Origin: Clostridiales bacterium
Lineage (GTDB): Bacteria; Bacillota; Clostridia; Christensenellales; Pumilibacteraceae
Reading direction: 5' to 3'
DNA length: 38,990 nt
NCBI GenBank assembly: GCA_022508425.1
Contig: JAFLVF010000007.1
Location: 1 to 38,990, forward strand
Under the pieces are notes generated by a model. It was not told the DNA's origin. It did not search any database and was given only the letters and a program-made list of their open reading frames with translations. Positions 1 through 38,990 of the stretch are shown piece after piece; the stretch's first letter is position 1, and every line of letters starts with the position of its first letter. A program made the position numbers and the translations under genes.

Positions 1-127
1 CCTCGCCTATCTTGTGCACCTTGCCGGTGTAGAACAAAATACGCTCGGACGTCGTGGTCTTACCTGCGTCGATGTGCGCCATAATACCGATATTGCGCGT
101 GTTTTCCAATGAAAATTGTCTTGCCAT
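1..127 (-). CDS. fusA: Translation elongation factor G, N-terminal part (runs off the window)
   Basis: Only the first 42 codons are inside the window. They read [20 protein letters not shown] followed by [15 protein letters not shown], which is the start of EF-G including the GTPase P-loop (AHIDAGKTT). EF-G is the cytosolic GTPase that drives ribosomal translocation. The gene follows rpsL and rpsG on the same strand, the usual str-operon order. The gap from rpsG is about 247 bases, unusually long, and contains a large inverted-repeat structure. The product name is secure; the rest of the gene cannot be judged. Confidence 0.96.
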
Positions 128-245
128 AATGTTTTATCCTCTATGACTTTAACTCTATGTTAATAAGTAAATGTTTTTTAGCATAGTCCCGCCGCAGACG
201 AGCACAATTGCCCGGTCGGCAATGAATACGCAAAAACAGTTGGGT

Positions 246-372
246 ATTTTGGCTTAGGCGCGGCGCAGGCGGGCAACAGGCACGTGGTCGGCGAAGGGAG
301 TGTAGAACCACCTACATGACCGAGCCGACCTCTGGCACGTAGCCCGCATCCGTCCGATGCATAAGCCAAAAT
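246..372 (-). other. 127-nt nested inverted-repeat element between rpsG and fusA
   Basis: The outer arms are a perfect 11-bp inverted repeat (ATTTTGGCTTA at 246-256, TAAGCCAAAAT at 362-372). Nested inside are GCGGGC/GCCCGC (269-274, 342-347), GGTCGGC/GCCGACC (286-292, 324-330) and TGTAG/CTACA (301-305, 312-316) around a 6-nt loop. The four arms nest in order, so one long interrupted hairpin can form in the rpsG-fusA transcript. It has no U-tail like a terminator. It could be a translational operator, a processing site, or an inserted palindromic repeat. Function unknown. Confidence 0.75.
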
Positions 373-374
373 GT

Positions 375-845
375 TTACCAGCGGAAGTGGGCGAATGCTT
401 TATTAGCCTCCGCCACTCTATGCATCTCTTCCTTGCGCTTGACGGCCGCGCCCGTGTTGTTGTACGCGTCCATAAGCTCCGCCGCAAGGCGCTCCTCCAT
501 CGTTTTCTCGCCGCGCTTGCGCGAGAACATGACGAGCCAGCGAATTGCGAGCGTCTGCTGACGGTCGGCACGTATTTCGAGCGGAACCTGATAGGTCGAG
601 CCGCCCACACGGCGCGCTTTGACCTCGAGCTGCGGCTTGACGTTAGCCAAAGCCTGCTCGAAAACGTCAAGCGATTCGAGCGACATCTTTTCCTTGATTA
701 TAGAAAAAGCGCCGTATACTATTGCTTGAGCCGTGCCCTTCTTGCCGTCAAGCATGATCTGGTTGACGAGCTTGGTCACGACTTTGCTGTTATAAATAGG
801 GTCGGGTAAAACGTCCCGCTTAGGGACCCCGCTTCTCCTCGGCAT
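375..845 (-). CDS. rpsG: 30S ribosomal protein S7
   Basis: 156 residues, the normal bacterial S7 length. It starts [20 protein letters not shown] and carries typical blocks such as [12 protein letters not shown] and the C-terminal [16 protein letters not shown]7 binds the 3' major domain of 16S rRNA, nucleates assembly of the small-subunit head, and in many bacteria represses its own operon. The ATG is preceded by an AAAGGAG-type site. It lies between rpsL and fusA, as expected. The C-terminus ends at HFRW, a normal form for Gram-positive S7. Confidence 0.98.
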
Positions 846-873
846 AATTATACTCCTTTTCGTTATTTTGTTG

Positions 874-899
874 CGCTATATAATATATAATGTATAGCG
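874..899 (-). promoter_or_regulatory. Inverted repeat in the rpsL-rpsG spacer (possible S7 operator)
   Basis: CGCTATA (874-880) and TATAGCG (893-899) flank an A+T-rich 12-nt centre about 30-55 bases upstream of the rpsG start. In E. coli the rpsL-rpsG spacer is where S7 binds to repress the operon. The position matches but the sequence was not compared, so the operator role is inference. Confidence 0.35.
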
Positions 900-992
900 A
901 GTGCGGAAAAAGTCCGCGGCTAATCTTGCAAGGAAAGCTTTTTTCGCCGCGACATAATGCGGCTTTTCGCTACGCCAAAGCCAAGCGAAAAA

Positions 993-1364
993 TTATTTTG
1001 CTTTCTTCGCGCCGTACTTCGAGCGGGCTTGCTTGCGTTTTGCCACACCCGCGGTGTCTAACGCACCGCGTATAATGTGATACCTCACGCCGGGCAAATC
1101 CTTCACTCTGCCACCACGAACAAGGACGACCGAGTGCTCTTGCAGGTTGTGTCCTATGCCGGGAATGTAAACCGTACCTTCCATCTTGTTGACAAGACGC
1201 ACGCGTGCGATCTTGCGCAAAGCGGAATTGGGCTTTTTGGGAGTGGTCGTCGTAACCGACAGGCAAACGCCGCGCTTTTGCGGGTTGTTGTCGAGAATGG
1301 GGCTGAGCGATTTGTGCTCCACCTTTTGCCGACCTTTCCTTACGAGCTGGTTGATCGTAGGCAT
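993..1364 (-). CDS. rpsL: 30S ribosomal protein S12
   Basis: 123 residues. Family blocks [62 protein letters not shown] and [12 protein letters not shown] are all present. S12 sits at the decoding centre. The lysines of TPKKPNS and of GGRVKDLPG, whose substitution gives streptomycin resistance in other bacteria, are unchanged. A strong AAAGGAGGTAG ribosome binding site precedes the ATG. It is the first gene of the str operon, with its promoter about 90 bases upstream. Confidence 0.98.
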
Positions 1365-1451
1365 CGTTACTCTACCTCCTTTTAGTAGTATTGCCGCTCC
1401 CGTTCGAAAAAACGAAAAAGAGCTCGCGCGGAAAAACCCACGCTAACGGTT

Positions 1452-1481
1452 ATTATAACCGAAACAAGATTGCCTTGTCAA
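1452..1481 (-). promoter_or_regulatory. Sigma-A-type promoter of the rpsL operon
   Basis: On the minus strand TTGACA (1476-1481) and TATAAT (1452-1457) are separated by 18 bases. Transcription would run into rpsL with a leader of roughly 80 bases. Confidence 0.75.
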
Positions 1482-1522
1482 GCGTTTGCAATAATTTTTA
1501 GTAAATTGATACTGACGTTTGC

Positions 1523-2512
1523 TCATTTCTTCGATTGATTTTTCTTTAACTTGAACTTTTCGATAGCATCGTCAATCGTGTCGTAAATTATAAATTTCCG
1601 TATATGTAATTTTCTTAAAAGCGATTTGATTCTCGGTTTGTCCTCTTCGCGGAAACAGGATACGTGCCATGTCGCCGTAAATGCCGTTTCTTTTGCAAAC
1701 CGCTTAAAATATTTAATATCCACATTGCTCATCGAATGGCCCAAGATATAAACATTTTTGATTCTGTCCCAATCAAAACCGCACTCGAACAACGAAAGCA
1801 TCATGTCAACTATATTTAATCGCACATGCTTGTCCGTCTTATAAAGAAACGTGGCAAGTTGATATAGACCTTTATTTCTTCCTCCCAGCTCCTTCAAAAT
1901 CGGAGGCGGCGGGGAGTCATAACTGTCGTGACCGAAAATAATGCTTTTAGGGTTTGCAACATTGCCGTGCGGATAATAGATACGAAAATCTTTTACACCG
2001 AATTTTCTTTGAAGTGTATCGGTGTAGTTGAAGTTTATGAAAAAGCTGTTTTGAAAGTTATATGGAGTTCTGCCTTGAGGAATATTGAATGTTTTAGTCC
2101 AAAGAACGAAGCGTTCGCGGATAAGACTATATGCCTGATTAATGCCAACCTGCATGTCCTCTAAATCTTCGTCTTCCTTCCCATAGTAATAGTTAATCTG
2201 TTCGTGATCCAAATCGGAAAGAGAATCCTCGAAGGTCGACCAGAATATATCGGATTCTTCCAGAAAACTTCCGCATCCGGTAATCAAACCGTAATACAAA
2301 TCGAAATGAGTGATTTCCACTTGATTCCCGTCTTGTGTGAGATAAAGCGGCTCCAATTTAAGTTCTTTTGCAATGCTTAATTTATTCTCATTGTAAAAAC
2401 GCGCAAAACTTTTATACGAAGTATTCAAGCCTTGCCAAATGTCAAAGCCGTTACCGATTATAAATAAGTCTGTGGGCGGGTCGTTAAAGTAATGAAAATC
2501 CTTTTCCTTCAT
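1523..2512 (-). CDS. AbiH-like abortive-infection protein
   Basis: 329 residues. The N-terminus has DLFIIGNGFDIWQGLNTSY, the NGFD-x-GLxTSY signature of the AbiH family. Later blocks FINFNYTDTLQRKFG, YPHGNVANPKSIIFGHD and NVYILGHSMSNVDIKYF also match the family pattern. AbiH proteins were described as lactococcal phage abortive-infection factors; the mechanism is not well established. Here the gene stands alone, between tyrA and the rpsL promoter, with no other defence gene beside it. Its codons look A+T-richer than the ribosomal genes, which fits acquisition. There is only a weak A+G-rich site upstream of the ATG. Confidence 0.8.
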   Translation of the reverse strand: MKEKDFHYFNDPPTDLFIIGNGFDIWQGLNTSYKSFARFYNENKLSIAKELKLEPLYLTQDGNQVEITHFDLYYGLITGCGSFLEESDIFWSTFEDSLSDLDHEQINYYYGKEDEDLEDMQVGINQAYSLIRERFVLWTKTFNIPQGRTPYNFQNSFFINFNYTDTLQRKFGVKDFRIYYPHGNVANPKSIIFGHDSYDSPPPPILKELGGRNKGLYQLATFLYKTDKHVRLNIVDMMLSLFECGFDWDRIKNVYILGHSMSNVDIKYFKRFAKETAFTATWHVSCFREEDKPRIKSLLRKLHIRKFIIYDTIDDAIEKFKLKKNQSKK

Positions 2513-2695
2513 ATTTTCTCTTTTCTGATTGTAAATCTTAATCGGTTTGTCGGATTAAGTTGTCGTAAACCACGCTCTTGATTGCACTTTTTATCGCTTT
2601 TTGAGGATATACGAAATAAATATGCCGTTTTGCGGCAGTAATATTCTATAGTGGCCGCTTTGTTAATGGGCAAAAACGGCGCGCTACGACGCTTT

Positions 2696-3535
2696 TTACT
2701 TTACTTTGCTGTCAATGCTTACCTTTCTGTCGTTGCCGTCTTTCAGGAGTTTGTTCAACTTTTGCTCGTCGGCCGTTTTCAGCGCGGAGAGATAGTCGTT
2801 TAGGTTGTTTATCAGATTTTCGAGCTCTCCCGACAGCTTGTCGCGGTTGTCTATCATCAGCGGCGCCCACATGTCTGCCGAAAGTCGCGCCACTCGCGTC
2901 AAATCTTTGTAGCTACCCGCCGAATATCCTGCGTGCCGTATAGCACTGTCGCTCTTGATATACGCGTTGGAAACGATATGGCACAACTGCGAGGTGAACG
3001 CTATCATGCCGTCGTGATTGTCGGCGTCGGTCACAACGACGTCGCCGAACCCGAGGGAAAGATAAAAATCCTTCAGCTTCGACACCGCCGCACAATCCGG
3101 CAAAAGCGGCACGAGAATAATCGACGCGCCGTCAAACAATCTCGCCGAGGAATGCTCTATGCCCGAATACTCCTTGCCCGCCATGGGGTGCGCGCCGATG
3201 TACACGAGATTGGGGTAACGTTTTTCGAGCTTGCGCATGCCTTCGAGCACAATCCTCTTGTCCCCGCAAAAGTCGGTGACGATAGCACCGTCTTTCATAT
3301 AAAGCACGCAGTCCCGCGTGGAAGCGAGAAAATCCCGCGGATACGCCGCGTAAATAAGCAGGTCTATCTCCTTGAGTATTTGCACGGTCAAAATGCCGTC
3401 GATCGCTTTTATCCGCAACGCTTTACTCTGCACCGCCTTATCGTGGTCGACGCCGTACACGGTGTGACCTTTCGATATCATCAATTTGCCTGCGCTCGCG
3501 CCCATCAGTCCGAGCCCTATTATTCCGATAACCAT
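2696..3535 (-). CDS. tyrA: Prephenate dehydrogenase
   Basis: 279 residues. It opens with a Rossmann NAD(P)-binding motif (GIIGLGLMGASAGKLMISKG) followed by the acidic residue of YGVDHD. The block YIGAHPMAGKEYSGIEHSSA is characteristic of prephenate/arogenate dehydrogenases, contributing the substrate-binding histidine. The enzyme oxidatively decarboxylates prephenate to 4-hydroxyphenylpyruvate on the way to tyrosine. There is no ACT domain at the C-terminus, so feedback control by tyrosine through such a domain is not expected. It is a monocistronic unit here, not part of an aromatic cluster. An AGGTAG site lies just upstream of the ATG. Confidence 0.9.
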   Translation of the reverse strand: MVIGIIGLGLMGASAGKLMISKGHTVYGVDHDKAVQSKALRIKAIDGILTVQILKEIDLLIYAAYPRDFLASTRDCVLYMKDGAIVTDFCGDKRIVLEGMRKLEKRYPNLVYIGAHPMAGKEYSGIEHSSARLFDGASIILVPLLPDCAAVSKLKDFYLSLGFGDVVVTDADNHDGMIAFTSQLCHIVSNAYIKSDSAIRHAGYSAGSYKDLTRVARLSADMWAPLMIDNRDKLSGELENLINNLNDYLSALKTADEQKLNKLLKDGNDRKVSIDSKVK

Positions 3536-3634
3536 TTGTTTTCTACCTACATTAAAAAATATCTATTCAATTATATATTTTTTCGCGCCGTTATGTCAAT
3601 CGGTTTTTGTTTGGGAATAATTACACACAATCTA

Positions 3635-3663
3635 TTGACTTTCTTTTGATTCTCGAATATACT
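3635..3663 (+). promoter_or_regulatory. Promoter of a probable small RNA
   Basis: TTGACT (3635-3640), 17 bases, TATACT (3658-3663). It points into a stretch with no convincing gene that ends about 100 bases later in a hairpin terminator. Confidence 0.6.
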
Positions 3664-3669
3664 AATAGC

Positions 3670-3771
3670 GGTCGAGGGCGTGGGACGTTTCGGGCGTTAC
3701 ACGGGAGGGGCAAAGGTCATTCATCCGTCGCGCTACAGCTATGAGAGCAATTCGTTGCTCTCATTTTGTTT
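3670..3771 (+). ncRNA. Candidate small RNA (about 100 nt, own promoter and terminator)
   Basis: Transcription from the upstream promoter would begin near 3670. The unit ends in a textbook hairpin: GAGAGCAA, TTCG tetraloop, TTGCTCTC (3743-3762), then ATTTTGTTT. A separate promoter for the next gene starts only after this terminator, so this is not simply the leader of that gene. The body is G+C-rich. A short GTG-initiated frame can be read through it into the next promoter but has no ribosome binding site and is probably not translated. It does not match SRP, 6S or tmRNA by eye. Confidence 0.5.
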
Positions 3772-3779
3772 AGCAACAG

Positions 3780-3808
3780 TTGCAATCATTAAAATACTGT
3801 GATATAAT
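3780..3808 (+). promoter_or_regulatory. Promoter of the Sel1-repeat gene
   Basis: TTGCAA (3780-3785), 17-base spacer, TATAAT (3803-3808), about 38 bases before the ATG. Confidence 0.7.
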
Positions 3809-3845
3809 ATTTTTCGCTATCATTGATTGAAAAGAGGTTTTAATT

Positions 3846-4940
3846 ATGGCTAAGAAGGAATTTGACGCCGGACAAGGCTCGGGAGTGAGCCTTGACAATA
3901 TCGAAAAGCCGACCGGCACGCCGTCGAGCGGCACTCTATCGCCCACAGACTTTTTGGGCAAGAAATATTTCGATATCGGCGAAAAATATTTTTCGGGCGA
4001 CGGGGGCAAGGTCGACTTTGCCCGCGCCGCCGCCAACTATGCGCAGAGCGCCAAGCTCGGCTATATCCCCGCCGTTTTCTCACTGGGCGTGTGCTATATC
4101 CGCGGCTTCGGCGTCAAGCCCGACCAACAGCGCGCATACGAGCTTATAACCCAAGCCGCAGAAGCAGGCAGCATCGACGCGCAGTTTACGCTCGGGCACT
4201 TCTACTTCGAGGGCTCGGTGGTCGAACGCGATTACGCGAAAGCCGCGCAAATTTTCTATGACGCGGCAACTAAAGGTCATCCGGGCGGCATGAACGACCT
4301 CGGCTACTGCTATCAGCGCGGACTGGGTGTGGAAAAGGACGACGAAGAAGCGTTCAACCTATTCTCAGCGGCGGCGGAAAGGGGCTTTGCCGCGGCGCAG
4401 AACAACGTCGGCGACTGCTACAACTTCGGGCGCGGCGTAAAGGCCGATCCCGAAAAGGCGTTCCTATACTATTACCGTGCCGCGCAGGCGGGTTACGACG
4501 CCGCCGCCAACAACCTCGGCATGTGCTATCTCAACGGTCACGGAGTCAAAGCCGATTTCGAGCAGGCCGTGCATTGGTTTGAAGAAAGCGGCAAAATGGG
4601 CAACCCCATAGCGATAGCCAATCTCGGGTTCTGCCACGAAACGGGCCGAGGCGTTGAAAAAAGCGCCGAGGACGCCGTCAAGCTGTACACCATATCGGCG
4701 GACGCGGAGTGTGCGCCCGGCCAGTATAACCTCGCAAAATGCTGCCGCGACGGCAACGGCATAAAAGAAGACAAAGAGCGCGCATTCTCGCTGTTCAAGC
4801 GGTCGGCGGACAACGGCTTCCCCATGGCGTACGGCGAGCTGTCAATCTGCTACCGCGACGGCATAGGCACAAAACCGGACGAGACTCTGGCCAAAAAGTA
4901 CAAAGAACTCGCCGCCGAAGCCGGATACCCGATAGAATAA
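3846..4940 (+). CDS. Sel1-like repeat protein
   Basis: 364 residues made almost entirely of Sel1-type (TPR-like) repeats of about 36 residues. Eight copies of the LGxCYxxGxGV core can be read, for example LGVCYIRGFGV, LGYCYQRGLGV, VGDCYNFGRGV, LGMCYLNGHGV and LSICYRDGIGT. Such solenoids act as protein-protein interaction scaffolds. There is no signal peptide, so it is probably cytosolic. The first 35 or so residues are a Ser/Gly/Pro-rich lead-in. GAGG lies 8 bases before the ATG. A hairpin terminator follows. Partner and role cannot be inferred from the neighbours. Confidence 0.9.
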   Translation: MAKKEFDAGQGSGVSLDNIEKPTGTPSSGTLSPTDFLGKKYFDIGEKYFSGDGGKVDFARAAANYAQSAKLGYIPAVFSLGVCYIRGFGVKPDQQRAYELITQAAEAGSIDAQFTLGHFYFEGSVVERDYAKAAQIFYDAATKGHPGGMNDLGYCYQRGLGVEKDDEEAFNLFSAAAERGFAAAQNNVGDCYNFGRGVKADPEKAFLYYYRAAQAGYDAAANNLGMCYLNGHGVKADFEQAVHWFEESGKMGNPIAIANLGFCHETGRGVEKSAEDAVKLYTISADAECAPGQYNLAKCCRDGNGIKEDKERAFSLFKRSADNGFPMAYGELSICYRDGIGTKPDETLAKKYKELAAEAGYPIE

Positions 4941-4989
4941 GTAATAGGTAATAGTGAAGAGTAAAGAAGTTGCCGCGAAGCGGCATTAA

Positions 4990-5023
4990 AGAGAGCGACG
5001 CTTTTGCGTCGCTCTTAATTTTT
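4990..5023 (+). terminator. Terminator of the Sel1-repeat gene
   Basis: AGAGCGACGC (4992-5001), TTTT loop, GCGTCGCTCT (5006-5015), followed by TAATTTTT. Confidence 0.8.
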
Positions 5024-5182
5024 GCATTTCGACAAAGATGATAATCGAAGACAATACCGACGTTTATTCGAAAATGCGAACAAGCTATTGCACAAGCGAA
5101 TTTACATGTCTCAACAATAAAGAAAAAGAAACGTTATTATTAGCACTTTTCTTCTTTACATACAAACATATATCTTCAAATA

Positions 5183-5377
5183 TTAAAAGTCTAGAACTGC
5201 CGTAACAATATCCGGCTGTGCGATACCGTTTGTGTCTTCTTTAATTTGTGTGCAGGTGATACTGTGCTCATTCAATTTGAGAATATTGTATGATAAATTT
5301 TTCTCGTCTCTTTCCTCCTGATTTACATACCCTGTTGACGATCCGCAAGCAATTATATGTATACCATCTAAAAAGCG
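5183..5377 (-). pseudogene. C-terminal fragment of a protein gene, start lost
   Basis: On the minus strand a 64-residue frame reads FLDGIHIIACGSSTG, then NLSYNILKLNEHSITCTQIKE and ends AQPDIVTAVLDF-stop. It has protein-like composition but no start codon or ribosome binding site; its upstream end runs straight into the hairpin terminator of the neighbouring gene. The sequence recalls the tail of calcineurin-type metallophosphoesterases, but the catalytic part is missing, so the family is a guess. Nothing else gene-like was found in the 4.94-5.45 kb gap. Confidence 0.45.
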
Positions 5378-5405
5378 CCGCTTTTGAAATCTAGCGGCGC
5401 TTTTT
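5370..5405. terminator. Bidirectional terminator downstream of the coiled-coil gene
   Basis: GCGCCGC (5375-5381) and GCGGCGC (5394-5400), flanked by AAAAA on the left and TTTTT on the right, so it can act on both strands. On the minus strand it closes the coiled-coil gene. A TATTCAC-type heptamer tract lies between it and that gene. Confidence 0.75.
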
Positions 5406-5448
5406 CTTTACTTATTCACTATTCACTATTACTTATTCACTAATGCGT

Positions 5449-7116
5449 TTAGTGCCGCCTTGTAGGTCGCCTTCCCGGACGGCGCGCGGGACCGCGTCTG
5501 CCGCGGGCAGGACCGCGTCTGCGGGACAAAGCATGCTTCGCCGGCTTCTTCGCAGATTTCTTTGTCGCCGGCTTCTTCGCGGCGGGCGGCGGAGGCGGTG
5601 CGCCTATCGCCTTTGCCGCGGGAGTCAGAACGTAAATCTGCTTGTCCTTGGTCGAGAAAAATACGCCGTCGGCAAGGGTGATGTAGTCGCCGCCTATTCC
5701 GGGCGGGACCATGCCCTGCGGACCGGGAGCAATATCGTTCGGATAGGACATTTGCACCATCTCCGGCCGAATGTCTTTGACCGCGTCTTTTTCCTTCTCC
5801 GCTTCTTTTGCCTTGCGCTCGATTTCCTTTTCGCGGAAGTTAAGCTCCTTCTCAACCATCTCGCGCCGCATGTGGTCGAGCTCGTTTTGCAACCGTCGGT
5901 AATTGTCGTCGCCGTATCCGTTGTTGCCACCGAAATACTGCGGCGGGATATTGTGCATCGCGACATTTTGTCCGTGCTGGGCTTGAGCAAGAGATATGCT
6001 CATCTTGTTGACAAGCTCGCGCATGCTGTCAAGCTCCGCCCTCATCCGATCGGTTTCTTTCACCCTGTACATGTCGGCGCTCTGCGCATAAGCGTTGTTA
6101 GTATTGGTCGCCTGCTGTACTTGGGCGTGAAGCTGAGCGGCCTGCGCCTGTTGCGCCTGCGCCTGCTGCATCATCAACTGTGCCTGCTGCATCATGGCCT
6201 TGGCGGCTTCGGTCGCCGCGTCTGCCTGACTGTTGGCATTATTTTGTTGCTGAGCTTGATATTGCTGGGCCTGATACTGTTGCTGCTGTGCTTGCTCCGC
6301 ATGCAGTCTGAACGCCTGATCGGCCTGGTCTTGAGCGCGGCGCGCTTGTTCCATAATTGCCTGCGCCTGCGCCATCATTCGCTCGGCTTCCTCGCGCTTT
6401 GCCGCTTCCGCCGCTTTTGCCGCCTCTTCGGCCTCGCGAGCCGCTTCCGCCGCCTTCTGCTCGGCTTCCGCCGCCTTCTGCTCGGCTTCCGCCGTTTTGT
6501 TTTCCGCGTCCTGCACGGCACGCTCGGCCTGCGCTTCTTTGTCGTCCGTTTCGTCGAAATTGTTCAGCATCGCGTCGAGCGCCGCGTCAAGCGCTTCGCC
6601 CGTGTCCTCGGCAAGCTTGGCCTCTTTCTTGTCCGCTTGCTCCATGTCGCCGAGCACGGCGTCGAGTGCCGCGTCGAGGTCCTCTGCCGTCTGCTTATCG
6701 GTCTGCGCCATGTCGCCGAGCATTGCGTCGAGCGCCGCGTCGAGATTTTCGGCCTCTTTCTTGTCAGCTTGAGCCATGTCGCCGAGCACGGCGTCGAGCG
6801 CCGCGTCGAGCGCGTCGCCTAAAGCCTCGTCGTTCCCGCTTTGTGCAACGGGGATAATGACCGGGTCGGCAGTCTCCGCGTTTTGCACGGGCGGCGGAGG
6901 CGTGACGGGAATGACAATCGGGTCGGCCGCCGCTTCGCCGTTTTCGACAGGCGTAATTATCGGCTGCGAGTCGGCGGCATTGTCGATCGACGGCTCGGCA
7001 AAAATAGGACGGCTCGCGTCGTCCACTATTATCGCTTCCGCTTCAAAAACTATGGGCGGTTCGGTCCCTTCGATAATTTCGTTACCAAACACTTTCTCAT
7101 CGTTATGTTGTGCCAT
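5449..7116 (-). CDS. Large Ala/Gln/Glu-rich coiled-coil protein with basic tail
   Basis: 555 residues from the chosen ATG (MAQHNDEKVFG), which has GGGAGA 6 bases upstream; a longer frame upstream has no such site. Order of parts: an acidic N-terminal region; about four copies of a near-repeat of the type LDAALDAVLGDMAQADKKEA around residues 115-205; a long Ala/Glu/Gln stretch predicted to be coiled coil (AEAEQKAAEAEQKAAEAARE, then QAQQQQYQAQQ-like runs); a second helical part (NELDHMRREMVEKELNFREKE); and a C-terminal Lys-, Arg-, Pro- and Gly-rich tail with repeated RRGPAR. There is no signal peptide. The tail could bind nucleic acid or the membrane. The family is not recognised and no enzyme motif is visible. 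Confidence 0.75.
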   Translation of the reverse strand: MAQHNDEKVFGNEIIEGTEPPIVFEAEAIIVDDASRPIFAEPSIDNAADSQPIITPVENGEAAADPIVIPVTPPPPVQNAETADPVIIPVAQSGNDEALGDALDAALDAVLGDMAQADKKEAENLDAALDAMLGDMAQTDKQTAEDLDAALDAVLGDMEQADKKEAKLAEDTGEALDAALDAMLNNFDETDDKEAQAERAVQDAENKTAEAEQKAAEAEQKAAEAAREAEEAAKAAEAAKREEAERMMAQAQAIMEQARRAQDQADQAFRLHAEQAQQQQYQAQQYQAQQQNNANSQADAATEAAKAMMQQAQLMMQQAQAQQAQAAQLHAQVQQATNTNNAYAQSADMYRVKETDRMRAELDSMRELVNKMSISLAQAQHGQNVAMHNIPPQYFGGNNGYGDDNYRRLQNELDHMRREMVEKELNFREKEIERKAKEAEKEKDAVKDIRPEMVQMSYPNDIAPGPQGMVPPGIGGDYITLADGVFFSTKDKQIYVLTPAAKAIGAPPPPPAAKKPATKKSAKKPAKHALSRRRGPARGRRGPARRPGRRPTRRH

Positions 7117-7343
7117 GAAATCTCCCGCCAACCCAAATAACAATTCGGTAAGTAATATAATACTATATTCAAAGCAAATTGTCAATACATTTCTGAAAAT
7201 TTTGTCGTGTTTCGGAAGCACGAAAAACCGCGTCGGACCGCTCCGTCCGACACGGTTATTTTTATATAAAGATAGTATCGCCTTTGAGCGAACTGTATTA
7301 ACGGTGTTTTTCGGCGGTCAAGAAGCGCCGCAAATCGATTGGA

Positions 7344-8213
7344 TTACTTGTCTCGCGTCTTTTTGGAAAGGAACGATATTCCGACTGCGCCGCACCCTGT
7401 GTGCGCGCCTATTACGGGCCCTATCCAGCCGATCTCGCCCTCCCAGTCCGGGCGCGCCTCTTTGGCTCGCTCCAGCAATTCGGGTGCGTACTCGCTGTCG
7501 GCGTTGGCTATGTAGAACTTGCTCGGTCCGTCGACAGCGTCGGCCTTGAACATATCTATCATAAAAGCAAGGCCCTTTGCCACACCGTGAATCTTCTTGG
7601 CAACCACCAAGCCGCCGGCCTCGCTAAAATTGAGTATAGGCTTGATCTTGAGTGCTGTACCGATAATCGCCGCAGGGCCGGAAACGCGGCCGCCTCGCTT
7701 TAGATGCATAAGATCGACAGGCATAAACCAAGTCTGTAAATGCGCCACGAAATCGGCCAATTGCTCTACCGCCTCTTGTGCGCTCAATCCACTGTCGCGA
7801 AGCTTTTGCGCTTCGTCCACAACGTGCCGCGTCATGATTGTGGCGCCGCGGCTATCGACTACGTACACTTTGCGCCCCGTGCTCTTAAATACGTTTTCCG
7901 CCGCCTGCACCGCGCTCGAATGCGACGCGGACAAGCCTGACGACAGCGTAACGTACACTATGTCCTCTGTGTATTTGTCGACGAGCATGGTGAAAAATTC
8001 CTCGTGCTCGATCAAGTTTATCATGGACGTGGACGCCAGCTTGCCGGCGCGTATCTCACTGTAAAACGCTTTGTACTGCTCGTCGCAGTCAAACTCGTCG
8101 GGATGCTCCGCACCCTCAATCGTATACACGAGCGGTTTATATTCTATGCCGCGCGCTCTGAGTTCGCCTCTGGGTATATCACAAGAAGTGTCCGTCGCTA
8201 AAATGAAACTCAT
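7344..8213 (-). CDS. DegV family fatty-acid-binding protein
   Basis: 289 residues from MSFILATDTSCDIP, chosen because CAGAGGAAT lies just before this ATG. DegV features are the N-terminal ATDTSCD, the lipid-head-group serine region TSMIN, YVTLSSGLSASHSSA, MHLKRGGRVSG and the C-terminal IGAHTGCGAVGISF. Members bind a fatty acid, and in other Firmicutes some (FakB) present it to the FakA kinase for phospholipid synthesis; no fakA is nearby. The gene is divergent from spo0A across a 468-base gap holding a Spo0A-box match and a strong palindrome. Confidence 0.9.
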   Translation of the reverse strand: MSFILATDTSCDIPRGELRARGIEYKPLVYTIEGAEHPDEFDCDEQYKAFYSEIRAGKLASTSMINLIEHEEFFTMLVDKYTEDIVYVTLSSGLSASHSSAVQAAENVFKSTGRKVYVVDSRGATIMTRHVVDEAQKLRDSGLSAQEAVEQLADFVAHLQTWFMPVDLMHLKRGGRVSGPAAIIGTALKIKPILNFSEAGGLVVAKKIHGVAKGLAFMIDMFKADAVDGPSKFYIANADSEYAPELLERAKEARPDWEGEIGWIGPVIGAHTGCGAVGISFLSKKTRDK

Positions 8214-8232
8214 AATAATTCCTCTGATTAGT

Positions 8233-8239
8233 TTCGACA
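8233..8239 (-). promoter_or_regulatory. Candidate Spo0A box in the degV leader
   Basis: On the minus strand this reads TGTCGAA, within TGTCGAAA, identical to the Spo0A box core. It lies about 20 bases upstream of the degV start and downstream of the putative -10 element. A 7-mer can occur by chance; significance comes from its intergenic location beside spo0A. Confidence 0.4.
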
Positions 8240-8265
8240 CGAAATTTCTTCGTGCTTCGTAGCGA

Positions 8266-8286
8266 TTGCCGAAATCGTTTCGGCAA
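8266..8286. promoter_or_regulatory. 21-bp palindrome between the degV promoter and start
   Basis: TTGCCGAAA (8266-8274) and TTTCGGCAA (8278-8286) form perfect 9-bp arms around a 3-bp centre. On the minus strand a TATAAT (8304-8309) sits about 20 bases upstream, so the palindrome is just past the likely transcription start of degV, a classical repressor-operator position. It could equally form an RNA hairpin. Confidence 0.5.
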
Positions 8287-8559
8287 CGTTCTCGACTGAT
8301 ATTATTATACTGCACATATATGCTTTTTCATAGTAATTTGCCGAATTTGGCGATTGTATACCCCTAAAACGGGCACATATGTCACATTTTAGCATGTTTG
8401 TGACACTTTTTCGCACAATAATCGACATTAAACGAACCTATTACCGCGCGGCGGAACGGGTCGGACAAAAGTCGATACTGCGGGCAGACTTTTCGCCTTA
8501 TTTCGCCAAATTGTGACGAAGGTTGCCAAAACAAGAGGTTTTTCTCACGTATGAGGGCC

Positions 8560-8588
8560 TTGTCACTTTATCTCGAAACTGGTATAAT
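8560..8588 (+). promoter_or_regulatory. spo0A promoter
   Basis: TTGTCA (8560-8565), 17-base spacer, TATAAT (8583-8588). The leader is about 90 bases and ends with a 25-bp element identical to one in front of tRNA-Thr. This is a sigma-A-type promoter; no sigma-H-type promoter was identified. Confidence 0.7.
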
Positions 8589-8639
8589 ATTGTAAATCGC
8601 GGTTGCGGACAGAACGGTAAACTACAACCATTTATAACT

Positions 8640-8664
8640 AAATCAAAGAAACAATCTGTGATTG
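8640..8664 (+). repeat. 25-bp leader element, copy 1 (spo0A)
   Basis: Identical over 25 bases to 30407-30431. It contains a 9-bp imperfect inverted repeat (AATCAAAGA / TCTGTGATT, 8 of 9 pairs) around AACAA and is directly followed by the spo0A ribosome binding site CGGAGGG. Upstream, both copies have a TATAAT 51-57 bases away and loosely similar intervening sequence. Confidence 0.8.
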
Positions 8665-8681
8665 CGGAGGGAACATAGACT

Positions 8682-9410
8682 ATGAAAATACGCGTTATGA
8701 TATGCGACGACAACGAGGAATTTATGACGGACGCGAAAGCGCATTTTGCGCTTTCCGACAAGTTCGAACTGGTGGAAACCGCGGCTAACGGCAAAGAAGC
8801 GCTCGACCGCATAGACGCCGCGCGGCCGGACGTACTGCTCCTCGACCTTGTCATGCCGACTCTCGACGGGTTCTCCGTACTCGAGCGCGTCAACAAGGGC
8901 GGCATGAAGATAATCGTCGTGTCGGCGCTGTCGCAAGACGCGTTCATATCCAAAGCTATGAGTCTGGGCGCAGACTTTTACATGATGAAGCCGGTGTCGT
9001 TCGGAGTGCTCGACGAGCGCATTCTGGAAGCGGTCAATACAAAACGTCCGACGGCCAAAAACCGCTCTATGGACGAGAAGATAAGCAACATCTTCATCAC
9101 CGTCGGCATTCCCGCGCACATCAAGGGCTACCAATACTTGCGCGAAGCCATCAAGATGACCATCGACAGCCCCGACATAATAAATTCCATCACCAAGAAA
9201 CTCTACCCCGAGGTTGCCGAACATTTCAACACCAGCCCGAGCAAGGTCGAGCGCGCAATTCGCCACGCAATCGAGGTCGCCTGGAACAGGGGCAAAATAG
9301 AAAACATCAACACCCTGTTCGGCGTGCGCGTTTACAACCACAACGAGAAGCCGACCAACGGCGAGTTTATCGCCCTCGTCGCCGACAAAATGCTGCTCGA
9401 GAGCGTTTAA
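8682..9410 (+). CDS. spo0A: Sporulation master regulator Spo0A
   Basis: 242 residues, two domains. The receiver has the acidic pair D9/D10 (MICDDNEEF), phospho-acceptor D55 (LLLDLVMPTLDG), S81 and K103 (MMKPVSF). The C-terminal DNA-binding domain (about 130-240) has the Spo0A hallmarks GIPAHIKGYQYLREAI and the recognition helix SPSKVERAIRHAIEVAWNRG. Phosphorylated Spo0A binds TGTCGAA-like boxes to start sporulation and control stationary-phase genes. GGAGGG precedes the ATG. It usually follows spoIVB; here it is alone, with degV divergent. A shorter Spo0A-C paralogue lies elsewhere in the window (33364-33738). Confidence 0.97.
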   Translation: MKIRVMICDDNEEFMTDAKAHFALSDKFELVETAANGKEALDRIDAARPDVLLLDLVMPTLDGFSVLERVNKGGMKIIVVSALSQDAFISKAMSLGADFYMMKPVSFGVLDERILEAVNTKRPTAKNRSMDEKISNIFITVGIPAHIKGYQYLREAIKMTIDSPDIINSITKKLYPEVAEHFNTSPSKVERAIRHAIEVAWNRGKIENINTLFGVRVYNHNEKPTNGEFIALVADKMLLESV

Positions 9411-9485
9411 CGTAAAAGCACAAGCTCTAAATATTCACGCGACACCGAACATTTCCGAGCTTACAAAAATATTTGAAATAAGAGA

Positions 9486-9514
9486 TTGACATCTTCGTTA
9501 TATCGACGTATAAT
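9486..9514 (+). promoter_or_regulatory. Consensus promoter upstream of a structured RNA
   Basis: TTGACA (9486-9491), exactly 17 bases, TATAAT (9509-9514): a full match to the sigma-A consensus. The predicted start is about 7 bases before the first stem of the structured RNA. Confidence 0.85.
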
Positions 9515-9520
9515 ATATCA

Positions 9521-9589
9521 GAGTCGTAACAGGAAAGAGCACCGGGCAATTGTAGCCCGGATCCGACCGCAAAGTTACGACTCTTTTTA
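9521..9589 (+). ncRNA. Short structured RNA or attenuator upstream of the Nudix gene
   Basis: A perfect 10-bp outer stem (GAGTCGTAAC 9521-9530, GTTACGACTC 9574-9583) encloses a 6-bp inner hairpin (CCGGGC 9542-9547, GCCCGG 9555-9560). Between them are purine-rich internal loops of 11 and 13 bases. The outer stem runs straight into TTTTTAT, so the whole object is also a terminator. With a consensus promoter just ahead it makes an RNA of about 68 nt. It might be a ligand-sensing attenuator for the Nudix gene 38 bases downstream, or a free small RNA. The right internal loop (GACCGCAAAG) faintly recalls class I c-di-GMP riboswitches, but their second helix is absent. Confidence 0.6.
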
Positions 9590-9626
9590 TGATTTTATAC
9601 AGTAATCCGTTTGCGAGGCTCATACA

Positions 9627-10112
9627 ATGGAAATTTGGGATGCGTATGACGTGAATTTGAATAAGCTCGAAAACAAAACGCTTGTGCGCGGAGAGATTAT
9701 TCCCGACGGCATATTTCATCTTGTATGCGACATTTTAGTCAGGCACACGGACGGCACGTATCTGGTGATGCAGCGCGATTTGCGAAAATCTTTCGGCGGC
9801 ACGTGGGAGGCGACCGCGGGCGGTTCGGCGCTATGCGGAGAAACGCCTGCCGAGTGCGCGAAAAGAGAATTGAAAGAAGAAACGGGCATTACGGCCACAG
9901 ACATAACGCAAGTGGGCTGTGTGGTGGATAAAGGCACACATTCGATATACGTAGAGTTCCTTTGTATCACAAACTGCGACAAAAATGCCGTCGAGCTCCA
10001 AGAAGGCGAAACGATAGCATACAAGTGGGTAAGCCGCAACGAACTGTTGAATATGAACAAAGACAAGCTCATCACCGAAAGAATGCAACAATTCATTTCG
10101 GAATTACACTGA
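9627..10112 (+). CDS. Nudix hydrolase
   Basis: 161 residues. A complete Nudix box (GX5EX7REUXEEXGU) is visible from G66 to I88, with E72, R80, E81, E84 and E85. Nudix enzymes cleave nucleoside diphosphates linked to another moiety. The N-terminal part (MEIWDAYDVN, then VRGEIIPDGIFHLVCDILVR) resembles the isopentenyl-diphosphate-isomerase-like Nudix subgroup, so the substrate cannot be named. No Shine-Dalgarno motif is strong. The 3' end overlaps the convergent GrpB-like gene by 9 bases. The promoter-attenuator unit upstream may control it. Confidence 0.88.
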   Translation: MEIWDAYDVNLNKLENKTLVRGEIIPDGIFHLVCDILVRHTDGTYLVMQRDLRKSFGGTWEATAGGSALCGETPAECAKRELKEETGITATDITQVGCVVDKGTHSIYVEFLCITNCDKNAVELQEGETIAYKWVSRNELLNMNKDKLITERMQQFISELH

Positions 10113-10655
10113 GCTTTTGTTTTCCTTTGCTACATCTGTATATTTACGAACAAATTCACTCTTTTGTCGAGTATAGCCGTCTCTGTCGTGCTCGTACTTT
10201 TTCCACAGCCCGAGCTTGAGCTTCTCGTACTCTTTGGCTATATCGGGGTGCGCAATCAAATAATCCCTAAAATATATTTCGTCGTGATCGCCCACGCGGC
10301 GCAAGTGCAGATGAAAAACCTTTTCGGCAAAACCGTTTACAGTATAACCCATGTTGAGCGAGATGCGGTTTTGTTCCTCGCTCATTTTCGTATAGCCGTT
10401 GTCTTGAAGAATTGCGGCAATATCTTGCAAATTTCCGCCTACCTCTACCAATATATCGACTATCGGTTTTGCCCAAATTCCCTTTACCGCCGTGCTTCCG
10501 ATATGATTGACTACGGCGCCCTCGGGCAGTAAATCTTTTAACCGCGCTTGCTCTTTGGCGTAATACTCCGCCCAGCACGCTTTATGCTCGGTCAGCACGA
10601 TGGGAAAAAGCTCCCACAGCTCTTGCAACGTCATATCGGATAATTCTTTACTCAT
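10104..10655 (-). CDS. GrpB family (UPF0157) protein, nucleotidyltransferase-like fold
   Basis: 183 residues. The motif HIGSTAVKGIWAKPIVDILVEV is the GrpB signature, with the G-S and D-x-(L/I) residues typical of nucleotidyltransferase-fold active sites. FHLHLRRVGDHDEIYFRDYL is the second conserved block. The biochemical activity of this family is not established. It follows the methyltransferase gene by 9 bases on the same strand and is probably co-transcribed with it. Its end overlaps the convergent Nudix gene. Confidence 0.88.
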   Translation of the reverse strand: MSKELSDMTLQELWELFPIVLTEHKACWAEYYAKEQARLKDLLPEGAVVNHIGSTAVKGIWAKPIVDILVEVGGNLQDIAAILQDNGYTKMSEEQNRISLNMGYTVNGFAEKVFHLHLRRVGDHDEIYFRDYLIAHPDIAKEYEKLKLGLWKKYEHDRDGYTRQKSEFVRKYTDVAKENKSSV

Positions 10656-10664
10656 ACTATACTA

Positions 10665-11420
10665 TTATATGTTTCCTATGTACGCGATCGAATCCTGCTC
10701 GATGGTGATTATGCCGTCTGTTGCGCAATCTTCGAATATAGCCGTCATATCGTCGACGTAAGGATTGTAGCTGTCGTCACCCTCGCGCGGCGCGTAAGAG
10801 CGCGAAAGCAGATAGCTCAAGAATTTGTTCTTGTCCATTTTCAACGGATTGCTCTTGGAGATTTCCGTGAACTTGCCGTCGAACAGATCGCTTATCTTCT
10901 TTTTCTTTTGCTCGACGAAAGCTTTCCCCGTGCTTGCGCCTACCAAGTCGCAGTAGTGCGCGTTGGCGGCGTCTATCCTCTCGTTGACGGGGTCGTTTCG
11001 CCTTTGGTTATAAACGATGACGACATAACCGTTAGGTTTAAGTATGCGCTTGCATTCTTTTTTGAACTCGTCTACGTCAAACCAATGCAGAGCCTGCGCC
11101 GCCGTCACTACGTCTACGGACGATTCGGGCAAACCTGTGTGCGCCGCGCCGCCGTCGACCGAAACAAAACTTTTGTAATCTTTAAGCCGTTTTTCGCTCG
11201 CCGCGCGCATATCCGCATTGGGCTCAACTCCGTAAACGGTGCTTCCCCGCCTAAGCAATTGTTCGGTGAATATTCCCGTACCCGAGCCGATATCGGCAAT
11301 CTTCGATTGTACGGACATGCCGCACTCGCTGTAAATTGCGTCTATCAGACTTTCCGCATACGTCGGCCGCGCACTGTCGTAATGCGCCGCCTTTCCGCTG
11401 AACTTCCCTTCGTTACTCAC
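10665..11420 (-). CDS. Class I SAM-dependent methyltransferase
   Basis: 251 residues, starting at GTG with AGGAGG 8 bases upstream. Motif I is IADIGSGTGIFTEQLL; the acidic end of beta-2 is VYGVEPNADM; the post-II block is VDVVTAAQALHWFDVDEFKKE with the small-molecule methyltransferase HWF pattern. The beginning (GKFSGKAAHYDSARPTYAE) is typical of the UbiE/trans-aconitate-type family. The substrate is not predictable. It is in the same-strand accessory run and lies 9 bases ahead of the GrpB-like gene. Confidence 0.88.
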   Translation of the reverse strand: MSNEGKFSGKAAHYDSARPTYAESLIDAIYSECGMSVQSKIADIGSGTGIFTEQLLRRGSTVYGVEPNADMRAASEKRLKDYKSFVSVDGGAAHTGLPESSVDVVTAAQALHWFDVDEFKKECKRILKPNGYVVIVYNQRRNDPVNERIDAANAHYCDLVGASTGKAFVEQKKKKISDLFDGKFTEISKSNPLKMDKNKFLSYLLSRSYAPREGDDSYNPYVDDMTAIFEDCATDGIITIEQDSIAYIGNI

Positions 11421-11463
11421 TCTGTTTTCCTCCTAAATGATTGGGAGTTTATCGACTTGACCC

Positions 11464-11940
11464 TTAGTAGAAAAATCCATCTTTGCTTATCAAACTCACA
11501 AGTTCGGATAGTTCGTCGGGCGACGCCTCAAAAGGAAAACAAAAAGTGACGAAAACATTTTGCTCTTTGCTCTCCTTTATCTTTTCTATCATATCGCCTA
11601 TCGTGTCGCCCGCAAGGTAGAAATCGTCTAAATAATTATCTACGCCGTAAACTTCGAATTTATATGATTTTATGTGTTCGAATTGATTAGAGAGCACTTG
11701 TTCTCTTGTCAGTTTCGTCGTTACGGTTATTTGATCTAAACCAATCTCAATGTCGCATATTCCTTTGACAGAGATAACGGGTATTGGATAATAATCGATT
11801 TCGTAGTCGCCTAAACCGTTTTTGGAATAATGACCGTTGTAATAACCGAACGTGCAATGAATACGCTCGCCTATCTCGTGCGCTTTCTTATCAAGTTTTT
11901 TGTATATGTCATTTAGTTGACGGCGTTCCACTATACCCAC
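11464..11940 (-). CDS. Conserved-looking protein of unknown function
   Basis: 158 residues; no family recognised. It is mixed alpha/beta in appearance, with a Tyr-rich centre (FGYYNGHYSKNGLGDYEIDYYP) and an acidic C-terminal half. The longest frame begins with GTG; a second in-frame GTG three codons on has AGGTGGG just upstream, so the exact start is uncertain. It follows the kinase-like gene by 8 bases and is probably in the same transcript. No membrane segment or signal peptide is visible. Confidence 0.65.
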   Translation of the reverse strand: MGIVERRQLNDIYKKLDKKAHEIGERIHCTFGYYNGHYSKNGLGDYEIDYYPIPVISVKGICDIEIGLDQITVTTKLTREQVLSNQFEHIKSYKFEVYGVDNYLDDFYLAGDTIGDMIEKIKESKEQNVFVTFCFPFEASPDELSELVSLISKDGFFY

Positions 11941-11948
11941 CTGTTAAA

Positions 11949-12482
11949 TTACCTGCGTGAATTTGCGTGTTCCATAAATTCGGGCGTTTTGCTCCAATAT
12001 TTAATTCCCCAATTCTCCAAATTCCACTCGTCCGTATATTCGTTGCATTCATAATCGATATAGTACAAAATATCGTTTTGCATAACAAAATTTGTAGGAA
12101 AATAATCTATATTGGTGTTTTTCGCGTACAACAGAGTGCACATTTTCTTAACCTGCTCTTTGCAGTGCGGCGGCAGGCGGTCGTTAAGCACCAGCTCATA
12201 CGCAGTAGGGCCGTCTATAAACTCTTTGACTATTCGCTCTTGCTCTACGTCGATGTCTATCATCTTTGGGATAGGCACGCCTATATCGAGAAGTCGGTTA
12301 TAATCATTCATTTCCGCTTCGAGCTTGTTGCCGAACGTATAGTAATCGCAAGGCTCGTGGTGAATTTGCTTTATGACGACCTTTTTGTCTCCGTCGAGCG
12401 CGAGATACGAATATCCGCCTTTGCCCTTGCCCAAAAGCTTTACAATCTTGTATTGCTTTCCGTTTACGCTTATTTTTTCCAT
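11949..12482 (-). CDS. Protein-kinase-like (phosphotransferase-fold) protein
   Basis: 177 residues from MEKISVNGKQYKIVKLLGKG, chosen for an AAGAG site 7 bases upstream; a start 33 bases earlier is possible. It has a Gly-rich loop (LGKGKGG, 18-24), the ATP-binding lysine in VVIKQI (K38), an acidic helix-C position (E57), a short catalytic loop IDYFPTNFV (D126, N131) and a metal-binding aspartate in YYIDYE (D143). This is the minimal kinase core seen in small Firmicutes kinases and aminoglycoside-kinase-like proteins. The substrate is unknown. Confidence 0.72.
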   Translation of the reverse strand: MEKISVNGKQYKIVKLLGKGKGGYSYLALDGDKKVVIKQIHHEPCDYYTFGNKLEAEMNDYNRLLDIGVPIPKMIDIDVEQERIVKEFIDGPTAYELVLNDRLPPHCKEQVKKMCTLLYAKNTNIDYFPTNFVMQNDILYYIDYECNEYTDEWNLENWGIKYWSKTPEFMEHANSRR

Positions 12483-12538
12483 ATTATATCTCTTGTTTCT
12501 CTCTACGCATTCCAATGTTTTCTTCCCGTTAATCGATT

Positions 12539-13180
12539 TTATTCGGTGTATTCTTTCAGCTCTTCCAAGAATTCTTTGTACTCATCATCGGTCCAATAGA
12601 ACGTCAATTCTTCTTCCGAATAATTAGCGCCCGCGGTGTTCATGAAATTATCTCCGATATCGTAACCGAGCCTGTGCAGCACGCATTCTGCGAACTCTCT
12701 GAAAAACATGCCTATTCCCGTGATAACGTTTCCGCTCTCTACAATGGGCTTGTGCACGAAATGCTTCTTTTCGACAAACGGGAAAGTGTCCGCCATTTGC
12801 ATAAAATACCCCGACGTAAAGTCTTTCCCGTCCAAAACGCCCGCCTTTGACAGCAGTATGGGCGATGATGATATAGCCGCGAACAATGTGTCGGAGTCCT
12901 TCCCTTTGCGCAAGAAATCAATCAGCTTGTCATCATACAAAGCAGGCAACGGAAAAACCGTGCCGGGAAGAATAACGCACGTATAATCTGATACGTTTAC
13001 CTCGTCGACCGTTTTTGTCGGCGTGATTTGAAATCCCTCTTCACTGCTGTAAATTTTCTTTTCGCTTGCGATATAATCAATCTTTTCGTCAAACCAGATA
13101 GAAAGGCAGGAAGTCAAGCAAGTTATTTCCTGTAACGAAAAATTGGGATATATAATTACCGCATATTTTCTTTGTGTCAT
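12539..13180 (-). CDS. DJ-1/PfpI family protein lacking the nucleophilic cysteine
   Basis: 213 residues. The fold is recognisable from KYAVIIYPNFSLQEI at the start, DYTCVILPGT and the nucleophile-elbow region LFAAISSSPILLSKAGVLDGK. In active family members the residue after AAI is cysteine; here it is serine (S104). The usual oxidised-cysteine or glyoxalase chemistry is therefore not expected, and a binding or regulatory role is more likely. GAGG lies just before the ATG. It is in the same-strand accessory run. Confidence 0.8.
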   Translation of the reverse strand: MTQRKYAVIIYPNFSLQEITCLTSCLSIWFDEKIDYIASEKKIYSSEEGFQITPTKTVDEVNVSDYTCVILPGTVFPLPALYDDKLIDFLRKGKDSDTLFAAISSSPILLSKAGVLDGKDFTSGYFMQMADTFPFVEKKHFVHKPIVESGNVITGIGMFFREFAECVLHRLGYDIGDNFMNTAGANYSEEELTFYWTDDEYKEFLEELKEYTE

Positions 13181-13204
13181 ATTATACCTCTGCTAAATAC
13201 CTTT

Positions 13205-13618
13205 TTACAGTAAATCGTCACGAATTGAAACGTAGCCTTCATGCGTTGTAGTGAACAAAAGCGGCAACTCATGGTTATCGAAGAAAGCTATGTCGTTGAT
13301 GCCGAAATTCGTAATTTTCGCAATATCTCCGCTTCTTGTGGTTGTAAATTTGCAAAAAGTGTCGAATTTTCGCAAATATTGAAATAGCTCTTTTGACGCT
13401 TTTATTTTATATACCTTGGCTTTTTGCGCCGATTTAGTTCCCCACCATTCGTTCTTCTGCCGTAGAGATATTACATAATCGCTGAATTTATCGACAAGTC
13501 TTGTATCGTCCTCGTCGACTAAAACGTACTCTATATATTCGCTTTTCCGCTCCAGCAGGCCGATTATTTTCAAATACTCGGCGTGGCTGTTCAGGTCGTT
13601 ATATTCGACTAATTGCAT
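13205..13618 (-). CDS. Protein of unknown function
   Basis: 137 residues starting MQLVEYNDLNSHAEYLKIIG. This ATG is chosen because GGGGGCG sits just upstream; a TTG four codons earlier overlaps that site. Composition is acidic/aromatic (FSDYVISLRQKNEWWGTKSA; CKFTTTRSGDIAKITNFG). The second half recalls DUF-type domains that follow N-acetyltransferase-like proteins in Firmicutes, but no family can be named. It lies 24 bases ahead of the PfpI-like gene on the same strand. Confidence 0.65.
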   Translation of the reverse strand: MQLVEYNDLNSHAEYLKIIGLLERKSEYIEYVLVDEDDTRLVDKFSDYVISLRQKNEWWGTKSAQKAKVYKIKASKELFQYLRKFDTFCKFTTTRSGDIAKITNFGINDIAFFDNHELPLLFTTTHEGYVSIRDDLL

Positions 13619-13671
13619 AATCGCCCCCAAATACTTTTAATTTCCGTGTGCGGAATTGTCCCGACCATTAA

Positions 13672-13701
13672 CTATTCAGCGAAAAACTCATGTGTACGGT
13701 T
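13672..13701 (-). pseudogene. Scar of a duplicated endonuclease/phosphatase gene 3' end
   Basis: On the minus strand this reads VHMSFSLNS-stop, nearly the same as the last codons of the gene ending at 14248 (VIMSFSLNG-stop), with most bases identical over about 30 positions. There is no frame upstream. It looks like the leftover end of a tandem duplicate or the edge of an insertion that carried the unknown gene lying between. Confidence 0.4.
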
Positions 13702-13765
13702 TTGCTGAAGAAATCGGTTTTCTTTTAACATCTCCGTGCCGATTCGAGAATTGATTTTTGACAAC

Positions 13766-14218
13766 CTACTTTTCGATAAAGTACAATTCATTCCATCTGA
13801 TATTGCCAGACAGTAACTTGCTCATAAATTCGTCGATTTTGAGTATCGGGTGAACAATATTATCGGAATTGTCTTGTTCGCGAATTAAAACCGCCACCTT
13901 TTGTTCCGGCGATTGACATATATAGAATTCTAAGACTTTTCTTATTGTTTCACGCCATTCCCGAGCGACGCATACCCACGGTCTTCCTTTAGGACCAATG
14001 TCAAAGAACGGCTTTTCGTACATAATTTCCTCTTTCGGCCATACAAAATACCAGTTCCCGATTAGTGTGTCTGCTGTATGAAAATTATACGTATTGTCGT
14101 ACATAGCTTTTGAATCGGCCAAGCGCCTATGTACTTCAAAACAAATATCTACCGTTCCGTTTGGATAATTACACTCCGTTTGCCCTAAACATATTATTCC
14201 GAAATCCGCTATAACCAT
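13766..14218 (-). CDS. Protein of unknown function
   Basis: 150 residues from MVIADFGIICLGQTECN, chosen because TAGGAAAA precedes this ATG and the upstream frame is only the shadow of the next gene. Aromatic-rich features include NTYNFHTADTLIGNWYFVWP and FFDIGPKGRPWVCVAREWRE. The style is like small immunity-type or SMI1/DUF proteins, but no family is recognised. It is flanked on one side by an endonuclease/phosphatase gene and on the other by a scar of that gene's 3' end, suggesting it came in by recombination. Confidence 0.6.
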   Translation of the reverse strand: MVIADFGIICLGQTECNYPNGTVDICFEVHRRLADSKAMYDNTYNFHTADTLIGNWYFVWPKEEIMYEKPFFDIGPKGRPWVCVAREWRETIRKVLEFYICQSPEQKVAVLIREQDNSDNIVHPILKIDEFMSKLLSGNIRWNELYFIEK

Positions 14219-14247
14219 ATTGCAATTTTTCCTATTTATTGTTTTCG

Positions 14248-15384
14248 TCAGCCGTTTAGCGAAAAACTCATTATTACGGGGTTGTGGTCGCTGTAGGCGT
14301 ACTGAGTGTCTACGGTATGCTCGAAATTGACCGTAACGTTGTCTGACACGACAAAGCCGTCTATTACCGTCGTGTAGTTTACGCCCGGCGTGTAAGGAAT
14401 GTCCGCGCCGCGGCATGTCGATACCCCGCTGTCCGCCACAATCCTAAATCCTTCCGCAAGCTCGGCGTTATGAAGCACCGAGCTCTTTACCCAATCGGGC
14501 GTCACTTGTCCGGACGGGAAATGATTTTGCGCCGCTTCGTCGCTGTCGAATTGATCGGCAATCAGGCAGTGGTTGAAGTCGCCGCCCGCAATCACGTAGT
14601 TGCCCGCCGTGCGTTCTTCGGCGAGCACGGCGTTCAGCATTTCGAGCTGTTTGGCCCGCACGGTGCCGCCCTCGTCGTACGCCGACATATGTAGGTTAAT
14701 CATGACGAGCTGCTTGTCGCTACCCGATATCGGCAAGCGCTGGACGGAGAAGCAACGGTCAAGGTCGAACAGCTTGTCCAACAGAGATTTCGACAGCGGG
14801 AAGGAGCGGCGGACGGCTTTGTCGATCTTGTACTTGGACATGGTGAGTATGCCGGCCGAGGCCGTCTTACCTATCGGATCGTTAAACGGATACAACAGCT
14901 TTGCCGTGTGGAAGTTTTCCGCATAGACCGACGAGTAATCGGACAACTCGTTTCGTGCGCGTGCGTACATGTTGATGTGATAGCTTCTGTCCGCGTCGAC
15001 GTCCACCTCTTGGAAGAAATAGAAATCGGCGGCCTGCTCCTTGGCCACGGTCATTTGCCCGATTATGTTTTTCTCGACGTCCGCTTTGTTCATGCCCTTG
15101 GCGTACTTGCCGACTACATTCGTGCCGTCGTTCATCACACCCTCGTCCATAAAAAACGAATACTCGGGTGAGTACGCGCCGAAGCCGAGATTGTACGAAA
15201 CGACGGTATAGTCCTCGCCCGCTCTTATCTCGGTCTGCACAGGGCTGACGACCTCGAGTTCGACATTGTCGACTATGCGGTAATATTGGAATACCACATA
15301 CAACAAATATCCGCCGACTATCAGTATCGCCGCCGCGATTATCGACAACAACGATATGCTTACAATTTTTATAGGCTTCTTCAT
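14248..15384 (-). CDS. Membrane-anchored endonuclease/exonuclease/phosphatase family protein
   Basis: 378 residues from MKKPIKIVSIS. A hydrophobic segment follows (about 6-32), so the enzyme domain is outside the membrane. Motifs of the DNase I/sphingomyelinase-like superfamily are in order: VVSYNLGFGAYS, FYFFQEVDVD (metal-binding Glu), MINLHMSAYDEGG, VIAGGDFNHC and the C-terminal SDHNPVIM (catalytic His). The substrate is unknown: nucleic acid, phosphoinositide or sphingolipid. No ribosome binding site is seen; TTGAAA-17-TACACT lies just upstream, with the ATG 7 bases after it, so the mRNA may be leaderless. Confidence 0.85.
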   Translation of the reverse strand: MKKPIKIVSISLLSIIAAAILIVGGYLLYVVFQYYRIVDNVELEVVSPVQTEIRAGEDYTVVSYNLGFGAYSPEYSFFMDEGVMNDGTNVVGKYAKGMNKADVEKNIIGQMTVAKEQAADFYFFQEVDVDADRSYHINMYARARNELSDYSSVYAENFHTAKLLYPFNDPIGKTASAGILTMSKYKIDKAVRRSFPLSKSLLDKLFDLDRCFSVQRLPISGSDKQLVMINLHMSAYDEGGTVRAKQLEMLNAVLAEERTAGNYVIAGGDFNHCLIADQFDSDEAAQNHFPSGQVTPDWVKSSVLHNAELAEGFRIVADSGVSTCRGADIPYTPGVNYTTVIDGFVVSDNVTVNFEHTVDTQYAYSDHNPVIMSFSLNG

Positions 15385-15471
15385 AACTATAGTGTACAAT
15401 ATAAAATTACTTTTTTCAAGCGAAAGCAATTACAAAACCGCGGGTTTAATGTTCGGCGTAAATTCGTGCAC

Positions 15472-15508
15472 AAAAAAACACCCGAGTGTCTTTTCTCATT
15501 CTCGGGTG
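15472..15508 (-). terminator. Terminator of the 30-codon micro-ORF
   Basis: CACCCGAG (15479-15486) and CTCGGGTG (15501-15508). On the minus strand the hairpin is followed by seven T residues. Confidence 0.8.
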
Positions 15509-15525
15509 CTTTGATGTAATAGAAA

Positions 15526-15618
15526 TTATTTTGTCGTGTTGGTCTTCTTCGCGCTAGTGCCCGACTTCTTGGAACTGCAAGCGCGAGTCGTGCTCTTAGA
15601 ATTCTTCTTCGTCGCCAT
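15526..15618 (-). CDS. 30-residue Lys/Ser/Thr-rich micro-protein
   Basis: The peptide starts MATKKNSKSTTRACSSKK and ends SAKKTNTTK: nine lysines, many Ser/Thr, one Cys, no hydrophobic stretch. A near-perfect AAGGAGGTGAG lies 4-7 bases ahead of the ATG, and a U-tailed terminator follows the stop by about 20 bases, so it forms a complete small gene. The composition resembles histone-H1-like or ribosome-associated basic peptides, but no family is recognised. A 91-bp repeat copy lies about 140 bases upstream. Confidence 0.65.
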   Translation of the reverse strand: MATKKNSKSTTRACSSKKSGTSAKKTNTTK

Positions 15619-15760
15619 TATACTCACCTCCTTATATTTTGCAACGCCACCCGTTCGATTTTCTTGCCGCGCGGCTTTGCAAATATAGTTTGTGTCCGCT
15701 TACACAAAATATACATCTTACGACCCGCCCGCACGAACACGCGAGCACGACAAAATTTTC

Positions 15761-15851
15761 CTCAAATCTTGATTTACTAAACCGTCGGTTTAGTTAACGG
15801 TATGGGGTATTCGAAAAATTCACCGAAATTAGATTTTTCTGTCTGAGAGCG
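15761..15851 (+). repeat. 91-bp dispersed repeat, copy A
   Basis: Matches the reverse complement of 26577-26667 end to end with the same length. The first 34 bases differ at one position and the last 19 are identical; the centre is diverged apart from GGGGTAT. It contains two adjacent palindromes, AAATCTTGATTT and CTAAACCGTCGGTTTAG. It sits between the divergent micro-ORF and the ferritin-like gene. The rest of the 425-base gap is A+T-rich and shows no gene. Confidence 0.85.
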
Positions 15852-16043
15852 CTTATATTTATGATTTTATATCGTGCTCAAAGGCAAAGCATTCTCTTCT
15901 CTCGCCTATAGTCAAAAGTCACTCAAAATATTATTATTATGATTTTATAATCGTTTTAGTCGTCGTGTCGATATGACGTTTATATCGGAATTGATGATTA
16001 AACTTTTGCTCAATTGGTCATAATCCGGTCACGGAGGTAACAC

Positions 16044-17300
16044 ATGAATCCATTTAACGAGAAAGCAATGAATATCGACAAATGCGTCGACGACTGGAAA
16101 AAGCTGTACCCCACACCGTACAGCAAGCACGACGCCGACGCGTACACCAAGGTCCGCACTATCCTCATGAACGGCACCGAGTTCGAAGAAAACTGGTTTA
16201 TGCATCAGCTGTGCCGCCACACCGCCGACAACGATTTGCGACGCGACGTCGCGAGGCTTAGAAACCTCGAACAGCAACAGCAAAAACGGCTCTCATATTT
16301 CAAACCGAAAGACGAAACACTGCTCGAAACAACCATCTCGTACGAACAGCTCGCCGTCGACCTTACGGCCCTGCTTGCACAGAGCGAGAAAGACCGAAAC
16401 GTCAAAGCCGCGCTCGACTTCGCTCTCCTCGAGGACTTCGACCACCTGTATAGGTTTAGCGATCTGTTGGAAATGGAGCAAGGGATGTCGGGAGAAAAGC
16501 TCGTGTGCAGTTATACCGAGATAATGCCCGGTCGCCCCACAATAGCCGAGCATCGCCATCCTTTCGATAACGTTCGTCGCCCGATCAAGCCCACAGCTTC
16601 GCTCGCAACCAAGCTCCACACAATGACTATCACTGCGGCGGAACAGCAGACGATGAACTTCTATATGAACGTCGGCACGTTCTATCCCGTCTCCGACATC
16701 GGCCGCAAGCTGTTCCTCGAGATCGGCATGGTCGAAGAAGAGCACGTTACGCAATACGAATCGCTCATGGACCCGACTACAACCTGGCTCGAATGCCTAT
16801 TGATGCACGAGTACGGCGAATGCTACCTGTACTATTCGGCAATGAACGACGAAACAAACGACGTCGCGCGCAAGATATGGACGTTGCACTTCGAGCAAGA
16901 GCTCGCGCACCTCAAGTATGCCGCAAATCTGTTGCGGAAATACGAGGGCAAGGAGTGGCAACAAGTCATCCCCAACGCCGAATTCCCCGAGTTGCTGTCG
17001 TTCAACAACAATTACGAGAAGAACAAGCACTATATTCGCAACATCCTCAAAAACACCGTCGGCAATACGTCGGTGCTCGAGGACTATGCCGACATCAACA
17101 GTGTCCCGGACGATTACGAGTATTTCAAGTACAACAACGCCGTCAACAAGAATCCTTCGTACGTCGCCAGCCATAAAGTAATAGACAACTATATCGCCGA
17201 ATTCGGGCAAGACTACCGTTTCACGGTATCGGAACACCCCGTCAAGGCGCTCCGCAATAGAAAAGAGGACAACACCGCCCTTGGGCGAAAGAAAGATTAA
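16044..17300 (+). CDS. Ferritin-like (di-iron-type) protein, large
   Basis: 418 residues; GGAGGT precedes the ATG. The central and C-terminal part is helical with metal-ligand-like motifs of the ferritin/rubrerythrin superfamily: EDFDH (130-134), EEEH (231-234, in EIGMVEEEHVTQYES), HEYGE (255-259) and ELAH (286-289, in FEQELAHLKYAANLL). Two ExxH motifs on separate helices are the expected di-iron arrangement. The protein is much longer than ferritin or rubrerythrin, lacks a rubredoxin domain, and has about 120 N-terminal residues and 100 C-terminal residues of unknown role. The name is structural inference only. It lies beside parS sites and parB. Confidence 0.7.
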   Translation: MNPFNEKAMNIDKCVDDWKKLYPTPYSKHDADAYTKVRTILMNGTEFEENWFMHQLCRHTADNDLRRDVARLRNLEQQQQKRLSYFKPKDETLLETTISYEQLAVDLTALLAQSEKDRNVKAALDFALLEDFDHLYRFSDLLEMEQGMSGEKLVCSYTEIMPGRPTIAEHRHPFDNVRRPIKPTASLATKLHTMTITAAEQQTMNFYMNVGTFYPVSDIGRKLFLEIGMVEEEHVTQYESLMDPTTTWLECLLMHEYGECYLYYSAMNDETNDVARKIWTLHFEQELAHLKYAANLLRKYEGKEWQQVIPNAEFPELLSFNNNYEKNKHYIRNILKNTVGNTSVLEDYADINSVPDDYEYFKYNNAVNKNPSYVASHKVIDNYIAEFGQDYRFTVSEHPVKALRNRKEDNTALGRKKD

Positions 17301-17302
17301 AA

Positions 17303-17318
17303 TGTTCCACGTGGAACA
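17303..17318. promoter_or_regulatory. parS site 1
   Basis: TGTTCCACGTGGAACA, a perfect 16-bp palindrome differing from the Bacillus parS consensus TGTTTCACGTGAAACA only by one symmetric substitution. ParB is expected to nucleate here. Confidence 0.9.
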
Positions 17319-17376
17319 AAAGCGCCGCGGCGCAATTGGGCAGTTGCATAATTGCGCATCTGCAAACTTCGGCAAA

Positions 17377-17392
17377 TGTTTCACGTGAAACA
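17377..17392. promoter_or_regulatory. parS site 2 (exact consensus)
   Basis: TGTTTCACGTGAAACA, an exact match to the consensus chromosomal parS palindrome. Confidence 0.95.
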
Positions 17393-17427
17393 TTTGTTCA
17401 ACCGTTTTGCTCCGTTTCGTCAGAAAA

Positions 17428-17443
17428 TGTTCCACGTGGAACA
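17428..17443. promoter_or_regulatory. parS site 3
   Basis: TGTTCCACGTGGAACA, identical to site 1. The three sites lie within 141 bases, about 240-380 bases beyond the 3' end of parB. The rest of this 382-base gap shows no gene. Confidence 0.9.
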
Positions 17444-17627
17444 AATGGGACCCGAAGCAACTATCTAACGGCATGCCGAGCACACAAAACAGTCTATTTA
17501 ACGTCTATGCCGCAAAATTGTGCGATATTCGGTCATTTTCGTCTCGACGATAAATAGTCGACCGTGACATTACGCACGATATAGGCAAAATTAGGGCATA
17601 AAAACGGGATATCGGCGTTTTCACAAC

Positions 17628-17661
17628 AAAAAAGAGCGGCGATGTAATTCCATCGTCGCTC
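17628..17661 (-). terminator. parB terminator
   Basis: GAGCGGCGATG (17634-17644) and CATCGTCGCTC (17651-17661); on the minus strand the stem is followed by six T residues. Confidence 0.8.
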
Positions 17662-17682
17662 TTTCTCGTATTTTCGGCAATA

Positions 17683-18573
17683 TCAGTTCTTATAATTGCT
17701 TTCGAGATAGGAGAGCATGCTTTCTATCCGCTCAAGATCGTCCGGGGTGTAGTAATCGATAAATATTCTGCCTTTCTTGTCGTTGCCGAGGAGTGTTACC
17801 TTGGTACCGAGCGTGCGTTGCATGCGCGTAATCATGTCCTTTAGCTCTAAGCTCTGTTGTTGCGGCGCCGGCTTGGCCTTTGGTTTAATGGCGTTTTTGA
17901 CAAACTTTTCAAACTCGCGCACGCTCATCTTATCGTCACAGCCCTTGATCGCCAGCTCATACTGTCTGTCTTCGTCGGTAACGACGACCAAGCAACGCGC
18001 GTGGCCTGCCGACAAGCGCCCTGTCGACACCAGCTTTTGCACGTCATCGGACAGATCGAGTATGCGGAGCAGGTTGGCTACCGTGGGGCGCGCTTTTCCT
18101 ATGCGCTCGGCGGCGCGCTCTTGCGTATAGCCATAGTCGTCCATAAGTTTCTTTATCGCTTGGGCGACTTCGAGGGGGTTAAGGTCCTCGCGCTGAATAT
18201 TCTCTATCAGCGACAGCTCGTCAATCTGGACGGGGGTGCAGTCGCGCACAAAGACGGGAACGGACAACAGTCCGGCCGCTTTTGCGGCTCGGTAGCGCCG
18301 TTCGCCCGCGATAATCATATATTTTCCGTCCGCTCTCGGGGTGACGACAAGAGGGGTGATTACGCCGTGCTTCTTGATACTCTCGGCAAGCGCGGCGAGC
18401 GCGTTGTCATCAAATTCCTTACGCGGCTGATCGGCGTTGGGCTCTATCTCTTCGAGTAGCATTTCGCTCGTCGCCGCGGCGCCGTCCTCGCCCTTAAATA
18501 CGGATTCCTCTTCGATATCTCCGAGAAGCGCCCCGAGCCCGCGCCCGAGCCCGCCTTTTCTGACAGTAGCCAT
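17683..18573 (-). CDS. parB: Chromosome-partitioning protein ParB (Spo0J)
   Basis: 296 residues. Domains in order: an N-terminal GLGRGLGALLGD, which in partner systems stimulates ParA; the ParB/Srx CTP-binding domain with NADQPRKEFDD, GVITPLVV and AGERRYRAAK; the LSLIENIQREDLNPLE block; a helix-turn-helix region (YTQERAAERIGKARPTVANLLRIL) for parS; and a C-terminal dimerisation domain. ParB loads onto parS as a CTP-dependent clamp, recruiting SMC and helping origin segregation. Three parS sites lie just past its 3' end. No parA lies next to it: the upstream neighbour is divergent and unrelated. Confidence 0.96.
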   Translation of the reverse strand: MATVRKGGLGRGLGALLGDIEEESVFKGEDGAAATSEMLLEEIEPNADQPRKEFDDNALAALAESIKKHGVITPLVVTPRADGKYMIIAGERRYRAAKAAGLLSVPVFVRDCTPVQIDELSLIENIQREDLNPLEVAQAIKKLMDDYGYTQERAAERIGKARPTVANLLRILDLSDDVQKLVSTGRLSAGHARCLVVVTDEDRQYELAIKGCDDKMSVREFEKFVKNAIKPKAKPAPQQQSLELKDMITRMQRTLGTKVTLLGNDKKGRIFIDYYTPDDLERIESMLSYLESNYKN

Positions 18574-18599
18574 TATGTTCTCCTTGTGTATTTTTGTAT

Positions 18600-18628
18600 A
18601 TTATATAGCGCATACAAATAATTGTCAA
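18600..18628 (-). promoter_or_regulatory. parB promoter
   Basis: On the minus strand TTGACA (18623-18628), 17 bases, TATAAT (18600-18605). An AAGGAG site lies near the parB ATG. Confidence 0.85.
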
Positions 18629-18748
18629 GCACATTTCGATGCATAGGGTGGCGCATATGAATAAATGCGGTTATTTGCATATTCCGAGCGCCGAATAATA
18701 GTTTTAATTTTATATTTTGTCTAATAAAGTCGACGGCGGGTCGAACAC

Positions 18749-18777
18749 TTGACAAAACATGGAAAAAGGTATATAAT
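18749..18777 (+). promoter_or_regulatory. Promoter of the hydrolase-lepB-rsmG run
   Basis: TTGACA (18749-18754), 17 bases, TATAAT (18772-18777). It is divergent from the parB promoter. Confidence 0.85.
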
Positions 18778-18809
18778 ACTATGAATTGTTTTAGAGGAAG
18801 TGTAAACAA

Positions 18810-20378
18810 TTGCAGATAGTCGGAACAAGCAATCTATGGAAAGATTATTTTGCAGACGCTTTGCCGTTTAACATTACCGAGCTTTCCAAAAAGACGATAG
18901 GCAATATGACCGCGCGCGAGCTGTATTTTGACGGCCTGCCTACAACCGACGGGCGTGTGCGTGCGTTCGTGCGCATATTCGAAAACCCCGATCCAAAAGG
19001 GGTTATTCTGCTGTTGCCCAATCACAGCGGCGGTGAGGACGGCGATATCGCCATGCTGTTTAACCACGGCTACACCGTCGCGATGCTCGACTACACAGGC
19101 GAGACCGACAAATATCCGCGTTTCACATTCTATCCTGCGTCGCTTAGCGGTTGTAACGCCTTCGGCAAGACCAAGTTTGTCGCTGACAGTCCGGCACTGC
19201 AAAGCTGTTGGTTTGTGTGGACCGCCGTGGCGCGCAGAGCGGTACTTCTGCTAAAACATCTGTACGAAGGCAAAAAGCTATTCGCCGTCGGCAAGGGTTT
19301 AGGAGGGAGCATAGTGTACAAGCTGTGCTCGTTCGACGACGGCCTGACCGCCGCCGCAACTATGCTAAACGTAATTCCCGACGTCTCGGGCACGGGCAAC
19401 TTTATTATCAACTACCGCGCCGCGCTCGACAGCAGTTCGTATTCGCAGACGGCGAAGATACCGCTGTTTATGGCAGTAGCGTCAAACGACGAGGACGGTT
19501 CGCTCGATCAAATGTCTACGCTCGCCGAAAACACCGCGTCACTGAAATGCTTCCGCATAGTAGAGCGTACGTTCTCGAGCGGAATAAAAAAGGTTTTCGG
19601 CCAAATCGACGCTTTCTTTACGTCGTACGACGTCGGCACCCCCAATATTCCACGCCCCAAAGTAACCGCTTCCAACTCCGAAAATAGGTTATATTTTAAT
19701 ATAAAAGTTAGCGGAGGCAAGGTAGCTCAAGCCGAAATGTTTGCGGCGTTTTGCATAGAAAATCCCACTCACAGAAACTGGACCAAACTGCCGGTAATAA
19801 CAGTCGCCGAGGACGGCGAATACATGGCGCGCGCAGACGTTTTGCAAAATGACAAACCGGCGTACGCATTTATTAACGTAAAATGCGAGGACGGGAGCGT
19901 TTCGTCGTCACCGTTACTTTGCGTAGTGCCGAAGATGCTGGGCATACCCGCCGTACCGCGCATGCCGCACAGGCTGATATACGACGGAAGCATGGGGCTT
20001 GACGTATGGACGTCTGCGGACGGCGGAAACGTAGAGGTCAAGACGGGGCCTTACGGCATAGACGGCGTATGCTCCGATACGCTTAGCCTTGCTACTTTCA
20101 AGCCGGGCGATATGATGTACCGCGGCGAAAAAGATTCCCTTTTACAGCTAAGCGTCAGCGGAAAACAGCAGAGTATCACCGTTTCCGTGTCTGACGGGGT
20201 GGACAAATACGACTGCATACGCGATATACCGAGCGTGGGCGAGTGGCACAAGTTTACTCTGTCAAGCTCCGACTTTAAGAACGTGAAGAGCGGAACATTA
20301 AACAATTGGTTAAACGTGATTATGCTCGAAATATCGTCAAAAGACGAGTTGATCGTCGGATCTGCGCTCTGGGTATAG
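18810..20378 (+). CDS. Alpha/beta-hydrolase-like protein with missing nucleophile
   Basis: 522 residues, starting at TTG with AGAGGAAG about 9 bases upstream. The N-terminal 280 residues look like an acetylxylan-esterase/dienelactone-hydrolase fold: KGVILLLPNHSGGEDG, GYTVAMLDYTGETDKYP and the elbow region FAVGKGLGGSIVY (159-170). In active enzymes the elbow is GxSxGG; here residue 163 is glycine, so serine catalysis is unlikely. The C-terminal half (about 290-522) looks like two beta-rich domains (AEMFAAFCIENPTHRNWTKL; GEWHKFTLSSSDF) of carbohydrate-binding style. No signal peptide is seen. It is probably co-transcribed with lepB, 4 bases downstream. Confidence 0.7.
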   Translation: MQIVGTSNLWKDYFADALPFNITELSKKTIGNMTARELYFDGLPTTDGRVRAFVRIFENPDPKGVILLLPNHSGGEDGDIAMLFNHGYTVAMLDYTGETDKYPRFTFYPASLSGCNAFGKTKFVADSPALQSCWFVWTAVARRAVLLLKHLYEGKKLFAVGKGLGGSIVYKLCSFDDGLTAAATMLNVIPDVSGTGNFIINYRAALDSSSYSQTAKIPLFMAVASNDEDGSLDQMSTLAENTASLKCFRIVERTFSSGIKKVFGQIDAFFTSYDVGTPNIPRPKVTASNSENRLYFNIKVSGGKVAQAEMFAAFCIENPTHRNWTKLPVITVAEDGEYMARADVLQNDKPAYAFINVKCEDGSVSSSPLLCVVPKMLGIPAVPRMPHRLIYDGSMGLDVWTSADGGNVEVKTGPYGIDGVCSDTLSLATFKPGDMMYRGEKDSLLQLSVSGKQQSITVSVSDGVDKYDCIRDIPSVGEWHKFTLSSSDFKNVKSGTLNNWLNVIMLEISSKDELIVGSALWV

Positions 20379-20382
20379 CGGT

Positions 20383-21096
20383 ATGGACGTAGAGTTAAAT
20401 AACGGTACGCTTCTACTCAAACGGGAAAATTCTCGCGTACCATCCGTTATTGCCTTTGTTCTGATATTGTTATTCGCCGTACTTTGCGTGTTTTACCTGT
20501 TTTTCGGGCTGACGTACGTCGATGGCGAGAGCATGGAAAATACGATATACGACGAACAACACGTGTTTATACTGAAACGCGGATATAATATAGAGCGCGG
20601 CGATATTCTTACATTCAATGTAAGTACGGGAAAAGAGCCGCACGAACTGATCAAGCGCGTAATCGCAATCTCGGGCGACAAGATTGTATATATCCGCGAC
20701 AAATCTAATACTTACGTCGACCTCTACCTATGCAAGAGCGGCGAGAAAAGCTTTCGACTGTTGGAAGAGCCGTATATCAAAGAACGCATGCTCTATGCAA
20801 AGTTTGCCGGATTTATCACTATAAAGACTGTTCCATACATCGACAAACAAACAGTAGAAAACATAGACATAACAAAGGAAAATTCGATTTCTTCTCACGA
20901 GGAGAGCAGACAGATGTTATTGGGCGCAACTATCGAAGTGCCTAAAAACCATTTTTATTTTCTCGGCGACAACAGAAATAATTCAAGCGATTCTAGATAT
21001 TACGGCACGCGTAATAACTCTTGTATTCGCGGCAAATTACTCGCTATACTCGAATACGGCAGTGCGGCCGACAAATTTCTCGATTTCATGTTTTGA
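20383..21096 (+). CDS. lepB: Signal peptidase I
   Basis: 237 residues. One membrane segment (about 20-43) precedes the catalytic domain. Catalytic Ser50 is in VDGESMENT, where family members usually have a proline instead of the asparagine, and Lys91 is in LIKRVIAISGD. The C-terminal signature FYFLGDNRNNSSDSRYYG is intact. It removes signal peptides at the outer face of the membrane. An insert around 105-165 is larger than in the minimal Bacillus enzymes. It sits 4 bases after the hydrolase-like gene and 7 bases before rsmG. Confidence 0.92.
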   Translation: MDVELNNGTLLLKRENSRVPSVIAFVLILLFAVLCVFYLFFGLTYVDGESMENTIYDEQHVFILKRGYNIERGDILTFNVSTGKEPHELIKRVIAISGDKIVYIRDKSNTYVDLYLCKSGEKSFRLLEEPYIKERMLYAKFAGFITIKTVPYIDKQTVENIDITKENSISSHEESRQMLLGATIEVPKNHFYFLGDNRNNSSDSRYYGTRNNSCIRGKLLAILEYGSAADKFLDFMF

Positions 21097-21103
21097 GGAA
21101 AAA

Positions 21104-21766
21104 ATGATCGAAGAACTCAAAAAACTCGATTCTTCTCACGGACGAAAGTTGCTTCTTGACTTTCTGACCGACAAAATTAAACGCCCCGAGCTCATTGATA
21201 CGTTCGACAAGCTCACGGATATTTACTATCAAGTTAATTCAATAGTCAACATTTCGGCAATCAAAGACGTCGACGGCGTATATATCAAACACTATCTCGA
21301 CAGCATTTTTCCGTACGAACATTTTGACGGCACGGTATGCGACGTCGGTTGCGGCGGCGGTTTTCCGTCTCTTCCTCTCTCCATAGTCACCGATTGTCAA
21401 ATAACAGGCCTTGACAGCGTCGGCAAGAAGCTTCTTCTTATACAACGCGCCTCGTCCGAACTTTACATAAATAACATCAAAGCGGAATACTCTCGCTCCG
21501 AAGACCTTGCAAAGCTTCACCGCTCGTACGACACAGTATGTGCTCGCGCACTCGGCGACGTAGACAAAGCTTTATCGTTTTGCGCTCCTTTGGCAAGACC
21601 GGGCGGAAAAGTATTGCTTTATCGCACACAAAACGACAATCAGGCAAAACAGCAAACTATCAATAAATTCAAGGTTACACTCGCCGATCAAATCGACTAC
21701 GTATTACCGGGTACAGATATAAAACGGCGTTTGCTTGTATATAAGAAAAATCATACAAATCTCTAA
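21104..21766 (+). CDS. rsmG: 16S rRNA (guanine-527-N7)-methyltransferase
   Basis: 220 residues from MIEELKKLDSSHGRK, chosen because TGAGGA lies 5 bases upstream; an earlier in-frame start overlaps lepB. Family features are VNSIVNISAIKDVDGVYIKHYLDS, the SAM motif VCDVGCGGGFPSLPLSI, GLDSVGKKLLLIQ and VCARALGD. RsmG methylates G527 in the 530 loop of 16S rRNA, and its loss gives low-level streptomycin resistance in other bacteria. It lies near mnmE and parB, as commonly found near Firmicutes origins. Confidence 0.93.
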   Translation: MIEELKKLDSSHGRKLLLDFLTDKIKRPELIDTFDKLTDIYYQVNSIVNISAIKDVDGVYIKHYLDSIFPYEHFDGTVCDVGCGGGFPSLPLSIVTDCQITGLDSVGKKLLLIQRASSELYINNIKAEYSRSEDLAKLHRSYDTVCARALGDVDKALSFCAPLARPGGKVLLYRTQNDNQAKQQTINKFKVTLADQIDYVLPGTDIKRRLLVYKKNHTNL

Positions 21767-22043
21767 TAGTGATGAAGTATTATTTATTTAGATAGTAAAG
21801 ATTTTTAATAGTGTTTGTGTATATGTTCACAACAAGAAAAATCAACAATATATAGCATAAGTTATTCAAATATAGCACGATATAAGCATAAAAATATGTA
21901 CACTTTTTACATACATTTACGAAAATATTCGAACTATTTCGGACGAATGTGTGCACAAAACAAAAAGACGAAAAAATAAAGAATATAAAAACAAAATAAA
22001 AGGCTATCGATTTACAAGGTTATAAACAAATTGTAAAAATCTT

Positions 22044-23387
22044 ATGAACACAATTAACAAAAACTCGGATATAATCATTGCGCTTGCTACCCCGTACGGG
22101 CGGTCGGCAATAGCTATCTTACGCCTTAGCGGAAGAGGTTGTATAGAGCTTGTACAAAAGAGATTGACCAAACCGCTCAGTAATTCGCGATTGACGGTAA
22201 ACGAATTCGTTGCTGACGGTTTTACCGAGAAATTGATGGCAATCTGTTACCGCGCGCCCAATTCGTACACAGGGCAAGACGTAGTAGAGCTCATGCCACA
22301 TGGCAATATGACTGTATGCGACGGAATAGTCAAAGCGCTGTTAGCCGACGGCGCACGAAACGCCGAGCGCGGAGAGTTTACTTTACGGGCGTTCGTTAAC
22401 GGGAAATTGAATCTGATGCAGTGCGAAGCGCTCGCAGACATTATAGATGCGCAGACGACCGAACAGCTTGTTTACGGCAACAAGAGATACGAGAATGGTT
22501 TTAAGGGACTCGGCGTCGCGCAGGAAATGTTGAAAAAAGCTCTTTCGACGGTGGAAGCGTCTCTTCATTACGGTGACGAGCTCGAAGCGGGCGAGGAGAG
22601 CGCGGCTATAAGCATAGATGTATATAGCGGCATAGAAAAAACTCTAAAAATTTTGTACGACGAGAAGGAGAAATACGCGGGCGGGCGGATAATCAACGAC
22701 GGGTTTAAGATAGCGCTTATAGGCGCGCCAAATGTGGGGAAGTCTACCCTTCTCAACGCTTTGGTGGGCAGCGATCGAGCAATAGTCACACCGATCGCGG
22801 GCACAACGCGCGATACAATAGACGGAGTTTACGTGTACAACGGGAAAAAGTTCGTCGTGACGGACACCGCGGGACTAAACGCCGAGACGGTCGACGATGT
22901 GGAAAAGCTCGGTATTTTACGAGCGCGGGCGGCGGCGGAAAGCGCCGACGCCGTCGTAATAGTTACGAGCGACGATTGCGCGGCATGCGATAAAGAATAT
23001 TTCGGTGACGACAAGCCGATAATCGGTGTAATAAACAAGTGCGACGAAATTTCCGACGTAGGTACTTCATTCGAGCGAGCGGAAAAAGACGGAAACTTGC
23101 AAATCAGCGCCAAGAACGGCAAGAACGTCACAGCGTTGAAAGAGAAAATTTTGTCGCTTTGCCCGAAAGACGCAGGCGGAATATGCAATCACAGACAGTA
23201 TTCTTGTCTTGTCAGGTGTATTGAGGCGCTTGAGACGGCAATGGCGGAGAGCGGCAAAGCGGAAGGATTGGAGATTGTCGCCGCCGCGCTGTATGACGGA
23301 TACTCGGCAATCGAGGAACTGTACGGCGAGCAGGCTGACGAGAAGGTGATAAGCGCCGTGTTTGAGAGGTTTTGCGTCGGGAAATGA
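22044..23387 (+). CDS. mnmE: tRNA modification GTPase MnmE
   Basis: 447 residues. The N-terminal tetrahydrofolate-binding domain begins [20 protein letters not shown]. The helical part is split by a G domain with P-loop GAPNVGKST (228-236), switch I/G2 region [10 protein letters not shown]3 DTAG and G4 NKCD. The C-terminus is FCVGK, the conserved cysteine motif of the family (usually FCIGK). With MnmG it forms the 5-carboxymethylaminomethyl group on wobble U34. mnmG is not in the window. Preceded by a very A+T-rich 277-base gap with no gene. Confidence 0.96.
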
Positions 23388-23647
23388 GTTTGAAAGTACA
23401 TTCATCGCGTCTTTGACGGCGTAGATTCGCCGTCGGCACAGTTCTTTCAACATTAACGGTTGCCGCCTCGGTCATGTACGTCTATGTACGTACTCTTCGG
23501 CGCAGACACAGGTTGATTCTGTGCAATCATATCACAATAGCGAGGTGAGCGGTAACCTATACGTCGCACAGCATTCGGCTGCTTGTCCACCCGGCGCATG
23601 AGAGTATTTTCAAAACAGTTTTGTGACATGAGGTAACGGTCATAGAT
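23388..23647. other. mnmE-smpB intergenic region, no convincing gene
   Basis: It holds a 7-bp hairpin (GACGGCG / CGCCGTC, about 23415-23434), a direct repeat of ATGTACGT and a CACAG/CTGTG pair. A minus-strand frame of about 50 codons (beginning MRRVDKQPNAVRRIGYRSPR) can be read but has no ribosome binding site. No tmRNA signature is seen although smpB follows. Confidence 0.4.
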
Positions 23648-24154
23648 ATGAAAAGCAAGACGGAAAGAAAAAATACGAAGAAACAAGAGCAGGCGAGAAA
23701 ACAGCTAAACAAAGTGGTAGCCGTCAACAAGAAAGCGGCGTTCGACTACTACTTTGTGGAAACGTTCGAAGTGGGAATCTCGCTCGAGGGTTCGGAGGTC
23801 AAGTCGGTCAAGAACGGAGACGTTTCTTTGCGCGACAGTTTTTGCCATATGGAAGAGGGAGGTTTACAGCTTAAGAATTGTCGGATTGCTCCGTACAGCA
23901 AGGTTGGTGCGTTCGCGCCGCAGCCCGATCGCGACAGGCAATTGTTGTTGCACAAAACACAATTGTCTCGCCTCGTGTCAAAGGCGAGCGAAAAAGGGTT
24001 TACCATAGTTCCCGTTAAAATGTATTTCAAGGGAAGGTTTGTCAAGGTAGAGATCGCACTCGCCCGCGGCAAAAAGAACTACGAGAAGAAACAGGTCATC
24101 AAAGAACGCGACATCGGTCGCACTGCCGAGAGAGAGATAAATAATTACAGATAA
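23648..24154 (+). CDS. smpB: SsrA-binding protein SmpB
   Basis: 168 residues. The family core is clear: VAVNKKAAFDYYFVETFEVGI, LEGSEVKSVKNGDVSLRDSFC, QLLLHKTQLSRL, VPVKMYFKGRFVKVEIALARGKKNYEKK and a C-terminal RDIGRTAEREI tail. SmpB binds tmRNA and fills the decoding centre to rescue stalled ribosomes. About 20 Lys/Gln/Glu-rich residues precede the usual start. The ribosome binding site is weak (TGAGG about 12 bases upstream). No ssrA gene was found next to it. Confidence 0.95.
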   Translation: MKSKTERKNTKKQEQARKQLNKVVAVNKKAAFDYYFVETFEVGISLEGSEVKSVKNGDVSLRDSFCHMEEGGLQLKNCRIAPYSKVGAFAPQPDRDRQLLLHKTQLSRLVSKASEKGFTIVPVKMYFKGRFVKVEIALARGKKNYEKKQVIKERDIGRTAEREINNYR

Positions 24155-24241
24155 ACCCATCTGCATGACAACGCGCTTGACTTATGTCAATCGGTTTGCT
24201 ATAATGGTTTTACAAGCAGTAGAGACTACAGGAGACTACTA

Positions 24242-25225
24242 ATGACGTTTATTTCAATAAATGATGCGTTTACAAACCCGAACAGTCCGTGGTATTACGT
24301 CGTCGGATCGGCATTTTTGGTGCTGATAATCGCGGCGCTTGTGATATTCGTGCTTGTTTCCAAGAGAAAACACGCCGCGGAAGAGAAAAAGATGACAGAC
24401 GTTGAAATAACCGACACCCTCCCTCCCGAAGCGCAATCCGAACAAGATTCCGCAGTCGAAGAAAAGGCGGAAGACAGCGAAATTGTCCAAGAAGCCGATA
24501 CACACTCCGATACAGACGAGAAAAAAGTCGACGAAGGCGCCGAGGCGACAGCGGAGGCAATCGAAAACGCGCCCGAAGCAAAAGAATACGTAGCACCTCC
24601 CGAAGAAGTTGTCGCGGAGAAAGAGGAACAAAAGCAAGAACAACCGAAGCCTGCGACAAGAAAGAAGAAAGAAGAAAAGCAGCCGACAATAATATTAGTC
24701 AATGCGAACAAGGCCGAAATCAAGCCGGCGGCGGAAAAAGCCCCTGCGACAAAGAGCCCGACAACGGCCAAGAAGCCGACCGCGACGAAGAAACCGCAAA
24801 AACCGTTTATCGACAGACTGCTCGCGGCAAAAGAAGTGCACGGAATATACAACGAACTCAAGAACGCGATTTTGTCCTATCCCGGAATGAAAGCCAAGCT
24901 CGGCAAAGAAAGCGAGTCGTTCACGTTTGCCGCAGAGACGAAAGCGGAAATTTCGCTAGACGGGAACAAGGTGGTACTGAATGTAGCGGTCGATCCCGAC
25001 GGGGTAAAGGAATTTGGCGCGGTTGCAGACGACGGCGCGCTCAAGACCAGGCTAAACGTATCTACGACCAATATCGACAGCGCGCAAAGGCTGATAACGT
25101 ACACTATGAACATATCCATGCTTACGCGCAACGACAAGCACCGCCACGTAGACTATATCCAGAACGCGATCAATGCCAAGAACAAGGCGAAAGCAAAGCA
25201 ATCCGCGACAAAAGCAAAGAAGTAA
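24242..25225 (+). CDS. Membrane-anchored protein with acidic linker and C-terminal domain
   Basis: 327 residues. One membrane helix (about 18-40, YVVGSAFLVLIIAALVIFVL) is followed by SKRKH, suggesting the rest faces the cytoplasm. Residues 50-135 are highly acidic and low-complexity. Residues 135-190 are Lys/Pro/Ala-rich. A folded-looking domain of about 120 residues follows (FIDRLLAAKEVHGIYNELKN, SFTFAAETKAEISLDGNKVV, TYTMNISMLTRNDKHRHVDY), ending in a Lys-rich tail. The domain is not recognised. It sits between smpB and the deaminase gene. Confidence 0.75.
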   Translation: MTFISINDAFTNPNSPWYYVVGSAFLVLIIAALVIFVLVSKRKHAAEEKKMTDVEITDTLPPEAQSEQDSAVEEKAEDSEIVQEADTHSDTDEKKVDEGAEATAEAIENAPEAKEYVAPPEEVVAEKEEQKQEQPKPATRKKKEEKQPTIILVNANKAEIKPAAEKAPATKSPTTAKKPTATKKPQKPFIDRLLAAKEVHGIYNELKNAILSYPGMKAKLGKESESFTFAAETKAEISLDGNKVVLNVAVDPDGVKEFGAVADDGALKTRLNVSTTNIDSAQRLITYTMNISMLTRNDKHRHVDYIQNAINAKNKAKAKQSATKAKK

Positions 25226-25260
25226 TACAGTAAACTTCGGTAATATATAAAGGAATATCA

Positions 25261-25653
25261 ATGGACAAGATTTGGCAAGAACTCTATAATGCCGCGCGTT
25301 CGGTACAGAACGAGCGGCAAATTTCCGATTACATATCCGCAGGCGGAGTCGCGGCGGCAGTACAGTCGAAATCGGGCAAGATATATACGGGCGTGTGCGT
25401 GGACACTTGTTCTACTCTCGGAATCTGCGCCGAAAGGAACGCGATATTCAATATGCTCACTAACGGCGAGCATGAGATATCGCGTGTTTTGGCGATAATG
25501 GAGGACGGAAAGACGGGTACACCCTGCGGCGCTTGCCGCGAATTTATGGTACAGCTCATGCCAAAGAATTATAAGCAGATACAAATTATGCTCGACTATG
25601 ACAATAACAAAATCGTGACATTGGAGGAATTGACCCCACATTGGTGGATCTGA
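25261..25653 (+). CDS. Cytidine deaminase family protein
   Basis: 130 residues, normal for a homotetrameric cytidine/blasticidin-S deaminase. Zinc and catalytic residues are C56 and E58 (GICAERNAIFNM) and C89 and C92 (TPCGACREFMVQLMP). The expected reaction is hydrolytic deamination of cytidine or a related base, in pyrimidine salvage. The C-terminal half lacks the longer segments of classical Cdd, so the substrate is uncertain. AAAGGA precedes the ATG. The methyltransferase gene overlaps its last 13 bases. Confidence 0.85.
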   Translation: MDKIWQELYNAARSVQNERQISDYISAGGVAAAVQSKSGKIYTGVCVDTCSTLGICAERNAIFNMLTNGEHEISRVLAIMEDGKTGTPCGACREFMVQLMPKNYKQIQIMLDYDNNKIVTLEELTPHWWI

Positions 25654-26501
25654 CAACGGTGAAAACCATAGATGAAAAAGTTTTAGCCGGCTACAACACG
25701 GGAATCGAGCGCAATCGATTGCGAATGGACGTCGGCTTGATAGAATTCGAGCGGACAAAAGAGCTGTTGAGAGAGCATTTACCCAAGCCGCCCGCCGTCA
25801 TTTACGATATCGGCGGAGCATACGGCGAATACTCGTGGTGGCTGGCATCACTCGGGTACGAAGTGCATTTGTTCGATTTGTCCGAAAGAAACATCGAAAT
25901 GAGCGCCGAACTGCAAGAAGAATACCCTAACTGCGCTTTGGCGGCGGCAGAGGTGTGTGACGCGCGGAAAGTCAATCGCGCGGACAAAAGCGCCGACGCA
26001 ATCCTTTTGATGGGGCCGCTGTATCACATAGTGGACCGTGACGAACGAATAGCCGCAATCAAGGAAAGCAAAAGGCTGTTAAAGGATAACGGCGTATTGT
26101 TCTCCGCGGCAATCACCCCATATGCGACATTATTATGGGCTACTTCCGTTTTCGGCAAGGACAATCGCTTGCTTGAAGAGCCGGCATTTATGCAAATGGT
26201 GGAGCGCGAGCTGTGCGACGGGGAGCATGTTCGGCCGGACGAATCGATCACAAGCTACAGAGGGATAGGGCGTTCGCATTTCCACAGCGCGGAGCGGCTG
26301 AAATCGGAGTTAGAGCAAGCAGGCTTTACTGATACGCAAATTCACGGCGTGGTCGGCGCGGCGTGGATCGCTCCAAACCTCGACGAGCTGTGGAAGGACG
26401 AGAAGGCAAGAGCCGCGCTTATGAATACCGTGAGATTGGTGGACGGCAGAGAGGACATAATCGGGTTTTCCACACATCTTCTCGGAATATCGAAGTTGTA
26501 G
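25641..26501 (+). CDS. Class I SAM-dependent methyltransferase, coupled to the deaminase gene
   Basis: 286 residues from a TTG; a GTG one codon later and another GTG at 25659 are alternatives. GGAGGA lies inside the end of the deaminase gene, so translation is probably coupled. SAM motif I is VIYDIGGAYGEYSWWLASLG; beta-2 ends VHLFDLSERN; the block AILLMGPLYHIVDRDERI follows the post-II pattern of small-molecule methyltransferases. The substrate is unknown. A strong terminator lies 27 bases after the stop. Confidence 0.85.
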   Translation: MVDLTTVKTIDEKVLAGYNTGIERNRLRMDVGLIEFERTKELLREHLPKPPAVIYDIGGAYGEYSWWLASLGYEVHLFDLSERNIEMSAELQEEYPNCALAAAEVCDARKVNRADKSADAILLMGPLYHIVDRDERIAAIKESKRLLKDNGVLFSAAITPYATLLWATSVFGKDNRLLEEPAFMQMVERELCDGEHVRPDESITSYRGIGRSHFHSAERLKSELEQAGFTDTQIHGVVGAAWIAPNLDELWKDEKARAALMNTVRLVDGREDIIGFSTHLLGISKL

Positions 26502-26527
26502 GACTTAAAATCATATCGCAGCATTAT

Positions 26528-26554
26528 GCCCGACTGGTATCAGTCGGGCTTTTT
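26528..26554 (+). terminator. Terminator of the methyltransferase gene
   Basis: GCCCGACTG (26528-26536), GTAT loop, CAGTCGGGC (26541-26549), TTTTT. Confidence 0.9.
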
Positions 26555-26576
26555 CTGTTTTAGTCCGCGCGATGGT

Positions 26577-26667
26577 CGCTCTCAGACAGAAAAATACATG
26601 GAGGGTAGCAATATTCGGATACCCCGACGTAATACTAAACCGACGGTTTAGCAAATCAAGATTTGAG
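26577..26667 (-). repeat. 91-bp dispersed repeat, copy B (inverted relative to copy A)
   Basis: The reverse complement aligns to 15761-15851 without change in total length; 34 bases at one end (one mismatch) and 19 at the other end are conserved. It lies between two terminators of convergent genes, so it is not needed for their expression. Confidence 0.85.
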
Positions 26668-26685
26668 CCGAATTTTTTACCGTAC

Positions 26686-26719
26686 AAAAAAGCTCCGTTC
26701 GGGAATTTCGAGACGGAGC
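26686..26719 (-). terminator. comEC terminator
   Basis: GCTCCGT (26692-26698) and ACGGAGC (26713-26719); on the minus strand the stem is followed by six T residues. Confidence 0.75.
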
Positions 26720-26775
26720 GCGTAAAATTCATCTGATAAATGCGGAGATTGCGCCACGGGACATTAATATCCGAT

Positions 26776-28323
26776 TTATACTATGCACAAGATTACACAG
26801 AGTACGAGGGAGTACAGGACGAGCGGAAGCTTGCTCTTAGGCAGCATGAAGTAGTCGCTCATGCAGAACATTATCGGGTAGCATAGGAATACGGCACAGC
26901 TCGGGTGGGAGGAAATACCAATGGGAACGGCGGCAACGCCTTGCGCGATGTAATCGATGGGCATTAGAAGATACTTACACCAACCGACCGCTCCGCCCAG
27001 CCCCGGTATCGCCGCGAACGGCAGACACAACAGCATTACGACAAAGGCAATGCCGAAATAGGGCAGCACTACGATGTTTACCAATATCGACAGCGGACGG
27101 ATCGAGCCGAAGAAATATGTCTGCGCGGGGAGAATGCCGGCGTGGACGGAGACTGCTGTCCCGACAGACTCGGAAATTTTGCGGTTGACGCGATTGGTCA
27201 TGGCGCGCGATATCGTGTTGCCAAACATCGCAATGCCGAATATCGCGCCGAAGCTGAAGATAAATCCCGCCTCGAACAGATATATCGGCCTGACGGCGAG
27301 GATCAGAGAGAACGCGCATGTCAATGACGACAGTATGTCGCGCCGCCCGCCCACAAATACAGACGCACCCGCCACCGTGGCCATTATCACAGCGCGAATC
27401 ACGGACGGAGAAAAATCGGCGAGTATAGCGTAGGCGACGAGAAGAGCGGTTGTCACCGAGAATCTTACAATTTTGTTCGCGCGGAACAGTGCCAGCTCGA
27501 TAAGAAGTATCAAGAATCCGACGTGCAATCCCGACACGGCGAGCACATGCCCCAGTCCCGCCGCCGAGAAAGTGTCGCTTACGACATACGACAGTCCGTA
27601 CTTATCGCCCGTTATCATGGAGTAGGCGATATTACCGTACCGCGCTCCCATATTGTCGACGAGAATGCGCTTTAGCCCGATTAGAAATTTTTCTATTCCG
27701 TTAGGCGCGCCCGGCTTGAATTCGAATGAGTCGCTTCCTATCGAGCACGTATAAATCACGCCCGTACGAAACGAATTCCCGTCCACTCTCATAGCCGATA
27801 CGAGCGGCACACCGTTCACCTTCGACCGAAAGGAAAGGCGATCGCCTATGTCCAAGAACGAAGCGCGGTTACGGCCGGTGTCAACCACCGATACTTTGAT
27901 TTTTCCCTTTACATCCTTGCCGTCGAATGACAGGTTTTCGAGCACGAGGGTGTAATTGCCGTTGCGCACGTCGACGTCACACAGCCTGCCGACTATGTAG
28001 TGCTCGCCCGATTTTTCGAGCGCGGAAACGCGGAAAGAAGAATAAACCGCCGCAGTGGAAAATGCGCTCACCGACAGGACCGTCGCTATCACAAAGGCCA
28101 AAAGCTTATTCAGCGGATAAGAGTTCTTTTTGAATGCGACGGACTTGATAACCGTCAAAGCGAGAAGAAGGGCGAGATAACTCGTTCCGATTGCTATACC
28201 CGCCGCTTTAGACAGCATAAAGATATACGCACAGAAAATCGCGCCGACGATTGCCGACGCGACCAAAAGGAACGCTCTGAAATTTATCGGCGATCTTATG
28301 TTTTTTTTCTCTCGTTTTTCCAT
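26776..28323 (-). CDS. comEC: ComEC/Rec2 family DNA-uptake channel, core without beta-lactamase domain
   Basis: 515 residues from MEKREKKNIRSPINFRAF; the frame extends 34 codons further upstream but that part overlaps the promoter. Membrane helices at the start are followed by an OB-like DUF4131 region (HYIVGRLCDVDVRNGNYTLV) and the competence domain with the family hallmark GHVLAVSGLHVGFL, then many further helices (for example PSVIRAVIMATVAGASVFVG). ComEC carries single-stranded DNA across the membrane in transformation. It stops after the membrane part; the C-terminal metallo-beta-lactamase-like domain of full-length ComEC is absent. No comEA or comF is nearby. Confidence 0.88.
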   Translation of the reverse strand: MEKREKKNIRSPINFRAFLLVASAIVGAIFCAYIFMLSKAAGIAIGTSYLALLLALTVIKSVAFKKNSYPLNKLLAFVIATVLSVSAFSTAAVYSSFRVSALEKSGEHYIVGRLCDVDVRNGNYTLVLENLSFDGKDVKGKIKVSVVDTGRNRASFLDIGDRLSFRSKVNGVPLVSAMRVDGNSFRTGVIYTCSIGSDSFEFKPGAPNGIEKFLIGLKRILVDNMGARYGNIAYSMITGDKYGLSYVVSDTFSAAGLGHVLAVSGLHVGFLILLIELALFRANKIVRFSVTTALLVAYAILADFSPSVIRAVIMATVAGASVFVGGRRDILSSLTCAFSLILAVRPIYLFEAGFIFSFGAIFGIAMFGNTISRAMTNRVNRKISESVGTAVSVHAGILPAQTYFFGSIRPLSILVNIVVLPYFGIAFVVMLLCLPFAAIPGLGGAVGWCKYLLMPIDYIAQGVAAVPIGISSHPSCAVFLCYPIMFCMSDYFMLPKSKLPLVLYSLVLCVILCIV

Positions 28324-28354
28324 TGACGTCGAGTTTTCTGAATTTAATATGAAA

Positions 28355-28383
28355 ATTTTAGCATGCGATTGCGTCAATGTCAA
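28355..28383 (-). promoter_or_regulatory. comEC promoter
   Basis: On the minus strand TTGACA (28378-28383), 17 bases, TAAAAT (28355-28360). The leader is about 25 bases with no clear ribosome binding site. Confidence 0.7.
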
Positions 28384-28413
28384 GCATAGCGGGAAATACC
28401 TCGGTGCAAAAAG

Positions 28414-28442
28414 TTGATTAATCATCGGAAATATGTTATAAT
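28414..28442 (+). promoter_or_regulatory. Peptidase E promoter
   Basis: TTGATT (28414-28419), 17 bases, TATAAT (28437-28442). Confidence 0.7.
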
Positions 28443-28511
28443 TACCGAAATGACGACAACTTGAATTTGCTTAGCTTAGTTTAATACTATTTACATAAAT
28501 CGAGGAAAGCT

Positions 28512-29255
28512 ATGAAGATTGTTGCAATCGGCGGCGGGTCGATAGGGAGAAACGGATACGAATACGAATTGAAGAGCATAGACGAAGAGATTGTTGCGCT
28601 TACAGGCAAGCCTAACCCGAGGCTGGTTTTTATCGGGCTCGCACTCGTTGCGGGTGAGTACGTCGACGGGTATTTTGACAAGATTGACGAAAACTTTTCC
28701 GCGCTCGGCTGCAAGTGCGAATATCTCAAAGAGAGCTTTTTACCCGATCGCGACAGGATAAAGGCGCTTATCGATAATGCGGATATAATCTATGTAGGCG
28801 GTGGAAACACTCTTCGGCTGATGAATCTGTTCAAGCGTTACGGCATGGTCGAGATACTTGCCGCCGCAAAGGATAGGGGTTGCGTCATGTGCGGAGTGAG
28901 CGCGGGCGGGATATGCTGGCATAAGTTCGGCAACAGCGATTCGCGAAAGTTTACGTCCGAGTCGTTGCAATTGATCAAGGTGTCCGGGCTTGGATTTATC
29001 GACGCGCTGTACTGCCCGCATTACGACACCGAGCCGCGCCGTCAGCCCGATTTGGAGCGCATGATGAAGCGAACTTCCGGTGTTGCGCTCGCGTTTGACA
29101 ATTGCGCCGCGCTCAAAATCGACGGCGACAATTACGAAGTTCTGAAATGCAAGGATACCGCAAAGGCACGCAAATGCTTTTACCGCAACGGCAAATACAC
29201 CGTTACCGAACTCGAGAACAGCGGCACCGTCACCGAGCTGACGGCAAAACCTTAA
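28512..29255 (+). CDS. Peptidase E-like serine peptidase (family S51)
   Basis: 247 residues. MKIVAIGGGSIGR opens a class-I glutamine-amidotransferase-like fold; DIIYVGGGNTLRLM precedes the nucleophile elbow CGVSAGGICW with Ser130; CPHYD supplies a conserved histidine region. S51 enzymes include dipeptidase E (Asp-X dipeptides) and cyanophycinase; the length and motifs fit the former type. Cytosolic, with no signal peptide. GAGGAAAG lies before the ATG. It is monocistronic. Confidence 0.87.
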   Translation: MKIVAIGGGSIGRNGYEYELKSIDEEIVALTGKPNPRLVFIGLALVAGEYVDGYFDKIDENFSALGCKCEYLKESFLPDRDRIKALIDNADIIYVGGGNTLRLMNLFKRYGMVEILAAAKDRGCVMCGVSAGGICWHKFGNSDSRKFTSESLQLIKVSGLGFIDALYCPHYDTEPRRQPDLERMMKRTSGVALAFDNCAALKIDGDNYEVLKCKDTAKARKCFYRNGKYTVTELENSGTVTELTAKP

Positions 29256-29275
29256 TTCATATATAATAGAAAAAA

Positions 29276-30277
29276 TTAAATATTCGATTTTTTGAGAATA
29301 TGCGTCAGCTTTCGCCGAGCGAAGGTCGATATATCCATGCCTATCAGGGCGTATTTGGATAGGTGTTCTGCGACCGAGTATTGAATTTCGTGCTCGAAAT
29401 ATGTGCAGTGCGAGTATTGGTACAGCGTGTGGACGAGCGGCGGTCGTTTCACGTCAAAGCCCATTTCGGATAGACGAGGCGAGCCCGCGCCCAAATCGCA
29501 GACTGCGTATGCGCCCGCATCGCCGGGAACGAGAGGAAGCGCAAGATCTGCCGAGACGAGCGCGGCGAGGTTTGATCGGCCGCGGGAAGCTATCTTTTTG
29601 ATATCGCCGAGGAGTGCGAAGCTTAGTGCGGCGACAATGTTATGCAAACGGTAGTCGTGGCTTTCGCCGCTCGAATACTGTGCGCGGGTAAAGCGTGCCG
29701 CGGCTGTTTTCTCGCCGCCGCACACCAGCGCCGCTCCGCCGCCGGCCAGCCTCTTGCCGAACGAGAGTATGCCGTAGTCGCCGTTGCCGCCGCAAGGCAC
29801 GCCCGAATAGTCTCCGCCGAGCGCGTCGCAGGCAAGCTCGATTAGAAATGCGCCGTGTGACCGCACGAGCGGATACAGTGTCGAATAATCGGCAACCGAG
29901 CCGAACGCGTTGTCGACAATCACCGCTTTGGGCGTTTTTCTCTGTAGCTCCGCCCAGGTAAACGCCGCCTCGAGCGCCGATGACGACATGCACCTTGTTA
30001 CGGGATCGCTGTCGATAAACACCGGGACTGCGCCGAGATTTGAAACAGTCGCAATATACGAATAGAATGTGTAAGTGGGAACGAACACGTAATCGCCCGC
30101 ACCGACCCCGCAAAGGTGTAGCGCCGTATGGATGGCGCCGTCGGGCGAGGACAGCGCAATCACGTCGCGCGAATACATATCAGTCAGCGCGCATTCAAGC
30201 CGCTCGACGAAGTTTGTCCCGTCGAGCGCATTGCACACCGTTCCGGCCGCGTCGCTTCCTCTGTCGATAAGTAGCAT
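29276..30277 (-). CDS. DegT/DnrJ/EryC1 family PLP-dependent aminotransferase-like protein
   Basis: 333 residues. Family layout: SSPDGAIHTALHLCGVGAGDYVFVPTYTF near the N-terminus, PVFIDSDP, PKAVIVDNAFGSVADYSTL, LIELACDALGGDYSG, and the PLP-lysine block ILSFGKRLAGGGAALVCGG (K175). Relatives transfer an amino group to keto-sugars for surface glycans. The block before the lysine departs from the usual EDAAHA, and the protein is about 30-40 residues short at the end, so the activity is uncertain. No sugar-biosynthesis neighbour is present. No clear ribosome binding site. Confidence 0.78.
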   Translation of the reverse strand: MLLIDRGSDAAGTVCNALDGTNFVERLECALTDMYSRDVIALSSPDGAIHTALHLCGVGAGDYVFVPTYTFYSYIATVSNLGAVPVFIDSDPVTRCMSSSALEAAFTWAELQRKTPKAVIVDNAFGSVADYSTLYPLVRSHGAFLIELACDALGGDYSGVPCGGNGDYGILSFGKRLAGGGAALVCGGEKTAAARFTRAQYSSGESHDYRLHNIVAALSFALLGDIKKIASRGRSNLAALVSADLALPLVPGDAGAYAVCDLGAGSPRLSEMGFDVKRPPLVHTLYQYSHCTYFEHEIQYSVAEHLSKYALIGMDISTFARRKLTHILKKSNI

Positions 30278-30332
30278 AATGTTAGTATGATTGTTTTGTC
30301 GGCAAAAAAATTCAAAAACGCCCTTTAAATAA

Positions 30333-30361
30333 TTGCAAAGTTCAAATAGTTGTGATATAAT
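30333..30361 (+). promoter_or_regulatory. tRNA-Thr promoter
   Basis: TTGCAA (30333-30338), 17 bases, TATAAT (30356-30361). Confidence 0.7.
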
Positions 30362-30406
30362 AGCTTCGCGTTACAAGCATAAGGGCGAATAACAGCACTT
30401 GTAACG

Positions 30407-30431
30407 AAATCAAAGAAACAATCTGTGATTG
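30407..30431 (+). repeat. 25-bp leader element, copy 2 (tRNA-Thr)
   Basis: Identical to 8640-8664. It ends one base before the tRNA, so it forms the 5' leader that RNase P would remove. Confidence 0.8.
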
Positions 30432-30432
30432 T

Positions 30433-30508
30433 GCTACTGTGGCTCAGCTGGTAGAGCAGCTGATTCGTAATCAGCAGGTCGGCGGTTCGAGTCCGCCCAG
30501 TAGCTCCA
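30433..30508 (+). tRNA. tRNA-Thr (anticodon CGT)
   Basis: 76 bases including an encoded CCA. The acceptor stem GCTACTG pairs with CAGTAGC. The anticodon stem GCTGA/TCAGC holds the loop TTCGTAA, giving anticodon CGT (reads ACG, threonine). The T arm contains GGTTCGAGTCC. A U-tailed terminator follows. Confidence 0.95.
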
Positions 30509-30512
30509 AAAA

Positions 30513-30544
30513 TCGTCAAACGCCAAAGCGTTTGGCGATTTTTA
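30513..30544 (+). terminator. tRNA-Thr terminator
   Basis: TCGTCAAACGC (30513-30523), CAAA loop, GCGTTTGGCGA (30528-30538), then TTTTTA. Confidence 0.85.
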
Positions 30545-30857
30545 CTTTTTCACTCTTCACTCTTCGCCATTACCTACGCCGATTTTCGGTAAGTAATAAA
30601 CAACAGTAAATTGTGAAAATGATAGAAGCGCAAGAAAGCGCTCGCGCTTGGCGGCGGCGCTTACGCGATTGTCTATCCCGCGTTTATCGGAAAAGAGGCG
30701 CAAGATAATTCGCAAGACGAGGCACGCAAAACGCACTTTCGCTTTAACGTTACTTTTTTAAGCGTTTTAATCTAAAAAATCTTTACTTTTGCGGACGGGT
30801 GCGCTATAATAAGTAAAACTTTCGACGTTACGAAACGATTTGCTATCAGGGGGTTTT
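30545..30857. other. Intergenic region between tRNA-Thr and the esterase gene
   Basis: It starts with TTCACTCTTCACTCTTC heptamers. At about 30627-30772 a plus-strand frame without start codon reads KRKKALALGGGAYAIVYPAF and on to a stop; this could be a relic of a gene start but has no ribosome binding site. No intact gene seen. Confidence 0.35.
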
Positions 30858-32507
30858 ATGAAACGGCGCTTGCAGATATTTATAATGATAATGGTGATGG
30901 TGCTGACCGGAACGTTCGCTTTCGGTTGCGGCAAAACAAATCCCATCGACCCGACAACGCCCGACGACAATTCGGGCGGACAGAACAGTCCCGGTCAGTG
31001 GACGGTTTATCTCAAGGTCACGGGCAACGACGAAATGGTGGTCCCCATGCAAAAATCCGGGTCGGCCGAATCATATTCGGCCACGGTCACGCTAGCCGTA
31101 GGAGATATGGTCTCGGTTTACGACAGCAACGGTGTTACATACAATACATACAATCCCGCGACCTTTACCGGCACGGCAGCCGTTGCGGGCGAGTACACAT
31201 TCGAGTTTTATTTGATCGGAGCAAGCGGAGTAGTCAATGTTACCGCTCCGCAAAGCGCGCCGAGCCCGTCGCCTACGCCCGAGCCGTCACCCGATCCTAC
31301 ACCGACTCCAACACCCGATCCTACGCCTACACCGACACCCACCCCCACGCCGCCCCCGGACAACACCAAGGTCAATGTTTATTACACCAACAACGAAAGT
31401 TGGTCGAGCGTGTACGCATACGTTTGGAACAGTGCCACGAGCAAGGCGAAGGCGGTGTGGCCGGGCACCAAGCTAAGCTCTTTCGGCACATCGGGTTTTG
31501 GCGAGCAACAGTTCAAGGTAGAAGTTGACTATTCGCAATATGACAGAATTATTTTCAACGACGGCGGCAACAAACAGACCAAGGACTTGATCGTCGGCAG
31601 AGCGACGAGCGGATATTACGGAAGGGACGGGATATTCACCATGAATACGAGCAACTACGGCAACGTCACATACACCACGCTTAAAGACACGAAGAACTTG
31701 AGCTATCTGACAGGCGCAAAACCGCAGAACAACAATTTCGCGGGTGTCGCGACTAAGAAGATTTCTGTATACACCCCGCCCGGCTATTCTTCGAGTAAGA
31801 GGTACGGCGTGCTGTACATGTTTGACGGGCAAAACCTATATACCGACGGATCGAGCTCACAGCCGGCCGACAAACCGTGGGCGGTGGACGTCGCGGTAAC
31901 AAGCCTTATGAAGAACGGCGGTGACGGCGTCATCATCGTCGCTATCGACAACACCGATGGGTACAGAGATCAAGAGCTTACTATGAGCATGAGCTTCGGC
32001 GCGCAGACAAATCTCGGCAGTGAGCAGTACGGCGATTTCAAGAACGGCAAGCTCGACAATCTCGGCAACTTTATTAAAGAAACGCTCATGCCGTGGGTCA
32101 AGTCGCACTACTCGGTGGACGACAGCCGCGAGAAGACGGGCATAGCCGGCTCGTCGTCGGGCGGGCTTGCCGCATACTACGTCGGACTCAGAGACAACGA
32201 TTTGTACGGTTATATAGGCGCTTTCTCGCCGGCTAACGGAATATTCGTATCAAGCGCCTGGACGAACTTCTACAGCAGAAAAAGCGGCTTTACCGCGGGC
32301 AAGCCCAAGGTTTACGTCTACTGCGGATACGGGGATCACGACCTCGAGGATATGCTCGTCACAGAGACCAAAAAGATAAAGAGCGGGCTTACCGCAGTCG
32401 GCTTTGCCGCGTCGAGCGTCGTCGAAAACTACGTGGAGGGCGGCAGGCACAGTGAAGAATATTGGCGCATAGCATTTACGGACTTTTTGGGAAAAATGGC
32501 GCCGTAG
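30858..32507 (+). CDS. Lipoprotein esterase with starch-binding-type module
   Basis: 549 residues from MKRRLQIFIMIMVM, preceded by AGGGGG. A signal peptide ends in a lipobox-like TFAFGC (C24), so it is probably a lipoprotein. Order: a beta-rich domain (about 45-125); a long Pro/Thr linker of PTPTP type; a module resembling CBM26-type starch-binding domains (about 171-260, VNVYYTNNESWSSVYAYVWN, VWPGTKL, FNDGGNKQT); and an esterase-D-like alpha/beta hydrolase (about 290-549) with LYMFDGQNLY and nucleophile elbow GIAGSSSGGLAAYY (Ser433). It likely removes acyl groups from, or acts near, surface-bound polysaccharide. Probably monocistronic. Confidence 0.85.
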   Translation: MKRRLQIFIMIMVMVLTGTFAFGCGKTNPIDPTTPDDNSGGQNSPGQWTVYLKVTGNDEMVVPMQKSGSAESYSATVTLAVGDMVSVYDSNGVTYNTYNPATFTGTAAVAGEYTFEFYLIGASGVVNVTAPQSAPSPSPTPEPSPDPTPTPTPDPTPTPTPTPTPPPDNTKVNVYYTNNESWSSVYAYVWNSATSKAKAVWPGTKLSSFGTSGFGEQQFKVEVDYSQYDRIIFNDGGNKQTKDLIVGRATSGYYGRDGIFTMNTSNYGNVTYTTLKDTKNLSYLTGAKPQNNNFAGVATKKISVYTPPGYSSSKRYGVLYMFDGQNLYTDGSSSQPADKPWAVDVAVTSLMKNGGDGVIIVAIDNTDGYRDQELTMSMSFGAQTNLGSEQYGDFKNGKLDNLGNFIKETLMPWVKSHYSVDDSREKTGIAGSSSGGLAAYYVGLRDNDLYGYIGAFSPANGIFVSSAWTNFYSRKSGFTAGKPKVYVYCGYGDHDLEDMLVTETKKIKSGLTAVGFAASSVVENYVEGGRHSEEYWRIAFTDFLGKMAP

Positions 32508-32583
32508 CGGCGACCTATTATTCCGAAGCAAATCATCACTTAAAAACGCCTTGTAGATCAAGGCGTTTTGCATATATATAAAA

Positions 32584-33288
32584 TTACATCGACTCCGATT
32601 TGCGATGGACGTTGAACTCGTCGGTTTGGTCGTTGTACACGGCGAGTATGATGTCGTCGAGATCGGATTCCGTCTGTATGTTCAGTCGGCCGAACAGCCA
32701 TTGCTTGTCCTTATTGATTTCGGACAGGCCGGAGCCCGACACAACGCCGTCGACGATCAGCGGATTGGACAGCGACGCGCGTTTTATCTTGCTCTCGTCG
32801 AGGTCTTCCATGACGAGCGGTTTTTGCGCGCCGACGGGGAGCACGGACAGCTCGCCGCTCGGCTCGAACACGGCGTATGCCACGTCAGCTATGTCGAAAA
32901 ACCCTTTTTCACGCAACATTGACAGCAGGTCGTTGACGTCGATTTTGACTTTCTTGAGCTGTTTGTAGTTTATCTTGCCGTCGTATATGAGAGTGACGGG
33001 TTTGCCTTTGATTATGCGTTTTAATACGGTGCTTTTTCTGCCTATCAGTGCGACGGCGATTGCGAGCGCAAAGAAAATGCTCATCGCGATCAAGAAGTAC
33101 CAAAACGGCGTTTCCACATTGATCGCCATTTCCGCCGCTATCGAGCCGAGCGAAATACCCACCGTGTAGTCTATAAACTCGAGCTGTGCAATCTGCTTCT
33201 TGCCGAGCAGTTTCGATATAACAAACAGATAGACAAACGCTATCGTCGAATTGATAAGCACCCAATATATTCCCGAAATACCAAACAT
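32584..33288 (-). CDS. DUF421 / YetF-like membrane protein
   Basis: 234 residues. Three membrane helices near the N-terminus (about 7-28, 45-58, 62-84) enclose the family motif SKLLGKKQIAQLEFIDYTVGISLGSIAAEMA. The soluble part follows with PVTLIYDGKINYKQLKKVKIDVNDLLSMLREKG-type sequence and AYAVFEPSGELSVLP. Relatives in Bacillus (YetF, YdfS) are linked to spore-membrane properties; the biochemical role is not settled. A short gap with no terminator lies on its 3' side. Confidence 0.88.
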   Translation of the reverse strand: MFGISGIYWVLINSTIAFVYLFVISKLLGKKQIAQLEFIDYTVGISLGSIAAEMAINVETPFWYFLIAMSIFFALAIAVALIGRKSTVLKRIIKGKPVTLIYDGKINYKQLKKVKIDVNDLLSMLREKGFFDIADVAYAVFEPSGELSVLPVGAQKPLVMEDLDESKIKRASLSNPLIVDGVVSGSGLSEINKDKQWLFGRLNIQTESDLDDIILAVYNDQTDEFNVHRKSESM

Positions 33289-33363
33289 AATGAATTCCTC
33301 TTTTGCGGCATTGCCTTTTGACTTTGGTATTTGCAGAATTGCGAAATTTATGCAACGGCGAAT

Positions 33364-33738
33364 TTACGTCTTTACGTCGCGCGCCGCGTGTTTGGATTTG
33401 AGAAGAGTGGCAAGCGCGGCAATGACGAGTCCGCTGTGTATCTCGTCCGAGCAGAACACCGACCCGACCAGCTCGGACAAGCGCTTTTCAAGACGCGGCG
33501 ATTGCGAAAGCGCGTACGAAATTTCGCGTATAACCGTTTTGGGCTTGAGCGAGCGGAGCTCGGCTATCGTACGGTATAGCTCGCACAAAGTATAATCGTG
33601 CGCGCCGTAGAGGACGACGGCGTCTATCAGGCGCGAAAAGCCCTTCAGATTAGCGTGAATGCCGCACTTGAGCACGAGGCGCTCGGCTTCGCGCCGCGCG
33701 GCAGGGTCGAGCGCGATGTTTGCTGTCGGAGTGTTCAT
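33364..33738 (-). CDS. Stand-alone Spo0A C-terminal-domain-like protein (no receiver)
   Basis: 124 residues from the ATG; a GTG two codons upstream is the alternative. The whole protein aligns by eye with the Spo0A DNA-binding domain: KCGIHANLKGFSRLIDAV matches GIPAHIKGYQYLREAI, and LYRTIAELRSLKPKTVIREISYAL matches LYPEVAEHFNTSPSKVERAIRHAI, covering the recognition helix. There is no phospho-receiver, so any activity would not depend on phosphorylation of this protein. It might compete with Spo0A for boxes or form mixed dimers. The promoter (TTGATT-17-TACAAT) ends only 6 bases before the ATG, implying a leaderless mRNA, and its spacer holds a consensus Spo0A box. Confidence 0.8.
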   Translation of the reverse strand: MNTPTANIALDPAARREAERLVLKCGIHANLKGFSRLIDAVVLYGAHDYTLCELYRTIAELRSLKPKTVIREISYALSQSPRLEKRLSELVGSVFCSDEIHSGLVIAALATLLKSKHAARDVKT

Positions 33739-33744
33739 GCCCAC

Positions 33745-33773
33745 ATTGTACCCCGAAATTCGACAATAATCAA
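33745..33773 (-). promoter_or_regulatory. Promoter with embedded Spo0A box, upstream of the Spo0A-C-like gene
   Basis: On the minus strand TTGATT (33768-33773), 17 bases, TACAAT (33745-33750). The spacer contains TGTCGAA (33759-33765), the consensus Spo0A box, in a position where binding would block RNA polymerase. Confidence 0.6.
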
Positions 33774-33825
33774 CACAAAACGTTCAAAACGTAACAGGGG
33801 AAACTGTGTCAAATTAGTTATAAAA

Positions 33826-33853
33826 CAAAAAGCAATCGCACATATGCGATTGC
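33826..33853 (-). terminator. radC terminator
   Basis: GCAATCGCA (33832-33840) and TGCGATTGC (33845-33853) around CATA; on the minus strand it is followed by TTTTTGTTTT. Confidence 0.85.
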
Positions 33854-33883
33854 CGAGTGTATTTGTTGCGACGGAGCGAAAAA

Positions 33884-34846
33884 TCAGAAATTCATGTCGT
33901 CCTTATCACGGTCGGTCCGAACGGCGTCGCTGTGGATTACGGCGTCCGCGAGCTCGGGCGAGCACGACGCGCCGATAATGGGCAGGAATATGTACTCGTT
34001 GTCCGCGCCCGACAGCGCCATGGAGTAGTAGCCGTAGTCGAGGAAGATCATGCAGTCGAGGAGGTTTATGTCCGTGTAGCTCAACGCGTCCTTGATGACG
34101 CGCATGCCGTCGACGGCTTTCCTGTCAGACAGAACGCCGTCGCGCTTGGCTACGATTATGCTCTTAGCTCCGTGCTTGGCCACGGAGCCGAGAATGGCGC
34201 GGACGTCGATTGACCCGGACTTTTTGACTGAGTGGCGCTCGACGGCGATTAGGCGGTAGCGCCTGTCGAGGAATGCAATGTACACACCGTCCTTTGCCCC
34301 GCCGACAAACACCGACGCAAAAAACTGCGCGGCGGCACGGGGAGATTGAAGTGCGATGTTAAACTTATGCGCGTGGATGGGTGCGGCGGCTATCAGCGGG
34401 AGCATTTCCGCCGCGGTTTTGGTCATCGAGCCGACGGCGAACAGTTCGTCCGACGAGGCGTGCAGCACGCCTGCGAGCGTACCGAATTTGTCGAGAAGCG
34501 CGTGCGAAATGGGGTTTGTGTCCTTGTACGGAATGAAGTACGACAGCAGCGTTTCCAAAACCTCTATGTCGGTGAAGCCTAAGAGATTGTCGTTGTGGAA
34601 AGCGGAGCGGCGCAGGCGCTCGCGGTGGCCGGTGTGGATGTTTTTGGGTTTAGACTGCGCGCGAGGTGAGGGGGAATAGCCGGTTTCGGGTGAAGCGGAA
34701 GCATCGCCGCCGCTTTCGAGAAAAGCGGAATACTCGTCAAACGCCTTTTGCCATTCCTCTTTGTTGCGCGCGCTCGTTATTTTGGAAAAATCGAAATCTT
34801 TGTCCGCCACAATTGCAGATTGATTTACGGATTGCGTTACGGTCAT
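33884..34846 (-). CDS. RadC-like protein with degenerate JAB/MPN domain
   Basis: 320 residues. A helix-hairpin-helix-like N-terminal part (GHRERLRRSAFHNDNLLGFTDIEVLETLLSYFIP, residues about 75-108) and the RadC-type JAB domain (YIAFLDRRYRLIAVERHSVKKSGSID) are recognisable. The metal motif of RadC, HNHPSG followed by S-x-x-D, should lie after AKHGAKSIIVA, but the sequence there is KRDGVLSDRKAVD: both histidines are gone, so isopeptidase-type zinc chemistry is not expected. Residues 1-70 are a low-complexity lead-in. The family's cellular role is unclear in general. It lies upstream of the Spo0A-C-like gene on the same strand, separated by a terminator. Confidence 0.82.
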   Translation of the reverse strand: MTVTQSVNQSAIVADKDFDFSKITSARNKEEWQKAFDEYSAFLESGGDASASPETGYSPSPRAQSKPKNIHTGHRERLRRSAFHNDNLLGFTDIEVLETLLSYFIPYKDTNPISHALLDKFGTLAGVLHASSDELFAVGSMTKTAAEMLPLIAAAPIHAHKFNIALQSPRAAAQFFASVFVGGAKDGVYIAFLDRRYRLIAVERHSVKKSGSIDVRAILGSVAKHGAKSIIVAKRDGVLSDRKAVDGMRVIKDALSYTDINLLDCMIFLDYGYYSMALSGADNEYIFLPIIGASCSPELADAVIHSDAVRTDRDKDDMNF

Positions 34847-34963
34847 TGCAAATCCGTTGTTGTTGTCGTAGCTATGACCGATAAAATTTTGCTACACTAT
34901 CCCGGATGATTATTTGAAAGTCGCGGTTACCTCGAGTCGTTGGTTAGAATCCGCGACAGGGCT

Positions 34964-34993
34964 ATTATAGCATGAGCGGGGCAGAGAAGACAA
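34964..34993 (-). promoter_or_regulatory. Probable radC promoter
   Basis: On the minus strand TTGTCT, 18 bases, TATAAT (34964-34969). The leader would be about 110 bases; nothing else gene-like was seen in it. Confidence 0.5.
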
Positions 34994-35039
34994 GCAAACG
35001 GCGAAAAATTACAGCAAAATAAAATGTCGCGCATAACGC

Positions 35040-35068
35040 TTGACAAAAAATCGGCGGCATGATAGAAT
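35040..35068 (+). promoter_or_regulatory. tRNA-Glu promoter
   Basis: TTGACA (35040-35045), 17 bases, TAGAAT (35063-35068), about 16 bases before the tRNA. Confidence 0.8.
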
Positions 35069-35084
35069 AGACAAGCTAAATCAC

Positions 35085-35159
35085 GGCCCCGTGGTCAAGC
35101 GGTCAAGACACCACCCTTTCACGGTGGAATCATGGGTTCGATTCCCGTCGGGGTCACCA
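35085..35159 (+). tRNA. tRNA-Glu (anticodon TTC)
   Basis: 75 bases including an encoded CCA. The acceptor stem GGCCCCG pairs with CGGGGTC (one G-T). The anticodon stem CCACC/GGTGG holds the loop CTTTCAC, anticodon TTC. The T arm has GGTTCGATTCC. It is the last ordinary core gene before the A+T-rich right end. Confidence 0.95.
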
Positions 35160-35164
35160 GCGCG

Positions 35165-35191
35165 GCGGACACCTATTGGTGTCCGCTTTTT
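35165..35191 (+). terminator. tRNA-Glu terminator
   Basis: GCGGACACC (35165-35173), TATT loop, GGTGTCCGC (35178-35186), TTTTT. Confidence 0.9.
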
Positions 35192-35345
35192 CGCGCCGGT
35201 GACCTTGCCGGGCAAAAGATGAACACGGCGGGTTCGCGCGAGCCTTGCTTGCAAGGCGACGCTTTGCCGAGGGGGCCTCCAGGGATATCGGCAAATTCCC
35301 GGCACGGCTTTGAGAAGTTCCTGCGAAAGGCCGTTTTTTTATTTT
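35192..35345 (+). other. G+C-rich stretch with three consecutive hairpins, last one terminator-like
   Basis: GCCTTGC/GCAAGGC (35242-35248, 35251-35257) is followed by TGCCGA/TCGGCA (35265-35270, 35288-35293) and by CGGCTTT / AAAGGCCG (35305-35333) running into seven T residues. No credible gene and no clear promoter is visible. It may be a structured RNA or the 3' boundary of a decayed region; it marks the switch from G+C-rich to A+T-rich DNA. Confidence 0.4.
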
Positions 35346-35449
35346 GCGGCGCACTTGTCAAGACAAACTGACGCCTAAATACCAAATTGATTTTGGGGAT
35401 TTGCTTTTTTGTATAATTCATGATATCATAGAAAAAAGGAGCTACTGCA

Positions 35450-35950
35450 ATGCAAATTAAAATTGCCATATCTGGTTATGATATGATTAAGCGTCATAGA
35501 AAAAAGGATGAAGAGATTTCTCCATTAGATATTTATAAAAGAGCTGTCGATTTTGCAACGGTCTTTGAATGGTGTGTAACGGGCGAAATGCTTTTTGTGC
35601 CTGCTTATGCAAATTTCGCATTATCTTTTGAACTGTGTTTGAAGGCTATAGCGAAAAATGAAACCAACATAATACAGTCAGGACACGACTTGTCAAAAAT
35701 CTTTTCAAAACTGAAAGAGACCACGCAAGATAATATTATTCGGAAATTCAATATTATCTTAAAACAATGTGTAAATACTGAATTTTCGACTGAGACATTT
35801 TATTCTAACTTAAAAAAGATTGCAACCACATTTTATGATTACAGGTATGAATATGAATGGGGAACGGGCAAAGGATTCATGATTAACGACTTATTTTTCC
35901 GTTGCTTTGGTGTCACTATCTTTGATTATGCAAAACAAACAATTAAATGA
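35450..35950 (+). CDS. HEPN-like domain protein
   Basis: 166 residues; AAGGAGCT lies 5 bases before the ATG. The helical protein contains NFALSFELCLKAIAKNE and SGHDLSKIFSKLKE, the paired-helix pattern of HEPN domains. The RNase-type motif R-x4-6-H of toxic HEPN proteins is not seen at its C-terminal site (DYRYEYEWG), so it may be a non-catalytic partner. It has its own terminator before the restriction-modification pair, hence a separate transcript. Base composition is A+T-rich like the genes that follow, suggesting they arrived together. Confidence 0.65.
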   Translation: MQIKIAISGYDMIKRHRKKDEEISPLDIYKRAVDFATVFEWCVTGEMLFVPAYANFALSFELCLKAIAKNETNIIQSGHDLSKIFSKLKETTQDNIIRKFNIILKQCVNTEFSTETFYSNLKKIATTFYDYRYEYEWGTGKGFMINDLFFRCFGVTIFDYAKQTIK

Positions 35951-35956
35951 TAAAAT

Positions 35957-35986
35957 ACAGCGGGATCAAACCGCCCGCTGTTTTTT
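35957..35986 (+). terminator. Terminator of the HEPN-like gene
   Basis: ACAGCGGG and CCCGCTGT (35957-35981) followed by TTTTTT. Confidence 0.85.
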
Positions 35987-36005
35987 ATCAAGACGAAATT
36001 CCAAC

Positions 36006-36034
36006 TTGCTTTTTGGGTGCGAATATGCTATAAT
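36006..36034 (+). promoter_or_regulatory. Promoter of the restriction-modification genes
   Basis: TTGCTT (36006-36011), 17 bases, TATAAT (36029-36034). It rules out a GTG start at 36017 for the methyltransferase. Confidence 0.7.
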
Positions 36035-36052
36035 ACTTTCATAGAGGCACAA

Positions 36053-37540
36053 GTGAAGCTAATTGATTACGCCGTAAGGTCAACAAAAGAATATTTAGAA
36101 GGTATGTCTAAAGCTCTTCGTAAGAAGATAGGACAGTTTTTTACAAGTAAAGAAACTGCTATTTTTATGGCGGAGTTGTTTGATATTCCGACTGACAAAT
36201 CCGAACTCTTTATCCTTGATGCAGGTGCTGGTTCGGGTATTCTTTCTATTGCACTTATCGAGAGATTGCAGAGCTACTCCACTATAAGAAAGATTAATTT
36301 GGTTTGCTATGAAAACGACCGTTCAATTATTGATTTATTGCAATCAAATTTGGCGTGGGTGCATGACAATTTAACGCTTGAATTGAATTATGAGATAAGA
36401 TTCGAAAACTATATCTTGAGCCAAGAAATGGACTTTAACTATAAATTAGGTACAAATCCTACACCTGCTAAATATGATTTAATTATTGGCAATCCGCCTT
36501 ACATGAAGTTGGCGAAAAACGCTCCCGAGTCAATGGCAATGGCAAGCATTTGTCGCGGCGCCCCCAATATGTACGCTTTATTTGCGGCAATGAGTGCTTT
36601 TAATTTGGAGCATTCAGGCGAAATGGTTTATATTATGCCGCGTTCTTGGACTTCTGGAGCGTACTTTTCACGGTTCCGTGAATACTTTTTCAGTCAATGT
36701 GTCTTGGAGCATATTCATCTGTTCATCAATAGAGACGATATATTTGAGAATGAGCAAGTATTGCAAGAAACAATAATTATAAAAGTCAGGAAAACAACTG
36801 TTTTACCTTCAGAGGTGACTATAACTACCACGCAGTCTTGCAATGATTTTTCAAATAGGACAATATTTATTGCCCCCTATGAAACTGTTGTAAGTGGTAC
36901 CGATTTTTATGTATATTTAGTCTGCAATGAAAGTGAATTGGCTACATTGGAGTTATTGAATAAATGGCGTGATACCCTCCCGAGCATTGGATTAAGAATG
37001 AAAACAGGATTGACTGTTGATTTCAGGAATCGAGAACGGTTGCGTAATGAATCCGATGAGCAAGTTGTTCCATTATTTTATCCGAGCCATATAAAAAATG
37101 GTAGAGTGCGTTTTCCGATTGGAAAAGAGAACGAATATATTGATATAAGTTGCAGCGGACTTTTACAACACAATGGTAATTATCTTTTCGTAAAGCGATT
37201 TACTTCAAAAGAAGAACATCGTCGTTTACAATGTGGTATATATCTGTGCAGGTTTTTATCCAACTATAATTACATTAGCACTCAAAATAAAATCAATTTC
37301 ATTGATGGGCTTAAAGGATTGTCTGAATGTGTGGTGTTTGGGTTATATGTACTGTTCAATTCAACACTATACGATGAATATTATAGAATCTTGAATGGGT
37401 CCACTCAAGTAAATTCTACAGAAATAAATAGCATGCCCGTACCGCCGTTAGAAATAATAGAAGAGATGGGCAAAAAATTGATTAAAATTAAAGATTTATC
37501 TGAACAAGTTTGTGATGATATTTTAAGGAGCTACCTATGA
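36053..37540 (+). CDS. Type II DNA adenine methyltransferase (BsuBI/PstI type)
   Basis: 495 residues from a GTG with AGAGG 5 bases upstream; an earlier GTG is inside the promoter. Motifs: KKIGQFFTSKETAIFMAELF at the N-terminus, the SAM motif LDAGAGSGILSIAL and the N6-adenine catalytic motif NPPY in LIIGNPPYMKLA. The later part is the target-recognition region. Enzymes of this group methylate the adenine of CTGCAG; the exact site here is inferred from the partner nuclease, not proven. It overlaps the nuclease gene by ATGA, so they are translated together. Confidence 0.9.
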   Translation: MKLIDYAVRSTKEYLEGMSKALRKKIGQFFTSKETAIFMAELFDIPTDKSELFILDAGAGSGILSIALIERLQSYSTIRKINLVCYENDRSIIDLLQSNLAWVHDNLTLELNYEIRFENYILSQEMDFNYKLGTNPTPAKYDLIIGNPPYMKLAKNAPESMAMASICRGAPNMYALFAAMSAFNLEHSGEMVYIMPRSWTSGAYFSRFREYFFSQCVLEHIHLFINRDDIFENEQVLQETIIIKVRKTTVLPSEVTITTTQSCNDFSNRTIFIAPYETVVSGTDFYVYLVCNESELATLELLNKWRDTLPSIGLRMKTGLTVDFRNRERLRNESDEQVVPLFYPSHIKNGRVRFPIGKENEYIDISCSGLLQHNGNYLFVKRFTSKEEHRRLQCGIYLCRFLSNYNYISTQNKINFIDGLKGLSECVVFGLYVLFNSTLYDEYYRILNGSTQVNSTEINSMPVPPLEIIEEMGKKLIKIKDLSEQVCDDILRSYL

Positions 37541-38454
37541 GCAAAATTGACGAAGCAAGGGAAATTCTTAAGGCACTCCAAGTCCCCTCCAAGCAATATG
37601 CTGATTTGTGTTGTTTAACTATTTTAGCTATGGCAAATATCAATGAACATGATACATGGAGCCATGCTACAAATCAATGGATTCGCATACACAATGTGAT
37701 TCTTTTTGCAAAAGAACAATATGGTAGAGAATATGCGGAAAATAGCAGGGAAACTTTCCGTAAGCAAGCCATGCACCACTTTAGAAATGCCGCATTTATT
37801 GAAGATAATGGAATGGCAACTAATAGCCCGAATTATCGCTATCGTTTGACTGATGAAATGGTTAATTTGCTGAAAAGCTATTCGTCAGATAAGTGGAATG
37901 AAAACAAGGCGCGGTTCTTGGCGAATCATGAAAATCTTATTAGTCTTTACACTTCCAAGAAGGATAAACAAAAAATGCCTGTGCAGATAAATGGAGAAAA
38001 ACTCTCTTTCTCTCCTGGCAAACACAACGAACTGCAAAAAGCTATTATTGAAGTGTTCGCTCCGCGTTTCGCACCTGATACGGAATGTTTATATGTTGGA
38101 GATACTACCGAAAAAGACCTTGTGAAAAATGAGGCGAAATTAAGCGAGTTGGGGTTTGCCATTACCTTGCACGACAAAATGCCTGATGTGGTTTTATATT
38201 CTCACGATAAAAATTGGATTTATTTTATCGAATCTGTAACATCTGTTGGCCCTATGGACCCCAAGCGCATAAAAGAAATAAGCGAAATGACGGCTAATGT
38301 AAAGGCTGGAAAGATTTATGTGACGGCGTTTTTAGATTTTAAGACATTCAAAAAGTTTTCAGATTCTCTTGCGTGGGATACGGAAGTATGGATTGCCTCA
38401 ATGCCTAATCATATGATTCATCTTAACGGCGATAGATTTATTGGACCGAGATAG
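37537..38454 (+). CDS. Type II restriction endonuclease, BsuBI/PstI family
   Basis: 305 residues. The C-terminal half carries the family core: CLYVGDTTEKDLV, KMPDVVLYSHDKNWIYFIESVTSVGPMDPKR (an acidic-x-ExV nuclease centre of the PD-(D/E)xK kind), AGKIYVTAFLDFKTFKKF, LAWDTEVWIASMPNHMIHLNGDRFIGP. The N-terminal half (about 1-140) is the helical DNA-recognition domain. BsuBI and PstI cut CTGCAG; that is a family-level expectation. It is co-transcribed with the methyltransferase and appears intact. A terminator follows about 60 bases later. Confidence 0.93.
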   Translation: MSKIDEAREILKALQVPSKQYADLCCLTILAMANINEHDTWSHATNQWIRIHNVILFAKEQYGREYAENSRETFRKQAMHHFRNAAFIEDNGMATNSPNYRYRLTDEMVNLLKSYSSDKWNENKARFLANHENLISLYTSKKDKQKMPVQINGEKLSFSPGKHNELQKAIIEVFAPRFAPDTECLYVGDTTEKDLVKNEAKLSELGFAITLHDKMPDVVLYSHDKNWIYFIESVTSVGPMDPKRIKEISEMTANVKAGKIYVTAFLDFKTFKKFSDSLAWDTEVWIASMPNHMIHLNGDRFIGPR

Positions 38455-38511
38455 AATCCCCTCAAAGGGTTAGACTTTCTTAGGTTTTGGCTCACCAAAC
38501 AAGTTAAAGGT

Positions 38512-38548
38512 GAACCCGTTTCCCTTTTAGGAGACGGGTTCGCTTTTA
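38512..38548 (+). terminator. Terminator of the restriction-modification operon
   Basis: GAACCCGT (38512-38519) and ACGGGTTC (38534-38541) followed by GCTTTTATT. Confidence 0.7.
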
Positions 38549-38572
38549 TTGTGTATTTCAGTTAACCAAGGA

Positions 38573-38757
38573 GAAAATGATGGTGCGCTAGATCAATTTA
38601 ACTATTTTGTAGGGGAAACGATTTTAGAGTGTCAACGTATAGAGCATGATATAAAGCTTATCTTTATGACCTGCAAGGCGAAGAAAATCCACGCATCCCG
38701 ATATTGAAAGTACAGCTTGCAGATACGGACAGTCTTTTTTTCCTAAAATTTAAGTAG
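38573..38757 (+). pseudogene. Frameshifted gene fragment
   Basis: The first frame reads ENDGALDQFNYFVGETILEC and QRIEHDIKLIF before drifting; the second frame, shifted by one base, continues YDLQGEENPRIPILKVQLAD and ends LFFLKFK-stop. The two pieces have protein-like sequence but no shared frame and no start codon in frame, although an AAGGAG is present upstream. Possibly joined relics of two genes. The family is not recognised. Confidence 0.45.
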
Positions 38758-38771
38758 CAAAAATTCGGATA

Positions 38772-38916
38772 TTAATTGCGTAGGTGCGCCTTCTCATGCA
38801 ATATTCGAATTGCCTCTGCACCGTTTTCCGCTTCGATTATGTCGTAATCGTCGGAAATCATATCCGAAAGCTACGCTCGATTGAGTTCGGAATCGTCGAC
38901 AAGTAAAATACTTCTC
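38772..38916 (-). pseudogene. Broken response-regulator receiver domain
   Basis: On the minus strand it reads SKRSILLVDDSELNRA, then an in-frame TAG, then LSDMISDDYDIIEAENGAEA and a stop. ILLVDDSELNR and EAENGAEA are the first beta strand with its acidic pair and the beta-2/alpha-2 part of a receiver domain. There is no start codon, an internal stop, and the phospho-acceptor half is missing, so it is a relic. Confidence 0.65.
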
Positions 38917-38990
38917 TTACTCGTCGTGTTCTCCGCGAAGTTTAGCTACGGTCTTTTTGAGTACGCTCATATCTATGGGTTTGGCTACGT
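38917..38990 (-). CDS. C-terminal end of a receiver-domain protein (runs off the window)
   Basis: The minus strand reads VAKPIDMSVLKKTVAKLRGE and ends HDE-stop. The KPI block is the conserved lysine-proline of the fifth beta strand of receiver domains, here at the very end of a protein, as in hybrid histidine kinases or single-domain regulators. The bulk lies outside the window. The broken receiver relic starts directly after its stop, so the original gene may have carried tandem receivers. Confidence 0.6.
   Translation of the reverse strand, partial: VAKPIDMSVLKKTVAKLRGEHDE

Follow-up and report, generated by a model that had tools for sequence, protein, structure and literature searches.

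Truncated spo0A genes that encode the effector domain and lack the receiver have been reported in gut phages (Schwartz et al. 2023; PMC10294663), and their function is left open in the part of that paper used here. The Spo0A C-terminal domain (Spo0A_C) is enriched in mobile elements of gut Firmicutes, according to an excerpt of PMC6907783. Spo0A itself contacts G2, C4, and G5 of the 0A box TGTCGAA (section cited from PMC3485338). In the portion of PMC12090719 drawn on, abrB is repressed via boxes downstream of its promoter, and the effects of 0A on spo0A itself are chiefly repressive.

The titles and abstract openings searched, a scope that leaves most subscription journals outside, yielded, among the matches listed, no description of a receiver-less paralogue of Spo0A on a chromosome or of the promoter of such a gene. 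Receiver-less proteins of this kind have precedent in phages; a chromosomal form with Spo0A-type boxes is, within that search, new.

A receiver-less Spo0A-fold protein on the chromosome

We analyzed a stretch of 38,990 nucleotides from a Clostridiales bacterium (hereafter, the window). It carries a small gene and the one full-length spo0A of the genome:

33364 to 33738, minus strand: receiver-less Spo0A_C-fold protein, 124 amino acids
8682 to 9410, plus strand: full-length spo0A, probable regulator of the small gene

A sequence-only reading of this DNA had placed the small gene and its upstream promoter at these positions, matched the product to the DNA-binding half of Spo0A, seen no receiver in it, and pointed to a separate complete spo0A. 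We can confirm each of these points. A receiver domain found no Pfam match at E≤1 in the 124-residue protein, and an NCBIfam search likewise gave no match at E≤1; the N-terminal receiver of Spo0A (TIGR02875) is thus absent. A lack of any Spo0A_C match, which would have refuted the sequence-only reading, was not observed, though the match comes only via the family profile and the fold. The window protein scores 23.9 bits against PF08769, where the curated cut-off is 25, while 16 of 17 small-protein family members match that profile at E≤0.01 (best 6e-9), and the window protein has the Spo0A-C fold of PF08769. It is 27% identical to its own genome's Spo0A over 79 residues. On sequence grounds, the gene is real and conserved, and so is its Spo0A-type promoter site.

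Homologues at E≤0.01 occur in 19 of 20 genomes of the genus, nine of which have two to five. A decaying pseudogene was considered and rejected: there is no internal stop in any of the 37 places with homologues, and dN/dS was approximately 0.05 to 0.14 in all seven pairs, drawn from eight close species and not including the window copy (dN 0.04 to 0.12; dS 0.34 to 1.16). These ratios show purifying selection among close relatives. When 292 genomes sampled across the class were searched at E≤1e-10, the subfamily was found in one, that of the window itself, and so looks confined to the genus. A profile built from alignment A1 of the family has matches at E≤0.001 in 70 of 74 genomes of the taxonomic family; outside the genus, the matches listed reach at most 43.6 bits and many are in frames of Spo0A size.

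Receiver-less Spo0A_C frames as a whole are common in the order. Spo0A_C of any kind is present in 267 of 297 sampled genomes. At least one over-cut-off match in an open frame of ≤200 amino acids was found in 25 of 34 genomes, which is no frequency, as the 34 were hand-picked, partly for high match counts, and frame length is a proxy for receiver-less proteins that contig ends may affect by shortening frames. Many families within the order have short Spo0A_C proteins (L139 to L158), and the helices of several are closer to that of Spo0A. With 14 of its 27 inner branches open and Spo0A on a very long branch, the tree resolves too little to place the paralogues in time.

Of the 19 genomes, at least 10 have the small gene next to a divergent rplM-rpsI pair; its opposite neighbor, where the flank is long enough to show one, is hpt, pepD, or asnS (all five genes named from translations; flanks compared to locus ends, 1.5 kb in many). 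The window copy is flanked by radC and yetF (DUF421); L018, L023, L024, and L025 have yet other settings, and G012 and G016 have two copies in tandem. These settings show that the promoter has been retained across more than one chromosomal context.

The RadC-like neighbor (33884 to 34846, minus strand) scores 44 bits against NCBIfam RadC, for which the cut-off is 180, and matches only from residue 91 on. Just after a tRNA-Glu (35085 to 35159) come a weak HEPN-like ORF (35450 to 35950), an Eco57I-like N6 methylase (36017 to 37540), and a BsuBI/PstI-type restriction endonuclease (37537 to 38454); positions 35450 to 38454 are a probable restriction-modification island.

The recognition helix is altered

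We aligned the recognition helix to structure 1lq1 and took the numbering from the 267 residues of B. subtilis Spo0A, which makes E213 residue 66 in the chain of 120. The helix reads S-R-V-E-R-A-I-R-H-A-I in Spo0A, K-T-V-I-R-E-I-S-Y-A-L in the window small protein, and K-S-V-M-R-E-I-S-Y-A-I in many of its relatives. In Spo0A, E213, R214, and R217 contact bases, and H218 also has a contact role. Among E213, R214, R217, and H218, the window small protein retains R214 alone (R71 in its own numbering), with isoleucine, serine, and tyrosine at the other three. A1 has 17 rows; by B. subtilis numbering, 16 of them retain R214, while E213 and R217 are substituted and H218 is tyrosine in every row. The window's full-length Spo0A, the one whose helix was read, keeps the four residues and has K in place of R211. 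The earlier view that the recognition helix was retained, so that the small protein would compete for the same boxes, is not supported, given these substitutions. They point to a changed DNA specificity: with its recognition helix changed, the small protein would recognize sites of its own and not the canonical 0A boxes.

Tandem Spo0A-type boxes are conserved in the promoter

The region upstream of the small gene contains the following elements:

33745 to 33750, minus strand: -10 element TACAAT, 6 nt before the ATG
33759 to 33765, minus strand: spacer 0A box TGTCGAA, matching perfectly and spanning -27 to -21 relative to the ATG
33768 to 33773, minus strand: -35 element TTGATT
33769 to 33775, minus strand: degenerate 0A-like half TGTTGAT, situated 10 bp upstream of the spacer box and overlapping the -35 element
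33831 to 33854, minus strand: terminator-like stem-loop after radC

Because the stem-loop separates it from radC, the small gene is probably its own transcription unit; three terminator-like sites were found in the stretch, against 1.2 expected by chance. From the promoter elements, transcription would start at or next to 33738 and the mRNA would be leaderless.

We read 30 loci of the 37 places. The main group, a grouping of our own choice, comprises 22: the best match from each of the 19 genomes plus L023 to L025. TTG stands exactly at -35 from the ATG in 19 of these. In 16 of the 22, TGTTG(A/C)(T/A) begins at -37 and is followed by three bases and then a box at -27, giving tandem boxes 10 bp apart from start to start. 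All loci with this pair, among the 30 read, fall in the main group. The -27 box is TGTCGAA in three, TGCCGAA in four, and another variant in nine; the perfect form is retained in the divergent members L004, L005, and L023, L012 has lost C4, L020 has lost the first T, and the last two bases vary. The TGTTGAT half-box departs from consensus at two of seven positions, and part of its conservation belongs to the -35 element that it overlaps.

L019 and L021 have no -37/-27 pair and instead carry TGTCGAANNNRGTCGAA, with the same 10-bp spacing, at -57/-47. In L022, there is one box, shifted into the -35. No tandem pair was found in L006, which has a lone TGCCGAA near -53, or in L016 and L017, and the eight divergent paralogues read (L026 to L033) have no such boxes. 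Thus, as expected of a Spo0A regulon, a 0A-type box stands at a fixed place in most of the orthologous main-group promoters, counting the two loci at -57/-47 besides the 16. The earlier proposal that a conserved 0A-type box ties the gene to Spo0A therefore stands; the box it named is one of a tandem pair whose partner overlaps the -35. A single TGTCGAA alone would be weak evidence, and it is the conserved position and tandem spacing that rule out a chance box.

Binomial tests used 14 rows, after L006, L016, and L022 (no TTG at -35) and the near-identical L008, L009, L010, L014, and L015 were dropped. At -37 the test is circular, as the -35 belongs to that half-box. At -27, where it is not, eight of 14 rows have at most one mismatch against a background of 0.6%, with related rows treated as independent.

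A search of 20 genomes with the whole architecture gave 19 matches, of which 14 lie before small genes (in 13 genomes) and five elsewhere; the reversed control gave one. The pattern was drawn from these same promoters, so recovering them is unsurprising, and the informative part is how few matches lie elsewhere: one at a cardiolipin-synthase-like ORF, one at a 15-aa frame, and three at one orthologous lipoprotein-like ORF. Without the upstream half-box, the same genomes gave 42 matches, including the same 14, and a reversed control of seven. The spacer TGYCG is not specific by itself; specificity is gone once the upstream half-box is removed. A search for TGTNGANNNNTGTCGAA in the 20 genomes gave seven matches, three before small genes and four seemingly within coding sequence.

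We also considered whether the leaderless promoter is a peculiarity of this gene, and rejected this. The looser pattern that omits the upstream half-box also occurs before ArsR-, RarA-, BirA-, and MinD-like ORFs (named from translations), a -10-like site is at the same place in three of 21 window genes checked, the small gene included, and the spoIIGA -10 is there in 14 of 20 genomes.

Separately, a conserved AT-rich repeat like CACAAAAGCCGACAAAAAGACATAAAATG lies approximately -90 to -57 upstream of the small gene in L005, L008 to L012, L014, L015, L020, and L024. It partly resembles reverse 0A boxes and is absent from the window.

Spo0A as the probable regulator, and alternatives

We found spoIIGA in all 20 genomes of the genus. 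In 18, the 75 nt before its start include TTCGACA, the reverse of TGTCGAA, and one further genome has the shorter TCGACA; L133 has neither. Spo0A can therefore be taken as a working regulator in the genus. Across the spoIIGA promoters (L119 to L138), we observe a reverse 0A box near -50 and a -35 that is weak or absent. Fourteen of the 20 have their -10 positioned at -12 relative to the start; in those 14 the box is near -50, and six have a weak -35 (AAGACA). Thus, spoIIGA may also be leaderless in many species of the genus. While the spoIIGA box near -50 with a weak or absent -35 resembles activation, the small-gene box lies over a good -35 and its spacer, which argues for repression.

Our preferred reading is that the small gene is a chromosomal receiver-less Spo0A paralogue whose transcription is under Spo0A control, to which we assign a probability of about 0.5. 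Reading the sign of control from the box position alone, we infer that Spo0A binds and represses this promoter. The circuit of the sequence-only reading survives in part: the conserved box links the gene to Spo0A, while repression follows from box position and, in L019 and L021, where the boxes are further upstream, activation is likelier. The claim of Spo0A control is limited to the genus, because only three of 20 order-level short Spo0A_C genes (L144, L157, and L158) have the perfect TGTCGAA within 160 nt when both strands are counted.

If Spo0A does control the gene, sigma-A would transcribe it during growth as a leaderless mRNA, from a near-consensus promoter that should need no activator. 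Phosphorylated Spo0A would bind the tandem boxes, covering the -35 and spacer, and turn the gene off. Since there is no receiver to phosphorylate, the activity of the small protein would be set by its amount. With its changed helix it would act at its own sites, regulating during growth until its removal when sporulation begins. A broader scheme, which we regard as doubtful, is that a regulator has split into a switch made of Spo0A and a receiver-less descendant with new specificity. The small protein would hold the growth program, phosphorylated Spo0A would shut it off, and similar proteins across the order, exchanged with phages, would amount to a tier of sporulation control that has been overlooked.

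The alternative that survives best, though we consider it unlikely, is autoregulation, in which the small protein rather than Spo0A binds its own tandem boxes and represses, and these resemble 0A boxes because the two DNA-binding domains share an ancestor. This would leave the same footprint as Spo0A control, R214 is nearly always retained, and the boxes occur in the main group and are missing from the divergent paralogues. However, the other three helix positions are substituted in every member, the perfect box persists in divergent loci, as a conserved Spo0A helix predicts, and the same box, reversed, precedes spoIIGA in most genomes.

Spo0A might instead activate the small gene, which would then be an early sporulation gene relaying the signal. 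The boxes of L019 and L021 are at an activator-like place, and spoIIGA has its box near -50; however, the window and 15 other loci have their boxes over the -35 and spacer of a seemingly self-sufficient promoter, and we judge activation improbable. Much the same holds for the idea that the small gene was domesticated from phages, its ancestors being truncated spo0A genes with which phages interfere with sporulation. Besides the phage and mobile-element reports cited above, three order-level short relatives match phrog_24603 (111 positions; best E 7e-32), and a tblastn search with one of these relatives recovered 13 phage records. By contrast, the window protein matches this family weakly (E 0.0026, 18.9 bits, residues 17 to 76), and the chromosomal setting, beside rplM-rpsI in many genomes and between radC and yetF in the window, speaks against phage or prophage carriage. 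Moreover, this origin bears on descent and not on present function.

Least probable is the earlier suggestion that the small protein sits on Spo0A boxes regardless of phosphorylation, antagonizing or mimicking Spo0A: the fold is shared and isolated Spo0A DNA-binding domains bind targets unphosphorylated (as given in the cited section of PMC3485338), but the helix is altered at most expected contact positions and identity to the genome's own Spo0A is 27%, so this model should be dropped, barring binding data that revive it.

Comparison with known systems

If Spo0A controls such a paralogue, counts of spo0A by Spo0A_C domain misread genomes, and these gut bacteria would possess a layer of regulation for which B. 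subtilis has no described equivalent. Anaerocaecibacter muris CLA-AA-M11 is a named strain of the genus, so tests are possible.

The small protein has approximately 20% identity to the Spo0A effector domain of PF08769 (structures 1fc3 and 1lq1), and differs from it in lacking a receiver and in its recognition helix, at E213, R217, and H218. Like PHROG 24603 and the truncated spo0A of gut phages, as far as the cited part of PMC10294663 describes them, it consists of the effector domain only; those genes are on phages, whereas the small gene belongs to a chromosomal family with conserved Spo0A-type promoter sites. The phage genes have in it a counterpart on the chromosome, and in about half of the genus this counterpart is syntenic.

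In network position only, the small gene resembles abrB of B. subtilis, as it is likewise predicted to be made in growth and repressed by phosphorylated Spo0A. The AbrB fold is unrelated to Spo0A-C. The boxes also differ in place: those of abrB lie downstream of the promoter in the cited portion of PMC12090719, whereas those of the small gene lie over the -35 and spacer.
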